Shown here: piece after piece, positions 1 to 64,000 of the stretch | Position numbering within the stretch: the first letter of the stretch is position 1 | Layout: every line of letters begins with the position of its first letter | Origin: Acaryochloris sp. CCMEE 5410 | GTDB taxonomy: Bacteria; Cyanobacteriota; Cyanobacteriia; Thermosynechococcales; Thermosynechococcaceae | Length of the DNA: 64,000 bases | Direction of reading: 5' to 3' | Assembly (NCBI RefSeq): GCF_000238775.2 | Contig: NZ_AFEJ02000001.1 | Span: 2,418,001 to 2,482,000 of the forward strand | Position numbers and translations under genes: made by a program | Notes under the pieces: generated by a model | The model's database searches: none | Told to the model about the DNA's origin: nothing | What the model saw: the letters and a program-made list of their open reading frames with translations, nothing else

Positions 1-361
1 GAATACCAGGGATTTGCCACAGCCCCACCGATAAGCGTTCCGGCTCATCCACATGGACAATATCAGGCTGGAAGGCTTCTAAGGCCGTCTGCAGATGACG
101 ACGGGCTCGCCAGGTAACATTGCGCTCAAAGTCCAGCCCCATAAACGCACTGCTGGTAAGAGGAATAACTTCTACATTAGGCAGAATGGGGCCAATATAG
201 TCTTGCCAGTTCGGATACACGCTGGCTAATGCACTGTAATCAGGGCAAAACAGCTTCACCTGATGCCCCCAATCGCTCAGCTTCTGTAAGCGATGAAAAC
301 CACTAACCGTGACCCCGTCGACAACGGGCAGGAAACCAGACGCAATAATCGCAATTTTCAT
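1..361 (-). CDS. Glycosyltransferase (group 1 / GT4-like), N-terminal part; runs off the window
   Basis: This gene reads leftwards from an ATG at 361 and continues past base 1, so only about 120 N-terminal residues are visible. The protein begins MKIAIIASGFLPVVDGVTVS, the usual opening of a GT-B fold nucleotide-sugar glycosyltransferase, with a hydrophobic first strand and a glycine-rich turn. It later has the stretch QPDIVHVDEPERLSVG, which matches the second Rossmann-like region of the N-terminal domain of this family. The donor-binding C-terminal domain is outside the window, so the sugar and acceptor cannot be named. It is divergent from the glycosyltransferase gene at 567, with about 200 bases between them, so the two may share a control region and work on the same cell-surface or lipid glycan. 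Confidence 0.8.
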   Translation of the reverse strand, partial: MKIAIIASGFLPVVDGVTVSGFHRLQKLSDWGHQVKLFCPDYSALASVYPNWQDYIGPILPNVEVIPLTSSAFMGLDFERNVTWRARRHLQTALEAFQPDIVHVDEPERLSVGLWQIPGI

Positions 362-566
362 GCTGGTAAGGCTTTGAGCAATGAGGACTACTTAAAACAA
401 ATACCGAATCAAGATTAAGGTTAGCGATGGGTTGAGGTTAAGCTCTGCTTAGCTTGGTCTGTGTAATATTCACACAATCGCTGTCTCCACAAGATTTTCA
501 AGAAAACAGAAATTTTTACGACCAAAATGGTTACCGCATCAGTCATGGCAATCCATAGTATTATCC

Positions 567-1811
567 GTGGATGGTATTGCTGAAAACGCTGTCCGCTGTT
601 CGATGTGTGTGATTAAACCCCAAAGACCGTCCTTGGGACCTGCACTGACTGCTCCAATTCCTGGATCAGCAAACACATCCCTCAACATTATCTATATCTC
701 TCATCTCCATCCACCCGCCCATGCCAACTTGGAAAATATTGGGGGAATGCAGACCGTCAGTTTGCAGTTGTTAGAGCATCTGCAAGGGCGAACGGATATC
801 TCCGTATTTCCCTTGGTAGTGAAGTCGCCTTGGCAGGGGACAGAATTGAGAACCTTGGGCTTTTTGATTAAGCTATTGGGGACCTTGCCCCGCATTATTC
901 AGGAGCAACAGGCAGATGTGGTCTTGTTCTCTTCGATGGTGACAGCAGCCCTGGCCCCCTTGATGAGATCCAGGGTAGCTGTACCGATGGTGACCATTAA
1001 CCATGGCCAAGACGTAACTTTACCCGTTCGTCTTTATCAGCAATGGGTGCCTAAGGTTTTTCATTATTTGCAAGGGGTGATTTCGGTGTCTGCAGCCACT
1101 CAGGCAGCCAGCCTGGAGCGAGGATTACATCCCACCAAAAGCTTTGTGTTGCCAAATGCCCTGAATATCCAACCTCGTGCTTACCACCAACCGGGATCTC
1201 GGGACGTGCTGGAATCCGTTTTTCAGATCCCCTTAGAGGGCAAAAAGTTACTGCTCAGTGTGGGGCGGCAAGTCAAACGCAAGGGACATGCCTGGTTTTT
1301 GCAGCATGTATTGCCCAAAATTCAGCAGCCAATCGTGTATTTAATGATTGGTCAAGGGCCAGAAACTCAGCGATTAAAACACCTTCGAGCCCAGTCTCCC
1401 TACCCTGAACAGATCATCATCGCGGGGCAAACGTCGGCGGAGATATTGCAGCATGCCTATGATGCAGCCGATTTGTTCGTCATGCCCAATATCCCAGTTG
1501 CAGGAGATATGGAAGGGTTTGGGGTCGTTATATTAGAGGCTAATGAAGCCAGAACCCCCGTCGTTGCCTCTGATTTAGAAGGGCTACAAGATGTGGTGCA
1601 AAACGGTTGCAATGGATTTAAGGTAGCGCCCCTCAATGCCCACCAGTTTGCCCAGACCATTGATGACGTTCTAGACAGTAAGCTGCCCAGTCTCTCGAAC
1701 AGTGCTTATGCCTGGGTGACTGAAAACTATACTTGGTCAAGGGTTTGCGAACAATATATTGAGGTTTTGCAGCAGGTAACCCAAACCGTGCCTCCCGTGC
1801 TCTATCGCTAA
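567..1811 (+). CDS. Glycosyltransferase family 4 (group 1) protein
   Basis: The protein (up to 414 residues) has the two-domain GT-B layout. An N-terminal acceptor domain starts around LNIIYISHLHPPAHANLENI and contains a GGMQ turn. The C-terminal donor domain has LLLSVGRQVKRKGH (about residues 228-241), LMIGQGPE and the family signature MEGFGVVILEANEARTPVVASD, with the E-x7-E pattern that contacts the nucleotide sugar. The open frame begins with GTG at 567, but conservation seems to start only near residue 38, so an internal start such as ATG 603 is also possible. It probably transfers a sugar in exopolysaccharide, LPS or glycolipid synthesis, like its divergent neighbour. The substrate is unknown. 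Confidence 0.85.
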   Translation: MDGIAENAVRCSMCVIKPQRPSLGPALTAPIPGSANTSLNIIYISHLHPPAHANLENIGGMQTVSLQLLEHLQGRTDISVFPLVVKSPWQGTELRTLGFLIKLLGTLPRIIQEQQADVVLFSSMVTAALAPLMRSRVAVPMVTINHGQDVTLPVRLYQQWVPKVFHYLQGVISVSAATQAASLERGLHPTKSFVLPNALNIQPRAYHQPGSRDVLESVFQIPLEGKKLLLSVGRQVKRKGHAWFLQHVLPKIQQPIVYLMIGQGPETQRLKHLRAQSPYPEQIIIAGQTSAEILQHAYDAADLFVMPNIPVAGDMEGFGVVILEANEARTPVVASDLEGLQDVVQNGCNGFKVAPLNAHQFAQTIDDVLDSKLPSLSNSAYAWVTENYTWSRVCEQYIEVLQQVTQTVPPVLYR

Positions 1812-2104
1812 TGACGTGCTGTGCAACTTAGATTTTGAATAATCACTTCGCTTGCAATGCTTTCTATTCAAGGGCTACAGGTTAATTAGAGTATTTAGAA
1901 AGTCCTTGTGTTTCTAAGATTTACAATCTCTAATGAGAATATTCGCATTAGCATTTGGAAGAAATATGAGCTTCATACTAATTTCAAGGTCTGAAACGAC
2001 GTAAACTCGTTGAAATTAAAGTTGTACACCGCGTTATTAACTAAAATATTATTAGTTTTTTCGATCTACTGATTCTATAATTATCGAAAATTTGAGACTC
2101 AGAC
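1812..2104. other. Intergenic region with a palindromic operator-like site
   Basis: No gene was recognised in these 293 AT-rich bases. The only clear structure is the near-perfect palindrome at 1931-1950, listed separately. The region must also hold the promoter of the PEP-CTERM gene at 2105. Confidence 0.5.
1931..1950. promoter_or_regulatory. Fur-family-like palindromic operator candidate
   Basis: TAATGAGAAT followed directly by ATTCGCATTA is a 20-bp palindrome with one mismatched pair. It resembles a Fur-type box with TGAGAAT-like half sites, but lacks the usual central base. A closely related palindrome (ATGCGAATATTTGCAT core) lies at 42602-42629 upstream of the porin gene. It lies about 155 bases before the PEP-CTERM start codon. 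The regulator is inferred from sequence similarity only. Confidence 0.4.
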
Positions 2105-2740
2105 ATGAAGAACTCAAAGTTTGTGGCAATAGTGGTCTGTGCGTATACCGCCTGCAACTTGATTCTGGGCTTTACATCCCCAGTAACGGCAGCCTCCCTA
2201 ACCTATAACTTCAGGCAAGATGGTTTTGATGAAGGTGCTTACGCTGAAGGTTTTTTCATCGCCGATGACCTGAATGGCGATGGTCAAATTGCGTATTTCA
2301 GAGGACTTCAAAACTCCAGTGAAGTTTCAGACTTCAGAGTCACTTTTTCTGGGAATCGGTTAACACCACCGACAACTTATGGATTTGGAGACTTATTTGG
2401 TCTTGTCTATGACTTAGATGGTGGTCCTTTGGGCGATGGCGTTACCGGGGCTATTGAAGGGATTAGTACTTCAGTTCCAAATAGAAACGCTATTGACCAG
2501 GGTTACTCTGCTGGTCCTGGCCCGTTAAACACATATTTTTTCGGCCCAAGACAACAATTCTGTGTTGATTCTCCATTCTCCCTGTGCGGAATATTTGACG
2601 GTTCTACCTCAAATGAGATCGTTGCTGTTCCTGAGCCTAGTACTTTCTTGGGAAGCATCGTGACCATCGGTCTTGGTATCCTCGCCAAGAGAAAACGGTC
2701 GCATCTTGTCCGTCAAAAACAATCCAAATGCACTTTGTAA
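2105..2740 (+). CDS. PEP-CTERM sorting-domain protein, secreted
   Basis: The 211-residue protein has an N-terminal signal peptide (hydrophobic residues about 7-29, ending near TSPVTAASL). Its C-terminus is a PEP-CTERM sorting signal: VPEPSTFLGSIVTIGLGILA followed by the basic cluster KRKR. This is the known layout for proteins processed by an exosortase (EpsH family) and linked to the cell surface or exopolysaccharide. The middle part has acidic, Gly/Asn-rich beta-type sequence with no known domain. The last 11 or so residues after KRKR run into the remnant of a GNAT gene on the other strand, so the 3' end seems to have been created at an insertion junction. No exosortase gene is in the window. 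A palindromic site lies upstream at 1931-1950. Confidence 0.85.
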   Translation: MKNSKFVAIVVCAYTACNLILGFTSPVTAASLTYNFRQDGFDEGAYAEGFFIADDLNGDGQIAYFRGLQNSSEVSDFRVTFSGNRLTPPTTYGFGDLFGLVYDLDGGPLGDGVTGAIEGISTSVPNRNAIDQGYSAGPGPLNTYFFGPRQQFCVDSPFSLCGIFDGSTSNEIVAVPEPSTFLGSIVTIGLGILAKRKRSHLVRQKQSKCTL

Positions 2741-2870
2741 GCCCATAATGCCGGGTTTCCTGGTCCTGGTCTTCTGCAAAGATTACCTCAGCGGTGGGTA
2801 ACCCTGGCCGTAAAACTTGGTGGCGAAGTTTGAGGATACGATCTGCGGTCGTTGGAGTGAATGTGATCAT
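2637..2870 (-). pseudogene. Truncated GNAT-family acetyltransferase remnant
   Basis: Reading leftwards from 2870, the frame starts MITFTPTTADRILKLRHQVL and continues with RPGLPTAEVIFAEDQDQETRHYGL. This is the typical first strand and helix of a small GNAT N-acetyltransferase. After about residue 44 (near base 2740) the similarity stops exactly where the PEP-CTERM gene ends on the opposite strand, and the frame then closes in unrelated sequence. The acetyl-CoA-binding motif is absent. I infer that an insertion carrying the PEP-CTERM gene cut this gene. It lies downstream of, and in the same direction as, the PhzF-like and ATP-grasp genes, so it was probably the last gene of that operon. Confidence 0.6.
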
Positions 2871-3004
2871 GGGTTGTTGTTGCGATTGGCAACAGCAGAT
2901 AGTTCAGGCTGTACAACCGTTACAAATCAATGATGTTCTACTGAGTCGCCATATTGCTGTGCGGCCTTTGGAACCGCTACGCCTTCTCCTCAAACGGGGC
3001 TAAC

Positions 3005-3841
3005 TTAAAGGCGCACTGCCATTCCACTCACAACAATCCCACCACTAGCGGGAATATCCACCACCAGCCGACTAGGCCGCCCCATCGCCTCTCCTTGGCG
3101 AATCACAATCTGATGAGGGACAGAAGTTAACTGGGCATCCCGTAAGTACCCTCCTAAAGCTGCGGCTGCAGCTCCCGTTGCCGGATCTTCCACCACACCA
3201 CCCACTGGGAAGGGATTACGAGAGTGAAAAACGCTAGGACTTTCTCGCCAGATTAGCTGTAACGTTAACAGGCTATCCTGCTGCATTAAGGCTTTGAGTT
3301 GGTCAAAATCATAATCCAAATGAGCCAGCCGCTCTGCTTGGGCAACAGCCAACACCAAATGCCACGCCCCTGCATAGGCTCGAGCAGGCGGAATAGACAA
3401 ATCCAACTCGTCCAACTGCCAACCCAAGGCAGATAAAATATCCGCTACTAATGCATCCGAGGCTAAGGCATGGGTGGGTTCTACGGACGTTAAAGCAGCT
3501 TGCCATTGCCCCTCTTGGACACTAACAGCCACAGGAACTTCCCCTACAGTCGTTGCTAATTTATACGTTCCCTCACCACTCAATTCACCTAGGACCACTC
3601 CAGTGGCCACTGTGGCATGGCCACAAAAGGGCACTTCTACTTCCGGGCTGTAATAACGAACCGTCCGCTCAAACCCAGTCTGTGGTGCTACAAATGCTGT
3701 TTCAGAGAAGCCCACGTCCGCCGCGATGCGCTGCATGGTTTCTGGGGATGGTAGGGTATCGCCAATCCACACTCCCGCAGGGTTCCCCCCCTTTGGATCA
3801 GTGGTAAAAGCAGAAAGTAGGTGTAGTGAGGAGTCAGTCAT
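3005..3841 (-). CDS. PhzF-family isomerase/epimerase-like protein
   Basis: The protein (278 residues from ATG 3841; the open frame extends further to 3958 but overlaps the gene before it) carries the PhzF/YddE pattern. This comprises TDPKGGNPAGVWIG near the N-terminus, GFSETAFV with the catalytic-type Glu, PFCGHATVATG in the middle, and DPATGAAAAALGGYL in the second half. The family adopts a diaminopimelate-epimerase fold. It includes phenazine isomerase PhzF, but most members have unknown substrates and no phenazine genes are present here. It follows the ATP-grasp gene by 71 bases on the same strand, and a GNAT remnant follows it, suggesting a small-molecule-modifying operon. Confidence 0.88.
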   Translation of the reverse strand: MTDSSLHLLSAFTTDPKGGNPAGVWIGDTLPSPETMQRIAADVGFSETAFVAPQTGFERTVRYYSPEVEVPFCGHATVATGVVLGELSGEGTYKLATTVGEVPVAVSVQEGQWQAALTSVEPTHALASDALVADILSALGWQLDELDLSIPPARAYAGAWHLVLAVAQAERLAHLDYDFDQLKALMQQDSLLTLQLIWRESPSVFHSRNPFPVGGVVEDPATGAAAAALGGYLRDAQLTSVPHQIVIRQGEAMGRPSRLVVDIPASGGIVVSGMAVRL

Positions 3842-3912
3842 AGGGTTGGATCTTAGGGCAATAGCAGATAATCGCTTATGCAAAGACAAAAAAGCAAGCC
3901 AATCGTATGGCG

Positions 3913-4695
3913 CTAAGCTATCTGCACAAGCATTTTGACAAATCGGTCGGGGGGCCAAGTTTTGCGTTCTGAGACTTGACCATCTCCTAACTCTACAATC
4001 CGCTCTTGGCCGGTTAACGTTTGAGCAATATCAACGGAGTAGAAGGGAGCATCAATTCGTTGAGCTACAGTTTCAACGATGGCTGGCACACCTGCAGTTG
4101 GGGAATAAGCAGTGCCATGGACCACAAAATATCTCTGCTCTGATTGGGGCTGAAATTGCTCAACTCTGCGAACAGCAACACCTCCTTCCAACTCTCCCCG
4201 ATACTGTTCGATTAGGTGGATAATGTTGACGGCTTGTTCTGGGGTGTAAGCAATGGACCCTTGGGCATCGGTGTTGGATTTCACAAAGTCTTTGATAAAG
4301 TATGCGTCCCAGTTCAAATTCGAGATTTGCTCCAGATAGTTGGAGCCTTTTTCCAGAAACCGTGTTTCTGGGGTGAGATCAGCACAGGCTGAATACCACT
4401 GATTGAGATGGTGGCACAGGGCATAGTCTGTGGCTGAGGTCATGGGGATTCCCCCTCTCTTGCGGATGAAGTCGGTAAATTCCTGATAAGCGGTGAGATT
4501 AAACATCCAGCCGCGATACAAAACCGTTTCACCAGACTCAATACGGGGTTGCGGCTTAAAGTTGCCAAAACTCAAATCATCATATGCAAACAGAGAAATA
4601 GGGATTCCCAATTTTTGAACTGCCACACCTTCATCTATAAACGGCTGATCGGGTTCTTTGGGTTCAAGGGGATTGCAAGGATAGAGAATTCTCAT
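3913..4695 (-). CDS. ATP-grasp-like protein (R2K clade type)
   Basis: This 260-residue protein begins MRILYPCNPLEPKEPDQPF and has the layout I associate with the short ATP-grasp proteins of the R2K clade (DUF4343). These features are GETVLYRGWMF, then NLNWDAYFIKDFVKSNT (probable ATP-binding lysine), and RYFVVHGTAY followed by FYSVDIAQTLTGQERIVELGDGQVS, which matches the metal-binding strand of ATP-grasp folds. Such proteins are thought to make amide or ester bonds on peptides or small molecules, and no substrate is known here. It is the first gene of a probable operon with the PhzF-like gene and the GNAT remnant. The family assignment is moderate. Confidence 0.7.
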   Translation of the reverse strand: MRILYPCNPLEPKEPDQPFIDEGVAVQKLGIPISLFAYDDLSFGNFKPQPRIESGETVLYRGWMFNLTAYQEFTDFIRKRGGIPMTSATDYALCHHLNQWYSACADLTPETRFLEKGSNYLEQISNLNWDAYFIKDFVKSNTDAQGSIAYTPEQAVNIIHLIEQYRGELEGGVAVRRVEQFQPQSEQRYFVVHGTAYSPTAGVPAIVETVAQRIDAPFYSVDIAQTLTGQERIVELGDGQVSERKTWPPDRFVKMLVQIA

Positions 4696-4878
4696 AGCAA
4701 CATGCGAGAACAGGTTTCTAGTGGTGGTGCTTCAAAGGGTTATAGAAGCGAGAGATCCCATCACATTAAATACCTTTTGGTATAAGACTGGATTGCGGGG
4801 AATAATCAGCTTATCAGACGTATTAACAGCTGCTTTGGCAACGGCTATTTCTTCGGTTCAACTGATGACACTTTGGTG

Positions 4879-6060
4879 ATGGAAAACGATAGATTTATTG
4901 ATTTACCAAGTATTCGGCAATATTTTCCCCTATCAATCGCTTTACCTGAGCGACTAGTGGAGTTATTAACGGTTCTCAACCAAAAATATCGATATAACTC
5001 TTGTGGGCCATTCTTTTTAGGTGAATTTTTTGATGACTACTACATCAAAAATGGTAGCGATTTAGCTGAGTATTTCGGTTTTTTCATACTCGACAGCGGA
5101 GATATGAGCATTGGATATTGGTTTTATGAGGGCTGTTCTCCTGAAAATGCGCCTATCGTAGCCGTTATTGATTATAGAGGCACGGTTCTTGCCACCTCTC
5201 TGGAAGAATTGTTAGAAAGAATGATTCAGAACACTTTTTGGGATGTTTATGATCGGTCTTCCTTTGAGACCCGTCCCGATAATGGCTGGATTGATGAAGC
5301 TGATATATGGCTACGTGAGAGCTTACATATTACCCCCAGAACTTGTGAAGAACTAAGTTTTGATCCAGGTAAACATCACCCTGATTTAAATGATTGGTTA
5401 GACAAAAAACACTGGCAGCAATACGAAAAGGCTGATCCCCTAGAGAAAAAGATTAATCAGCAGATTGCCAATATTATGTCACCGTACTTCCCACAAAAAT
5501 CTGCATATAAGCAGTTTGCAATACAAATAGCAGGATCTTGTTTTGAGGAATATTGCAATGCGATTAGGAGTGAGCATATGACGTTGCTAGAGCCACTCAT
5601 TCACCAATTCCGAGAGCTGCGTAGTCGAACTCACCCAGAAAATAAACGATGTTTTGAGATACACCTTGGTCTTTCAAGTGATGGCGAAGCGTCTTTGACT
5701 GGATATTTTGATCATGTTCCAACTTTTAGGAAGTGTAAACCTACCCTGCAAAACTACATCGATGATTTGCGATTAGCCGTGAATCCTAATCCACGGCTTT
5801 CTAGAGAATTCAACCTTGAATTATTGAGGCTTTCTTTAGTAGAAGACTGCCATGCAACGTTCATTCAGACCTATCCACACCTGGTTCAGTTTGATCCAGA
5901 TGATGACCTATCTTGGAGTCAATATGGAGATTTGCTAGTCCAGTTCAAGCATTATAAGGCTGCCATCTCAGCCTATAACAACGTTTTAGCAGATGATTTC
6001 AATAGACAAGATATTGTGGAAAAAAGAGATCAGGCACAACACGCGATCCAACATCAGTAG
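4879..6060 (+). CDS. Uncharacterised protein with SUKH-like N-terminus and TPR-like C-terminus
   Basis: The protein is about 393 residues. Start codons TTG 4873, GTG 4876 and ATG 4879 are consecutive in frame, and ATG is taken. The first 120 residues (DLPSIRQYFPLSIALPERLV, then FGFFILDSGDMSIGYWFYEG and VIDYRGTVLATSLEELLERM) look like a SMI1/KNR4 (SUKH)-type alpha/beta fold, but I cannot prove it. Residues about 350-390 (SWSQYGDLLVQFKHYKAAIS) form a single TPR-like helical hairpin. No catalytic motif was seen. It is monocistronic and converges on the DUF5682-type gene with 13 bases between the ends. If it is SUKH-like it could be an immunity-type protein, but no toxin gene lies beside it. Confidence 0.65.
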   Translation: MENDRFIDLPSIRQYFPLSIALPERLVELLTVLNQKYRYNSCGPFFLGEFFDDYYIKNGSDLAEYFGFFILDSGDMSIGYWFYEGCSPENAPIVAVIDYRGTVLATSLEELLERMIQNTFWDVYDRSSFETRPDNGWIDEADIWLRESLHITPRTCEELSFDPGKHHPDLNDWLDKKHWQQYEKADPLEKKINQQIANIMSPYFPQKSAYKQFAIQIAGSCFEEYCNAIRSEHMTLLEPLIHQFRELRSRTHPENKRCFEIHLGLSSDGEASLTGYFDHVPTFRKCKPTLQNYIDDLRLAVNPNPRLSREFNLELLRLSLVEDCHATFIQTYPHLVQFDPDDDLSWSQYGDLLVQFKHYKAAISAYNNVLADDFNRQDIVEKRDQAQHAIQHQ

Positions 6061-6073
6061 CCCATCGCTGAGC

Positions 6074-8356
6074 TTATAAATTGTGTGCAGACAGTCCGAG
6101 GAGTTGGGCAATGAGAGGTAAAACTTTTTCAGCGCGATCGCAGTCCAATACCTCCGATTCCCAGCCCTGTAATCCAGTCTCCACAACGCCTTGTATGACT
6201 CGTTCACCCATCTGTCGCCGCTCTGCCGCTGGAAAAGTTGAGAAGGTTCGTCGCAACAACGGTAACAGCGTCACAAAAGTATCCGGTGCCAATTCGCAAA
6301 CCCACTGATCGAGCACCTGCCAAATCTCCTGATCGTGGAGCAACAAAAGGCCACTGCCCTTGAGGAAACCTTCTATCCAGGCAGCAGCTTGGGTCGGTTC
6401 CGTCGCTAGGGATAACGCCAAACCCAACTGTTGGGCCGCCCTTGATGGTTCAAACTGTCCCCCGTCCAACAATAACCGACAGGAACGACCGCCCAGCAAT
6501 CCATGCAAAGTTTCTCGATTCACCAGTTGTTTTAGCACCAGCCACCACATCTGTTGATGGTCCTGATTTTGGAGCAAATTAATCGCACTATGAGTCGCCA
6601 TAATTTGTTTATCCATCATGGCCGCCGCGTCATCATCCAGGGACGCACAAGCCCCTGGCAAGCCAATACAGATGCGAGTGACTAGGCCATCCACCACATG
6701 GGCCACAACATCTGTGTCCGTTTGACGCACATCTCGATACCGCAAGATTTGGGCCAAGGGCGGTAAGGCCGACATCAGATGCACCACATCACTGGCAACC
6801 GCAGCTTCCGTCTGCAACCGGGCCATGAGTTGGGTAATCGCGTCTGGGAGATCGGCCAAGAGAACCTGATCCAATAGCTCGGTTAGGGTCGGCAGATTTG
6901 CAGCATTATCAGCTAGATAACAGGTATAAGCGGTCGTGGCAGCCTCAATCGTGTTGCCCCACTGCCCAGCTTCAATCAAGGCAATTTCAAACTCAGGCTG
7001 CCACTCCAATATCCAGGCTTCTTTAAAAGTCCCTTTACCGCGATTAAAGGTAGGGCGCCCCCAAGGAATCCCTAATAAATTGAGCCGATGCAAGAGTTGC
7101 GATCGCAACAAATCATTCGGCTTGCGCAAATCCAGAGACAGCTCTTTGGGCGTAACCGAAGGTTTAAGGCGCAGCTTCTTCTGCCAACGCTGCAAATCCA
7201 CCTGTAAAGGCACCATCGGCGTATCGTCTGGGACTTGCCCCATGCGATCGCTAATAATCAATCGTTCATGAATCAACTGCAACGGTAGTTCCTCCCCAAA
7301 GCAGAGGACCGTCTGGGCCGCTTCATTCAGCTCCGGCAAGCCCGGTGTGGGACAGTCCCTTAGCGCGGCGAGAGAATTGGCCAGCCGCACGGCTTCAATC
7401 ACGCTAGCTGACGACGCATCAATCTCAGCCTGACGTAGCAATTGGGCCACATGGGTCAACCAGCGGACGGTGGGTTGATCCGATGCCGTCCATAGGTGGT
7501 GATACCACCCTGGTGAGGTAATCCCAGCGCCATAGCCACTGCGATTCGCTAGCCGCTCATAAGTCCAAGGAATCCAAGTTGAGGTCACCTTCAGTTTAGG
7601 TAAGCCTTTGAGTAAAGCCGAATCCTGCTTAGCAGGTGGAAAGGGTTCAGCCAAAGCAGGCGTATGCCAAGCCCCACAAATAATCGCAATTTTTTCATGT
7701 CCTGCTCTTTTAGCTTTGCGGATGGTTTGCCGCATATAGGCTTCTCGTAAAGCTTCTCGATAATCCCGGTTGTTATTGAGATCCAGAGGATGGTCCTTTT
7801 CCAGCTCTAATCGCAGGGCTGACATCGCTTCTACAATAGCGGGAAATAGATCAGTGGTTTCAGACCGCTGCTCTACCATCCGCTCCCACCAGCGTTCACT
7901 ATCATTAAAGCCAGCCGCTTGGGCTAACCAAAACAGTGGATCATGCCGAATTTCGGGTAGAGAAGATTCAGGAACCACATTCCCGGCATCACCATCCGCC
8001 TCGGGCGGTTCAAACTGTTGATCGAGCTGTTGCCGCAAGGCCAGTTGATGGGTCTGGGGTAAGTCCATCCACTGCACCGGAATCTGCTGTTGCAGGCCAT
8101 AGTCTAACGCCTGCCATTCTGGCGAAAAAACAGCAAAGGGGTAATAGACAGCTTGCTGAGGTTGCTCCGGTGCATAGATCAAAATGGCAACAGGGGGACT
8201 CATGTCCGGACTCACGATCTGCTCAATCACGCCAGCCGCATCCGGCGGCCCTTCTACCAAAATCAAATCAGGCTCTAGACTGTCTAAACTCTGGCGCAAA
8301 CTCCGAGCTGAGCCAGGTCCATGATGTCGAATTCCAAACAGGTGCAGTGTAGACAT
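6074..8356 (-). CDS. DUF5682-family protein
   Basis: The 760-residue protein starts MSTLHLFGIRHHGPGSARSL, followed by LDSLEPDLILVEGPPDA. This opening I associate with the DUF5682 family. It also has IAIICGAWHTPAL about 230 residues in, a conserved His-containing segment of the TraB/erythromycin-esterase-like alpha/beta fold. The C-terminal half is helical and repeat-like. In other bacteria the family usually lies in clusters with a MoxR-type AAA ATPase and VWA-domain proteins. None is found within the visible neighbourhood, so here it stands alone or its partners are elsewhere. The function is unknown. It is divergent from the hydrolase gene at 8453. Confidence 0.75.
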   Translation of the reverse strand: MSTLHLFGIRHHGPGSARSLRQSLDSLEPDLILVEGPPDAAGVIEQIVSPDMSPPVAILIYAPEQPQQAVYYPFAVFSPEWQALDYGLQQQIPVQWMDLPQTHQLALRQQLDQQFEPPEADGDAGNVVPESSLPEIRHDPLFWLAQAAGFNDSERWWERMVEQRSETTDLFPAIVEAMSALRLELEKDHPLDLNNNRDYREALREAYMRQTIRKAKRAGHEKIAIICGAWHTPALAEPFPPAKQDSALLKGLPKLKVTSTWIPWTYERLANRSGYGAGITSPGWYHHLWTASDQPTVRWLTHVAQLLRQAEIDASSASVIEAVRLANSLAALRDCPTPGLPELNEAAQTVLCFGEELPLQLIHERLIISDRMGQVPDDTPMVPLQVDLQRWQKKLRLKPSVTPKELSLDLRKPNDLLRSQLLHRLNLLGIPWGRPTFNRGKGTFKEAWILEWQPEFEIALIEAGQWGNTIEAATTAYTCYLADNAANLPTLTELLDQVLLADLPDAITQLMARLQTEAAVASDVVHLMSALPPLAQILRYRDVRQTDTDVVAHVVDGLVTRICIGLPGACASLDDDAAAMMDKQIMATHSAINLLQNQDHQQMWWLVLKQLVNRETLHGLLGGRSCRLLLDGGQFEPSRAAQQLGLALSLATEPTQAAAWIEGFLKGSGLLLLHDQEIWQVLDQWVCELAPDTFVTLLPLLRRTFSTFPAAERRQMGERVIQGVVETGLQGWESEVLDCDRAEKVLPLIAQLLGLSAHNL

Positions 8357-8452
8357 TTAATGGCTTAATTGAGCATCTATGCAGGGCTAGCAACATCCAA
8401 TGTGATTACAGAGCCCCTTCGATGGGCTGAGAGAAATCATATACTGAGCATC

Positions 8453-9229
8453 ATGTCACCAAAATCTATTGTGCGGTCTGAGGTTGGGTTATGGATGATT
8501 CATGGCAACCTCCAAACCCCTAAAGTATGGCACCCCATCACAACGCAACTTCATCAAGCGATCGACCCAAAGTTCAATCTCTCCATTTTCTTGGAAGATC
8601 TATGGGACAGTCCAGGAGACTCTTTAGAGGAATGGGCAGCCCTTTTCTGTCAACGGGTTCAACCCCATTCATTTAAGTCTCGTTTTTTACTGGGTTATTC
8701 CTTGGGCGGTCGGTTAGCGTTTCATGCCCTGCTACATCAACCTGAGTTATGGCAGGGAGCCATCATTATTAGTGCTGACTCGGGGTTGGAATCAGAGTGC
8801 GATCGCAACCGCTGTCTCCAAAGAGATAAAGCTTGGAGCAACAAATTCCTGCATGATAAGTGGGCAAACTTAATCAAGGAGTGGAATTCACTCCCCGTAT
8901 TTTGTAGACGCCAGCCTACCTATCCAGTCCTAGAAAAAGATTTTTCTCGCATTAAACTTTCACAGGTATTTCAGATCTTCTCCAAGGGACACCAAAACAA
9001 TCTCCTCCCAAATTTACAAACTCTCAACGTTCCAATTTTGTATATATCAGGGTCAGAAGACATGCATTATTGCCAAGTTGGCCAAAAGCTAGATCGTCAT
9101 TGTTCATCCATCAATCATCGCACTATTTTGCACGCTGGACATCGCGTTCCCTGGGAGAATACAAATTCATTCTTACCAGTCTTAACTCATTTTTTAACCA
9201 GAGATTATAATACTCAAAAAGCAAACTGA
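8453..9229 (+). CDS. Alpha/beta hydrolase, MenH-like
   Basis: The 258-residue protein shows a compact alpha/beta hydrolase. The oxyanion-hole strand is GLWMIHGNLQTPKVW, the nucleophile elbow GYSLGGRLAFHALLHQPELW (Ser), the acid region VPILYISGSEDMHY, and the catalytic His lies in HAGHRVPWEN. The order and the GYSLGGRLA elbow resemble MenH (SHCHC synthase) of phylloquinone synthesis. The pathway is known in cyanobacteria, but other small hydrolases look the same. The frame is open back to TTG 8369; ATG 8453 is preferred because homologous sequence starts there. It is divergent from the DUF5682-type gene. It is the last gene before the AT-rich island. Confidence 0.75.
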   Translation: MSPKSIVRSEVGLWMIHGNLQTPKVWHPITTQLHQAIDPKFNLSIFLEDLWDSPGDSLEEWAALFCQRVQPHSFKSRFLLGYSLGGRLAFHALLHQPELWQGAIIISADSGLESECDRNRCLQRDKAWSNKFLHDKWANLIKEWNSLPVFCRRQPTYPVLEKDFSRIKLSQVFQIFSKGHQNNLLPNLQTLNVPILYISGSEDMHYCQVGQKLDRHCSSINHRTILHAGHRVPWENTNSFLPVLTHFLTRDYNTQKAN

Positions 9230-10964
9230 GAAAGGATTACATAATTCCATCATCCAGATTTATTTACTGAAGCAAGCATCAAGTGAATAAAGTTTATAGT
9301 CAACAGAGCCAAGCAATATTTTATGTTATCCTCTGAATCATTAGCCCTAAGTGGGCATAAATAATAGAGATAGTTTTTACTACTAAAATCAAGACTAGTA
9401 TCATTAAGAGTTAAATATATATTGAATCTAACCTTTCTTTAGTTCAAGCATCAAATATTACTGATATTAAAATGCTCTTTTCAGTTGAAGCCTGCCTAGG
9501 AGAGCCGTAATCAATAATTAGATAAATGATCAATCTAGCGCCAAGCGTCTATTTATCATGGCTGAATGAAGTAAACGCATCATCCATAGTTATCAATACA
9601 CCTAGCTTGATTTATATAGCATTTACAAGAGTTACCATTGAGAATTATTTATCGATAAAATTATAATCTCATTGCAAAATCAACAGTTTAGCTAATCTGA
9701 TACAACGAATCAGCCTATATCCTTTTATTCCTTTTTGAGGTTGAACATTACATTTTTTGCACTCTTCTTAACGAAGCATTTGATTTAAATCAGTATAGGC
9801 TTCGATAAAATAATCCTCTTTAAATAATGGTTTTAGCTTTAAACTATTACCTCATGCAATTTTTTTAATCTCCTAAAACTACTGTCACCTATAGGATCTA
9901 AGCACTGAGTAGTCAAGCAGTTACCAGGCTTTATCAATTTAATTTTACAAAATTCTTGTTTTACGATATAAAAAGCATAAATGTTTTTGAATATCCATTA
10001 AAAAAATAATAATAACTACCTGTCATTTAAAGTCATATAAAAACATATGACATCAATAAAACATAAAATAACCTAGATAACTTTTGTAAAGAAAAACTAT
10101 TCAATTGCTCAAACAAAAGGTAGATTCAAAATGTGTTTGCCAAAGTCAAAAAATCAATCTAATCTAGTTGAGCTATGATTAATCTATAAGTTCATAAGCA
10201 ATCTAGATAGAATGTTTTTTAGTTTGTTTGATATATGAACCAAGAATTTTCTACATTAGACTATTCTTACACTTATAGATTTTTTAAATCTGCTACGTTC
10301 AAATAAATTCCCCAAGCCCACGGTCAAAGAACTATTTGTTCAGCTTTTCACATAAATAGTGAAGAGAGATGAAAGTAATCAGAACTAAAGAGCAATGGCT
10401 AGGACCACCTTTTCTAAACATATAGAAATGGTGTATAGCCATGGATTATGTGCATAAGATTGATTGAAGCATCTAGAGGATATTGTTCTAAGTCATCTAG
10501 TTAGGTACTACAACATGCATTAGCTCTAATCAATATAGAGATATCAACTTCAAAATGTAAATTGACAGTGCTTATAAGTTTTCCAAGGCTTTTTAAGAAA
10601 ACTATAGGGATTGTCAAATAGTGCTGCATAATTATTTCTATCCAAGGGTGGATAATAACATTTCATCCTCTAATGGTAAAAGTATCAAGCCTAGAAAAGG
10701 TTGCCTTTATTTAGTAATCACGTATCCCTAACCAAAAAAAGGGAATCGTTTTAGGGCTATTCTTACTCCCGAATTTCTCAATCTAATCACATTAAATTTA
10801 TTAAAACTTTTTTGTGTACGAAAATATTTTTTTAAATAGCCATCCACTCAAAAAAACCAAAAAATATTAAATTTTCGATATACCTAAATCATTTTCTGTC
10901 TAAAATAAAAATGTTTTGAACAAAAATATGTCATAAAGTAGGGTATTTTTCATAAATTAAGGTT
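9230..10964. other. Long AT-rich non-coding stretch at the left edge of the export island
   Basis: There are 1735 bases without a convincing gene on either strand. The base composition is markedly AT-rich with many short A and T runs, unlike the flanking genes. Small frames (for example one of 45 residues from ATG 9526) lack ribosome sites and recognisable sequence. The region ends at the HlyD-family gene, so its right part must hold that operon's promoter. It could be a decayed gene region or hold unrecognised small peptide genes. Confidence 0.5.
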
Positions 10965-12518
10965 TTGGGGGCAAAGGTTTTGACTATTTCTGATCAAGAA
11001 TTAGGCAAAAAAAACGAACAAAGATCAAGCTTAAATCAGCCTAAAATACGAAATTTTGCATATAAAAATAATGACATTATTGATTGGTCTGCATCATTAC
11101 AATCACTCCTAGATCAGCCTCCGGCAGAGATGCCTCTCCGAATTATTTTGAGCGGAGTAGTATTCTTACTTGCTTTTCTCAGCTGGGCTTGGCTAGGAAA
11201 AATAGAAGATATAGGGACGGCAAAAGGAAAGCTAGTCCCAAAAGGTGAGACTTATAAGGTTGAGTCTGTTGCAATCGGGAAGGTCAGCAGAATTGCAGTC
11301 AAAGAAGGAGAAACTGTTACAGCTGGACAAGTCATCGCTGAATTAGATACTTCTTTAGATAAAAAAGAAGTCAAGCGATTAGAACAAATGCTATCTAGCT
11401 ATGAACAAGAGCTAAAGCAAAAACAATCTCTACTCAATAAAGTTTACTTAGAAGCTCAAACTCATCAACAAATTTCTACCTCAGAGAATTTGGGTCAAGA
11501 GTCTGCCATAAAATCAGCTGAAGATAGGGCGGATACTCTACTTCAGTTGCTAATACAACAAAAGCAAGAGATTAATGCTTACAATGCCAGGCATAAACGC
11601 TTAAAACTCTTGTCAAACTTATCAAGATCCCGAGTAAAGCAATTAGAGCTAGATCTCAAATCCAATCAAGGTCGTGTGAAAAAATTAAAGTCGTTGGAAA
11701 AGCAAGGTGCTATCTCTAGCGAATTAGTCTTCCAGGCCAATCAAAATCTTAGTCAAGTTCAGAGTCAGATCACAGAAAGTAAATTACAAGACATTACTAG
11801 TGTCAGCCAGCAAATCTTTCAAAATGAGCAATCGATGCGAACTCTTGCTGCAAAAATGACAGAAGATCAAGGAGAGCTCTATTCTGCTTATCGACAAGTT
11901 GAACAACTAAAAGCAGAGTTAAATCGGAATAAAGCGGAAAGAACTCGACTAAAGCTAGAAGCATACCAAAAAATTGATCAGCTTAAACTAGAAACTACCC
12001 AAGCAAGAACTAAAGTATCTGAAACAAAGAATCAGATGCTCAAAGCCAAAGCAACTCTAGACCAAAAGCTCTTTAAAGCACCTATTGATGGTGTTGTTTT
12101 ATCATTTAATTTAAAGAATGAAGGTAAGGTAGTCAATTCAGGGCAAACTGTAGCTGAAATTGCACCTCACAACACTCCTTTAATAATTGCTGCAGTTTTA
12201 CCCAATCAGGAAGCAGGCTTTATTAAGAAAGATCAACCAGCGAAAGTTAAATTTGATGCCTATTCATATCAAGATTATGGGGTAGTACCAGGTAAGGTAT
12301 CCTCAATTTCATCAGACTCAAAATATGATCCGAAGCTAGGAAATGTTTACCAAGTTGAAGTTGAATTAGAGCGTCATCACATCGTAGACAATAACAAGAG
12401 AATTAAATTTAGGCCTGGCCAATCGGCAACAGCTAATATTGTTATCCGTCAGCGTCGTATTATCGATGTTTTATTAGATCCAATCAAGCAATTGAAGAGT
12501 GGCAACACGAAAAAATAA
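10965..12518 (+). CDS. HlyD-family membrane-fusion (adaptor) protein of a type I exporter
   Basis: This 517-residue periplasmic adaptor has a short cytoplasmic N-terminus and one membrane segment (about 59-77, RIILSGVVFLLAFLSWAWLG). The first lipoyl-like half is GKVSRIAVKEGETVTAGQVI (about 108-130), followed by a long coiled coil (about 135-365). The second lipoyl half is FKAPIDGVVLSFNLKNEGKV, and the C-terminal beta-barrel includes FRPGQSATANIVIRQR. It should bridge an inner-membrane ABC exporter to an outer-membrane channel. No ATG is available near the N-terminus: the frame is closed by a stop at 10953, so the start is TTG 10965 or TTG 10980. It is the first gene of an export cluster with the HetP-like and C39-ABC genes. 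No TolC gene is present in the window. Confidence 0.9.
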   Translation: MGAKVLTISDQELGKKNEQRSSLNQPKIRNFAYKNNDIIDWSASLQSLLDQPPAEMPLRIILSGVVFLLAFLSWAWLGKIEDIGTAKGKLVPKGETYKVESVAIGKVSRIAVKEGETVTAGQVIAELDTSLDKKEVKRLEQMLSSYEQELKQKQSLLNKVYLEAQTHQQISTSENLGQESAIKSAEDRADTLLQLLIQQKQEINAYNARHKRLKLLSNLSRSRVKQLELDLKSNQGRVKKLKSLEKQGAISSELVFQANQNLSQVQSQITESKLQDITSVSQQIFQNEQSMRTLAAKMTEDQGELYSAYRQVEQLKAELNRNKAERTRLKLEAYQKIDQLKLETTQARTKVSETKNQMLKAKATLDQKLFKAPIDGVVLSFNLKNEGKVVNSGQTVAEIAPHNTPLIIAAVLPNQEAGFIKKDQPAKVKFDAYSYQDYGVVPGKVSSISSDSKYDPKLGNVYQVEVELERHHIVDNNKRIKFRPGQSATANIVIRQRRIIDVLLDPIKQLKSGNTKK

Positions 12519-12895
12519 CATTGCTTGAATTCTCATCTCTTAATCAATAAATAGAATACATCATCTTCTTTCAGTCATCTCTGACTACTGAAAAGCTCTC
12601 GAGTAGTTTTCATCTTAATTTATAAAATGCAAATATCCATCTATAGATCACAGCAAATAAGATCAAGGGAAAGCAAAATATTATGCCAAAAGATTTTTAT
12701 TTTCCTTCAAGCTCTATTTTTCATGAAAAGAATCAATATATCTCAATAAACTTTTTGAAAATTAGAAGCAAGATAAATAGGCTCATGACCCATCAAAATG
12801 CACCATAAATTAAACTACTCATCTAAGAATCAGTACGCATAGAATCATATAACTTCAGTTACAGTATCGCTTTATCAAAAAATTGGATTAATAGA
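12519..12895. other. Intergenic region between the HlyD and HetP-like genes
   Basis: These 377 AT-rich bases contain no recognisable gene. The gap is long for one operon, so the HetP-like gene may have its own promoter here. No obvious terminator hairpin was seen. Confidence 0.45.
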
Positions 12896-13315
12896 ATGAA
12901 TCATCACTTATCTACTCACTCTGGGACTGATTTTGATAAACAAATCACTTACGAACAATTCAATCAAGTGATTGAAGCCATACTAATGGGGAAATATTCT
13001 TGGGCTTGCGTCTTAATGCTGCGTTTTGTGGGATATAACCCACTTCACTATATTCCTTATCGCACTTACAACAGATTAATCAAAAAAGAAAGCCTACTGA
13101 GTTATCAAACATCTAAAGACAAAGCGAGCTGTAAAGAATTTGAGCCCAAGTCACTTATAGCCCAGTCAAACTCACCCAGATACATGCAAGATCTCGAATA
13201 CTTAGAAGATGTTCGAGAAAAATCAACTCAGGTAACAGGTGGAACAAGCAATAACTGGCTAGCCAAAAACTATCTTACTATGTGGAATAAAAAGATCAGT
13301 AATCCAAACCTTTAG
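12896..13315 (+). CDS. hetP: HetP-family protein
   Basis: The 139-residue protein contains the block [20 protein letters not shown] followed by [25 protein letters not shown] (about residues 21-65). This is the characteristic HetP domain of cyanobacteria. In Anabaena, HetP and its paralogues control commitment to heterocyst formation, and hetP sits next to hetC. The second half (residues 70-139) is polar and poorly conserved. The gene lies between the HlyD-family gene and the HetC-type C39 ABC exporter, 34 bases before the latter, so co-transcription is likely. This genome shows no other sign of heterocyst genes in the window, so a role in regulating or assisting export is my inference. HetP proteins have no established enzymatic activity. 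Confidence 0.8.
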
Positions 13316-13349
13316 CACAAAAACCTGAATAACATGAATCTAAGTTCAG

Positions 13350-16300
13350 ATGGATAATTTAAGGATTTCAGATAACAACCACCCTTTTCAAACTCCAGTG
13401 GAACTATCTAAGCTTCCCAGTCTATTATCTAAAATAAGCAACATATCGCACTCAGATCCTGTTATCAGTGCGCTAAGTGCTCAATTTGAGATACTTGATC
13501 TACAACTTGGAGATTCTGTTTACGACATCAATGAATTCACTACTCAAATAAAGGATAATTACCAAGATTTATATCTGATAACTCAAGGGAAAATTAGGCT
13601 TGTAAGTGCTGGCTCCGAAAAAGCTCAAAATTTATCCATTCAATTATTGGAAAAGGGTGTTTTTTTTGGAGGTGACTCAAATTACCGTGAGGCCAGTCTA
13701 CCTTACCAAGCATTCGCTGCGAGTGAAGCACAGATTGCAAAGATTTCTTTTAAGGTACTGCAACCTTTTTTAGCACAGTTACCAAGGCTACAAGGTCATT
13801 TAGCTACAACTATTCAAGATCGCCAATGTTTAATCTTCTTTAAAACCCTTACAAGCTTAAATAGACTGCCAACCCATAAGTTAGAAAAATTCTGTGTATA
13901 TATCGTAGAGAAGAAAATACTCCCTGGCACACCTGTTACTGAATTAGCGCCTGCTGACTTGGGTCGTTTTTGGCTACAGCAAGGTCAGATTCAGGATCAA
14001 GAATCTCACCCTGGATTTACTTGGGGGTATCCAGACACGACTGAGGTCAGTAGCTCTAGTGAAACTGAATTATTAATATATCAATTACCAAAAGAAAATT
14101 GGGAGGCTGCCACCACCATTGCGCCACAATTGACCTTGCTGGAGAAAGACAGTCGTCCATCACCCACCACATCACTAAATGCTAACCCTCGTAGAATTTA
14201 CAACACTGAACGCACTAAATCTTGGAAGCGAAATTTGGTTCGGTCTACCCCTCAGAGAGTTAGAAAGGGTCAGTCTAATCTATCGTCCATTTCACAGAAC
14301 ATAGAGCATCCACAACAGATTGATTTCCCTAAACCGCTAAAACCTCGTCGCACTCTATGGAACACGTATCCATTTATTGAGCAGCAAAGTTCATCTGACT
14401 GCGGGGTTGCTTGTCTGGCCATGATTAGTCAGTACTGGGGCAAACGATTTAGTCTCAGTTGGTTACGAGAAACAACCGGTGTATGGCGTTCAGGTACTTC
14501 TCTTAAACATTTAGCGGGTACCGCAGAATCTCTTGGTTACCATGCCCGACCTGTACGAGCCAGTTTAAATCGTTTAGCCGATGAAGCTAATCCGTGGATT
14601 GCACATTGGGAAGGAGACCACTTTATTGTTGTTTACTGGGTTAAAGGAGACAAGGTTTTAGCTGCTGACCCAGCAAAAGGTAAATACCAAATATCACGCC
14701 GAAAATTTTTAGCGAGCTGGACTGGTTTTGCGCTTCTTCTAGACCCAACTGAACAATTATATGCAGTTCCTGGTGAAAAGCGCTCTTTAGGTAGATTTTT
14801 CAATCTACTTTTACCGTATCGCTCTTTAGGACTGCAAATCATCTTAGCGTCTATCTTAATTCAAATTTTTGGCATTATTTCACCGCTATTTACTCAAATA
14901 ATTCTTGACCAAATAGTCGTTAGTAAGAGCCAAACAACTCTCAATGTGATGATCATCGGTGCTTTGCTATTCGGCATCGCAGGTATGGGGCTAAGTGCAG
15001 TTCGCACATATCTCTTAAACTATTTCGCTAATCGGTTGGACTTGACAATGATTAGCGGTTTAATCCGACATACTCTCAATTTACCTATCAAATTTTTTGA
15101 ATCACGCAGAGTCGGAGATATCATCACAAGAGTTCAAGAGAATGAAAAGATTCAGCAATTTTTAATAGGACAGGTATTACTAGCCTGGCTAGATGTAGTG
15201 ACGGGGATCATTTATTTATGCTTGATGCTGTACTATAACTGGCAACTTACATTATTAGTATTAGCAATTATTCCCCCAATCATCATACTGACATTAGTTT
15301 CAACTCCTTTGCTTCGCAAAGTATCTCGAGAGCAGTTTAATGCGACTGCCGATGAGAACTCTACGTTAGTAGAAATGCTCTCCGGTATTTCTACTGTTAA
15401 ATCTGTTGCTGTAGAACAAGAATTCCGGTGGCGTTGGGAAGATAAATTAACGCATCAACTCAATATACAGTTTAAAGGGCAAAAACTTGCGATTAATCTA
15501 GGTATATTGAGTAGCCTAATTAACACGATTGGCGGAACTGCTCTACTTTGGTTTGGAGCAACTTTAGTTATTCAAGATCAACTCACGGTTGGCCAATATG
15601 TTGCTTTTAATATGATGAAAGGCAATGTTATCAGTCCTATTATTGCTTTAGTCGGATTATGGGACGAATTACAAGAAGTCTTAATATCTGTTGAAAGACT
15701 AAATGATATTTTTGATTATCAACCAGAAGAAGCATCTCAAAAGTCTTCTGTTAATTTACCCAATATTGAGGGTAATATTCGATTCGAGAATGTCACCTTC
15801 CGCTATGAGTCAGAAGAAGAGCGAAATGCGATCCAAAATATCTCTTTTGAGGTTAACAAAGGTCAAACTCTAGCAATAGTTGGGCGTAGTGGCTCTGGCA
15901 AAAGTACTTTAGTCAAGTTACTTCAAGGGCTTTACCAGCCTACCAGTGGCCAAATTTCGATAGATGGACACGATCTTAATCATTTATCGCTTCAATCACT
16001 CCGTTCCCAGCTTGGGGTCGTTCAACAAGAGTGCTTTTTATTTTCAGGAACAATCCAAGAAAATATTACGCTCCATCAACCCAAAATTAGTTTAGAGCAG
16101 GTTATTGAAACTGCTAAGCTGGCAGAAGCGCATGCTTTTATTCAGTCTTTTCCTCTCGGATACAGCACCAAAGTTGGTGAGTGGGGTACTAATCTTTCTG
16201 GAGGTCAAAGGCAAAGAATTGCTATTGCCAGAGCATTGCTGGAGAGGCCACCTATACTCATCTTTGATGAGGCTACCAGTTCCCTAGACACTGAATCAGA

Positions 16301-16502
16301 GCGAAGATTTCAGGAGAATTTGAAGCATTTGACGCGAGAGCGGACAACTTTTATTATTGCTCACCGACTTTCAACAGTACGCAATGCTGACTGCATCATT
16401 GTTTTGGATAAAGGAATACTCGTTGAGAAAGGCACTCACGAAGAGCTAATCAAAAAGCAAGGGCTCTATTTTTACTTAGCTCAGCAACAACTAGAGCTGT
16501 AA
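13350..16502 (+). CDS. HetC-type ABC exporter with C39 peptidase and CNBD-like N-terminus
   Basis: This 1050-residue protein has four parts. Residues about 50-280 look like cyclic-nucleotide-binding-type beta-rolls (YLITQGKIRLVSAGS). A C39 peptidase follows, with Cys351 in SSDCGVACLAMI, His424 in EGDHFIVVY and Asp440 in AADPAKG. The membrane domain spans about 487-780. The ATPase has Walker A GRSGSGKST (about 845), signature LSGGQRQRIAIARA (about 949), Walker B ILIFDEATSSLD and H-loop IIAHRLST. C39 exporters cut double-glycine leaders and export the cargo. All catalytic residues are present. Size, domain order and the adjacent HetP-like gene match HetC of Anabaena. The likely cargo genes lie downstream on the opposite strand (17956-20771). 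Confidence 0.92.
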   Translation: MDNLRISDNNHPFQTPVELSKLPSLLSKISNISHSDPVISALSAQFEILDLQLGDSVYDINEFTTQIKDNYQDLYLITQGKIRLVSAGSEKAQNLSIQLLEKGVFFGGDSNYREASLPYQAFAASEAQIAKISFKVLQPFLAQLPRLQGHLATTIQDRQCLIFFKTLTSLNRLPTHKLEKFCVYIVEKKILPGTPVTELAPADLGRFWLQQGQIQDQESHPGFTWGYPDTTEVSSSSETELLIYQLPKENWEAATTIAPQLTLLEKDSRPSPTTSLNANPRRIYNTERTKSWKRNLVRSTPQRVRKGQSNLSSISQNIEHPQQIDFPKPLKPRRTLWNTYPFIEQQSSSDCGVACLAMISQYWGKRFSLSWLRETTGVWRSGTSLKHLAGTAESLGYHARPVRASLNRLADEANPWIAHWEGDHFIVVYWVKGDKVLAADPAKGKYQISRRKFLASWTGFALLLDPTEQLYAVPGEKRSLGRFFNLLLPYRSLGLQIILASILIQIFGIISPLFTQIILDQIVVSKSQTTLNVMIIGALLFGIAGMGLSAVRTYLLNYFANRLDLTMISGLIRHTLNLPIKFFESRRVGDIITRVQENEKIQQFLIGQVLLAWLDVVTGIIYLCLMLYYNWQLTLLVLAIIPPIIILTLVSTPLLRKVSREQFNATADENSTLVEMLSGISTVKSVAVEQEFRWRWEDKLTHQLNIQFKGQKLAINLGILSSLINTIGGTALLWFGATLVIQDQLTVGQYVAFNMMKGNVISPIIALVGLWDELQEVLISVERLNDIFDYQPEEASQKSSVNLPNIEGNIRFENVTFRYESEEERNAIQNISFEVNKGQTLAIVGRSGSGKSTLVKLLQGLYQPTSGQISIDGHDLNHLSLQSLRSQLGVVQQECFLFSGTIQENITLHQPKISLEQVIETAKLAEAHAFIQSFPLGYSTKVGEWGTNLSGGQRQRIAIARALLERPPILIFDEATSSLDTESERRFQENLKHLTRERTTFIIAHRLSTVRNADCIIVLDKGILVEKGTHEELIKKQGLYFYLAQQQLEL

Positions 16503-16541
16503 GAGAATTAAAAAGATAAACTGATATATCTAACAGAATTT

Positions 16542-17291
16542 TCATCCTTTCATATTAATAACGTACTCAATTTCTTTATTGATCCATTCATCAAACAAAC
16601 TATGAAGTATTTCTTGCCTCAACTCAGGCGTTAACTCTGCAGGAATATGTTCCTCAATCCTTAAGAGGTGATACACATCTTCTGTTTGAATTGGACCTAG
16701 TAGAATCCCTATAGGTAAGGGATCTTGAAAGATAACTGCAGCGATATCTGGGGGAAAACTTAAACGATTTTTCTGACCTGTATAACCGCACAGATAGCGA
16801 GCGTTCTGATCAAGATTGTGAAGTCGCGCAGCTTCGTAAAAACTAATTTCTTCTTCTTCAATTTGATAAAATAGCTCTTGTACAAAATTTTGGCAGTCAA
16901 GACTAATTTGATAGACCACAAAGCGATCAAAATTTAATCGTCTTTCAGCAAAAAAAGGTTCTACTTGCTCTTCAAATAGATGTTTAGCCAATTTTTTGGT
17001 AAGCACGTGATTCTGAATTGCAATTTCCCATTCATCTGGGGTAATCATTTGCTCATTGAGCCAAGCCATCGTATCAGATGCCTTCTCCAAATGCTTATTA
17101 CGGCGAATCTCATCTACTTCATTTTGAATTTCTTCAGGTGTAACCGTAATATTTTGAGAATCAGCTGTTTGAAGAATAATTTTTTGTTTAAGAATTTGCT
17201 CGCAGACCTCTACTAGACTCATATTTTGCTTGAGTGCTTCTAGCACCTCAGCTATCTCAATTGGAATTCCGCGAAAGTCTATAGTCATCAT
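16542..17291 (-). CDS. SurA/PpiC-like (parvulin-type) peptidyl-prolyl isomerase-like protein
   Basis: The 249-residue protein has a SurA-like helical N-terminal region (ITVTPEEIQNEVDEIRRNKH, then DTMAWLNEQMITPDEWEIAI) and a degenerate parvulin domain around residues 120-230. Its last strand reads LPIGILLGPIQTEDVYHLLR, similar to the VGPV-type strand of parvulins. No signal peptide is visible, so it probably acts in the cytoplasm on cargo before export. Such proteins are known to occur beside HlyD and C39 ABC genes in cyanobacterial bacteriocin-type clusters. It converges on the exporter gene (39 bases apart) and points the same way as the cargo genes at 17956-20771. Isomerase activity is not assured, because few catalytic parvulin residues can be recognised. 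Confidence 0.8.
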   Translation of the reverse strand: MMTIDFRGIPIEIAEVLEALKQNMSLVEVCEQILKQKIILQTADSQNITVTPEEIQNEVDEIRRNKHLEKASDTMAWLNEQMITPDEWEIAIQNHVLTKKLAKHLFEEQVEPFFAERRLNFDRFVVYQISLDCQNFVQELFYQIEEEEISFYEAARLHNLDQNARYLCGYTGQKNRLSFPPDIAAVIFQDPLPIGILLGPIQTEDVYHLLRIEEHIPAELTPELRQEILHSLFDEWINKEIEYVINMKG

Positions 17292-17611
17292 TCAGTAGGA
17301 AATACTAAATAGAAAATTTTTCTATTTTTTTTGCTAAATACTTGTATATATCTTCTCTAAAGCAATTATTCCATAGCTATAAAACATACGTAAGGCTTAA
17401 TCACTCATGGGCATACTATGTGCTGAGCTAGCCAAATATCAGTTTGCTTAAGCTAAAAAATCAGAAGATAGTTCTCTCAAGATTACTGAAAGCATCATCA
17501 CCTGAAAGCTATATTCAGTAAGCGATCCAAGAAATCTATATCAATAGAACAACTTATTGCTTTATTAAACAAGTTTCTTGGAAAGCGTTATTCATCAAAT
17601 CCCAACACTAG

Positions 17612-17646
17612 ATCCGAGGGTGCTATTATCAATGGCACCCTCGGAT
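17612..17646 (-). terminator. Perfect 12-bp hairpin, possible terminator
   Basis: ATCCGAGGGTGC and GCACCCTCGGAT form a perfect 12-bp stem with an 11-base loop. It lies beyond the 3' end of the RTX-like gene (minus strand), so it could end that transcript. No T-run follows on either strand, so it is not a classical intrinsic terminator and might instead protect the RNA end. Confidence 0.45.
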
Positions 17647-17676
17647 ATTCAACGACTCTGTTATCGCTAGTATCAA

Positions 17677-17790
17677 TAGACCTCTTGCATAATTCAGCTA
17701 ACGATATGGTAGCGAACTAAAAACCCAAGTCAGATCGCAGCATAAATTGAGTTAGTAACACATCATGGAACGAATATTGCAAGAGGTCTA
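17677..17790. mobile_element. 114-bp MITE-like element
   Basis: The ends TAGACCTCTTGCA and TGCAAGAGGTCTA are exact inverted repeats (13 bp), and the match continues imperfectly to 19 bp. If the outer TA is taken as a duplicated target, the element resembles a TA-target MITE mobilised by an IS630/Tc1-type transposase. It has no coding capacity. It lies downstream of the RTX-like gene in the export island. A parent element is not in this window. Confidence 0.6.
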
Positions 17791-17955
17791 ATGCAAGCTA
17801 TGCCTTATTTCAATCTGAAAGGAATAGGTAGTTGTGCTAAAACCCAATTATCCAAAATAGATTAAAAATTCCTAGCGGAGAATATGAGCTAAGGAGACTA
17901 AGGCATTTCTAACAACATCTTTGGCGTTCTCACTTACTCTATTTAGCTTGAAATA

Positions 17956-19290
17956 TTATGGTAGATTGCTTGCAAGCCCAGCGAGAGTGTACGTTTCACC
18001 TGCTAAAATAAATTCTTCAAATCCCGTAGTAACGAGCGTCATACCATCAAGATTGAATGTAACTTGAGTATTTGCACCAATACTGATATCAGAAAAATCT
18101 GTCAGGCTACTCGCAAGACTGAGGGTGTCTTGACCTCTTCCACCTCTTAATGTGGCGTTTCCAAAATCACCAGCACTACCATCAATAAAGTCGTTGCCTG
18201 TCCCTGCGTTGACGACCACACCGCCACCAAAGGTACCGGTTAATGAATCTTTTCCTGCGCCCAAATTTACTCTTCCACCATAAAGGCCATAGGCTTCTTC
18301 CCCTGTAGCCCGAACAATGATCTGATCCGCTCCTTGTCCAGTACTAATTACACCGCCAGTATTGATAATTCCAAAGGCTTTACCAGTCGCTTCCGCAGTG
18401 GCAATAATCGTATCAGCCCCATTCCCTGTGGTAATTTTGCCGCCTGTATTATCGATTGAGATCGCAATATCAGAAGCCACCGCAACCGCCTCCGCAACGG
18501 CTAAAGCCAATGCTTGATTTTCAGAGGGCGCGCTAGAAAAAGTAGAACTAGACGTTCCAGCAAAAGTGCCAGATTGCGTAGTTGCAGTAGCCGTCAGCTT
18601 ATCTTTGCCTGGCCCAGTAGAGAGATACCCTTTTTTGTTCTTAATCCCTGTGGCCGAGATAGATGCAGTCGTTAAACTGGTAGCAATGGCATTGGCAAAT
18701 GCGATTAACTCATCAGAAATAGGGGCACCAGCAATCGCTTCGACAATGGCTGATGCATCTACAGAAGCTGTTGCCGTAGCAGAAATGTTTCCCTCGGTTT
18801 GGCCCGCCACGGCATCACTTCCACGGCCCGTCTTAATAGTTGCCCTAGAATTATTGATACCGATAACACTCGCTTCAATCCCCAAAGATGCTAGCACTTG
18901 AGTAATGACGCTTGTATCAACAAATTTAGCAACGGCTATTGCTTCCGCTACTGTATTGGTTGAAACGGATAGATTTGCTGAAGCAGTCCCTTTAATTACA
19001 TCCTGGCCACTATTCGTTTCAATCGTACCTTTGTTATTAATCCCCTGAGTTCGAAGCTTAAAGTTAGCCTGAAACTCAGTTGATGAAGCAAGCGAACCAA
19101 AATCTTGCGCTCCTACACCAACCAAAACACCAAAGCCAAAATCACCATTTAGAGAAGAAGTTCCTATCAGGGAGTCACGTCCTCGTAGAGTTTTAACAGA
19201 GGAATTTTTAGGGTTAAAAATCGTGACTCCAGGGTCAACCTTATCTGCACGATTTGTAAATCTAATTCTGCTTAAGTTAAGTCTTCGCAT
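17956..19290 (-). CDS. RTX-like GxGxD-repeat secreted protein, probable type I export cargo
   Basis: The 444-residue protein is rich in Ala, Gly, Ser and Thr and nearly free of Cys. It has at least seven spaced GxGxD-type units: TGRGSDAVAG, TGPGKDKLTA, TGNGADTIIA, TGQGADQIIV, LGAGKDSLTG, AGTGNDFIDG and GGRGQDTLSL, with NSGQDVIKG and RGRDSLIG as earlier weak copies. Such motifs bind calcium in RTX proteins exported by type I systems. The C-terminus (EEFILAGETYTLAGLASNLP) resembles the uncleaved C-terminal secretion signals of cyanobacterial RTX proteins. There is no Sec signal and no double-glycine leader. The repeats are more widely spaced (40-70 residues) than in toxins. It is the largest of three candidate cargo genes facing the exporter genes. 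Adhesin- or surface-type function is a guess. Confidence 0.8.
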   Translation of the reverse strand: MRRLNLSRIRFTNRADKVDPGVTIFNPKNSSVKTLRGRDSLIGTSSLNGDFGFGVLVGVGAQDFGSLASSTEFQANFKLRTQGINNKGTIETNSGQDVIKGTASANLSVSTNTVAEAIAVAKFVDTSVITQVLASLGIEASVIGINNSRATIKTGRGSDAVAGQTEGNISATATASVDASAIVEAIAGAPISDELIAFANAIATSLTTASISATGIKNKKGYLSTGPGKDKLTATATTQSGTFAGTSSSTFSSAPSENQALALAVAEAVAVASDIAISIDNTGGKITTGNGADTIIATAEATGKAFGIINTGGVISTGQGADQIIVRATGEEAYGLYGGRVNLGAGKDSLTGTFGGGVVVNAGTGNDFIDGSAGDFGNATLRGGRGQDTLSLASSLTDFSDISIGANTQVTFNLDGMTLVTTGFEEFILAGETYTLAGLASNLP

Positions 19291-19870
19291 AAATCTAAAT
19301 CATTTAAATTACTTTATTTGGAACACAGTTTTAAAAAGTTCTTATCTCAGATATTAGATCCTTTAATGAGGATCTAATATTTATAGATTTGAAGTCAAAA
19401 AATTGATATCTGACAAAGAATCAGACAAGCTCAGTTTTATCAACACAATAAAATTTCAAAAAATCAACTCTCTATCAAAAAACATCAAAGAAAAATCTTT
19501 TAGATAGATTCACGACATTTATCATCAAAAGTTTTTAATGCCATTAAGCGCTCAAGTGTATTATACAATACATTTTGTATAAATTCCTTAAATAAAGGTA
19601 TTCTCAGATCAAAAATTATATATATTATTTAGTTCAAGACTGAGATCAATTTCAGCATTTTAAAATAGTTTCTTTATCTAAGTGAACTAGATATAAACTT
19701 TGAATAATAAGTCTCAATCCCTATGTTTTTTATAGCTTAAGTTTGCATCATATAAGATAAGCTCCAACGTCAAACATAGAGTATGATTTACTAGTTTTAT
19801 CTGAAAATATTCTAAATTAGAAACTTAAGCTTTAATTTTTAAGTACTACGATTTTAAATCACTAAAATAC
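19291..19870. other. AT-rich intergenic region between cargo genes
   Basis: These 580 bases show no gene. The perfect 11-bp palindrome at 19351-19380 is the only clear structure. The region must contain the promoter of the RTX-like gene on the minus strand. Confidence 0.5.
19351..19380. promoter_or_regulatory. Perfect 11-bp palindrome upstream of the RTX-like gene
   Basis: ATATTAGATCC and GGATCTAATAT are exact inverted repeats separated by 8 bases. It lies about 60 bases upstream of the RTX-like gene start. No T-run follows on either strand, so an operator or an RNA leader hairpin is more likely than a terminator. Confidence 0.45.
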
Positions 19871-20128
19871 CTATGAGCACGAAGTATCTGTTTGAGCATT
19901 AATTTCAGAGGTTTTTGTTGTTGAAGACGCACTAGCATAACTAGATTGAGCATTTTTTTCACTAAATGATTCTGAGCAACTAGACTTACTTCCTGCTTTA
20001 GATGAAGTGGCTTTAGCAGACGCACGGCTAACAACACCGTTGTTTTTTGACTCAGCTGTTGAAGAAGAACTACTAGAGCTGCTACTCATGCTCTCTAACA
20101 TTTCTTGCAATTGCCTAGATTTAATCAT
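19871..20128 (-). CDS. Serine-rich 85-residue peptide, candidate export cargo
   Basis: The peptide starts MIKSRQLQEMLESM and is followed by nine consecutive Ser residues. It then has a Ser/Thr/Ala/Lys-rich tail with two Cys residues (SKSSCSESF and TDTSCS at the C-terminus). The first 14 residues could form an amphipathic leader helix, but there is no double-glycine site. I do not recognise the family. Size, direction, composition and a Ser-rich C-terminus resemble the peptide encoded at 20514-20771, and both lie in the export island. I therefore infer a secreted or processed peptide. The low complexity leaves some doubt that it is a gene, although one long frame with an ATG start argues for it. 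No strong ribosome site was seen. Confidence 0.55.
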   Translation of the reverse strand: MIKSRQLQEMLESMSSSSSSSSSTAESKNNGVVSRASAKATSSKAGSKSSCSESFSEKNAQSSYASASSTTKTSEINAQTDTSCS

Positions 20129-20513
20129 ACGTCAACACTATTAATCAATTTTCCACAAAGTAATCTACTTACTTTAGAGAATATACTTAGCCATGAAAAA
20201 TAGCCGCTTTTAACTAGAAGTAAATATATTAATTTTCACTACATAATTAAGTGTAAGTAGGCGAGGTTATGGAAGCTCAACTATATTTCAGCATATAAAC
20301 ATTGCTAAGCATGCCATATATTAGATCTAGAAATAAAATTTAGCTGCATAAATTCACCGATCTATATCAAGCTTGATCTACTTATTTTCAAACTTATTAT
20401 TCACTGAATTAATTGAAAATGAGTTGCTGAAAGTAATCTAGTAGCCTAGCCTCCAGCAACTCATTTCACAGATCACTGTGTCAGTCAAAACTTATGGTTA
20501 AGTTTTGCTTATC
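20129..20513. other. Intergenic region between the two small peptide genes
   Basis: These 385 AT-rich bases hold the long hairpin at 20417-20466 after the double-glycine peptide gene and presumably the promoter of the Ser-rich peptide gene. Nothing else was recognised. Confidence 0.5.
20417..20466 (-). terminator. Long hairpin after the double-glycine peptide gene
   Basis: AAATGAGTTGCTG and CAGCAACTCATTT pair perfectly over 13 bp around a 24-base loop. It begins 47 bases past the stop codon of the peptide gene on the minus strand, and that strand continues with TTTTC. It probably terminates or stabilises the peptide mRNA. Confidence 0.6.
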
Positions 20514-20771
20514 CTAGGAAACAGAAGTTGAGCTAGCAGCGGATGAAGAGCCATACCCAGCAACAGTAGTAGTAGTAGTAGTGGCCTCACTAAAAGAACC
20601 TGGACCAATAGCATCTGCAGTTGCACCAGCTTTAGCGATGTTACCTACAGGCTTACCAAAAGTTTTAATGACTACGAATTTTAAGTGAACTTTTTTGCTG
20701 AAACTCCCGCCAGCAATTTTGTCAAGACCTTCAGTAACAGCTTCACAGTAATTCAAATCAGAGATAATCAT
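20514..20771 (-). CDS. Double-glycine-leader peptide (bacteriocin-like precursor)
   Basis: From ATG 20771 the peptide has 85 residues. The leader MIISDLNYCEAVTEGLDKIA ends in Gly21-Gly22 and then Ser, the classical C39 cleavage site. Leaders beginning with a similar MIISDLNY motif are known in cyanobacterial bacteriocin-like precursors. The predicted core of 63 residues starts SFSKKVHLKFVVIKTFGKPV, continues with a Gly/Ala-rich part, then six Thr encoded by a near-perfect trinucleotide repeat, and ends in SSAASSTSVS. An AGAGGA ribosome site lies about 8 bases before ATG 20771; the TTG at 20774 is less likely. The HetC-type C39 exporter encoded at 13350 is the obvious processing and export partner. 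Antimicrobial or signalling activity is unproven. Confidence 0.78.
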   Translation of the reverse strand: MIISDLNYCEAVTEGLDKIAGGSFSKKVHLKFVVIKTFGKPVGNIAKAGATADAIGPGSFSEATTTTTTVAGYGSSSAASSTSVS

Positions 20772-21487
20772 CAATCTATTCCTCTTGTATTTATTGAGCT
20801 AGTCTTTATCAGAAAGCTAGATATATAACCTAGTTTCTTTGATTTTGTCCTAAAACTTTAAATTAAACTTAAAACCTAATTATATTGTCGAAATCTGTGG
20901 CATATATCCAAAATTTCTGAGCAATAAATTAACGGTTTCATGCTTATTGCAAGCTGAAGGAGAAAACCTTGATTAGCTCGTTACTGAAATTACTATAGGA
21001 AGGAAGAATAAAATCATGTTGCCAAATTGGCATAAATATTTTGACACCGTCATACAACATTCAGAATGCCTTGCTGTCTTGTTGTTCATCGCAAAATGTA
21101 ATGGCACATATTTTGTAAAGATTAAAATCAGTCATTGCCAACCATACGTTTAGCTCATCATTAGACTGCGTTGCGATTCATATTTTGGATCAACACAGTT
21201 AACCTCTCAAAACCCTGGAAATGGAGCTCACATGTACGCAGCATTACATGGCGAAGCATATTTGATGGACCCGACCAAGCACTTTAAGCCCCGTAGGCCA
21301 GTTTCTGCTACAAGGTTAGTTCAATAGAATCAGGGAGAACTACACCGTTCATTCACATCAAGCCATTCTCCTCTAGTAGTCGGTTGCCAACTACCATCAG
21401 GCTTATCGTCATGATGGGGAATTTTCATATCGATTGCCAGAAACCTGGATCGATCTAAGGTCTAAATGCTATATTCAAATACGCAAT
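20772..21487. other. Intergenic region between the peptide gene and tRNA-His
   Basis: These 716 bases contain the promoter and ribosome site of the minus-strand peptide gene at the left end. I recognise no gene. A 45-residue frame at 21016-21153 is preceded by a GGAAGGA-like site but has no known relatives and is not called. Confidence 0.45.
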
Positions 21488-21561
21488 GGCGGGCGTAGCC
21501 AAGTGGTTAAGGCAGTGGATTGTGGTTCCACCATTCGTGGGTTCGATTCCCATCGTCCGCC
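21488..21561 (+). tRNA. tRNA-His (anticodon GTG)
   Basis: The full cloverleaf is visible: acceptor arms GCGGGCG and CGTCCGC, an anticodon stem GTGGA/TCCAC with loop TTGTGGT, and a T arm GTGGG-TTCGATT-CCCAT. The extra G at 21488 opposite C73 is the hallmark of tRNA-His. CCA is not encoded. Confidence 0.96.
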
Positions 21562-21717
21562 CTGAACGCCATTATTAGTAAAAGTTGAGCCGTATTCTCT
21601 TCTGTTTGGATAGCGGCTTATATCTGTAATTAGCAAGTAAAGACATAGCCTGCCAGATGCATTAGAGTTCGATTCTATTGGCAGCAGGATAAAATCAGTC
21701 CCATCGGAGCAAAGCAG

Positions 21718-22854
21718 ATGACAACTTGTGATTATGTGCCTGGCTTAGGTGGAATTCCAGCCGCCCAATCTCGAATTAGCTATGTGGATGGTCAGGCGGG
21801 ACAACTGGAATATCGAGGCATTCCCATTACAGAGCTAGCCGAACGTAGTAATTTCCTAGAAACAGCATTCTTATTAATTTGGGGCCATCTGCCCACTCCT
21901 GAAGATTTGGATCTCTTTCAGTATGAGGTCATACACCATCGGCGTATCAAGTACCGTTTGGTAGATATGATGAAATGCTTTCCAGAACGGGGGCATCCCT
22001 TGGATGCTGTCCAGGCCACGGTGGCTGCTTTGGGGCTTTATCATTCTCGGCGGGCCTTAAATGATCCAGCCTATATTCGGAGGGCAGTGGTGAGACTTCT
22101 GGCAAAGATCCCTACCGCCGTAGCAGCCTTTGAACATATTCGGAAGGGCAATGATCCCCTTCGTCCCCGGGATGATCTTAACTATGCCGCCAATTTCCTA
22201 TACCTTTTAAGTGAGCGAGAACCTGATCCGAAAAAAGCCCATATTTTCGATCAGTGTCTGATTCTTCATGCCGAACATACGATGAATGCCTCGACCTTTT
22301 CGGCAAGAGTCACTGCATCAACGCTGACAGACCCCTATGCAGTTGTCGCCTCGGCAATGGGCACCTTGGGCGGCCGACTCCATGGTGGTGCCAATGAAGA
22401 AGTGATGCAGATGCTAACGGATATTGGTTCTGTGGAGAATGTAAAGCCCTACTTGGATCAGCAATTAGCCCAAGGTCAGCGAATTATGGGATTTGGGCAT
22501 CGCATTTATAAGGTCAAAGATCCGCGAGCGCGAATTATGCAAGGCTTGGCGGAACAGTTATCGGAGAATTATGGATGCGATCGCTACTACGGTATTGCCC
22601 TCGCCCTAGAAAAAGCCGTCGAAGAACGCCTTGGCGATCGTCAAATCCATGCCAATGTGGAATTCTATTCTGGGTTAATCTTTAGACAACTGGGGTTTCC
22701 CGCCGATATTTTTACCTCTCTTTTTGCCATTGCTCGGGTCGCCGGATGGCTGGCCCACTGGAAAGAACAGCTCGATACCAACCGGATCTACCGTCCCTCC
22801 CAAATCTATATGGGACAACATGATCAGCCCTATATTCCTGTGGTGGATCGGTAG
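21718..22854 (+). CDS. gltA: Citrate synthase
   Basis: This 378-residue protein condenses acetyl-CoA and oxaloacetate to citrate, the entry step to the incomplete or bypassed TCA cycle of cyanobacteria that supplies 2-oxoglutarate. The catalytic-site blocks are clear: ILHAEHTMNASTFSARV with active-site His, GGRLHGGANEEVMQML and MGFGHRIYKVKDPRARIM with the second His, and the Asp-containing segment HANVEFYSGLIFRQLGFP near the C-terminus. The length is that of the short, hexamer-type 2-methylcitrate/citrate synthases. The ATG start is preceded by GGAG. The aldo/keto reductase gene follows after 23 bases and is probably co-transcribed. Confidence 0.95.
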   Translation: MTTCDYVPGLGGIPAAQSRISYVDGQAGQLEYRGIPITELAERSNFLETAFLLIWGHLPTPEDLDLFQYEVIHHRRIKYRLVDMMKCFPERGHPLDAVQATVAALGLYHSRRALNDPAYIRRAVVRLLAKIPTAVAAFEHIRKGNDPLRPRDDLNYAANFLYLLSEREPDPKKAHIFDQCLILHAEHTMNASTFSARVTASTLTDPYAVVASAMGTLGGRLHGGANEEVMQMLTDIGSVENVKPYLDQQLAQGQRIMGFGHRIYKVKDPRARIMQGLAEQLSENYGCDRYYGIALALEKAVEERLGDRQIHANVEFYSGLIFRQLGFPADIFTSLFAIARVAGWLAHWKEQLDTNRIYRPSQIYMGQHDQPYIPVVDR

Positions 22855-22877
22855 CTCCTTATTCTCAGGAGAGAACG

Positions 22878-23861
22878 ATGAGCCCAAAAACGCAACGACG
22901 CACGTTTCTACTCAGTAGTCTCGCAGCGACAGGGGGCCTACTAGGCAGCCTATTGCTGCACAAAGACCGCCGCTCTGTCTCTGTCCCGCCCTCTTCTGCA
23001 CCTAAAAATTCATCTATACCTAAAAAAGTTCTAGGAAAAACAGGTATAGAATTGCCTATTTTAGGTTTAGGAGGCGCAGGCCAAACACCCCTTTCCCAGC
23101 CCGGCGCTGAAAAAGAGGCTGTAGACATGATTCAGCAGGCGTGGGATTTGGGAATTCGCTATTTTGATACGGCAGCCAGTTACGGTCCCAGTGAAGATTA
23201 TTTGGGAAAAGTCTTACCGCAATACCGTTCTCAGATCTTTTTAGCGAGTAAAACAGCTAAACGTGATCGCGATGGCGCCTGGCGGGAATTAGAACGGTCC
23301 CTCAAACGCCTCAACACTGATTACTTAGATCTGTGGCAATTACACCATGTGTCTTTTGCCGAGGAAATCGAAACCCTTTTCAGTGCGAATGGGGCCATCA
23401 AGGCGATGGAAGAAGCCAAGTCCCAAGGCATTATCAAGTTCACGGGCATTACGGGCCACCACGAACCTCAGATCATCATTGAAGGTTTAAACCGCTACCC
23501 GTTTGACACCACGTTAATTCCCATCAACGCTGCCGATGTGCACCATCCTCGCCCCTTTATCTCATCCGTATTACCCGTTGCTCACCAGCAGCAGGTAGGA
23601 GTGATTGCCATGAAGGTGCCAGCCTACGGCAAACTCTTGCGTCCTGGCGTGTTGTCAGGCATGTCAGAAGCCATGGGCTATTCCTTATCTCAACCCGGCG
23701 TGCATACCTGTATCATCGCGGCAGAAACGGTAGACCAACTGACCGCGAATATACAAACTGCACAAGCGTTCCAAGAATTTGATGTGGCGACCCTAGCCAA
23801 CATTGAAAAACGAACTCAAGCCACTTGGGAAGACCACTCATTTTTCCGAAAATGGGCTTAG
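22878..23861 (+). CDS. Aldo/keto reductase with Tat-type signal
   Basis: The 327-residue protein starts MSPKTQRRTFLLSSLAATGG, a twin-arginine (RRTFL) signal with hydrophobic stretch, so it is probably exported folded to the periplasm or lumen. The mature part is an aldo/keto reductase: YFDTAASYGPSEDYLG carries the Asp and Tyr, FLASKTAKRDRDGAW the Lys, and DLWQLHHVSF the His of the catalytic tetrad. It presumably reduces an aldehyde or ketone with NADPH, and the substrate is unknown. A Tat-exported member is unusual because NADPH is cytoplasmic, but such cyanobacterial versions are known. A GGAGA ribosome site precedes ATG 22878. It follows gltA. Confidence 0.9.
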   Translation: MSPKTQRRTFLLSSLAATGGLLGSLLLHKDRRSVSVPPSSAPKNSSIPKKVLGKTGIELPILGLGGAGQTPLSQPGAEKEAVDMIQQAWDLGIRYFDTAASYGPSEDYLGKVLPQYRSQIFLASKTAKRDRDGAWRELERSLKRLNTDYLDLWQLHHVSFAEEIETLFSANGAIKAMEEAKSQGIIKFTGITGHHEPQIIIEGLNRYPFDTTLIPINAADVHHPRPFISSVLPVAHQQQVGVIAMKVPAYGKLLRPGVLSGMSEAMGYSLSQPGVHTCIIAAETVDQLTANIQTAQAFQEFDVATLANIEKRTQATWEDHSFFRKWA

Positions 23862-23979
23862 AGGAGATGCTTGCGGCTATACTCAACTCCTTTCTGAAAG
23901 GGAATCCCACTGCATATCCTCTGCTTTCAGCTTAATAATCATCAGTGATTACCTTTTCAAAACAACTCATCCATCTAAT

Positions 23980-24816
23980 ATGGGGATCAACGCCAATACA
24001 CTCAACCGGGCACGCCAACAGTTGTTAGACAATATCGTTGAGTATTTTTTAGGCAAGAAAGGGGTTGAAGCCCTTTATATTCAAGGCTCTGTTGCATCAG
24101 CATCAGCTGATGAATATTCAGATATTGATTTTCGAGTGGTGGTGCAACCGCATCTATATCGACATTTTCTAGCAGAACGTTTTACTGCTCCTCAACAGTG
24201 GGGGGATTGGCTATATAACGAGTGGGCTGGCAATGATTGGGTTTGTGTCTCTCACTTCAAGCCCTTTAACAAAATTGATGTTCTATATTTCGATGTCCAT
24301 AAGCTGCAGCCCTCTCCTTGGTTTCTGCTACCCATACACGTGATATACGATCCTCAAAACTTGATTGAAGGGGTGATTCAGGCATCTCAAGGCTTAAGCT
24401 TCACCCCCGATCATAGAGAAATTGATCGGTTAATCAGCAAGGGGCTGGCTTATTCAGAGGAAATCTATCGACGCATTATGCGCGATGAATTGTTTTACAG
24501 TCAATCTCAACTGGATAGTTTGAGAGCCATCTTAATGCAGTTCGATGATTACTATCAGGGCGCTCCTTCTACTGGCGCATCCCATTTCGAACGTCGGGGG
24601 AGTCACCCCTGTGTTGAAGCGTTAATTTCTTCATACTCTCCCTTAGAACGAGTGTTACTACTTAAAGCATTACTCAAACTCCTAAAACTATTTCATCACC
24701 AAATCAGCCAGCTCCAGCAAACTTTTAACCTTCAACGAGACATCACCACTGACTTAGCTTGGATCCATACGATTGAGACCTTATGTATTGAGCAAGTTGA
24801 GCAAGACCAAAGTTAG
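23980..24816 (+). CDS. Nucleotidyltransferase-domain protein
   Basis: From ATG 23980 the protein has 278 residues (the frame is open from 23803, overlapping the gene before it). LYIQGSVASASADEYSDIDF shows the minimal nucleotidyltransferase signature GS-x9-DxD, which binds the metal-nucleotide. The layout resembles aminoglycoside 6-adenylyltransferase-like proteins: the fold is followed by a helical C-terminal half with ISKGLAYSEEIYRRIMRDEL. It might transfer a nucleotide to a small molecule or protein, and the target is unknown. I do not infer antibiotic resistance. No good ribosome site was seen, so the start is uncertain. Confidence 0.75.
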   Translation: MGINANTLNRARQQLLDNIVEYFLGKKGVEALYIQGSVASASADEYSDIDFRVVVQPHLYRHFLAERFTAPQQWGDWLYNEWAGNDWVCVSHFKPFNKIDVLYFDVHKLQPSPWFLLPIHVIYDPQNLIEGVIQASQGLSFTPDHREIDRLISKGLAYSEEIYRRIMRDELFYSQSQLDSLRAILMQFDDYYQGAPSTGASHFERRGSHPCVEALISSYSPLERVLLLKALLKLLKLFHHQISQLQQTFNLQRDITTDLAWIHTIETLCIEQVEQDQS

Positions 24817-24826
24817 AACTCTGATG

Positions 24827-25471
24827 TCAGGCAGTTCGGTAGGGGCGATGGGTATAGTATTTCGGAAAATCATCTAACCGCAGATGAAGCCAGTAAACTC
24901 CCAGACCCGACGTACTCACCCACAGAGGAGCAGTACGAATATTAAGAGCATCACCCATTAGTTTTTGCAGGGTATGCCCTAACATCTGCCACATGGCATC
25001 CACTTGCTCCGGTGGCCCCTGACGAAGAAAGTTTGCCAAATGCGTATAGGTGGGCAAAGGACCCAGGGCACGGGGTGAAATCAACATCGCATCTCCTCCT
25101 AAATTGGCAAACACCTGAATGGGGTCGTCTCCTCGTTCTAAATACTGGGCAAATGGTTGGGGATTCGGCGAAACCTTGGCCAAACTCGGCGCATTCACCA
25201 CAACAAATTCCCAAGGCTGATGGAGACTAGCAGGCGTGAGAGGTGGCGTTTCCCAAAAGAATGCTGAATAGGGGCTATCTCGTAAAACTTGAGTGATCAG
25301 CGATCGAAATTCGACCTCCTGGTGCCAAAGCTCAATCGCCTGATACCAGGTTAGAGGAGCGCCATTGAAGGTGATTGTAGTCCGTTGAGTTTTTCCCTGG
25401 TTCAACAGTTGACCATAGGCAATTAAATGCCCACTGTCTGATTGGGCAATCATTTCAATGGTTTGATCCAT
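24827..25471 (-). CDS. Conserved protein of unknown function (DUF6940-like)
   Basis: The 214-residue protein has the blocks PYSAFFWETPPLTPASLHQP followed by WEFVVVNAPSL, then FANLGGDAMLISP and APLWVSTSGLGVYWLHLRLD ending KYYTHRPYR. I associate these with a bacterial family of unknown function (DUF6940). No catalytic motif or membrane segment was recognised. It converges on the nucleotidyltransferase gene with 10 bases between stop codons. The ATG start has a GAAAGAG-like ribosome site. Confidence 0.7.
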   Translation of the reverse strand: MDQTIEMIAQSDSGHLIAYGQLLNQGKTQRTTITFNGAPLTWYQAIELWHQEVEFRSLITQVLRDSPYSAFFWETPPLTPASLHQPWEFVVVNAPSLAKVSPNPQPFAQYLERGDDPIQVFANLGGDAMLISPRALGPLPTYTHLANFLRQGPPEQVDAMWQMLGHTLQKLMGDALNIRTAPLWVSTSGLGVYWLHLRLDDFPKYYTHRPYRTA

Positions 25472-26037
25472 TTAGCTCTTTCAATCTATACAAAGTCACG
25501 CATCGAGAATAATCAAAATCTTAGAGGCAGTATTATCAGGAACTCAGAAGAGAATCATTATCTTGATCCTAAAGGGACACATTCTAGCGCTTCTATAGCT
25601 CAAGCTTAGTAATCCTAACCCATTCAGAATTGTTGCCCACACACATTAAGAAAATTGCGGTGACAGCAGAATTGTTCACGACTTCAATCAGTATTTAAGA
25701 TGAGATTGCTAGAATGCAGATGGCAATCTACTTTAAGGCTTTAGTCTTTCTGCTGATAATAGTGCACGGATAACCAAGTTTCTCACCTAATACTGCTTTG
25801 GTCAGTATCTGAAGTGGGTAAACTTAGACTGATTATCCAAGCAAACTCATTTGGATTTATAACAAGCCTGCTTATTTCGCCTCAATGAACAAGGAAGCCA
25901 AGTAACATGTAAAAAGCAGATCGATCCACTCAAATAGGCAACAGCCTTGGGATAGATCTCCTCGCTAACCTAAAGCTTCGCTAGTCTTAAACCAGGGATT
26001 GTCATAGAAGTTTATTGTTTTAAGGAAAAACCGAGTC
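25472..26037. other. Intergenic region upstream of vipp1
   Basis: These 566 bases show no gene that I can support. There is a weak 6-bp inverted repeat (ATACTG/CAGTAT) around 25793. The promoter of vipp1 must lie towards the right end. Confidence 0.45.
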
Positions 26038-26832
26038 ATGGGATTATTTGACCGCGTTAGTCGGGTTGTTCGTTCAAACCTCAATGCAGTTGTCAGCTCT
26101 GCCGAAGATCCAGAAAAAATCCTGGAGCAAACCGTTGAGGATATGCGAGAAGACTTAGTGCAATTGCGCCAAGCCGTTGCCCAGTCCATCGCAGCCCAAA
26201 AGCGGGTTGAACAGCAATATAATCAGGCCCAAACTCAGTCTTCCGAATGGTATCGTCGCGCCCAACTTGCCCTCCAAAAAGGCGATGAGAATTTGGCTCG
26301 CGAAGCCCTTTCTCGCAAGCAAACCTTCACAGATACGGCCAATAGTCTCAAATCCCAGCTGGATCAATCCACCAATCAAGTGGCGACCCTAAAGCGCAAC
26401 ATGACCGCTTTAGAAAGCAAAATTGCTGAAGCCAAGACTAAGAAAGAGATGCTCAAAGCGCGTGCCCGGGCGGCAAAAGCCAGTGAGCAGATCAACAAAG
26501 CCATGGGTAGAGTGGATACCTCAGGAGCCATTGGTGCTTTTGAGCGTATGGAAGAGAAAGTCATGGAAATGGAGGCCCAGTCTGAGGCAATCGCAGAATT
26601 AGCAGGGGATACTTTAGATAGTCAGTTTGCCAGTTTAGAAGCGGGTAGTGACGTGGATTCAGAACTAGCCATGTTAAAAGCGCAACTCGCAGAACCGCCT
26701 GCTTTAGAAGGGACGCCTGCAGCACCAGAAGCTTTACCTGCCTCTACAACTGAAGCTGTGGATACTCCTCAGCAACAAACCCCTGTGGATGCAGAGCTTG
26801 AGGAACTGCGGAATAAGCTGGATCAAATCTAA
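26038..26832 (+). CDS. vipp1: Vipp1/IM30 (PspA family) membrane-maintenance protein
   Basis: The 264-residue protein begins MGLFDRVSRVVRSNLNAVVS, the amphipathic helix of the PspA/Vipp1 family. It continues with EDPEKILEQTVEDMREDLVQ and a long coiled coil. Around residue 165 comes GAFERMEEKVMEMEAQSEAI, conserved in the ESCRT-III-like fold. Residues beyond about 218 form a Pro/Ala/Glu-rich linker and a short terminal helix (DAELEELRNKLDQI), the C-terminal extension that separates Vipp1 from plain PspA. Vipp1 forms ring oligomers needed for thylakoid membrane formation and repair. An AAGGA ribosome site precedes the ATG. Confidence 0.92.
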   Translation: MGLFDRVSRVVRSNLNAVVSSAEDPEKILEQTVEDMREDLVQLRQAVAQSIAAQKRVEQQYNQAQTQSSEWYRRAQLALQKGDENLAREALSRKQTFTDTANSLKSQLDQSTNQVATLKRNMTALESKIAEAKTKKEMLKARARAAKASEQINKAMGRVDTSGAIGAFERMEEKVMEMEAQSEAIAELAGDTLDSQFASLEAGSDVDSELAMLKAQLAEPPALEGTPAAPEALPASTTEAVDTPQQQTPVDAELEELRNKLDQI

Positions 26833-27039
26833 ATCAGGGCTTGTAGACTGGGCTGATACTCAATAGACTGAGCGAATGACAAACGGCTTCCAGTAGGTCA
26901 ACAGCTTAGGTTCTCGTAATCGACTGGATTGGAGAACTGGCAAGCATCCTATACCAACGGATTACTCCAGAAGCTAGTCATCAGTTAACCTCATTTTGGG
27001 CAGATCTAAGACAACCTTAGATCTGCAATGTTTTAGCGG

Positions 27040-28209
27040 ATGAAATTTGCCGATCGCATTCAACGATTCCAAGCCAATGTCTTTGCGGACATGGATCAGG
27101 CTAAGCGCCAAGCCCTTGATGCCGGTCAATCTTTGATTGACTTGTCCTTGGGATCTTCAGATTTGCCTGTTGCTGCGCCAATTTTGGAGACGATTAGCCA
27201 GTCATTACAGGACCCCTCCACCCATGGATATTTGCTCTTTCATGGCACCCGCTCTTTTCGAGAGGCGGTTGCAGCCTGGTATGAGCAGCGGTTTGGGCTA
27301 TCCGTCAATCCAGAAACAGAGGTATTGCCTCTAATTGGGTCCCAAGAAGGAACGGCTCATTTACCCCTTGCCATTCTCAATCCTGGTGATATTGCCTTAC
27401 TGCAAGATCCGGGCTATCCCTCCCACGCGGGCGGGGTTTATCTGGCAGGCGGGGAAATGTATGGCATGCCCCTATTAGCTGAAAATCAATTTCTTCCAGT
27501 ATTTAGCGAGATCCCAACTGAGGTGCTACAGAAGGCCCGAATGATGGTGCTCAGCTATCCCCACAATCCCACTACTGCGATCGCAACTCTGTCTTTCTTC
27601 CAGGAGGCCGTTCAATTTTGCCGAGACCACGACCTCGTCCTGGTTCACGACTTCCCCTACGTTGACTTTGTCTTCTCGGAACAAAAAATGCCGTCGATCC
27701 TGCAAGCCGATCTCTATCGGCAGTGCTCCATCGAATTTTTTACGTTTTCCAAGTCCTACAGCATGGGAGGCTTTCGGATTGGGTTTGCCGTTGGCAATGC
27801 CGACCTGATTACCAGCTTGAGAAAAATCAAAGCCATTGTCGATTTCAATCAATATCTGGGCATCTTAAATGGTGCCGTTACGGCCCTTAAAACAGGTGAT
27901 TCTGAACTGCAACGGACCTTATCCATCTTTCAAAAGCGTCGCGATGTTTTTGTCACAGCCCTAGCCAAGATGGGTTGGGTCGTCCCCAAACCCACGGCCA
28001 CCATGTACATTTGGGCACCTTTACCGGAACCTTGGCAACAACAATCAGTCGAATTCTGTAAGCAGCTCGTCCTTCAAACGGGTGTCGCTGCCTCACCAGG
28101 AGCAGGCTTTGGTCCAGCAGGAGAAGGATATGTGCGTTTTGCCTTAGTCCAAGATCCTGACACGCTAAACACAGCCGTTGACCGAATCGATTCCTTCCTG
28201 CATACTTGA
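27040..28209 (+). CDS. Class I/II aminotransferase (LL-diaminopimelate aminotransferase-like)
   Basis: This 389-residue PLP enzyme has the fold-type I layout. PLIGSQEGTAHLPLAILNPG holds the PLP-phosphate region, and DPGYPSHAGGVYLAGG and LSYPHNPTTAIA (NPT motif) follow. FFTFSKSYSMGGFRIGFAVG contains the catalytic Lys, and YVRFALVQ carries the substrate-binding Arg. Sequence style is that of cyanobacterial enzymes annotated as LL-diaminopimelate or alanine/aspartate-type aminotransferases. Lysine or peptidoglycan-precursor synthesis is possible, but the substrate cannot be fixed by sight. It stands alone between vipp1 and a secreted-protein gene. Confidence 0.87.
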   Translation: MKFADRIQRFQANVFADMDQAKRQALDAGQSLIDLSLGSSDLPVAAPILETISQSLQDPSTHGYLLFHGTRSFREAVAAWYEQRFGLSVNPETEVLPLIGSQEGTAHLPLAILNPGDIALLQDPGYPSHAGGVYLAGGEMYGMPLLAENQFLPVFSEIPTEVLQKARMMVLSYPHNPTTAIATLSFFQEAVQFCRDHDLVLVHDFPYVDFVFSEQKMPSILQADLYRQCSIEFFTFSKSYSMGGFRIGFAVGNADLITSLRKIKAIVDFNQYLGILNGAVTALKTGDSELQRTLSIFQKRRDVFVTALAKMGWVVPKPTATMYIWAPLPEPWQQQSVEFCKQLVLQTGVAASPGAGFGPAGEGYVRFALVQDPDTLNTAVDRIDSFLHT

Positions 28210-28287
28210 CCATGCAGAAAGGGCAGTCCTGTATTAATCCGACTTGATTTAGATATACTCCCCTCACAGCAAAGGAAATCAGCCTTT

Positions 28288-28962
28288 ATGAGTTATTCTC
28301 GCCGTTTACTCTGTGCCTTCTCTAGTGCTTTGATGCTAGTAGGGTTGAATGGTGCTGCCAGTCGTGCAGCCGAAAAAATTACGGTCAGCTATGGTCCTTT
28401 TGGCCGATCTATCGCAGTCTCTGATCTACGCCAATTATTAGAAACTGGGAGTGCTCCTCCTGATCTCGCTTCTGTCTTGAGTGTTGTGGGTCAGCAAGAA
28501 AGGGACTCTTTATTAGGGGGCCTCAAGTTTAAGGTGCCTTTAAATGTTGTCGTCCTCGATAAAATTTTGCGATCTCCCCAAGGGGACCAACTGCTTTCCC
28601 AAATCGCAGGGGCAACTTCTCTTCCCGGTGGCGTAGAAAAACTTGCCCTTAGAAGTGCTCTTATTGGCGCCGCTGCTTCTGACGATGGGTTAGGGATTCT
28701 GAGTTTCCTAGAAGCTTATCCCACTCAAACCTTGAAAATTGATTTAGCAGCCGTTCAGAAACTGATGAAGTCTGGCTCTCTCTTAGGCGGGTTTATGGGC
28801 GGGCAATTCCCAGGCGGAGACGCCCCGGCAGTCACACCCGAAGCTCCTAGCGATAAAAGTGCCCCTTCCCCTGAAGCCGATGCTCCAAGCTCTGAAGCGA
28901 CAGAAGATCCCGCTGATGCGGCAGCTCCCGAATCCAGTTCTGACGATCAGCCCAATGAATAA
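28288..28962 (+). CDS. Secreted protein with DUF1400 (alpha/beta-hydrolase N-terminal) domain
   Basis: The 224-residue protein has a signal peptide (residues 1-28, ending GAASRAAEK), followed by ITVSYGPFGRSIAVSDLRQL and LKIDLAAVQKLMKSG. These are hallmarks of the DUF1400 domain found at the N-terminus of some cyanobacterial lipase-like hydrolases. Here the hydrolase part is missing, and a Pro/Ser/Glu/Asp-rich tail (residues 175-224) follows instead. It therefore probably acts as a stand-alone periplasmic protein of unknown role. It is followed after 42 bases by another exported protein gene on the same strand. Confidence 0.8.
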   Translation: MSYSRRLLCAFSSALMLVGLNGAASRAAEKITVSYGPFGRSIAVSDLRQLLETGSAPPDLASVLSVVGQQERDSLLGGLKFKVPLNVVVLDKILRSPQGDQLLSQIAGATSLPGGVEKLALRSALIGAAASDDGLGILSFLEAYPTQTLKIDLAAVQKLMKSGSLLGGFMGGQFPGGDAPAVTPEAPSDKSAPSPEADAPSSEATEDPADAAAPESSSDDQPNE

Positions 28963-29004
28963 TAATTTGTGTAGTCCTATGAGTGGGGTAGAAGCAGCAC
29001 GATA

Positions 29005-29931
29005 ATGAGAGGGAAAAAGGTATTGGCCCGTCTGCTCCTCCTAGGGCTGAGCTGCACATGGGGGTGGACCGCTTCCGCAAACCCAATCTGGCGACCTGTA
29101 CAACCTGGGAAACGGAAAGGGATTAGTGGTCTAGCCTTCATCCAAAAACAGGACCAGGTATGCCAGTTTTTGGCGGTTCACGATAACAAAGGGGATCAAG
29201 ACCAACCTCGGCTAGCGATGCTAGGCGTTCCCTCCCAAGGTCCGATCACCTATCAAGCCCTGATGTGGCCCACAGAATCTTCCCTTCCCCTAGACCTGGA
29301 AGCGTTAGCCTCCGTACCTAATACAAAGACTGAATATGTGGCTGTCACCAGCCTGGGGGTGGTTTACCATCTGCAGCTAGATCTGCAAACCAATACAGTC
29401 AAGATTTTACATACAGCCCAAATCCCTCCAGGCAAAAAGCTAAGCAATATCGAAGGGTTTGCCCTACAGCAGATGGACGATCAATTCATCGCGGTTTGGG
29501 CTCATCGGGGCCAGGACACTGACCCTGCTATCCTCTTTTGGGGACAGTATTTCCCTGAACAGACCAAGATAACCGTCAAAGGTTCTATTCCCTTTCAAGT
29601 GCCCTGGCCACAACAAAAGGTGCGCCACATATCAGATTTAAAGATTGCACCTGATGGGTCACTCTACATCACAGCAGCCAGTGATCCGGGGGATAAAGGC
29701 CCGTTTCAATCTGCCGTCTATGGGCTGGGAAGTTCCCGGTTCCATCAAGCCAAACCAAGGGCCATTCAACAGCAAGTACCATCCACCCTAACCCCACTGT
29801 ATCGATTCCCATTTAATAAAGTGGAGGCAATAGCGCTCGTCCCCGGCAAGGACGGCGGCATCTTCGTGGCATCCGATGACGAGAAATTCGGCTCATCCTT
29901 TGCTGGACACTGCTGGGCTGGGCCAAATTAA
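29005..29931 (+). CDS. Secreted beta-propeller-like protein of unknown function
   Basis: The 308-residue protein has a signal peptide (MRGKKVLARLLLLGLSCTWG to about ASAN25). The rest consists of strand-rich units such as GISGLAFIQKQDQVCQFLAV, NIEGFALQQMDDQFIAVWAH, HISDLKIAPDGSLYITAASD and KVEAIALVPGKDGGIFVASD. These repeat with the spacing of a beta-propeller or esterase-like/SdiA-regulated type fold. No catalytic residues can be named. It probably forms a short operon with the DUF1400 gene. It converges on the DUF4333 lipoprotein gene. Confidence 0.7.
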   Translation: MRGKKVLARLLLLGLSCTWGWTASANPIWRPVQPGKRKGISGLAFIQKQDQVCQFLAVHDNKGDQDQPRLAMLGVPSQGPITYQALMWPTESSLPLDLEALASVPNTKTEYVAVTSLGVVYHLQLDLQTNTVKILHTAQIPPGKKLSNIEGFALQQMDDQFIAVWAHRGQDTDPAILFWGQYFPEQTKITVKGSIPFQVPWPQQKVRHISDLKIAPDGSLYITAASDPGDKGPFQSAVYGLGSSRFHQAKPRAIQQQVPSTLTPLYRFPFNKVEAIALVPGKDGGIFVASDDEKFGSSFAGHCWAGPN

Positions 29932-29967
29932 TCTATGCATCAGATAACCCTCAGCGATAGACGCTGA

Positions 29968-30855
29968 CTACAGTTTCCAATTGACAACGACTTGGCCATC
30001 ATCGCTTTGAACGGAGACGGTAATCGGAATCTTTCGACCATTGGGATCAGTTGCCGAACAACTAAACTTTTCTCCCGAATAAGCAATGATATATCGCGTT
30101 TGAGACGTTCCACAGCTAGGTGTGACAGTTAAGTTTTCTTGGTCTTGTAACCCTGTTTTGATTAAGCCTTCAACCTTATCGTAGGAAATCAAGCCACTGG
30201 TGGCATTCCAAGAAAACCCGCCTTGCTCATTGGTTTGAGTCACCACTGCTTCAATGGTCTTGCCATTGGTTGCCTTAACGGTACAGTTGAATTTACTCCC
30301 CACATTAATCGCCACATTTTGAGGACAAGCCACCGATCGGACCGGAATGCCAGCTTGGTCTGCAAACTGTTCTTTGATGGTGCTCTCAACAATGCTGCTA
30401 TCGAGACGAGGGGCATTGGGGTCAACATTAGAGGGAGTAGGCTCTGGCTCTGGTTCAGGACTCGGAGGATCCTCCGTGGGTAGTAAATCACCTGGAGAGT
30501 CAGTACTGTCCGACGAATCTGTATCGTCATTGTTGTTACTAGCGGCAGACACCGGATTTTGCTTCCAGGTCACATTGCCTTCATCATCTTGTTGGGTAAC
30601 CGTTACAGTAAATTTAGTTTCGTCTGATGCCTCTACCTCGCAATCGAAGATATCTCCTTCTTCCAGCTCAACATTCGTGGGACAAGAAATTGACGACACA
30701 TTAATGTTGGTTTGCTCTTCAATTCCTTTTTGGATCTCATCTTCCAGTTTTCCAGTGTTTAGAGTGGGCGAACAAGCAGCCAATAGACTAGCTAGGCTCA
30801 CGGTAAAGATGACTTTCCAATTGAAGTTTATGTGGGTTGTATTGCGAAGTTTCAT
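29968..30855 (-). CDS. Lipoprotein with three DUF4333-type domains
   Basis: The 295-residue protein has a lipoprotein signal ending LASLLAACS, with the lipobox Cys at about residue 28. Three related domains of about 60 residues follow. The first is LEDEIQKGIEEQTNINVSSI with a SCPTNVELEEGDIFDC pair (about 36-100). The second is VESTIKEQFADQAGIPVRSV with ACPQNVAINVGSKFNC (about 155-215). The third is VEGLIKTGLQDQENLTVTPS with the Cys pair SC/FSC (about 228-294). Each keeps two Cys, probably a disulphide, as in DUF4333. An acidic Ser/Pro/Glu-rich linker (about 105-150) separates domains one and two. It should sit on the periplasmic face of a membrane. The function is unknown. Confidence 0.85.
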   Translation of the reverse strand: MKLRNTTHINFNWKVIFTVSLASLLAACSPTLNTGKLEDEIQKGIEEQTNINVSSISCPTNVELEEGDIFDCEVEASDETKFTVTVTQQDDEGNVTWKQNPVSAASNNNDDTDSSDSTDSPGDLLPTEDPPSPEPEPEPTPSNVDPNAPRLDSSIVESTIKEQFADQAGIPVRSVACPQNVAINVGSKFNCTVKATNGKTIEAVVTQTNEQGGFSWNATSGLISYDKVEGLIKTGLQDQENLTVTPSCGTSQTRYIIAYSGEKFSCSATDPNGRKIPITVSVQSDDGQVVVNWKL

Positions 30856-31092
30856 AACTGATGAATGAGCGGAGAGAAAATGTATCTGATGGGCTCTGTG
30901 TGCACCGTAACAAAATTGCTCCGAGAGCTAAAAAACACCTAGATTCTTTTAATAATGGTGTAGGCTAAATAGTCGATTACGATTCACCTGATATGGGTAT
31001 GCTGAGAGCACGTCTACCCAGCCGTTTATCCCAAGCAAATCTCTTGTAACGGCTTTTATCGATCTATCTAATGAGTAGGAAAAGAACTAACT

Positions 31093-32232
31093 GTGACTGA
31101 GTTAACGTTGGAGTGGGTCGAGGGAGGTGTCTCTCGTTCGGAACAAATTCAGCCAAACCAACCCAGTAAAAACCCTGGTACTGTCCGAATCGGTCGAGAT
31201 CCTCAAAAGTGCGATATCGTTCTATCGGATAGCAGCGTATCGGGACTGCAGGCTGAAGTTTATTACCATGCCGGTAGCCAAGCATTTTATTTGCGATCGC
31301 TCCGGGATACCAATCCGCCCATCGTCAACGGTCAACCCATCACCACAGGCGAAGTACCTTTAGGGAGTGCCAGCACCGTTTCCTTAGGACGGGTGGTCCT
31401 GAATGCTCGAGTCAGTAAGGGCGGATTCCCACCGACAGAAGTCAGTCAACCCAGCGTGCCCCCAACCGCCGTCAGCTCACCAACACCAGCAGCCCCACCT
31501 CCTTATCCCGCCCCCAGTCCAACCCCTTACTATCAATCCCAACCTACATCTGGCGATCAAGGGCCCAAGGTATGGGTATGGATTATTGCAGGTGCGTTAG
31601 TGATTGGCGGGGGAGCATTGGCTTGGCCCTATGTCAGCAACTTTTTGGGTTTAAGTAAAGAACCGACTGCATCCCAAAGTGATTCTGATTCTAACCAGTC
31701 CAACTCCGATCAGGATAGCGCTGATTCTGACTCATCTCCTGGCTCACGGGGAGAGTCCTTTGGGGATAAAATGGCCGATTTGGTCACCTATGAGCATTCA
31801 TCTGGGCTATTTCGGATCAAAACTCCTCGCACCTGGCGACGAAAAGATACGAGTAAAGCCGGGGAAGTGATCCTTCGATGGACCGATAGCGAGACTGACA
31901 GCAGTATTGTGGTCGATCTATTTAAATCTCGACGCCTTAGCCAACAGGAACTAGGAGATTTATCTCGTCGCTTTATTACCAATGCCTTTGGCAAAGAGCC
32001 TGGTTTCCAGGTGGGACAACCCAAAGTTCAAGACAGTGGTGTTGTGGAATTAGGGTGGGAGTTCTCAACGCGCAATGATCAAGTGTTAGGGGCAACCTAT
32101 ACAGAGCAGAGCGAGGATACTATCTCTGTCGTCAGTATCTTGGTATTGCGATCCGATTTTGATCAAGTCCGATCAACCTTCCGAGAAATTTTACAAAGCT
32201 ACCGTTTTGATCCATCCGTCCCGATTCCCTAA
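31093..32232 (+). CDS. FHA-domain membrane protein
   Basis: From GTG 31093 (with GGAAAAGA upstream) the protein has 379 residues. An FHA phosphothreonine-binding domain lies at about 28-102, with GTVRIGRDPQKCDIVLSDSS and the conserved Gly-Arg and Ser. A Pro-rich linker (about 115-155) follows, then one membrane segment (about 161-182, VWVWIIAGALVIGGGALAWP). A Ser/Asp/Asn-rich acidic stretch (about 190-222) leads to a C-terminal domain of about 150 residues beginning FRIKTPRTWRRKD, which looks PsbP-like or similar to stress-response lipoprotein folds. It probably senses a phosphorylated partner from the cytoplasm and has an outer domain. It is convergent with hisG, with the stop codons inside one small palindrome. 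Confidence 0.82.
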   Translation: MTELTLEWVEGGVSRSEQIQPNQPSKNPGTVRIGRDPQKCDIVLSDSSVSGLQAEVYYHAGSQAFYLRSLRDTNPPIVNGQPITTGEVPLGSASTVSLGRVVLNARVSKGGFPPTEVSQPSVPPTAVSSPTPAAPPPYPAPSPTPYYQSQPTSGDQGPKVWVWIIAGALVIGGGALAWPYVSNFLGLSKEPTASQSDSDSNQSNSDQDSADSDSSPGSRGESFGDKMADLVTYEHSSGLFRIKTPRTWRRKDTSKAGEVILRWTDSETDSSIVVDLFKSRRLSQQELGDLSRRFITNAFGKEPGFQVGQPKVQDSGVVELGWEFSTRNDQVLGATYTEQSEDTISVVSILVLRSDFDQVRSTFREILQSYRFDPSVPIP

Positions 32233-32254
32233 AGGGTGATCTTTATCCTTTAGG
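32228..32254. terminator. Palindrome spanning the convergent FHA-gene and hisG stop codons
   Basis: CCTAAAGG and CCTTTAGG are exact 8-bp inverted repeats around an 11-base loop. The arms contain the stop codons of both convergent genes. It may form a small bidirectional terminator hairpin, but no clear T-run is present. Confidence 0.4.
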
Positions 32255-32906
32255 AGGCATTAGCTGCAAGGGGCTGGCTGTTTTTACTGATCTCATTAAG
32301 CCAATGCTCAAGGTTGTATTGATTCAGCCGATAACTCAAGGGATGAGCAATCAGACGAGCCGTACTGTCATACAAACAGTCCAACTCAATCAAACCATTC
32401 TCTTTTAAGGTTCGTCCGGTAGAGACTAGGTCAACAATCGCTTCCGACATCCCCGTAATCGGCCCCAATTCGACAGAACCATAGAGGGGAATAATTTCCA
32501 CGGGCAAATCGATTTTGGAGAAAAAATCATGGGCACAGTGAACAAACTTAGATGCTACCCGGCAGTTTGGGGGGAGTTCCATGGCTGAGCGATAGGGGCT
32601 TTGACTCGGGACGGCCACGGACATGCGGCAATGGCCAAATCCGAGATCAGCAAACTGAGCAACCTGGGGCTTCTTTTCTTGTAAGACATCAAACCCGACA
32701 ATACCGAGTTGTGCCTGTCCATACTCCACGTAAACAGGTACATCTTGGGCTCTGACTAATAACCCTTGCGCCGTTTGCGTTGGGTCCTGAATTTGCAGTT
32801 GGCGATTCCCAGAGTCTAAGAAGGCACTGAAATCCAAACCAACCGATTGGAGGAGGCGAATACTATCTTTCAGTAACGCCCCTTTGGGTAAGGCAACCGT
32901 GAGCAT
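32250..32906 (-). CDS. hisG: ATP phosphoribosyltransferase catalytic subunit (short form)
   Basis: The 218-residue protein starts [20 protein letters not shown] and has [24 protein letters not shown] and [20 protein letters not shown]-like sequence ([20 protein letters not shown]), the PRPP-binding loop of HisG. It catalyses the first step of histidine synthesis, joining ATP and PRPP. At about 210 residues it is the short form without the regulatory C-terminal domain, and needs HisZ. The hisZ gene lies immediately upstream (49 bases) in the same direction, as expected. Confidence 0.95.
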
Positions 32907-32955
32907 GAAATAAGTCTCGATGAAATAACGGCTATGGCAATGTTCGCTAAGGGAA

Positions 32956-34170
32956 TTACGCTAGCGATTCAATTGTGACAGACCCTTGGGCATTGACCCA
33001 AGCAATTTGCCCAATTCGCTGTTGACGGGCAGTGGATCGAATGTCATCGGGTGACTTTTGGGATAGCTCCACTTCCACTCGGGTGAGAGGAGGCTGAGCA
33101 TTCTGCTGACGCAGCTGATGGGCATGGTCAAACGCGGCTGCGATCGCAGATGCCGTTTCCGCCACCACCAGCCAATGGGAGGCAGGCGTCTGTTTCGGCA
33201 ACATCCCCAGGGGCAGGAGAACCTGGTGCAAATGTTCCACGTTAAAAGAAAAGCCAATCCCAGGCAGCATTTCGTTCTGGGGATGATAGAGGCCCAGCAA
33301 CGTATCGTATCGCCCTCCCTGACCTAGTAAGCGCTGACCCGACTCTGCATCGCTGATAATCTCAAATACGATACCCGTGTAATAATCAAAGGTCTGAATC
33401 AAGCTCAGATCTAGGGTGAGTGAGGGTTGCTTCGACAACACTTCTACCAAGGACTTGAGGTTCGTGACCGCCTCATGTTGGGGTGGTTCCAGAGGCAGCT
33501 GCGATACCTTTTGCAGCACCTGAGCCGGTTCTCCCCGCAAATCCAGTAGAAACAGAGCATGCTCCTTGAGTTCTGGACTCAAAGGCAAATTCGCCAGCCC
33601 TACCCGATCGAGCTGGGCAATGGCTCGGCGTACAGATCCTCGCACAGCTTCGGGAAAAGGGCGAAGCAGCGATCGGGTTAAATCCGCTTCCCCCAGAAGG
33701 ACATGCCAGTTCTGAACCCCTAGTTCCGAGAGGCAATCCGCTAAGAGCAACAGAACCTCGGCATCTGCCAATAATCCGCTACTCCCCAGCAACTCTACCC
33801 CCGCCTGGTAAAACTCATGCTGGCTACTCGCATGACCAGGCTGTTGCCGAAAGATGTTGTCGTTGTAATAGAGTCGCTGAGGGTGGGTCTCTCCTTCCAT
33901 GCGAGTCACAGCAGCTCGAGCGATGGAGGCCGTTAACTCAGGTCTCAACCCCAAGACCCCTTCTTCTGCATCCCAAACTTGGATCACGGTTTGGGGGTCT
34001 ACCGCTCCCCCCGCTAACAAGGTATCCAACCGTTCTAAGGTCGGAGTAATAATGCGGTGATAGCCCCAACGCTGAAATACCTGCAGCAGACGCTGCTCAA
34101 TCCAGCATTTTTGGGCAACATCTAAGGGCAGTAAATCTCGGGCACCAGCAGGAGGTTGATACATCGTCAC
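32956..34170 (-). CDS. hisZ: ATP phosphoribosyltransferase regulatory subunit
   Basis: This protein of about 404 residues has a class II aminoacyl-tRNA-synthetase fold: [37 protein letters not shown] (motif 1), [12 protein letters not shown] and [20 protein letters not shown] (motif 2), [12 protein letters not shown] and [12 protein letters not shown]. It lacks a clear anticodon-binding domain, like HisZ. It activates the short HisG by forming the hetero-octamer that senses histidine. Start candidates are GTG 34170 and ATG 34164 (TTG 34173 is directly adjacent to the upstream stop codon). It is translationally close to the J-domain gene before it and to hisG after it. Confidence 0.92.
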
Positions 34171-34173
34171 CAA

Positions 34174-35130
34174 TTATTTCTTACCACCAAACAAACCAAA
34201 CAGCCCTTTCTTGCGCTCTGGCTGCTTCGCTTGAGTTTGTTTTGCTGCAGCAGGCTGCGCTTTCTTTTCTAATTTCTCCAATTTTTGCTTGCCCTTAATG
34301 GCCTCAGCATTCTGTGGATCACTATTTAAGGCTTGTGTAAAATGCACTTTGGCCATTTTGAGTGACTTTTTCTGTAGATAGATAGACCCCATTAACGTAT
34401 GGCAGCGACTGTTTTTGGGTTCAAGTTTGAGGGCATCTCGCAGTTCTACAATAGCGTCATTCAAACGATTTTTCTGAATCAGTTCTTCCGCCCGTCGGCA
34501 ATAGTCATTCACAAACTGCGAGGTCGCCGCTTCTTGGGGAGGCGACTGCTCTGCAGGCGAAGGAGACACAGAAGTCTCTGGCTTTGCCGCTGCTTCCGGC
34601 TGCGCTTGGGCAGCTCTAGCCTGCATAGGCTGCGCTGCTCTAGCTCCGGGTTTCTGGGTCCCTTCTCGACGGATTAAATAGGCCAGATTGAGTTCGCTGA
34701 GCCGGCTCACCACTGCCAAGATCCCATCCAAATTCTCAAACTGGTTTTGGGCGAGTTGTTGGACCTGTTCTTGATAGCGTTCTTCAAAAGAGCTGGTCGT
34801 TAAGAGTTCCTGGGCCTCCGGCGTTTGCATAGAACTAGGATTCACTTCCCGATTAGCTCGTTGTCCGACTAATCGGAGTAACACCTTATATTCCTCAAAG
34901 TCTTTATCTTGAGAGAGGACCTCATAGGCGGGATTCACTAACTTTGAGAGCATCCGACTCGCTTCCGCTTTATCCATGCCATCTGGACAGCTATCAGGAT
35001 GCAAACTTCGGGCAATTTTGAAGTAGCGCTTGCGAATCTCACCCTTAGATGCCCCAATGCTTAGACCCAAGCTGGCATAGTGATCCGGACAATCGAAAAT
35101 AGCAAGACCATGCTTCATCTCAAATGACAT
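34174..35130 (-). CDS. J-domain and TPR protein
   Basis: The 318-residue protein has an N-terminal J-domain (about 15-75: DHYASLGLSIGASKGEIRKR, then HPDS with the essential His-Pro-Asp). A Pro/Ala/Gln-rich linker (about 165-210) follows, then two to three TPR units (about 225-295: AEELIQKNRLNDAIVELRDA, HTLMGSIYLQKKSLKMAKVH). The extreme C-terminus is basic (ERKKGLFGLFGGKK). J-domains stimulate Hsp70 ATPase, so this is likely an adaptor bringing DnaK to a TPR-bound partner. It belongs to a minus-strand run ending in hisZ and hisG. Its stop codon directly adjoins the hisZ start region. Confidence 0.88.
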   Translation of the reverse strand: MSFEMKHGLAIFDCPDHYASLGLSIGASKGEIRKRYFKIARSLHPDSCPDGMDKAEASRMLSKLVNPAYEVLSQDKDFEEYKVLLRLVGQRANREVNPSSMQTPEAQELLTTSSFEERYQEQVQQLAQNQFENLDGILAVVSRLSELNLAYLIRREGTQKPGARAAQPMQARAAQAQPEAAAKPETSVSPSPAEQSPPQEAATSQFVNDYCRRAEELIQKNRLNDAIVELRDALKLEPKNSRCHTLMGSIYLQKKSLKMAKVHFTQALNSDPQNAEAIKGKQKLEKLEKKAQPAAAKQTQAKQPERKKGLFGLFGGKK

Positions 35131-35225
35131 GTAAGTGCTTCCGAAGTTGAGTGTGTTAGGTAATCCCCTAGTGCTAGTCTAGTCGGTTCGGGACAATCCA
35201 GCACCTTAATTCCACATAGAAAAAT

Positions 35226-36059
35226 TTATCTAGAAGCGGAGAGATTTGGAGGAGCCCAATCCAACGGCTGAATTTTAAGCAGTTCGTGACTGAGAGCCGC
35301 ATGAATATGACCATTGGTGGCTAATAAACGCCCCGAGGCTAATTGTTGCGGACTTTGATCATAGGCAGTGACGGTACCGCCCGCTTCCTGTACCAGGACG
35401 ATACCCGCCGCAATATCCCAAGGCGACAATCCCCGCTCCCAATATCCATCTAGCCGACCACAGGCAATATAGGCCAAATCAATTGAGGCTGAACCACCCC
35501 GCCGAACGCCCTGGGAGAGATGGGTTAAGTGGCAAAATTCAGCATAGTTATTATCTTTGGTTTCTCGCCGGTCATAGGCAAACCCTGTGACCAGCAGGCT
35601 ACTGGCCAAGGACGATGTAGAAGAAACATGGATGGGTTGACGATTACGAGTCGCCCCTAAACCCGTTGCCCCTCGAAATAGCTCCCGATGGAAGGGGTCA
35701 TATATCACGCCAACTGTGGGAACCCCTCGAATGATTAACGCAATAGATGTCGCCGAGAATGGATATTGGTGGGCATAGTTCGTGGTGCCATCGAGGGGAT
35801 CGATCGCCCATAAATACTCACTGTCTTGATTGCCTTGTTGCCCCGACTCTTCCGCCAGGATTTGATGCCCTGGAAAATGGCGACCAATCACTGCGAGCAC
35901 CGCCTTCTCGGCAGCTTGGTCGGCCTCGGTAACTAAATCGCCCGGTCGCTTTTCTTGAATATTTTCTAACTTGCCCCAAAACTGTTGGAGGACACCACCA
36001 CCCGCCAGGGCTGCTTCAGTCGCAATATCTAGGTAGGTGTTTAAGTCGGTTGTCGTCAT
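35226..36059 (-). CDS. Inositol monophosphatase-family phosphatase (SuhB/HisN/FBPase-like)
   Basis: The 277-residue enzyme has the metal-binding blocks GDLVTEADQAAEKAV, ILAEESGQQGN (EE) and YLWAIDPLDGTTNYAHQYPF (DPLDGT), plus the C-terminal GLSPWDIAAGIVLVQEAGG (WDxAAG). This is the Li-sensitive Mg-dependent phosphatase family. Substrates in cyanobacteria include inositol phosphate, histidinol phosphate and others. Its place just upstream of the J-domain gene, hisZ and hisG, in the same direction, makes histidinol-phosphatase worth considering, but that is context only. It follows the ferredoxin gene after 3 bases. Confidence 0.88.
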   Translation of the reverse strand: MTTTDLNTYLDIATEAALAGGGVLQQFWGKLENIQEKRPGDLVTEADQAAEKAVLAVIGRHFPGHQILAEESGQQGNQDSEYLWAIDPLDGTTNYAHQYPFSATSIALIIRGVPTVGVIYDPFHRELFRGATGLGATRNRQPIHVSSTSSLASSLLVTGFAYDRRETKDNNYAEFCHLTHLSQGVRRGGSASIDLAYIACGRLDGYWERGLSPWDIAAGIVLVQEAGGTVTAYDQSPQQLASGRLLATNGHIHAALSHELLKIQPLDWAPPNLSASR

Positions 36060-36062
36060 CGT

Positions 36063-36428
36063 TTACTCTTCATCTAAGGGGAGGCCAGTACGAACCTTAC
36101 CTTTCCCAAAATAGCGGCCGAACTGGAGTTCATAGACTTCATCTTCGTCTTGGGTTTCCACTACTAAATCGCTTTTGGGATAGCTCACACATAATAGGGC
36201 ATACCCCTGCTTTTGTAGCTCAAGGGAAAGCCCCATGGCTTCTGGCTGATGGAGGTCACCGGATAGTACTCTCACGGCACAGGTTGTACAGGCACCATTC
36301 CGGCAAGCAAAAGGGAGACGCCGCCCTTGTTGCTCCACACTTTCAAGGATGTAGTGGTCGGCAGGAACAAGGACTTCATAGTCGTTTCCGCTGTGGCGAT
36401 CGCGAATATGTATCGTAAATTTTTCCAT
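36063..36428 (-). CDS. [2Fe-2S] ferredoxin, plant type with long C-terminus
   Basis: The 121-residue protein holds the plant-type cluster motif LPFACRNGACTTCAVRVLSG (C-x4-C-x2-C) and the fourth Cys in GYALLCVSYP, so all four ligands are present. It is longer than photosynthetic PetF (about 97) because of an acidic C-terminal extension ending RTGLPLDEE, a form conserved as a minor ferredoxin in cyanobacteria. It should carry one electron to a specific partner rather than serve as the main PSI acceptor. It is the first gene of the minus-strand run with IMPase, J-domain gene, hisZ and hisG, and points away from tRNA-Ser. Confidence 0.9.
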   Translation of the reverse strand: MEKFTIHIRDRHSGNDYEVLVPADHYILESVEQQGRRLPFACRNGACTTCAVRVLSGDLHQPEAMGLSLELQKQGYALLCVSYPKSDLVVETQDEDEVYELQFGRYFGKGKVRTGLPLDEE

Positions 36429-36494
36429 ACCGTTTCATCCGGGTTCAGATTCTGTTAACATAGCTTACTTGTACTGGATAAAACTAATCCACCT

Positions 36495-36580
36495 GGAGAG
36501 GTGGCCGAGTGGTTGAAGGCGCAGCACTGGAAATGCTGTTTAGGGTTAACTTAACGAGGGTTCGAATCCCTCCCTCTCCG
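36495..36580 (+). tRNA. tRNA-Ser (anticodon GGA)
   Basis: Acceptor arms GGAGAGG and CCTCTCC, D arm TGGCCGAGTGGTTGAAGGC, anticodon stem CAGCA/TGCTG with loop CTGGAAA, a long variable arm (TAGGGTTAACTTAA) and T arm GAGGGTTCGAATCCCTC are all visible. The long variable arm and GGA anticodon identify a class II serine tRNA. CCA is not encoded. Confidence 0.96.
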
Positions 36581-36611
36581 TTTTTAAGATGTAATCGTGA
36601 TTACACAGCGC

Positions 36612-37646
36612 TTAGCTGACACCCCACACCTTTTCAAGAACTTGAATGGGCGGAATATCTGCGACTTTGCTCGTTAGAGACTTTAGGCCAGCGAAGTGGG
36701 GGGCTGTTGGCAAATGCCGAGTCGGTTCTAGGGCTCCAAATAGGGCGACTAGACGCGTTTTCACGGCAACGCCCAGATGTAAGGGAGCCCGGTCTGCACA
36801 AATCATTAGATGCCCTGCATCAATAAAGGCGGCCAATTGGCCCACATGCTGAGGCATAACGATCTGGAGTTGAGGACAAACCGCAACTAGGGAGGCAACC
36901 CACTCTTTGTTCTCAGCCGTTTGCACCACGACTAGAGGGGTATCCGGTTGCCGTTCTAAGTACCCTTCGATGACAGATTCCCAGCTCCGAATAGGATAAA
37001 ACTGAGAGGGTTCATCATCCGAGTTTTCCGCGCCTGTTCCGCCATGAAGAATGATATAAGGCTGACCTGCAATCCCGAGTCGTTCTTGCTCAGCTTTGGC
37101 CCAATTCTGATCGTCTAGGGGAATTTGAATCGAAATATCTGGGCAAGGGGTATCAATCCCTAACCCCAACAGCAAGTCATGGTAGCGTTGGGCATCGTAG
37201 GGGCGAGCATTCGGGGGAACAGCCGCTGTCAAGCATTTACCCGATAAATCAGCCACAGTTCCGCCGAGGGTGGGAAACCGTTTCCGCGCAAATCGCACCC
37301 AAGCCGGCAAGGCCAGATTTTCATAGCCCACTCGCTGAGGAATCCCGACTAACCAACACAGCAAGCCCGCAGTCCACTCGCGACTGATGGTAAGGCTGGC
37401 ATCATAGCGACGATCTCGCATTTGCCCGATTAAATTGCCCCAATCGGCGGCCCCATTCCGGTTCTCAAACTGAAAGGTCAAGACATTATCAACCGTTCGA
37501 CAGAGTCGAAAAGCCTGCTTGGCGCGGGGTTCTACAATGACATCGATCTCAACCTGAGAATAATGGCGGTGAAGCGTTTCTAAGGTTGGGAAGAACAAGA
37601 GTTGCCGACCAACATCGCCAGGAATTAATGCTAATACACGGGTCAT
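36612..37646 (-). CDS. Glycosyltransferase family 9 (heptosyltransferase-like)
   Basis: The 344-residue protein starts MTRVLALIPGDVGRQLLFFP and has LVGIPQRVGYENLALP and PYIILHGGTGAENSD, then CADRAPLHLGVAVKTRLVALFG near the C-terminus. This matches the ADP-heptose:LPS heptosyltransferase (GT9) layout, in which the last block binds the nucleotide. Cyanobacterial LPS often lacks heptose, so a different sugar is likely. Its stop is about 30 bases beyond the tRNA-Ser gene on the opposite strand. It diverges from ispD. Confidence 0.87.
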   Translation of the reverse strand: MTRVLALIPGDVGRQLLFFPTLETLHRHYSQVEIDVIVEPRAKQAFRLCRTVDNVLTFQFENRNGAADWGNLIGQMRDRRYDASLTISREWTAGLLCWLVGIPQRVGYENLALPAWVRFARKRFPTLGGTVADLSGKCLTAAVPPNARPYDAQRYHDLLLGLGIDTPCPDISIQIPLDDQNWAKAEQERLGIAGQPYIILHGGTGAENSDDEPSQFYPIRSWESVIEGYLERQPDTPLVVVQTAENKEWVASLVAVCPQLQIVMPQHVGQLAAFIDAGHLMICADRAPLHLGVAVKTRLVALFGALEPTRHLPTAPHFAGLKSLTSKVADIPPIQVLEKVWGVS

Positions 37647-37807
37647 TATTTAGAGCAGCCGTAATGGGTGAAGTCTACGTTTACCGCCACCCATTGTAGG
37701 GGAATGCTCAACGCTTGTAATCAATCCGCTCTGGAACTCAATAAGTCTTCTAACTTGCAGTCTCAGGTCAGGATAGGATAAGGAATGGCAGCAGTTTATG
37801 GTTATCA

Positions 37808-38521
37808 ATGCACCTATTAATTCCAGCGGCAGGGATGGGACGACGCATGGGCAGCGATCGCAATAAGTTGCGGTTGATGTTGCACGGTAAGCCTCTGTTG
37901 GCCTGGACGCTGCTGGCCGCTGAATCTGCTGATTCCATTACCTGGATTGGGATTATTGGTCAATTAGAGGATGAGCCAACCTGGAAAGAACTGTTAGACG
38001 CTCTGACTTTGAATAAGCCCGTCGTCTTTATTGAAGGGGGACAGACTCGTCAAGAATCTGTCTATAACGGTCTCCAAGCCCTCCCTCCTCAAGCGGAACA
38101 GGTGCTGATCCACGATGGTGCTCGTTGTTTAGCTACGCCCGATTTACTAGACCGTTGTTCTGAAGCCCTCCAAAAATATCAAGGCTTTGTGGCTGCTGTG
38201 CCGGTCAAAGACACCATCAAGGTGGTGGATACGACCCATCAAATTCAAGATACGCCTGATCGATCCCAGTTATGGGCTGCCCAAACGCCGCAAGGCTTCC
38301 AAGTTAAACCGCTCAAGCAATGTCATGAACAGGGACGACAGCAGGGATGGGAAGTCACGGATGATGCGGCTTTATTTGAGAAACTGGATCTTCCAGTCCA
38401 TATCGTTTTGGGAGAAGAGACCAACTTAAAGGTGACCACGCCTGCTGATCTTGCGATCGCAGAATTAATCCTTGAACAACGCCTCCAAAAAAACTCCCAA
38501 ACTGACGGATTCGGGAGTTAA
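37808..38521 (+). CDS. ispD: 2-C-methyl-D-erythritol 4-phosphate cytidylyltransferase
   Basis: The 237-residue protein begins MHLLIPAAGMGRRMGSDRNK, the CTP-binding glycine-rich loop of IspD. It also has IEGGQTRQESVYNGL, VLIHDGARCLATPDL and VPVKDTIKVVD, and ends with TDDAALFE and LKVTTPADLAIAE. It makes CDP-methylerythritol in the MEP pathway, which feeds carotenoids, phytol and quinones. The usual partner ispF is not adjacent. It converges on rpsD with about 47 bases between. Confidence 0.95.
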   Translation: MHLLIPAAGMGRRMGSDRNKLRLMLHGKPLLAWTLLAAESADSITWIGIIGQLEDEPTWKELLDALTLNKPVVFIEGGQTRQESVYNGLQALPPQAEQVLIHDGARCLATPDLLDRCSEALQKYQGFVAAVPVKDTIKVVDTTHQIQDTPDRSQLWAAQTPQGFQVKPLKQCHEQGRQQGWEVTDDAALFEKLDLPVHIVLGEETNLKVTTPADLAIAELILEQRLQKNSQTDGFGS

Positions 38522-38568
38522 TTCGTAGAGTATTGCCGCAGTAGAAAAACTGGGAAGGTAGCCGCGAT

Positions 38569-39177
38569 TTACCCTTTCCGCGAGTAATATTCCACCACGA
38601 GTAGTTCATTAATTTCTAAGGCAATCCACTCTCGCTCGATGACCCCATTGACTTTACCCGTCAAAGTATTCTTATCGAATTCCAGGTGAGTAGGAATATT
38701 CGCTAAGCCAGGAAACTGCATGTGGGTTTCAATCAGCTTGCGGGAGGCATCTCGATCTCTAGATTGAATCACATCGCCCGGGCGGCATTGATAGCTTGCA
38801 ATCGACACCACTCGGCCATTCACTAACACATGGCCATGATTCACTAACTGCCTAGCGGCAGGAATGGTCGGTGCCATCCCTAAGCGAAAGATCGTGTTAT
38901 CTAGGCGCATCTCCAGCAGTTGCAACAGGGTTTGACCTGTAGAACCTCCGGCCCGGCGCGCTTTGCGCACATAGCGCAATAGCTGTCGTTCAGACAAGCC
39001 ATAATTAAATCGTAATTTTTGTTTTTCTTCAAGCTGGGCTGCATATTCAGACCGCTTTTTGCGAGCTTGGCCATGTTGCCCAGGGGGGTAGGCTCGACGG
39101 GGAGTCTTCCGGGATAATCCAGGCAGCTCTCCTAAACGACGCACTACTCTGAGGCGAGGGCCTCGATATCGCGACAT
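38569..39177 (-). CDS. rpsD: 30S ribosomal protein uS4
   Basis: The 202-residue protein has the typical start [20 protein letters not shown] and the short basic tail. The S4 RNA-binding domain (about 90-150: [20 protein letters not shown], then [12 protein letters not shown]) binds 16S rRNA early in 30S assembly. It lies as a lone gene, as in other cyanobacteria, rather than in the alpha operon. The MITE-like element at 39270-39496 lies about 90 bases upstream, so its promoter must be inside or just right of that element. Confidence 0.97.
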
Positions 39178-39579
39178 ATCACTTCCTCTTAGTTTCTATT
39201 ACGTGAAATTTGTCAGACTTTTCAGTATAAGCTTTTGAAGGGCAACACATCAAGCTTTATAGTATATTTCCAGCAATTCTCATTTTAAACAGAAGCTTAT
39301 CCAGCAATGCTTTTGGGATTCTGAAATCAGTCACATATTTTGTGAAAAGCGATCAAAATACTCATTAAATCCAAATTAATGGGTTGTCTAAGCACAATTA
39401 CCACTGCCAAGGACATTACAGAGTAAAAACTGGAAGTGAAGAAAGTACCAGTGGATAGGGCTTAGAGGAATAGTCTACCAAAATGAGAATTGCTGGTATA
39501 TTTCCACTCTTCCAGCCCTTGCTAACGCTACCTCAACGGGGCCTCTCTCACCGTTTCTCTCAGACCATCCATAACCATC
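39178..39579. other. Intergenic region between rpsD and rlmN
   Basis: No gene was found. About 227 of the 402 bases are the MITE-like element at 39270-39496 with its target duplications. The divergent promoters of rpsD and rlmN must lie within or beside it. Confidence 0.6.
39270..39496. mobile_element. 227-bp MITE-like element with 17-bp perfect ends and 7-bp target duplication
   Basis: CCAGCAATTCTCATTTT at 39270-39286 and its exact reverse complement at 39480-39496 form the ends. The seven bases TATATTT directly outside both ends (39263-39269 and 39497-39503) are identical, as expected for a target-site duplication made on insertion. There is no open frame, so it depends on a transposase elsewhere. 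It sits between the divergent genes rpsD and rlmN. Confidence 0.8.
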
Positions 39580-40635
39580 ATGCTTGATCAACTTTCTGTC
39601 GAGTCTATTCCACCCCTTTTAGGGGCTTCTAAGGCTCAGTTGACTCATTGGGCTCAGACCTACCAGCAGCCAGCCTATCGGGGTCAACAAGTACACCAAT
39701 GGATTTACCAGAAAGGTGTGCATTCCCTCAGCGACATCACTGTTCTCCCGAAACAATGGCGGACTGAAATTGCAGATATCCCCGTGGGTCGCTCCCAGAT
39801 TCATCATCGTTCTGCTGCTCAAGATGGGACCGTCAAGTATTTACTCAAACTTGCAGATGGACAGATTATTGAAACCGTTGGTATTCCAACCCAAAAACGG
39901 CTAACCGTATGCGTTTCTTCTCAGGTCGGCTGTCCTATGGGCTGCGACTTTTGTGCCACCGGCAAAGGTGAATATCAACGTAATCTTGCCTGTCATGAAA
40001 TTGTTGATCAAGTCTTAACTGTCCAAGAAGATTTTCAACAACGGGTCGGCAATGTTGTATTTATGGGCATGGGGGAACCGCTACTTAATCTGGACCAAGT
40101 CCTTGCCGCTGTGCGATCCCTCAATCAAGATGTGGGGATTGGCCAACGATCCCTAACAGTCTCCACTGTCGGCATTCCCAAGCAGATTCTCAAGCTTGCC
40201 CAGCACCAACTTCAGATTACGCTAGCGGTAAGCTTACATGCTTCCAATCAGAATATTCGCACACAGCTAGTGCCGAGTGCCAAGCATTATCCTCTGGAGC
40301 AGCTTCTGAAGGATTGTCGGACTTACGTTACCCAAACAGGTCGCCGGGTCACCTTTGAGTACATTATGCTGTCAGGAGTCAACGACCACCCAGAACATGC
40401 TCTCGAGCTAGCCCATCATCTGCGAGGCTTCCAAAGCCATGTGAACTTAATCCCTTACAACCCGATCTCCGAAGTGGACTACCAACGTCCAACCCAAAAG
40501 CAACTCCAACAATTTCTAAATAGCTTACAAAGCCAACATATCACTGCCAGTATTCGACGATCTCGCGGTTTAGACAAAGATGCTGCCTGTGGTCAATTAA
40601 GGGCAACGCAGATGATAGATCCAGCCTCAAGCTAA
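39580..40635 (+). CDS. rlmN: 23S rRNA/tRNA adenine-C2 methyltransferase (radical SAM)
   Basis: The 351-residue enzyme shows the radical-SAM motif [16 protein letters not shown] (C-x3-C-x2-C), SAM-binding [21 protein letters not shown], and VSLHASN. The second conserved Cys lies near the C-terminus in [10 protein letters not shown] and is the one that forms the methylated intermediate. It also has ITVLPKQWR-like N-terminal RNA-binding sequence. It methylates A2503 of 23S rRNA and A37 of some tRNAs. A bidirectional terminator follows at 40696-40730. Confidence 0.95.
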
Positions 40636-40695
40636 CAGGTCCAACTATTCACTTTGCTGAAGTTTTCGACATCCATCAGAAATTAAAAGACAAAA

Positions 40696-40730
40696 AAATA
40701 AAGCAGTGTGTTACTCACACTGCCTTATTT
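40696..40730. terminator. Bidirectional intrinsic terminator between rlmN and the porin gene
   Basis: GCAGTGTG (40703-40710) pairs with CACACTGC (40716-40723). The stem extends through A-rich and T-rich flanks (AAATAA/TTATTT) with one mismatch. The A/T arms give a T-run on either strand, as usual between convergent genes. Confidence 0.8.
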
Positions 40731-40763
40731 CAGCCTAGAAAAGGCTTACATCCAATCAATGGT

Positions 40764-42545
40764 TTAGAAGGAGAAGGTTGCTCGAATCAAACCTTGGATG
40801 ATGTCGTTGTCATTGCCAGCACCAGCAGCGGAGAGGCCATTGACAGTACCCAAAGGATTAATGATGTACATCACAGCAGGAGTGATGGTGATGTTGTCAT
40901 TAACTGGGAACCGATAGAAGGCTTCCAAGTTGATCTGGTCGTTGGATCCAGGAGTACCGGTGACCAAGTAAGGCATACCAGCAGCAACGGCAAATAAGGA
41001 ACCAGGAACAAGAGCATCCTTGTAACCAAGGCCAGCCATCCAAGTCTGAATGGTGTTAGAACCACCAGCTGTGAGGATAGTAGGTGCAACAGCAGGGTTG
41101 CCAAATACATCAACACTTGGGTTTACGGTTTGGTTCTGAGGATCAAAGGAAATACCATAGCGACCAAAGATACCAATGTTACCGAAAGTAGCTTCAGCGT
41201 TGACACCTAAGACTTTCTGCTCAATGTTGAAAGTCTCAGCGTAGGTACCTTGCAAACGAATGGCAAAGTTGTTTTGATCATCTGCACCAAAACTGTTGGC
41301 ATACTCAAGTTCCAAGGTTCCTTGGTGAGGATCGCCACCTAAGCCACCATTAGCAGCGGCAGTTGCGACGTTACCAGCAGCGGCAACATACACACCACGA
41401 ACGCTGATTTTACCAGCATTAGGATTCCAATCAAAGGCTGCACCAGCACCACCATTGAGATCAACCGCGTTGGTGATGATTAAAGGGTTGTTGATAAAGA
41501 AGCCAGAGCTGAAATCTTGAGCAGAGTTATTGGCATAACTGTTGAAGTCAACAAAGTCACTGGGGAAAATGTTGGTACCAACGGTAACAGCTAAGTTCTC
41601 GCCGGGCTTGAAGGTATAGGCTAAACGACGCAGCGTAACGGTATTACCTACACCTGCATAGTCGGCAGCACCCAAATCAACTAGAGGTACGCCAGAACCT
41701 GTCAAAGTTCCCAAACCTGGGCCAGGATCCTGAGCACCCAGAGCGTTACCAAAGAAATCTTGACCATTATTACCCACTTCTAATTGGGTGGCTAATAAGT
41801 CATCGCCAGAGAAACTAGTGTTGAAGTTCAAACGAACTCGAGAGATGGCAGAAACGCGGCTATCGGGTCCACCTGCATTTAGAACACCGTTAACGGGATC
41901 GACAACAGTATCTGTTGGGTTGTTAACGAAGTCACCAAACTGAGCAGCCATGACCACTTCACCTTGAAGTTTGGTGGTGGTGGAGAACTGCTGGGCTTCA
42001 ACAGTGGCAACGCGAGCTTCTAAACCATCAACACGACCACGTAGGGTAGCGAGTTCAGCTGCAAATTCGTCTTGAAGTGCCTTGAGGGCATCTAAATCTT
42101 CTTTAGTAGCAAAGCGGTTGCTGAGGTTATCTAAACAAGCATTAACCAAAGCAGCGGCTTCACGACGAGACATGGCTCGGCTGGGGCGGAAGGTGCCATT
42201 GGGATAACCGGCGACGCAACCATAGCGCTCAACCAATGATTGAATGGCTTGGAAAGCCCAGTCATCAGGCTGAACATCAGACAGTTGAGAAACTGAGGTC
42301 ACCTGACCAACAGAATCTTCTTTAGTCTCAGACATCAAGTCATTTACAGAAGTTGTTTCGCTGAGAGACTGATCAGCCAACAACAATTCATCTTGCTCAG
42401 CAGCAACAGGTGCTACATCAACAGATTGGGCTTCTACAGGAAGCTGTTCGCTAGTGCTGACAGCTTTTACAGGTAGGGCAGAAAGTCCGAGAAGACTCAG
42501 GCTTCCAGCTAATAGACATACTTTTTTCATGGTTTTGCTCCTCAC
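40764..42545 (-). CDS. SLH-domain OprB-type outer-membrane porin
   Basis: The 593-residue protein has a signal peptide (to about residue 30, PVKAVS) and an acidic linker. An SLH domain follows (about 90-145: VQPDDWAFQAIQSLVERYGC, then AGYPNGTFRPSRAMSRREAAALVNACL), which anchors it to peptidoglycan. Next come a coiled coil (about 147-190: TLRGRDGLEARVATVEAQ-like) and a C-terminal 16-strand-type beta barrel of the carbohydrate-selective OprB family, ending in the aromatic IRATFSF. Cyanobacterial members of this family are abundant porins, and some are linked to iron or inorganic ion uptake. A palindromic operator candidate lies at 42602-42629, about 57 bases before the start. Confidence 0.93.
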   Translation of the reverse strand: MRSKTMKKVCLLAGSLSLLGLSALPVKAVSTSEQLPVEAQSVDVAPVAAEQDELLLADQSLSETTSVNDLMSETKEDSVGQVTSVSQLSDVQPDDWAFQAIQSLVERYGCVAGYPNGTFRPSRAMSRREAAALVNACLDNLSNRFATKEDLDALKALQDEFAAELATLRGRVDGLEARVATVEAQQFSTTTKLQGEVVMAAQFGDFVNNPTDTVVDPVNGVLNAGGPDSRVSAISRVRLNFNTSFSGDDLLATQLEVGNNGQDFFGNALGAQDPGPGLGTLTGSGVPLVDLGAADYAGVGNTVTLRRLAYTFKPGENLAVTVGTNIFPSDFVDFNSYANNSAQDFSSGFFINNPLIITNAVDLNGGAGAAFDWNPNAGKISVRGVYVAAAGNVATAAANGGLGGDPHQGTLELEYANSFGADDQNNFAIRLQGTYAETFNIEQKVLGVNAEATFGNIGIFGRYGISFDPQNQTVNPSVDVFGNPAVAPTILTAGGSNTIQTWMAGLGYKDALVPGSLFAVAAGMPYLVTGTPGSNDQINLEAFYRFPVNDNITITPAVMYIINPLGTVNGLSAAGAGNDNDIIQGLIRATFSF

Positions 42546-43013
42546 TCACATGTGTTTAAAATTCTGGAAAAGTTAAACACGATAACTTAATGCTTCTCAT
42601 TAATACAATGCGAATATTTGCATTGTATTGCTTGGAAGATAAGTTTGAAGAAAAGGTTCCTGAAAGTGAAAAACTATTCAGTGTATACATTCCTTCACTT
42701 TAGAAAGATACTCTATTTATCAGAGGTAAGCCAAGGGATCGTAGTCGGTTTCTGTATTGGCATATACTGTAATTTTCTCCATTCACCTCGTAATTCTAAA
42801 AACCCTAAAACGACTGTTTCATAAAGGTTTTGAGCCAGGATACTGTGGAGAGCTTTTTCGGCAAAGCCTTGTCGTATTCCCACGCGATCAACTCAAGACA
42901 TTAAGGTCCTACTCTCAATGGCATGAGCTGAATTTGCTGTCATTGTTGCGACTCAAACGAGCGGAAGCTTGACTCTAAGCTTTCACCCAGCAATTACCAA
43001 GGGTAAGACTTGC
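42546..43013. other. Intergenic region upstream of the porin gene
   Basis: These 468 bases hold the palindrome at 42602-42629 and the porin leader. Short frames at 42618-42972 on the plus strand show no recognisable protein. Confidence 0.5.
42602..42629. promoter_or_regulatory. Perfect palindromic operator candidate before the porin gene
   Basis: AATACAATGC and GCATTGTATT are exact 10-bp inverted repeats around GAATATTT. The core TGCGAAT-ATTTGCA looks like a Fur-family box without the central base. The same core type occurs at 1931-1950. It lies about 57 bases upstream of the porin start codon, where it could overlap the promoter or lie in the leader. Confidence 0.5.
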
Positions 43014-43439
43014 TCAACTGACAGAGGTGGAGGTTGTCGTAGTCACAGATGCTTTGGAGCTGAGTTGAATCAACTCAACCTTATAGTGATCGGGATCCTC
43101 TACAAAGGCAATTACCGTTGAGCCATGTTTCATGGGGCCAGGTTCTCGGGTCACTGTTCCACCACGAGTTTTAATGACGTTGCAGGCACTATAGATGTCG
43201 TCAACGCCAATGGCAATATGGCCATAGGCATCTCCCAAAGTGTATTCAGAGACACCCCAGTTATAAGTCAGTTCTAGCACCGTGTTATCTGCTTCATCTC
43301 CGTAACCCACAAAGGCCAGCGTAAACTTTCCGTTCGGGTAATCTTTCCGACGAAGTAGCTTCATTCCTAGGACATCACAGTAGAATGCTAAAGAAGCATC
43401 AAGATCTGCCACTCTGAGCATGGTATGGAGAATTCTCAT
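43014..43439 (-). CDS. gloA: Lactoylglutathione lyase (glyoxalase I)
   Basis: From ATG 43439 the protein has 141 residues and starts [20 protein letters not shown]. It shows the two vicinal-oxygen-chelate halves: metal His at RILHTMLRV, Glu in [12 protein letters not shown], His in [13 protein letters not shown], and Glu in HYKVELIQL. This is the standard Ni/Zn glyoxalase I that detoxifies methylglyoxal with glutathione. The tail ([10 protein letters not shown]) is an unusual low-complexity extension. The open frame extends to 43472 but the methionine at 43439 fits the family. A GGTGGTCGT-type upstream sequence offers no strong ribosome site. Confidence 0.94.
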
Positions 43440-43634
43440 AAGACTATGTTGTTTAAGAGTTAGTAAAGTCAAGAGGTGGTCGTCACATTAGTTACATTCT
43501 GACGCGATCGCACCTAGTATGTCTTAAAGAGGACACTCGTTGCATCAACACCGCTGATACAGTCAGATGCATTTTATAGCCTTGACGAGCAGGTCAAGCA
43601 CACCAGATTATTTTGTAGATTGTTGGAAACATAA

Positions 43635-44918
<1,284 letters not shown>

Positions 44919-44928
44919 GACACTTCTT

Positions 44929-44953
44929 CGGAGTGGCGATTTTAACCACTCCG
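44929..44953. terminator. Hairpin between convergent eno and htpX
   Basis: CGGAGTGG and CCACTCCG pair perfectly around a 9-base loop (CGATTTTAA) directly after eno. The convergent htpX gene ends at 44967, so the hairpin probably serves both. No strong T-run follows. Confidence 0.6.
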
Positions 44954-44966
44954 AGTGGCTCTTCTA

Positions 44967-45848
44967 CTAAAGCGATGTGAATGCAATAGATGGGCGTCTT
45001 TGCAGTTGCTGCTCTAGCTTGAGTAAACGATTGATACGATCTCGCGTACTGGGATGAGTCGTAAACAAGTTACTCAGCCATTGCCGAGCTGGGGGATTAA
45101 TAATCAACAGCGGTGCAAAAGCCGGATTGCCCCCTAACGCATTGCGCTGAGCATTGCTTTCCAAACGAGACAAGGCTTGGGCTAGAGCGCGAGGTTGTCC
45201 CGTTAGGCGAGCGGCGGTTTCGTCTGCAGAGAACTCGCGGGTCCGAGAGATCCCTAATTGCAGGATCGTTGCTGATAGGGGTGCTAAGACAACCATCAGT
45301 AAAGCCCCGATAGGGTTGGATTCTCGATCATTGCCTCGACTACCGCAAAACCAGAAACTGTAGCTCACCATTTGGGCTAAGAATGCGATCGCACCGGCTA
45401 ACGTGGCTGCGACTGCTTGGGTCAAGGTGTCTTGATTCTGGATATGAGCCAACTCATGGGCAAGAACCCCTTCTAGTTCTGCCGCTGGCAGCATCCTCAG
45501 CAACCCTTCCGTAACAGCAATGGCTCCATGGTCGGGATCACGCCCCGTGGCAAAGGCATTCGCAGCTGAACTGGGAATGATATACAAGCGTGGCATAGGT
45601 AGGTTTGCCCGCTGGGCCAAACGCTGAACCACAGCGTACAACTGAGGGGCTTGATTGGCCCGCACCAACTGCGCCTGGTAGGCCGATAAGGCAATCTGGT
45701 CAGAGTAGTACCAAGCACCTAAGTTGGTGAGAGCTGCAATCCCAATACCTATGACAATACCGCCACTGCCCCCCAATAGAGCATAGCTACTGCCAATGAG
45801 GAGAGCACTGAGTAGGCCTAGTAAACTGGCGGTTTTGAGTTGATTCAT
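44967..45848 (-). CDS. htpX: Zinc metalloprotease HtpX (M48 family)
   Basis: The 293-residue membrane protease has N-terminal membrane segments (about 5-45, LLGLLSALLIGSSYALLGGS), the catalytic motif VLAHELAHIQNQDT (HExxH), and two more segments (about 150-170 and 185-205). The third zinc ligand is in FSADETAARLTGQPRAL. The C-terminus has FTTHPSTRDRINRLLKLE. It degrades misfolded membrane proteins under stress. The conserved small membrane-protein gene at 45968 lies upstream in the same direction, but 119 bases away. Confidence 0.93.
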   Translation of the reverse strand: MNQLKTASLLGLLSALLIGSSYALLGGSGGIVIGIGIAALTNLGAWYYSDQIALSAYQAQLVRANQAPQLYAVVQRLAQRANLPMPRLYIIPSSAANAFATGRDPDHGAIAVTEGLLRMLPAAELEGVLAHELAHIQNQDTLTQAVAATLAGAIAFLAQMVSYSFWFCGSRGNDRESNPIGALLMVVLAPLSATILQLGISRTREFSADETAARLTGQPRALAQALSRLESNAQRNALGGNPAFAPLLIINPPARQWLSNLFTTHPSTRDRINRLLKLEQQLQRRPSIAFTSL

Positions 45849-45967
45849 CGCTGGCCTCCACAGACATGCACGATTAATCCCAGTTTAAAAAGTTCTCATG
45901 GCGCAATATGGGTAGGAAGCCCCCCTGATGATGCAGAGTTTACCCTATCCGCACATCTTTTAGCCTA

Positions 45968-46183
45968 TTAGGATTGACCACTCAGCAGCTCTTGCACCAC
46001 TTTGGGAAGATCCAGAACCGCTTGCAAAACCTGATCGGGCCCAATCCCCACAACTACCTGCAAGCCCAAAACAATCAGCGCCAGCAAGAAGGCTGTTTTG
46101 AGGGTAGTTTTAACCACACGTAACAGCCAGGTAAAGACCAACCAAGAAACAAGAATAGCCGCAATCAGAAGAATAGGATTCAC
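45968..46183 (-). CDS. Small membrane protein of unknown function
   Basis: The 71-residue protein starts MNPILLIAAILVSWLVFTWL. A membrane segment spans about 3-21, a basic loop LRVVKTTLKTA follows, and a second hydrophobic stretch (about 31-48, FLLALIVLGLQVVVGIG) precedes an amphipathic tail LQAVLDLPKVVQELLSG. It looks like a conserved cyanobacterial small membrane protein, but I cannot name the family. It lies upstream of htpX in the same direction and could be co-regulated with it. Confidence 0.65.
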   Translation of the reverse strand: MNPILLIAAILVSWLVFTWLLRVVKTTLKTAFLLALIVLGLQVVVGIGPDQVLQAVLDLPKVVQELLSGQS

Positions 46184-46631
46184 GATATTAAGATAGGTGA
46201 TGAGACGTATAAAGGTCGGTTCATGGTGGTGGGGAAAAGTAGATACAGCCGCGTTCGATCAACGGGCACTCAGGCAGGATGACCTGATTCTAACAAGTGC
46301 CAATCCCAATTCTCTGATGAAGATAAATAAGGGTGAAGGTATATTAAATATGGAGGTTATCGCACTATCAACTCTGAAGACTTCGTTAAGAGATCTACTG
46401 TTTAATGAATAGTGTCGCTAACTTGTAAGGCAAGATACCTCCTAACTGCGTCTACGGCCCTACTGCTGACCTGAAAACGGATTTAAATCAGCACAAGGGC
46501 TTCTTTTTTGAGAGTGTCATCGCAGTACGCCTGCTGCTCATCCAATTCAATCTTTCAGCCAACTCTTTCTGTCTTGCGCCCTCCCACTTCGATTTGGCAA
46601 GATCAGCCTACTGGAGCATAAGTGAGGTGGC
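46184..46631. other. Intergenic region before the PhnE-type permease
   Basis: These 448 bases show no convincing gene. A 71-residue frame at 46197-46412 has no recognisable similarity. A weak GCTGA/TCAGC inverted repeat occurs near 46465-46495, followed by a T-rich stretch at 46502-46509. Confidence 0.4.
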
Positions 46632-48323
46632 ATGACCTCAAAATCTATCCCCCTCAGGCAGCTATGGCTGCCTAGCACTTGTTTATTGCTCATGGTTGGG
46701 GGTGGGGTTGCTATCTTGACCAGCCCCCTCTGGAATCTGAATGGTTGGCCCCAGTTTCTAGAGTTTTGGCAAGCTAGTCTCCATCCTGATTTCACCGCTC
46801 CATTGATGGCAACGGCCTGGCAAGGGCTGCTAACGACCTTGGCCTATGCCATTTGCGGCACAGTGTTCAGTGTCTGTCTCGGCTTTGTAGGCAGTGTCTT
46901 TATCTCAGACGTGGGGAGACAGGTTTTAGGCATTGCCCCATATTTCAGCCAGGGCTTAAAAAGCCTACTGGTCGTGCCTCGTGCTATTCACGAAATGCTC
47001 TGGGGACTTTTGCTGATCAATCTATGGGGACTCGATCCCCTCGTTGCGATCGCAGCCATTACCATTCCCTTTAGCGCGATTGTGGCGAAAGTCTTTAGCG
47101 ATATTCTCGATGATACGCCCCATCAGGCGTTGGAGGCGATACGACAGGGTGGCGGACGGCCCTTGAATGCCTTCTTATACGGACTCTTACCCTCTGCCAG
47201 CACCAATTTACTGTCCTATAGTTTCTATCGTTTTGAATGCTCCCTACGATCCGCCGCCACCCTTGGCATTATTGGGGTTGGAGGGCTAGGTCATGAAATC
47301 TTTTTGAGTTTGCAGTCCCTGCAATACCAGCAAGTATGGACCTTTATCTATGCCTTAATGATCCTGAATGGCGTGATTGATTGGAGTAGTGCCCGGTGTC
47401 GCCATCGATTGGGCTGCCAAACTCGCATTAGTTTGCACCTAAAAAATGCTCCGATTCAACAGGTGCATTCCCGACGTCCCGAGCCTGAACGCTCATTCTC
47501 TAATAATCTGCTCTACTGCATACTGGTGGTCGTTAGTCTCGTTGGGGCATTGGCTTGGAGTTGGCTTTATATCGGCCCCGATCTGTCTATCTTGGTAGCC
47601 CCCCAAACTTGGCACAATAGCCAGCAGATATTCGTTGGACTATGGCCGTTACAACCTAGCCCGTCTCTATTGGCAACCTGCGATGCCTCGCTCCAAACCC
47701 TAGGCATGGCTTTCATGGCTATTCTAGGCGCAGGCTTTGGGGGCATGGTGTTCTCGTTTGGGACGGCTGCCAATTTTTTTCTCCCCGGCGGACTTTTTCT
47801 CCCCCAACCCGCGAGTCTATGGCGTCAAGGGGTAGGTCGGCTGCTCGTCGGCGCGGCACGGCTGTTTTTGTTGATCTGCCGCTCTGTCCCCGCGCCCATT
47901 TGGGCTTTGGTGATGTTGTTTATCGTCTTTCCGGGAGTGCTACCGGGTGCGATCGCACTAGGCATCCATAACCTCGGCATTCTGGGGCGTCTGATGGCCG
48001 AAGTCAATGAAAACTTAGATCAAAAGCCCTTGGCCGCTCTGCAAGCTCAAGGGGCCTCTAGCCCATTTGTTTTTCTTTATGGCGTTTTACCCATGACATT
48101 GCCCCGGTTTTTAGCATATTCTTGCTATCGCTGGGAGGTGGGCATGCGGGAAACGGTGATTGTGGGTCTCGTGGGGGCTGGAGGACTAGGACGTTTACTC
48201 AGTGAGCAGCTCAGCAGTTTCGATAGTTCAGGAGTGGTGTGGACGTTGGGTTGTTTTATCCTCCTCAGCTTGGGGGTTGACTGGCTCAGCCAATATCTCC
48301 GCCAACAATTGCAGTCGCTCTAG
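46632..48323 (+). CDS. Fused double PhnE-type ABC permease
   Basis: The 563-residue protein contains two copies of the PhnE/PtxC-type permease domain. Each has the loop and ending of the family: EAIRQGGGRPLNAFLYGLLP and LGIIGVGGLGHEIFLSLQS in the first (about 170-250), and LAALQAQGASSPFVFLYGVL and VIVGLVGAGGLGRLLSEQLS in the second (about 460-540). The two halves are joined by a hydrophilic linker around 265-295. Such permeases import phosphonate, phosphite or phosphate analogues with PhnC (ATPase) and PhnD (binding protein). Neither partner is in the window, so this copy is isolated or its partners lie elsewhere. A terminator follows at 48452. Confidence 0.88.
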   Translation: MTSKSIPLRQLWLPSTCLLLMVGGGVAILTSPLWNLNGWPQFLEFWQASLHPDFTAPLMATAWQGLLTTLAYAICGTVFSVCLGFVGSVFISDVGRQVLGIAPYFSQGLKSLLVVPRAIHEMLWGLLLINLWGLDPLVAIAAITIPFSAIVAKVFSDILDDTPHQALEAIRQGGGRPLNAFLYGLLPSASTNLLSYSFYRFECSLRSAATLGIIGVGGLGHEIFLSLQSLQYQQVWTFIYALMILNGVIDWSSARCRHRLGCQTRISLHLKNAPIQQVHSRRPEPERSFSNNLLYCILVVVSLVGALAWSWLYIGPDLSILVAPQTWHNSQQIFVGLWPLQPSPSLLATCDASLQTLGMAFMAILGAGFGGMVFSFGTAANFFLPGGLFLPQPASLWRQGVGRLLVGAARLFLLICRSVPAPIWALVMLFIVFPGVLPGAIALGIHNLGILGRLMAEVNENLDQKPLAALQAQGASSPFVFLYGVLPMTLPRFLAYSCYRWEVGMRETVIVGLVGAGGLGRLLSEQLSSFDSSGVVWTLGCFILLSLGVDWLSQYLRQQLQSL

Positions 48324-48451
48324 CATACTGCTTCAAGCCCAAGGTTAAGCAGGCTTTATGTCCCTGACTTCACAACATCTTCACCCCATTACGCTTTAAT
48401 GAAACTAACTTAGATAAGCGCAAATTGCGTCTTGTACCACTCCTTACACCA

Positions 48452-48476
48452 ATAGCCCCGCTGGGGTTATTTTTTT
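48452..48476 (+). terminator. Intrinsic terminator after the PhnE-type gene
   Basis: ATAGCCCC and GGGGTTAT form an 8-bp stem (one G-T pair) around GCT, followed by seven T. This is a classical rho-independent terminator about 130 bases after the permease stop codon. Confidence 0.8.
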
Positions 48477-48593
48477 GCCTGAAATTATTGAGCATACTGG
48501 CAAAACCCCCAATGAAGAAAAGGGGGCAGTATTTAATCCTTTGAAATTAAATTTCCCACAAAGCCTTGAATTTTGAGGATGACATGCTAGGGT

Positions 48594-48652
48594 TGTATTT
48601 CTTCTCTAGCAAAATATTCTGTTTTCTCCTGAATATCGGGAGAAATTTTTTT
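48594..48652 (+). ncRNA. Candidate short transcript or leader ending in an intrinsic terminator
   Basis: TTTCTCC and GGAGAAA (48623-48645) form a 7-bp stem with a 9-base loop followed by seven T. No protein gene lies between this and the previous terminator at 48452-48476. A promoter-like TTGAAT/TAGGGT pair with 16-base spacing begins at 48566. The RNA may be a short sRNA or an attenuator for the PhyH-like gene at 48706. This is an inference from sequence. Confidence 0.35.
48623..48652 (+). terminator. Stand-alone intrinsic terminator before the PhyH-like gene
   Basis: The hairpin TTTCTCC/GGAGAAA with loop TGAATATCG is followed by TTTTTTT. It lies 54 bases before the start of the PhyH-like gene on the same strand. 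Confidence 0.7.
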
Positions 48653-48705
48653 GTGAACCCCTTTGGCATCCTGTTTCTTAATTATTCAAGGTCTCTTTCC
48701 TATCT

Positions 48706-49662
48706 ATGGTTGCCACTGCTTTGAGGCAAGTCGTTCGACCTAGGGGCTATCGGCGGTTCCTCAATAAATTATTTTGCTATGTGTCCCGATCTTTAACCTG
48801 TTTGCTCTATAACCCTAAGTTATTTTTGATGCGCAAACTGGCTCGCATCGAATTCATGCGACAGGTATGGGGAACCCTGACAGCCTGTACGATTTGTCCA
48901 AAGACATTGAACGAATCGGCACCGTTGCCAACATCCTTGGTGACGCCCCCAAATCCCAAAACCATCTCAGCCGTCTTACGTCAACAAGGCATCTATGCGG
49001 GGTTGCAGTTATCAGATGTCGTTGTGGCTGAATTAGTGGACTTTGCCCATCAAACCCCCTTTGCCGTCGATCGGAATCCCAATATTCGCTGCCTATTTAA
49101 GGATCGAGCCACCCTTGAAGCTTCCTTGGGATATTCGTTTCAACTCGGCAGTGTGAATACCCAAGGATGTGCCGCCGTTCAGGCTCTTATTTATGATCCA
49201 GGACTGGTTGAGATCGCAACAGAATACTTAGGGGCAAAACCCACAGCCATTGGCAGTGAATTGTTATGGAGTTTTCCGGGAGAATCCACTTGGAAGCAGC
49301 AAATTAAAGGGGCCCAAGTCTTTCACTACGATATTGATGACTATCGCTCGCTTAAATTCTTTTTCTATCTAACAGATGTGGATGAGAGAAACGGTCCCCA
49401 TGTTTGTATTCAGAAAACCCATTGGGGCAAAAAGCTAGGACATCAATTGATGGGTCAACGGTGTGCCAGTCTGAAGGATCACACCCTGGTAGAGACCTAT
49501 GGAGCTGAGCAGGTATTAACCGTCTGCGGACAGGCAGGATTGGGGATTGTAGAAGATACCTTTTGCTTCCATAAAGGAAACCGCCCCGTCTCACGTCCTC
49601 GATTAATGCTGCAAATCCAATATGCTCTGAACGATTATGGCGATATTCGAGCCTATGCTTAG
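48706..49662 (+). CDS. Phytanoyl-CoA dioxygenase (PhyH)-like Fe(II)/2-oxoglutarate oxygenase
   Basis: The 318-residue protein carries the two-His-one-Asp facial triad of PhyH-type oxygenases: the HxD in VFHYDIDDYRSLKFFFYLTD (about residue 206) and the distal His in EDTFCFHKGNRPVSRPRLML, with Arg for 2-oxoglutarate. The N-terminal 80 residues are a basic leader of unclear role, so the true start may be later. Substrates of this family in bacteria range from lipids to halogenated and signalling compounds, and none is suggested here. The gene converges on the TerB-domain gene with 13 bases between stop codons. A stand-alone terminator lies just upstream. Confidence 0.8.
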   Translation: MVATALRQVVRPRGYRRFLNKLFCYVSRSLTCLLYNPKLFLMRKLARIEFMRQVWGTLTACTICPKTLNESAPLPTSLVTPPNPKTISAVLRQQGIYAGLQLSDVVVAELVDFAHQTPFAVDRNPNIRCLFKDRATLEASLGYSFQLGSVNTQGCAAVQALIYDPGLVEIATEYLGAKPTAIGSELLWSFPGESTWKQQIKGAQVFHYDIDDYRSLKFFFYLTDVDERNGPHVCIQKTHWGKKLGHQLMGQRCASLKDHTLVETYGAEQVLTVCGQAGLGIVEDTFCFHKGNRPVSRPRLMLQIQYALNDYGDIRAYA

Positions 49663-49675
49663 GCCAAGACTGTCC

Positions 49676-52030
49676 CTAGTCAGAACTTAAGAGCATTTGC
49701 AGAATATCCACATCAATGACAATGGGATCTTCTCCCTCTGTTAGCGGATCATCACATTGCTCAAAAGCGACTTCGTTGATAATTTCCAAAGCTCCATCTA
49801 GCATCAGGCCGAGCCGATCGACCAGGGGTTCCAGATCTTGTCGCTCCCATTCAGATTTTTGACTGAGATGCTGTAGTAATTGAGAGTGTTGCTGATCTAG
49901 CCCGGCAATGCCTGGAATACCGTCTGGTTCAACGGCCTCTTCAGGCAGATCATCCTCAATAAACACATCTGCTAGCAAGGCAGAAACCGTAGCAGACTCC
50001 GTCACTTTGGCATCAATTAAAGCCCGATCTAATTGCAGTGTCTCCGTCTGACTGGCATCAGCATTGGACGTTGACGAGGTTACCGTCGCGGGCAGAGTCT
50101 CTACCGTCATTTCATGAATATGACTGTAGACCGCCTGAGACTCTAGCCCTAATAAGGGATAAAGCTTGCTGAGAATAGAAATTTCTGATGGGTTAATCTC
50201 ACCATCAACCGCCGCTAAATGGATGAGAAACTTTGCGATCGCAAGCTTGCGTTCCGCAGACAAGGGCTGCAACTTAACTTTCAGCCCTCGCAGCGAGAGC
50301 TTATCGACTAGTAAACCCTGCAAATGCGCATGCAACCTAGCCCGTTCACCATTCTGCAAATGGGGCGTTGAAGCTAAATAGTTCTGCAAGCGCTGGAACT
50401 CAGGCACCGTCACTGCTCCATCTGCCACCACCACCATTACGGCTAGGTGTAATAACAGCGTCGCCAATTTAAATTTGTCGGACGGCTCAGAGCGGAATGT
50501 TTCTGGAAGCCGGAAAAACACATAGGGTTGATTTGAGGCAGGAGGTTTGCCGCCTAACTGAACATCCGGCTCAATCCCAATCCCTAAACGAGTCAAGTAA
50601 TCCGATAAAACCGTTGCCTCTAATTTCGTCAGCTTATCTGGAGGGGGATCCTGCCACTGCTGTAATAGGTCTTGTCCCCACACAACCGCGATATCTCTTT
50701 CAGAAAGGCTGTTTTCCACCCAGGCTCGAAATGCCTTCACTTGCGGGGAGGCACACTCTACCATCAGTTCCGGTGGCAACAATAAAAGGGCACTATAGCT
50801 GCCTTGCCCCTCTGGATTACGCCCTAGCCAGCGGCTATAAGGGTCAAGGGTTTGCATTCCTGCCTCTACTAAATGCAGGAGCCGCTCTAAGATCGCCTCT
50901 GAATTTGCAATTTTAGGCCGTTCGGGAATGTCCAGCTTAATGTTGCCCCCAAAAGACACACTCGTCGGTTGATAGATGACTGTATCGTTAGGGAGCGTTT
51001 GGTCTGGATCGGGGTCTAGCAATAGCCCATCACCAAAATTCTGGTGATACTCATACTTAAACCAAGACCGCCACTCTGAAAAACAGCGAGAAGCAGGTGT
51101 TCGCAACTTACCAGGAAAGGCATGCATCACCCAGGACAACGCCCAGTCTGCAGGGAGTGGGGTTTGCGTCGCTGCTAATGTTCCTAGGCCAACCTCTAAA
51201 CTCAGAGGCATCTCTACGGATTCAAAGGTCCAGGGTGGTGGCAAAGCTGTGATTTGGTTAGGAAGTAGGAAACGGCAAATGTCTAAAAATTGGCGAGTTT
51301 CTTCGCCAAAGGTCTCTTGATCACCATACAAATTTTGGAGGCGCTCCACCTCGATCATGATGGTGCATAATTCTGTCAGGATAGGTCGTTTAGCCCGTCG
51401 AAAATCCCTGAGAACCCGGCGCTCTAGACCATAGAAGAATAAATACACATACCCTAAGGGAATCTGGGGATCACATCGCCCATCCGCCAACCACTCCAAA
51501 TAGGCCGCTCGGCTAGCCGAGGGAATTTCGCTATAGGACGGCCATTCGCTAATCCAATTGCCATTGCGATCAGGCTTCGCTTCATCAAGCTTCAGTTGCG
51601 GTCGAATTAAAGCTGGTTCAGTGCTGACATGGGTGCTAATCCCTTTGAGGTTATCCCCCACATAAACCAAACCCGGTAAGCAGTAGCTACCCACGAGTAC
51701 TGTTTTATCTACCGATATCCAGGTCGCTCGTGATGGCGTAGGTGGCTGACTCTTAGGTGTTGAAACTTGCCGAACAGGGGGCGCAGGTTCTGGTAGTACT
51801 GCTGTCTGCAGTGCAGACTGCTGAAGTTGCTGAACTGGCTCAACTGTTAGACTGAGTGGCGATTGCTGAACTGGCTCAACCGTTGGACTTAAAGGCGGTT
51901 CAGCAACGCTCTCGTGAACAATGGATGGTGCTTCTTCTTTGGCCGTCGTTGCAGGCTCAGAAGAGGAAGCAGGACTCGATCGAGGTCGCTTTGGCTCTAA
52001 TACTCGCTTTAACCAGTGAACAATCCCCAT
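49676..52030 (-). CDS. Large TerB-domain protein (TerB-N / TerB / TerB-C type)
   Basis: The 784-residue protein has a Pro/Ser/Thr-rich N-terminal linker (about 15-110) with two copies of LxxTVEPVQQ. A TerB-N domain follows (about 115-330: GLVYVGDNLKG, then SRAAYLEWLADGRCDPQIPL with YVYLFFYGLERRVL). A TerB domain lies at about 510-640 (LLLHLAVMVVVADGAVTVPE and KFLIHLAAVDGEINPSEISI, two DGxxxxxE metal-binding loops). The C-terminal region, from about 660, is acidic and TerB-C-like. TerB-type proteins are linked to membrane-associated stress and tellurite responses, often with Ter genes, but no such gene is here. The function is unknown. The start has no strong ribosome site. Confidence 0.82.
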   Translation of the reverse strand: MGIVHWLKRVLEPKRPRSSPASSSEPATTAKEEAPSIVHESVAEPPLSPTVEPVQQSPLSLTVEPVQQLQQSALQTAVLPEPAPPVRQVSTPKSQPPTPSRATWISVDKTVLVGSYCLPGLVYVGDNLKGISTHVSTEPALIRPQLKLDEAKPDRNGNWISEWPSYSEIPSASRAAYLEWLADGRCDPQIPLGYVYLFFYGLERRVLRDFRRAKRPILTELCTIMIEVERLQNLYGDQETFGEETRQFLDICRFLLPNQITALPPPWTFESVEMPLSLEVGLGTLAATQTPLPADWALSWVMHAFPGKLRTPASRCFSEWRSWFKYEYHQNFGDGLLLDPDPDQTLPNDTVIYQPTSVSFGGNIKLDIPERPKIANSEAILERLLHLVEAGMQTLDPYSRWLGRNPEGQGSYSALLLLPPELMVECASPQVKAFRAWVENSLSERDIAVVWGQDLLQQWQDPPPDKLTKLEATVLSDYLTRLGIGIEPDVQLGGKPPASNQPYVFFRLPETFRSEPSDKFKLATLLLHLAVMVVVADGAVTVPEFQRLQNYLASTPHLQNGERARLHAHLQGLLVDKLSLRGLKVKLQPLSAERKLAIAKFLIHLAAVDGEINPSEISILSKLYPLLGLESQAVYSHIHEMTVETLPATVTSSTSNADASQTETLQLDRALIDAKVTESATVSALLADVFIEDDLPEEAVEPDGIPGIAGLDQQHSQLLQHLSQKSEWERQDLEPLVDRLGLMLDGALEIINEVAFEQCDDPLTEGEDPIVIDVDILQMLLSSD

Positions 52031-52189
52031 AGTGATCGCGTGTAAATTTCTGCTGGGGCTGATTCCAGCTCCGCTCTAATTTAGCGCCTTCAAGTATAAA
52101 CTGCCTATGTCAGCCACAGAACTAAACCATCCTGGGTATACTGCGGATAAAACATATACCGGATCCAGCAATCGGTAAGGAACACTATT

Positions 52190-52630
52190 TTGGCTTGGCT
52201 ATGGTTAGGACTAGGATTAGCGTTTTGTGTATTTGAGGTTATTACACCAACCGCTTTTGTGGAACTGATGATGGGCATCAGTGCCTTTGCTGTCGCAGTT
52301 ATTTCTTTGGTAGTACCTCAGTTCTATCTTCAGGCTCTAATTTGGTTGATCTTGTCAGTCTTTTTGATTGCATTAGTTCGCCGATTTGTGCCCAAAAGAA
52401 CCGCCAGAATTTTACAAGCTGAGGTGGAAGCGGAGACGCTCACTCAAATTCCAGCAGGCCAAACGGGTCGAGTGATCTATGAAGGCAGTTCTTGGCGAGC
52501 TCGCTGTGAAGATGAAAATTTGACCATCGAAAGCAAGACAAAAGTGTACGTTGTAGGCCGAAAAGGCACGACCTTGTTCGTCATTCCTACTGAATTTGGG
52601 GAAGGTCTGACCTTTCATCCAAAAGCGTGA
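52190..52630 (+). CDS. NfeD-family membrane protein
   Basis: From TTG 52190 (AAGGA ribosome site, 7 bases upstream) the protein has 146 residues. Membrane segments lie at about 2-22, 25-45 and 48-66 (AWLWLGLGLAFCVFEVITPT, LMMGISAFAVAVISLVVPQF, LQALIWLILSVFLIALVRRF). They are followed by the C-terminal NfeD OB-fold (GQTGRVIYEGSSWRARCEDE, VYVVGRKGTTLFVIP). NfeD proteins scaffold SPFH proteins in membrane microdomains. The SPFH gene follows after 34 bases on the same strand, as expected. Confidence 0.92.
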   Translation: MAWLWLGLGLAFCVFEVITPTAFVELMMGISAFAVAVISLVVPQFYLQALIWLILSVFLIALVRRFVPKRTARILQAEVEAETLTQIPAGQTGRVIYEGSSWRARCEDENLTIESKTKVYVVGRKGTTLFVIPTEFGEGLTFHPKA

Positions 52631-52664
52631 AACATCTGAAACTTAGTTACTGGGAGCAAGCACT

Positions 52665-53618
52665 GTGTGGCAAGTTATTATCGTTATTCTGACCGCTATA
52701 GGTGGAGCTGGTGCGGCTAGTTCTGTGCGCATTGTTAATCAAGGGAATGCTGCTCTAGTAGAGAACTTAGGAAGCTATAAAAAACGTTTAGATCCAGGAT
52801 TAAATTTTATTTTTCCTGTGATCGACCAAATCGTCTATAAAGACACATTAAGACTAAAAGTACTAGATATTGACCCTCAATCTTGTATTACTTGTGATAA
52901 TGTCGCTATTACGGTCGATGCTGTGGTTTATTGGCAAATTATCGATATGGAGAAAGCCTATTACAAGGTTGAGAATCTCTCATCTGCCATGGTCAATCTG
53001 GTCCAAACTCAAATTCGAGCCGAGATGGGTAAGCTCGAACTGGATGAAACCTTTACAGCACGCACCCAAATCAGCGAAATCCTCCTGCAAGAACTAGATA
53101 GTGCCACCGATCCTTGGGGAGTGAAAGTCACACGGGTTGAGCTACGGGATATCACCCCTTCTCAAGCAGTTCAAGATTCCATGGAATTGCAAATGGCTGC
53201 CGAGCGGAAGAAAAGAGCTGCGATTCTCACCTCTGAAGGTGAAAGAGAAGCAGCTGTTAACTCCGCTCGTGGTTCTGCCGAAGCTCAAGTCTTAGCAGCT
53301 GAAGCCCGCAAAAAATCTGCCATTCTAGAAGCAGAAGCAGAGCAGCAGTCTATCGTTCTCAGAGCCCAAGGTGATCGTCAGGATCGCGTATTGCGAGCCC
53401 ATGCCACTTCAGAAGCATTGCAGATTGTCACTCAAGCCCTGAAGCAAGACCCTAAAGCTGAACAGGCTCTACAGTTTCTGTTAGCTCAGAACTATATGGA
53501 TATGGGGGCAACCATCGGAGAAAGTGATAGCAGCAAGGTGATGTTTATGGATCCTCGATCAGTTCCTGCATCTATTGAAGGGATTCGTTCCATCATTGAT
53601 GATTCAGGCCAAGTGTAA
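52665..53618 (+). CDS. SPFH/band 7 (stomatin-like) membrane protein
   Basis: From GTG 52665 the protein has 317 residues. A membrane hairpin or anchor (about 2-20, [20 protein letters not shown]) is followed by the SPFH domain (about 25-185: [20 protein letters not shown], then [20 protein letters not shown] and [20 protein letters not shown]). A long coiled coil rich in Ala, Glu and Lys (about 185-260) follows. It resembles HflK/QmcA-type stomatins that form cage-like membrane microdomains and regulate FtsH or other proteins. It forms an operon with nfeD. Confidence 0.93.
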
Positions 53619-53690
53619 GGAAGGGTTGGCATTCTAGAGTAGATTGCTTACCCTAGATTGAAGCCAATACACATCTAAACCAAGTACCCT

Positions 53691-53867
53691 ATGAAACTGG
53701 ATCAATTTCTGAAATTTCAAGGGGTAACCCTGACCGGTGGACAAGCTAAACATCTGATCCAATCTGGATTTGTAACGGTCAATGGAGAGCTTGAAGTCCG
53801 CCGTGGACGACAGCTCAATGCGGGTGATATTGTCACCGTCGAAGATGAGTCTTTTGAAGTGGAATAA
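53691..53867 (+). CDS. Small S4-domain RNA-binding protein (YbcJ/RqcP-like)
   Basis: The frame MKLDQFLKFQGVTLTGGQAK...VE has 58 residues and matches the S4-type YbcJ family: residues 19-45 (AKHLIQSGFVTVNGELEVRR) form the S4 RNA-binding turn. It ends DIVTVEDESFEVE. Such small S4 proteins bind rRNA or the ribosome, and RqcP-type members assist ribosome quality control. It was too short for a length cut-off of 60 but is clearly conserved. It follows the SPFH gene by 72 bases. Confidence 0.88.
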   Translation: MKLDQFLKFQGVTLTGGQAKHLIQSGFVTVNGELEVRRGRQLNAGDIVTVEDESFEVE

Positions 53868-53896
53868 GCACCTGACTCTAACCCTTAAACAATTGC

Positions 53897-54094
53897 CTAG
53901 CTCTGGGGCCGCTCTTTTGCCATAACGGACTCAGAAAACTGAGGAGCGAGTGGAATTTGACGGGTTGAAGAATAGTATGTTGTCACATAAAGCGGCATAG
54001 CCAAGGTCAGACATGCGATCGCAGTTCCAGCGATTTTGGAGAGAACATCGGAGCTACGTTCAGGGGGCTCGTCAGCCTGATCATGCAATTCCAT
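53897..54094 (-). CDS. Small single-pass membrane protein of unknown function
   Basis: The 65-residue protein has a polar N-terminus, MELHDQADEPPERSSDVLSK, and one membrane segment (about 22-40: IAGTAIACLTLAMPLYVTTY). A short tail YYSSTRQIPLAPQFSESVMA follows. It might be a conserved cyanobacterial thylakoid or envelope protein, but I cannot name it. It lies between the S4 gene and the GDP-fucose synthase gene and is the only minus-strand gene there, so it is a single transcription unit. Confidence 0.6.
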   Translation of the reverse strand: MELHDQADEPPERSSDVLSKIAGTAIACLTLAMPLYVTTYYSSTRQIPLAPQFSESVMAKERPQS

Positions 54095-54190
54095 AGGAGT
54101 TTTTTAAAAAATAGATGAGAATGTCTAAGCTAGCATTATTAGCCTAGCATTCCCAGCTTAATTCGGTTGTCCGTCAATAACTGTATTTGA

Positions 54191-55147
<957 letters not shown>

Positions 55148-55205
55148 CTGTAAGCACGAGAGTCATGGCAATGAGGCCATCCATGACTCTCGTAAAACCA
55201 TATCC

Positions 55206-56372
55206 ATGCCAGTGCCTCAAGAGTCCCCTGCTGTCTTTAATCCCCAAAGTTTATCGGGACTCACTCGCGAGCAGCTCATTGCAATTGTTCTACAACAACA
55301 GCAACATCTCATCCAGTTGCAACAGGAACTGAGCACGTCTAGTACCCAGTTTGACGGCTCTACGGAAGTACTTTCTCGACCACTGCTGCCCCCATCAGAT
55401 GATGACACCCATCATCCTTATCTCAACGTTCATGGCGAATCGGGGAGTTATAAACTATCCCTCGTCGGCAATTCCTATTGGACGATTGGCCGAGGATCCG
55501 ACAACGCCATTGTGCTCCCCGATCAATGGATGTCGCGCAACCACGCCATGCTGCAATCCATGGGTGCTAGAGAACTCTATTTAATTGACCTGGGAAGCCA
55601 CAACGGCTCATTCGTAAATGGGCGACGAGTCAGTGTCCCCATTTCTTTGAAACATGGGGATAAACTCACCTTTGGCCAAACCAACGTTGAATTCTATAAT
55701 CCTGATGCCGTCCGTCTATCGACCGCGACCCAAGGTTTATCAGAAGCGCCTGTCACTGCCTTACTGCATGTTCGCCGGTTGATCTCAGTACTCGTGGTTG
55801 ATATTCGCAACTTTACGGGCCTCACTCGCAATTTGGATGAACGGCTCTTATCTGAAGTCGTCGGCACCTGGTTTCGCAAAGCAGGGGATATTATCCGAGC
55901 TAATGGTAGCTGGGTAGATAAATATATTGGTGATGCCGTGATGGCCGTGTGGATTCACGGCACTCAAGATGTGGGGCAACAAGAGCTGCAACAACCCTTT
56001 CAGGCCCTCCATCAGCTCAATGAAATGACCCAAAAGCTGCACTTGGCATATCCCTTACCCTTTCCCTTAAAAATTGGCGCTGGCATCAATACGGGCTATG
56101 GCATGGTCGGGAATACGGGCAGTAGTGATCGCCCAGACTATACGGCTCTAGGAGATACGGTCAACGCTGCGTTTCGTTTAGAAACGAGTACCAAACAAAT
56201 TGGCCTGGATATTGCGGTAGGAGCGACCACGTATCAATATATGCAGGAATGGCAGGGTGAGGATTTGCCGTTACGCCAATTTACGGTGCAATTGAAGGGA
56301 TATGTGAACCCTAAACCAGCTTATGCTTGCTCTTTTCCCGAACTCAAAACTTTTTTAGAGACCAACCAGTAG
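55206..56372 (+). CDS. FHA domain fused to class III adenylate/guanylate cyclase
   Basis: From ATG 55206 the protein has 388 residues (the frame extends to 55119 but overlaps the gene before it). An N-terminal coiled coil (about 18-45, LTREQLIAIVLQQQQHLIQL) precedes the FHA domain (about 75-160: YWTIGRGSDNAIVLPDQWMS with Gly-Arg-Gly and Ser-Arg-Asn-His). The class III cyclase domain (about 195-370) has the metal-binding Asp residues in VLVVDIRNFTGLTRNLDERL and WVDKYIGDAVMAVW, plus GAGINTGYGMVGNTGSSDRP. It presumably makes cAMP or cGMP in response to a phosphorylated partner bound by the FHA domain. In cyanobacteria such domain fusions are common. Confidence 0.92.
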   Translation: MPVPQESPAVFNPQSLSGLTREQLIAIVLQQQQHLIQLQQELSTSSTQFDGSTEVLSRPLLPPSDDDTHHPYLNVHGESGSYKLSLVGNSYWTIGRGSDNAIVLPDQWMSRNHAMLQSMGARELYLIDLGSHNGSFVNGRRVSVPISLKHGDKLTFGQTNVEFYNPDAVRLSTATQGLSEAPVTALLHVRRLISVLVVDIRNFTGLTRNLDERLLSEVVGTWFRKAGDIIRANGSWVDKYIGDAVMAVWIHGTQDVGQQELQQPFQALHQLNEMTQKLHLAYPLPFPLKIGAGINTGYGMVGNTGSSDRPDYTALGDTVNAAFRLETSTKQIGLDIAVGATTYQYMQEWQGEDLPLRQFTVQLKGYVNPKPAYACSFPELKTFLETNQ

Positions 56373-56511
56373 TAATATTGGTGTATTGAAAATACAAATT
56401 TCAGAAAACTATACCCTAAAAAAGGTTTTTTGTGGGTTGGAGTCTGTAGTTGATGATAGGCTCTACTAAGAGCTGTGTTGAAATCTCTGAGACAGGGAGG
56501 TACTTAAGGAA

Positions 56512-56946
56512 ATGCATTCGTTTGTCCGTCGTTTTGGTTTGATTGGTCTCGCTCTGGCAACATGCCTCAGCTTCTTTGGTTGGTCTCAACCTGTAAATGC
56601 CCTTAATTTGCAGTCTGGCCCCACCATCGTGCTGGCAGACACCTACCGTAACCCAATTGACGAAAAGCTGGGAACAGATTTTGGTCAGAAGATCGATGTC
56701 AATAACACTAATGTCCTTGCGTTTATGAAATACAAGGGCCTTTATCCCACTGTTGCGGGTAAAGTCGTGCAGAATGCCCCATACAACAGTGTTGAAGATG
56801 TTTTACAAATTGATGGTTTAACCGACCAGCAAAAGAAAGTTCTACAAGACAACATGGGTAACTTTACAATTTCTGATCCTGATCCTTCTTTGGTCGGTGG
56901 TCAAGATCGTTATAACCCCGGTTCTTACAAGCCTTTCATGAAGTAA
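56512..56946 (+). CDS. psbU: Photosystem II extrinsic protein PsbU (12 kDa)
   Basis: The 144-residue precursor has a signal peptide (to about residue 30, SFFGWSQPVNA) and a mature part of about 110 residues: YRNPIDEKLGTDFGQKIDVN, then KYKGLYPTVAGKVVQNAPYN, EDVLQIDGLTDQQKKVLQDN and the end GGQDRYNPGSYKP. This is the helix-hairpin-helix PsbU that stabilises the oxygen-evolving Mn cluster and the binding of PsbV on the lumen side. An AAGGA ribosome site precedes the ATG. It lies alone between the cyclase and nadB genes. Confidence 0.96.
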   Translation: MHSFVRRFGLIGLALATCLSFFGWSQPVNALNLQSGPTIVLADTYRNPIDEKLGTDFGQKIDVNNTNVLAFMKYKGLYPTVAGKVVQNAPYNSVEDVLQIDGLTDQQKKVLQDNMGNFTISDPDPSLVGGQDRYNPGSYKPFMK

Positions 56947-57099
56947 TTATCTTTATGTGCTGATGGTTTAGGACGTGGCCGAACTTCTATTCCGTCAGTT
57001 TGTACAATTGCACTCTCTGCCTACGCAGTCGTTCATTTGACCACTGCTTTCAGGTGGGGAGTATTTTTTATGCTGCATTACAGCAATTTTTCTTGAACC

Positions 57100-58767
57100 T
57101 TGTCACAAGATCTTCATACTCAAGGGTCTTCCCACTTTGATGTCCTCGTTGTCGGGGGCGGTGCTGCAGGGCTGTATACTGCCTTGTCGCTCCCCTCACA
57201 CATTCGGGTAGGCCTGATTACAAAAGATAGTTTGTCGCGTTCTGCTAGCGATTGGGCCCAGGGTGGTATTGCAGCTGCCTTTGATAAAGGTGACTCCCCA
57301 GAACTCCATGCCCAAGATACGGTTAATGCAGGCGTGGGCCTATGTGAACCGAGGGCCGTTAATTTTCTAGTACAGCAGGCCCCCCAACAGGTGGACGCAT
57401 TGTTGGAGATGGGCATTGCCTTCGATCGCCGCCAAGATCAGCAATTGGCTGCGACGTTAGAAGCAGCACATTCTCGTCCTCGTGTTCTCCATGCCGCTGA
57501 TACAACGGGAAGAGCTTTAATCAAAACCCTGACAGCCCAAATGTGGCAACGTTCGAATATTGAAGTGCTGGCAGATACCTTCACCCTAGAGCTGTGGCGA
57601 CATCCCCAAACGAGACGGTGCCAAGGTATCTGTTTACTAACGGCAGGCCAGATTTCTTGGGTATCTGCGGCGGCTGTTATTTTGGCCACGGGAGGCGGCG
57701 GTCAAGTCTTTTCCCAAACGACCAATCCAGCCTTAAGTACAGGGGATGGAGTCGCAATGGGGTGGCGGGCAGGAGCCCAGCTCCGAGATTTGGAGTTTTT
57801 CCAATTCCATCCCACGGCTCTAACGTTGCCGGGTGCGCCTCGATTTTTAATCAGTGAAGCGGTACGGGGCGAAGGCGCCCATTTATTGGATGCCTCTGGT
57901 CACCGATTTATGTTTGACTATCACCCCCAGGGAGAACTAGCGCCTAGGGATGTGGTTAGTCGATCCATTTTCACCCATTTGCAGGGGTCTGAATCCCACA
58001 CCCACCAAGTATGGCTAGACTTAAGACCCATTGCCCCTGAGAAAATCCAGCGGCGGTTTCCCAAAATTATTCAGGTTTGCCAGAAATGGGGCGTTGATGT
58101 TTATCAACAGCCCATTCCAGTGTTGCCAGCAGCCCACTACTGGATGGGAGGCATTCAGACCGATTTACAAAGTCAAACCTCTATTCCAGGACTCTATGCA
58201 GTTGGAGAAGTCGCTAGCACGGGAGTTCATGGAGCCAATCGGTTGGCCAGTAACTCTCTTTTAGAATGCTTAGTATTTGCAGCTGAGTTTGCCCATCTTG
58301 ATTTATCATCTATCCCGACAGTAGACATAGCGCCAACGGAAGCCTTAGCTAGTAGCGATCTCACGATTAAGCCCCAGGACGAAGCCATGTTGGCTGAGAT
58401 TCAGACTCAATTGCCTGAAGTGTTATGGAATAGCGCCGGGATTTCCCGCTCCGGCGATCAGATTCAGCGTGGGATCTCACAGGTGCAGCAGTGGCGACAA
58501 GCCTTCCACAGCTCTCCTTTATCCCAGCAAGTCAGCAGCATAGCGCCAGGGCAAACGGTTACGGTTCACCCCGATATCCCCGTACGCGCTTGGGCGGAAA
58601 CTCAGAACTTGTTGGATATTGGTTACTTAATCCTCAAAAGCGCTCACTTCCGTACCGAAAGCCGAGGCGGCCATTATCGAGCCGACTATCCCGAATCGCA
58701 AGATCAGTGGCAAGCCCATACAGTGGTAGAGCAGGAAACCTGGCAGCAGGTCCCCTTAAGCACCTAG
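57100..58767 (+). CDS. nadB: L-aspartate oxidase
   Basis: The 555-residue flavoprotein starts with TTG 57100. The FAD-binding motif is FDVLVVGGGAAGLYTALSLP. It also has RSASDWAQGGIAAAFDKGDS, SRPRVLHAADTTGRALI, EFFQFHPTAL, LISEAVRGEGAHLLD and HGANRLASNSLLECLVF, and the C-terminal helical domain contains RGGHYRADYPE. It oxidises aspartate to iminoaspartate in NAD synthesis. It ends by overlapping the PSII S4 gene by four bases (CTAG shared by the two stop codons). Confidence 0.95.
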   Translation: MSQDLHTQGSSHFDVLVVGGGAAGLYTALSLPSHIRVGLITKDSLSRSASDWAQGGIAAAFDKGDSPELHAQDTVNAGVGLCEPRAVNFLVQQAPQQVDALLEMGIAFDRRQDQQLAATLEAAHSRPRVLHAADTTGRALIKTLTAQMWQRSNIEVLADTFTLELWRHPQTRRCQGICLLTAGQISWVSAAAVILATGGGGQVFSQTTNPALSTGDGVAMGWRAGAQLRDLEFFQFHPTALTLPGAPRFLISEAVRGEGAHLLDASGHRFMFDYHPQGELAPRDVVSRSIFTHLQGSESHTHQVWLDLRPIAPEKIQRRFPKIIQVCQKWGVDVYQQPIPVLPAAHYWMGGIQTDLQSQTSIPGLYAVGEVASTGVHGANRLASNSLLECLVFAAEFAHLDLSSIPTVDIAPTEALASSDLTIKPQDEAMLAEIQTQLPEVLWNSAGISRSGDQIQRGISQVQQWRQAFHSSPLSQQVSSIAPGQTVTVHPDIPVRAWAETQNLLDIGYLILKSAHFRTESRGGHYRADYPESQDQWQAHTVVEQETWQQVPLST

Positions 58768-58781
58768 CTAAAGCGCTTAAG
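58755..58781. terminator. Inverted repeat over the overlapping nadB and S4-protein stop codons
   Basis: CTTAAGC and GCTTAAG (7 bp) flank a 13-base loop that contains both stop codons sharing CTAG. It may serve as a small bidirectional terminator, but no T-run is seen. Confidence 0.35.
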
Positions 58782-59543
58782 TTGAATCCGATAGCGCTCT
58801 TTTTTGGTGATTTGCACTTCACCTAATTCCAAACGCCCTTTACCTCGGATTGTCACTAAATCTCCGGTTTTGAGGCCATAGCTGGATTGGGAAATTTCTT
58901 TCCAGTTAACCCGGACATCCCCAGTATTGATCAAATTGACCATTTTGCTGCGGGACAGGCCAAAGCCAGCGGAGGCCACCGCATCAAGGCGCATAGAGGC
59001 TTCTACCGTCGTCATCTCTTTACAACGAGGCTCTCTTACTTTCAATTGCTCAAAGGGAATCGGTTCCACTTGCACCGGCACCGTTCGCACCTGAGTCAGA
59101 TGAGTTTGGAGAAAAGGGACGAGTTGCGGAGATGCGATCGCTTGAGCGCCTCGCTCACCCAAGACCAAAATATCCCCCACCTGATCGCGAACAATCCCGG
59201 TTCCCAGAAGGGCCCCTAAAAAATCGCGATGGCTGGCTGGATCAAAGAGAAAATTCCCGGAAATGCTGAGGGCGGCGAGGTCTACTTGGGATTGATCGAG
59301 GGGAAGATCAGAATGTGCGATCGCAATCCGCTGCCGTTCCGCCTGAGGATAGCCACCCCAAGCCAAAATCGAGACTTCCGTCAGCGGGGCAAACATCTGT
59401 TGGGCTTCCGCTAGCTCTGGCGGCGACAGGAAAGCAGAGACCACCACCTCCCAGGTTTTTAACGCTTGAGTGGCCTGGTCGAGAAGGCGAGACATACAGT
59501 CTGTATGTTCTACACCATTTAATAATTTTGCCTTGGGTAGCAT
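58764..59543 (-). CDS. Photosystem II S4-domain protein
   Basis: The 259-residue protein matches a cyanobacterial/plastid family with a C-terminal S4 domain. Its N-terminal part has TEVSILAWGGYPQAERQRIA and RDFLGALLGTGIVRDQVGDI with LVLGERGAQAIA, similar to YlmH-type proteins. The S4 region lies at about 182-235 (TVEASMRLDAVASAGFGLSR, MVNLINTGDVRVNWKEISQS). Members are linked to photosystem II assembly and translation, but the molecular role is not clear. Its 3' end overlaps that of nadB. Confidence 0.88.
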   Translation of the reverse strand: MLPKAKLLNGVEHTDCMSRLLDQATQALKTWEVVVSAFLSPPELAEAQQMFAPLTEVSILAWGGYPQAERQRIAIAHSDLPLDQSQVDLAALSISGNFLFDPASHRDFLGALLGTGIVRDQVGDILVLGERGAQAIASPQLVPFLQTHLTQVRTVPVQVEPIPFEQLKVREPRCKEMTTVEASMRLDAVASAGFGLSRSKMVNLINTGDVRVNWKEISQSSYGLKTGDLVTIRGKGRLELGEVQITKKERYRIQLKRFS

Positions 59544-59782
59544 GAGGAAATGATAGGTCCCAACTCGGGGACAGAATAAATTTGTCAGGGAAAGGAAACG
59601 GTACTGTTATCCTAACAAGCCTAAAATTTAATATTCCTCTAAAGGAAACAGCCTAAATCTCGCTAGACCTGCTAAGCTTTGAAAAAATATTCAAAATCCG
59701 TGCTTTTTAAAGCCCAATCTCAATCTGTCAAACGCTTAGTATTGCTGAAATTGCAGAGTTATATAACCTTGGGAGTTATCGA

Positions 59783-60229
59783 ATGCGGCAGGTCAACTTT
59801 ACTTTGATTTTTGTCATTTGTCTGGCGGTTGTTTTATTTGCGATCGAAAATACACAACTCGTCAGTATCAAAGTTGTAAATGGTGTTCAACTCACGGCTC
59901 CCTTGTCGATTGAATTGATTATTACCTTAGGGATTGGCGCTGTCCTCGCTTGGGTCTTTAGCGTCTGGACTACAGTGCAAGAACTCTTTGTCACCCGAGA
60001 AGCCCTACAAGCTAGAGAAGTTGAAATTGAATCTTTACAATCAGACCTTGAACGCTACAAAGCCGAACTAGAAGAGCAACGTCTACTCCTACCTAGCCAA
60101 GCAACGGTCACCAGTGATGCCGTGTCTGTAGCCACTTTATCTGAACCAACGGCCAAAACCGTTATCCCTCGTTCAGAACCTGAATCCGCTATCCTTACTC
60201 CCCCACCGTCTGAGCTTGTTCCAGACTAA
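59783..60229 (+). CDS. LapA-domain (DUF1049) membrane protein
   Basis: The 148-residue protein starts MRQVNFTLIFVICLAVVLFA with two membrane segments (about 6-22 and 40-62: IELIITLGIGAVLAWVFSVW). Between them is the conserved ENTQLVSIKVV, and a coiled coil follows (about 70-105: LQAREVEIESLQSDLERYKA). A Pro/Ser/Thr-rich tail closes the protein. This is the LPS-assembly-protein A (DUF1049) layout. It lies 6 bases before scpA, so the two genes are probably co-transcribed. Confidence 0.88.
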   Translation: MRQVNFTLIFVICLAVVLFAIENTQLVSIKVVNGVQLTAPLSIELIITLGIGAVLAWVFSVWTTVQELFVTREALQAREVEIESLQSDLERYKAELEEQRLLLPSQATVTSDAVSVATLSEPTAKTVIPRSEPESAILTPPPSELVPD

Positions 60230-60235
60230 ACCGAT

Positions 60236-60991
60236 ATGAGCAGTTCCTTTGCCCACAATGCCATTTCCATGTTGATCGACTTAGCCCAACGGGGTGAAAT
60301 TGATCCATGGGATGTTCAAGTCATCGATGTCTTTGACCGGTTTTTAAGCCATTTATCCTATCAAGACTCTCAGGAACTGTCGGATTCAGGCCAGGCTTTT
60401 CTCTATGCCTCCATGCTGGTTCTCCTCAAAGCCGAAACGTTAGGCGATTTGATTGAAGAGCCAGAAGAACCCGATGAAATGGAGCTGCTTCTATTTGATG
60501 ATCTTGAAGCCGTATCTAACGGCTTACCCTCTCCCTTAGAAGGATGCCTCCAACGTCGTCCGGTCGCCCGCCCACCTCAACGACGCCGGGTGACCCTGAC
60601 AGAGTTGATCAATCAGCTAGAACTGATGGCGGTAGCGGTAGAGCGCCAAGCCCAGCGCCCCAAAGTCCGCAAAGTGCGGCGCATGTCGAAAGCCAAATCG
60701 ATGAAAGCGATTTCGCAACTCGCCCACCAAGAAAACCTGTCAGAAGTCGCAGAGCAGTTAGAAGAAATTTTTGCCCGCTTAGACCCCAATCAAGACTGGC
60801 TTGACTTTGAAGAATTACTGTCCTTTATGAATGACCGGGTTGGGGTCTTCTGGGCACTGTTATTACTCTGTGCTCAATCCAAAGTGGAGCTAGAGCAAAA
60901 CGAATTCTATGTGGATTTAAGGTTAAAGCCCCTCACCCATAAGCCTGCCACTGTAGAACTCCTGCCCAACCTAAAGTCCGCAGCATCCTAA
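60236..60991 (+). CDS. scpA: Segregation and condensation protein A (kleisin)
   Basis: The 251-residue protein has MLIDLAQRGEIDPWDVQVID followed by VFDRFLSHL, LYASMLVLLKAETLGD and a C-terminal winged-helix segment VGVFWALLLLCAQSKVELEQ, the kleisin layout. It bridges SMC heads and works with ScpB in chromosome condensation. The middle is basic and variable (RRPVARPPQRRRVTLTELIN). It follows the LapA gene by 6 bases and is ended by the hairpin at 61018-61066. Confidence 0.92.
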   Translation: MSSSFAHNAISMLIDLAQRGEIDPWDVQVIDVFDRFLSHLSYQDSQELSDSGQAFLYASMLVLLKAETLGDLIEEPEEPDEMELLLFDDLEAVSNGLPSPLEGCLQRRPVARPPQRRRVTLTELINQLELMAVAVERQAQRPKVRKVRRMSKAKSMKAISQLAHQENLSEVAEQLEEIFARLDPNQDWLDFEELLSFMNDRVGVFWALLLLCAQSKVELEQNEFYVDLRLKPLTHKPATVELLPNLKSAAS

Positions 60992-61017
60992 ACTCAGCCT
61001 TTTTTTAAAAAGACACC

Positions 61018-61066
61018 ACACCCCATCTCTGGTCCAGTTACCAGGCATGGGGTGTCCATATTTTTT
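61018..61066 (+). terminator. Intrinsic terminator after scpA
   Basis: ACACCCCAT (61018-61026) pairs with ATGGGGTGT (61047-61055), with an inner CTGG/CCAG pair. The sequence continues with CCATATTTTTT. It ends the LapA-scpA transcript. Confidence 0.8.
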
Positions 61067-61171
61067 GGCTAGGCCCTACCTTGCCAAACACCTCTTTTTG
61101 GAAGAAACGGTTGGACCTAGTTTGTGCTGGGGTGGGAGGTCATTCCCAATACCGCAACATTTATTGAAATT

Positions 61172-61204
61172 CTTTATCAATATAAATGTCAGTTATTGAT
61201 AAAG
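61172..61204. promoter_or_regulatory. Inverted repeat upstream of the membrane-protein cluster
   Basis: CTTTATCAAT (61172-61181) and ATTGATAAAG (61195-61204) are exact 10-bp inverted repeats with 13 bases between. TTGAT/ATCAA half-sites resemble those of FNR/CRP-family regulators, but the spacing is unusual. It lies about 210 bases before the gene at 61413. Confidence 0.4.
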
Positions 61205-61412
61205 TATCTTGTGAGTAAAACATTCACGATCCTGCTTTCTTTGAAAGTTCTCAAAAAGACGGTATTGGGGTGAATCAGGCTCTATCCACAACAAATCAAC
61301 AGGATTTCACGAGAATGCTTGCCTCATGGAGGAATTAGGGTTCTGGACTGGAAATCCACTGGGCACTGCAAATTCTCTATTAGGAGAAAGTTAATTTAAA
61401 GGCGATTTCTGT

Positions 61413-62024
61413 ATGCAACAACCGATTGATGTAAAATCTGTCACCTTTCCGAAAACCAAAGATATTGCCACCATCTGCGTTTATGCCTTAGGGCTGTTAT
61501 CGGCAGGCTTGTTTCTCTTTTTACCTGTCGTCAATGTGTTGAGTCCAAGTCCTTGGCAACGGTCGATGGGGGCCATTCATGGCGTTGCTGCCCTCTTAGC
61601 AACCGTTGTGATTGCCTATGCAGGGCATTTGGCCTTTCCCTTATTGCGAGGGTCCCATCGCATCTTGCCCCAGGTCCGCACCGTGATCTTATGGGCCTCA
61701 TTTATTGCATTTTTGGCGATAGCATCTGGGAATTGGGCTTATATGCGGTATCGAGCACCTCTAGGGGGCGCGCGCCGCTGGATTTTAGAGAATACACCGT
61801 TAGTTCATTACTTATTTATGGAATATCACGAATTCACGGTGCTGTTTACCCTGCCCCTAGGTGTCGCTTCGACTTGGGTGTTATGGCGATATGGCGATCA
61901 AATTATGGATCGCCAGCATCGTGTCGTTCTATCAGCTACCTGTATCGCCATGATGGCCATGATGTTCTTTGCCATGGGTGGGTTTGTCAGTGGGCTTAAT
62001 GTTGCCCGTATTCATAGTTTGTAG
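61413..62024 (+). CDS. Multi-pass membrane protein of unknown function
   Basis: The 203-residue protein has five membrane segments (about 20-42, 55-75, 88-110, 133-155 and 170-195). Several His residues lie in or near membrane helices: His56 and His72 in the second, His132 and His139 near the fourth, and His201 near the C-terminus. These could bind haem or metal. I do not recognise the family. It starts a run of three membrane-protein genes on the same strand, upstream of a YwiC-like gene and a ferredoxin gene, which suggests a redox-related membrane complex. Confidence 0.65.
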   Translation: MQQPIDVKSVTFPKTKDIATICVYALGLLSAGLFLFLPVVNVLSPSPWQRSMGAIHGVAALLATVVIAYAGHLAFPLLRGSHRILPQVRTVILWASFIAFLAIASGNWAYMRYRAPLGGARRWILENTPLVHYLFMEYHEFTVLFTLPLGVASTWVLWRYGDQIMDRQHRVVLSATCIAMMAMMFFAMGGFVSGLNVARIHSL

Positions 62025-62042
62025 TTTAACCACCATTAACCA

Positions 62043-62498
62043 GTGAAATCCATGTCACAACCGATCTATCTCAGAGTGGGGAATTGGCTCAAGCAATTCC
62101 CCCAATCCATTGCCACCGGAGCACCAGATGCCCCAACGGTATCTGGCCCCGCTGCTGCTGCACTACTCAGCGCTGCCTTTAGCTGCTTTTTATTGATGGT
62201 GAATCAACATTTAACTGTTGTGTTTAAGAGTTGGAATGCCATTGTTTGGTCTTTAGGGGACTGGATTCCAGGCAGCCGTACCTCTGACCAAGTCTATGGC
62301 GAAATTGGCAGCTATTCCGGTAAAGAAACCATCATGCTCATGGGCTGGCTGTTGAGCTGGGTATTACTACATCAGCTCTGGAAAAAACGCAATATTCATG
62401 CCAGCAGTCTATATGGCAGTCTAATCTTTTTTCTAGTGGCGGCCACCGTGATGAATTGGCACCCGATATTTCCGTATTTACCCCTCATGCCCCATTAA
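62043..62498 (+). CDS. Membrane protein of unknown function
   Basis: The protein has 151 residues from GTG 62043 or 148 from ATG 62052. Membrane segments lie at about 35-55 (AAAALLSAAFSCFLLMVNQH), 60-72, 93-112 (TIMLMGWLLSWVLLHQLW) and 123-143. His55, His110, His118, His139 and His151 are scattered. I do not recognise the family. It follows the previous gene by 18 bases and precedes the next by 9, so the three are almost certainly one operon. Confidence 0.6.
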   Translation: MKSMSQPIYLRVGNWLKQFPQSIATGAPDAPTVSGPAAAALLSAAFSCFLLMVNQHLTVVFKSWNAIVWSLGDWIPGSRTSDQVYGEIGSYSGKETIMLMGWLLSWVLLHQLWKKRNIHASSLYGSLIFFLVAATVMNWHPIFPYLPLMPH

Positions 62499-62507
62499 TA
62501 ACGATTT

Positions 62508-62729
62508 TTGAGGTTCAAAACCATGCAAACTCAGATAAAGACACCTACCCATCGTCTAACAACCCGGGCCATGCATAAGTATGTCATGTTGGGCGTGGGA
62601 ATTTGGATTACCTTTCTCGGCACATTTGCGATCGCATATGTTCGGGTCAGCAATAGTCATCGATTTGCCGGGGAGCCTTTTCAGGCTTTATCCCCCAATG
62701 AAACCCAAAAACCAGCTTCTTCCTACTAA
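62508..62729 (+). CDS. Small single-pass membrane protein of the same cluster
   Basis: From the first in-frame ATG at 62508 the protein has 73 residues; ATG 62523 gives 68 and is also possible. One membrane segment lies at about 26-47 (VMLGVGIWITFLGTFAIAYV), preceded by a basic stretch (TPTHRLTTRAMHKYV). The C-terminus is polar. It could be a small subunit of a complex with the two membrane proteins encoded just upstream. No known family was recognised. Confidence 0.55.
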   Translation: MRFKTMQTQIKTPTHRLTTRAMHKYVMLGVGIWITFLGTFAIAYVRVSNSHRFAGEPFQALSPNETQKPASSY

Positions 62730-62852
62730 ATCTGGGACGCCTACATTCCTTGCAGGCACTAGGATAAAACCCCAGAAAACGTACAAGTGAGCAGGTCCTG
62801 CGACAGAGAATAAGTCCGGCTGAACACTATCTAAATCGCAAATGGCAAATTT

Positions 62853-62877
62853 TTAATTGATATATATTCTCAATTAA
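62853..62877. promoter_or_regulatory. Inverted repeat upstream of the YwiC-like gene
   Basis: TTAATTGA and TCAATTAA are exact 8-bp inverted repeats 9 bases apart. Like the repeat at 61172-61204 it contains TCAAT/ATTGA half-sites, so both may be bound by one regulator. It lies about 230 bases before the YwiC-like start. Confidence 0.3.
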
Positions 62878-62996
62878 TACTACAGTGTTGTTGGATCTGA
62901 TAGGTTCCAAACTCTTCTAAAACAAGTTAGGTTGACTAGTCCTTTGATTAGACAACTTAGCTGGTCATGAAACCTGATTCACTTGAGCCGCGCAGA

Positions 62997-63034
62997 CAAG
63001 GGGGGTCATAGATCCTGACTCCCTTTGTTTTTTT
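62997..63034 (+). terminator. Intrinsic terminator before the YwiC-like gene
   Basis: CAAGGGGGGTCA and TGACTCCCTTTG form a 12-bp stem (with two G-T pairs), a 7-base loop and a run of seven T. It ends either the three-gene membrane cluster, 270 bases upstream, or a short RNA started near 62853-62877. Confidence 0.75.
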
Positions 63035-63108
63035 GTGATCCCACATTGACGAGTCACCCATTTCCTCAAACTGCGGTTTATTCATTTGTTTTTTGGCTTT
63101 GATTCCCC

Positions 63109-63888
63109 ATGCATGCTTGGTATCGCCCCACCTTTGCGCCAGAACATGGTGCTTTGCTAGTCTTATTTGGATCGTTACTCTCTGGTGCTGCGTTAGCCCA
63201 GTCCTGGACCAATGACACGACCTGGGCTTGTGTTTGCGCCGGTTGTGCCCTCCAAGCCGAGCATCCCCTCATTGTCCAACTCAAACAACGTCGTAGTTGG
63301 AAACCGCGATATTTAGTTTGGGCCAGTATTTATGGAGGTTCTAGTCTTTTAGTAGCGCTCTATTTGGCTCAGCAGAACCCCATCTTGATATGGCTATATC
63401 TCTGCGGTGCCATCGCTTTGATCTTGGATGCGATCGCAGTACTCAACCATCAACAAAAATCCATTGCCAATGAGTTGGTGATGTTTGCCGCCATTTGCCT
63501 ATCCACATTGCTAACCTATGGGGCAACCGCTGGCACCTTAACCCCGCAAGCCTGGGGTCTATGGATATTGAATACATTATTTTATGCCAGCGCTATTTTT
63601 ACCATCAAACTCCGCAAGACCAAAACCAGCAATCTCAAACCTAGCTTTATCTTTTTGAGTATTGCCATTTTGATCACCCTGGGATTGTTCTACAGCGAAT
63701 GGCTACTGCCCCTCACTGCCCTGACCTTTACCGTCGCTCTGCTGAAATTTGCAGTCGTCATCTGGCAGCGAGACTGGTATACCCAATGTCGCTTTGAGCA
63801 TATTGCTCGTTTTGAAACCTATTTCACGGTGGTTTATGTCTGTTTGGTTGCTCTAACAGTTTTACCCCCGACATTGCCCAGCACCTAA
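63109..63888 (+). CDS. YwiC-like membrane protein
   Basis: The 259-residue protein begins MHAWYRPTFAPEHGALLVLF, with the conserved EHGA of YwiC-like proteins. It has about seven membrane segments (for example LLSGAALAQSWTNDTTW, IWLYLCGAIALILDAIAVLN, FLSIAILITLGLFYSEWLLP). The family is unknown in function but is found near nitrate, nitrite or redox genes in several bacteria (YwiC of Bacillus lies by the nar-fnr region). Here it is followed by a ferredoxin gene after 57 bases, which fits a redox context. Confidence 0.85.
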   Translation: MHAWYRPTFAPEHGALLVLFGSLLSGAALAQSWTNDTTWACVCAGCALQAEHPLIVQLKQRRSWKPRYLVWASIYGGSSLLVALYLAQQNPILIWLYLCGAIALILDAIAVLNHQQKSIANELVMFAAICLSTLLTYGATAGTLTPQAWGLWILNTLFYASAIFTIKLRKTKTSNLKPSFIFLSIAILITLGLFYSEWLLPLTALTFTVALLKFAVVIWQRDWYTQCRFEHIARFETYFTVVYVCLVALTVLPPTLPST

Positions 63889-63945
63889 GAAAGATGGGCT
63901 TCCGCTTTTCACACCATTCCGCTGTTTTCGATGAGGAGACTTGTA

Positions 63946-64000
63946 ATGACCACCTACTTCAAAGTCACTTTAGTCAATCAGGAAAAGGGGCTTGAAGAAA
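63946..64000 (+). CDS. [2Fe-2S] ferredoxin, N-terminal part; runs off the window
   Basis: Eighteen residues are visible: MTTYFKVTLVNQEKGLEE. This is the first strand and turn of a plant-type ferredoxin. A GAGGAG ribosome site lies about 10 bases before the ATG. The cluster ligands are outside the window, so the call rests on the N-terminal similarity and context. It may be transcribed with the YwiC-like gene. Confidence 0.7.
   Translation, partial: MTTYFKVTLVNQEKGLEE

Follow-up and report, generated by a model that had tools for sequence, protein, structure and literature searches.

The 64-kb stretch of DNA analysed here (the window) contains a gene cluster for a peptidase-containing ABC exporter of the C39 type and, a few kilobases away, a short gene for a double-glycine (GG) precursor. 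The features are collected in Table 1.

Table 1. Features of the exporter cluster and the precursor gene in the window
Feature	Position	Strand	Details
HlyD-family type I secretion adaptor	10965..12518	plus	
HetP-family protein	12896..13315	plus	117 bits with NF037966 (cut-off 45)
C39-ABC exporter, 1050 aa	13350..16502	plus	cNMP-binding-like, C39 peptidase, ABC membrane and ATPase domains
PpiC/SurA-like peptidyl-prolyl isomerase	16542..17291	minus	precursor genes lie near PpiC in sister loci
RTX-like repeat protein, 444 aa	17956..19290	minus	homologue in Xenococcus PCC 7305 sister locus
Ser-rich ORF, 85 aa	19871..20128	minus	long Ser run
Double-glycine precursor, 85 aa	20514..20771	minus	ATG at 20771, TAG ending at 20514
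Six ACT codons (Thr64-69)	20565..20582	minus	perfect trinucleotide repeat, within predicted beta strand 60-70
Precursor leader, residues 1-22	20706..20771	minus	
Precursor core, residues 23-85		minus	63 residues
Ribosome binding site AGAGGA	20780..20785	minus	8 bases ahead of precursor ATG

The precursor ORF is a genuine gene encoding a small protein. Its start is preceded by AAGAGGA-ATAGATTG-ATG, its leader reads MIISDLNYCE-x10-GG with the pair at Gly21-Gly22, and its core opens with SFSKKVHLKFVVIKTFGK. An earlier note, which read the ORF from the sequence, had described the GG leader, the ribosome site at 8-base spacing and the 63-residue core just as we find them, and the core start that it called basic and hydrophobic is so in the sequence. 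Scans for promoters and terminators gave chance-level results, with no terminator adjoining the precursor gene. The gene lies 3.2 kb from the PpiC gene with two other ORFs intervening, and on the strand opposite to the exporter, an arrangement that speaks against taking joint expression of precursor and exporter for granted. On the far side of the ribosome site, positions 20980-21480 hold possible gene debris with broken frames (e.g. NPGNGAHMYAALHGEAYLMDPTKHFKPRRPVSATRLVQ).

Leader profile. Loci for comparison were gathered through the exporter, six from the same exporter clade and 80 from named genomes. The resulting 86 loci yielded 100 distinct precursors, each starting with the leader motif. 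A leader HMM built from these relatives, leaving the window sequence out, ranked the precursor first of 1111 window frames (29.4 bits, E 2.7e-8); the best score across 30 shuffled windows was 12.8 bits. When the alignment included the window sequence, the precursor came first in the whole 8.1-Mb genome (E 6.2e-8) and the neighbouring HetP second (E 0.58). The leader is not of the NHLP or Nif11 (N11P) type by the NCBIfam models, which gave no match at E up to 1, and Pfam returned only a spurious 9-bit match. Searching 58 relatives directly with the protein returned the window copy and chance matches only; homologues came to light once loci had been gathered by way of the exporter. A plasmid search found nothing relevant. 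The gene has the makeup of a C39-exported precursor, being a short ORF with GG about 20 residues from its start and a C39 exporter with intact catalytic residues nearby.

Those residues, Cys351, His424 and Asp440, do not vary between the exporter and the six relatives aligned with it. Of the seven cluster proteins scanned (10.9-20.8 kb), none was recognised as an immunity protein or a modification enzyme. The Ser-rich 85-aa ORF was considered as a second precursor and rejected, since it lacks a GG leader and has no homology to the precursors; it has no close homologue in the genome.

The cluster is conserved. Sister loci have the recurring gene order exporter, HlyD, HetP, precursors, PpiC, with an alternative order in the window and in Xenococcus PCC 7305 (L050), where HlyD, HetP and exporter are followed by PpiC and precursors on the other strand. 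HetP was found in 72 of the 86 loci, at least one such precursor in 40 of the 48 loci having PpiC in reach, and 85 of the 100 precursors lie on PpiC's strand; several diverged precursor copies are common. The RTX-like protein has homologues in three sister loci (L050, L062 and L081), the first matching it at 39% over 476 residues, and it could be another exported protein that moves together with the cluster. The leader family, the core family described below, the C39 exporter close by and the recurrence of this layout in dozens of genomes all speak for the double-glycine exported precursor that the earlier note had proposed. Very probably the small protein is trimmed and then exported by this transporter, which is dedicated to it and whose gene is a few kilobases distant.

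Core family. The core aligns over its whole length with precursors of Moorena, Oscillatoria, Planktothrix, Hydrococcus, Pleurocapsa and others, sharing the pattern GN-x-A-x-A-x-A-x-A-x-G, then a Thr-rich segment and then a Ser-rich alternating tail. The best phmmer match within the set of collected cores had E 3.2e-6, and BLAST gave 39.5% identity over 43 residues (E 5e-4). Judged from these alignments, the core is homologous to the sister-locus precursor cores in its Ala ladder, Thr-rich strand and Ser tail; the conserved part is this Ala/Thr/Ser ladder, not the basic segment. We also looked for the core within a larger non-secreted protein, which the earlier note had named as grounds for refuting its reading, and all homologues found were small proteins that carried a GG leader of their own. 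No Pfam or NCBIfam model fits the 32 aligned core members, and none was found for the peptide or its relatives. In the AlphaFold2 model of the precursor, strands are predicted at residues 60-70 and 74-84 (pLDDT 82-90 for this block); pLDDT is 66 overall and below 50 for residues 10-40. A Foldseek search of the PDB with this model matched no solved fold.

Threonine run. The earlier note had attributed the threonines of the tail to near-perfect trinucleotide repeats. The Thr run does consist of six perfect ACT codons, and no other perfect run of a three-base unit was reported in the window. The Ser tracts have mixed codons (TCT TCA TCC ...), so that trinucleotide repetition is confined to the Thr run. 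ACT accounts for 106 of the 335 Thr codons in 13 nearby genes, where the longest Thr run is 3. Among the 100 related precursors the longest is also 3, so the run of six is private to the window precursor, and we rejected it as a conserved functional tract since it is absent from the homologues. In another cyanobacterium (L104, 8435-9274), three tandem paralogous precursors have 7, 7 and 6 TAC codons in a row; the length of codon runs therefore changes between copies in this precursor family. It is plausible that length variation of the Thr repeat could create tail variants at the window locus.

Origin of the cluster. In the exporter tree, the window exporter groups with Xenococcus (SH-aLRT 96) deep among Pleurocapsales rows, and it is 79% identical to one relative (L051) over the C39-ABC part; most exporters of the window's own family fall in separate group I branches. 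The core-family alignment has matches in 51 of 291 sampled cyanobacterial genomes of the class, and within the window's own family the window's genome alone has a match in this sample. The tree and the distribution of the core family over sampled genomes have their simplest reading in horizontal acquisition, and the cluster was probably acquired from a Pleurocapsales-like source. A tRNA-His gene at 21489-21562 lies directly past this probably acquired cluster and is a possible integration boundary.

Leader specificity. The genome has two C39 exporters. The second locus (L139, contig C2:1628000-1647999) has a short-type C39 exporter with HlyD and three precursors starting MSELFT(D/E)LSDQQQELVAGG, which we take to be CTB-type. 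These share a GG leader and a C39 exporter with the window system. They differ in leader class (SELFTELSDQQQELVAGG) and in core, and their exporter has no N-terminal domain. Two exporters and two leader classes in one genome fit dedicated recognition, with one leader class per exporter.

HetP motif. The window HetP contains DLEYLE-x10-GG near its C-terminus (about 13190-13243, in the part of the gene at 13184-13315), closely resembling the precursor leader; Wang et al. reported KIxDLxYLEx10GG in HetP proteins in 2011 (PMC3140520). Among 70 full HetP proteins from the collected loci, 57 have the strict pattern and 63 the broad pattern, and 48 score at least 7 bits with the leader HMM, against none of 1400 shuffled sequences. 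Most HetP proteins have x10 before the GG, most precursors x8 or x9; in the window precursor it is x10. In 12 genomes the motif is kept in 15 of 20 HetP copies linked to a C39 exporter (judged within stretches of about 8 kb either side) and in 1 of 12 unlinked copies (Fisher p 6e-4, relatedness not corrected). For two of the linked copies that lack the motif (L199 and L200), the distance to a C39 exporter is about 5 kb.

The window exporter is not HetC itself. That assignment was rejected, as the exporter groups with Xenococcus exporters outside the clade of 10 rows (support 100) that holds the HetC of heterocyst formers. This HetC clade and the window-type exporters all fall within one larger clade of 85 rows. 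We suggest, as a speculative reading that is less likely than not, that HetC-type exporters may read one motif, DLxYLE-x8-10-GG, present both as the precursor leader and as the internal HetP site; the linked exporter would in that case have either whole HetP or the part following its GG as a substrate or binding partner. The motif counts and the tree together put HetP forward as a plausible candidate for a HetC substrate or partner. Rachedi et al. 2024 state that no GG-leader gene has come to light near hetC and that the HetC substrate is unknown (PMC10986499); were the suggestion true, HetP would be the missing HetC substrate in heterocyst formers. Separately, an uncultured Scytonema has a GG precursor (MNISDLNYVED...VVGG; L125, 17523-17762, minus strand) within about 5 kb of a HetC-clade exporter, which bears on the statement that no GG precursor occurs near hetC in Nostoc PCC 7120.

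The window brings exporter, candidate substrate and HetP together in a non-heterocystous setting. Since the three share one motif, the leader preference of the exporter is open to in vitro assay away from the complexities of heterocyst development, and should HetP prove to be cut or bound by the exporter, a long-standing gap in the account of heterocyst differentiation could be addressed directly by experiment. The precursor itself is very probably an exported small protein of an ordinary kind in a HetC-like setting, and its core belongs to an uncatalogued family of small exported cyanobacterial proteins tied to the exporter clade that also contains HetC.

We consider it likely that the precursor is a dedicated substrate of the adjacent HetC-type exporter, cut after GG to give an EbfG-like small protein, rich in beta structure, of the cell surface or matrix. 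We infer a route in which the C39 domain would bind the leader DLNYCE-x10-GG and cut after Gly22, and the 63-residue core would exit by way of the exporter, HlyD and a channel in the outer membrane. Once outside the cell, the C-terminal half of the core would form a Thr/Ser-rich beta hairpin. The run of six threonines within a strand is presumably a recent local codon expansion, and the length of this run may vary. The core would act there as a small surface or matrix protein, in a role comparable to that of EbfG in Synechococcus elongatus; this role is suggested by the beta-rich low-complexity core and the EbfG precedent.

That the exported core is instead a microcin-like antimicrobial bacteriocin, killing competing cyanobacteria, seems improbable. 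Leader type and cluster were first catalogued as those of bacteriocin clusters (PMC3140520), and a basic-hydrophobic segment does open the core; however, conservation of the core follows the Ala/Thr/Ser ladder rather than that segment, the seven cluster proteins scanned include no recognised immunity gene or modification enzyme, and the tested cyanobacterial proteins of this general kind (EbfG) act in biofilms. A part in communication between cells, as a released signal peptide of the sort proposed for the HetC substrate, would suit an exporter that stands in the same large clade as HetC and beside HetP, and a leader that matches the internal HetP motif down to the x10 spacing. We nevertheless think such a role quite unlikely for 63 low-complexity Ala/Thr/Ser residues, which, often present as several diverged copies in sister loci, look structural; no receptor candidate was found, and the genome has no nifH match above the family cut-off and hence no nitrogen-fixing cells that such a signal could control. 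The debris-like DNA alongside (about 20.98-21.48 kb) and the unconserved Thr run might hint at a chance ORF, or one in decay, whose start happens to resemble a leader; this is highly improbable given a leader score far above shuffled windows, whole-length alignment to homologues, and an intact frame with its ribosome site. The preferred reading is thus an EbfG-like exported protein, and apart from the CTB-type precursors above it can be set beside three known systems.

The first is the group I/II clusters of Wang, Fewer and Sivonen 2011 (PMC3140520). Common to these and the window are a long-type C39 exporter with an N-terminal nucleotide-binding-like domain, HlyD, a SurA/rotamase protein, a HetP-like neighbour and a short Gly/Ser/Thr-rich GG precursor. 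The window combines the exporter, HlyD and SurA/rotamase of such clusters with the HetP typical of group II; extra modification genes such as the M16 peptidase of group II were not seen among the seven proteins scanned at 10.9-20.8 kb, an apparent difference. The window differs too in a core subfamily for which there is no Pfam or NCBIfam model, and in its run of six threonines, unique among the collected precursors. Wang et al. put one group I exporter, from Acaryochloris marina, in clade II (PMC3140520).

The second is EbfG1-4 and PteB of S. elongatus. EbfG1-4 are GG-leader proteins whose efficient secretion needs the C39 exporter PteB (PMC4997328), and EbfG1-3 form amyloid (PMC9981879). Small GG-leader proteins, a C39 exporter and a plausible beta-rich matrix or surface role are common to both systems, and EbfG/PteB provides the experimental precedent in cyanobacteria for GG proteins of the size of the window precursor. 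Mature EbfG reportedly has no homology to other cyanobacterial proteins, whereas the window core has many homologues.

The third is HetC and HetP of heterocyst formers (PMC10986499, PMC4133259), with which the window shares the HetC domain order, the same large exporter clade and an adjacent HetP. Unlike the hosts of that system, the window genome has no nifH match above the family cut-off; its exporter, moreover, falls in a Pleurocapsales group, with HlyD adjacent and a GG precursor present.
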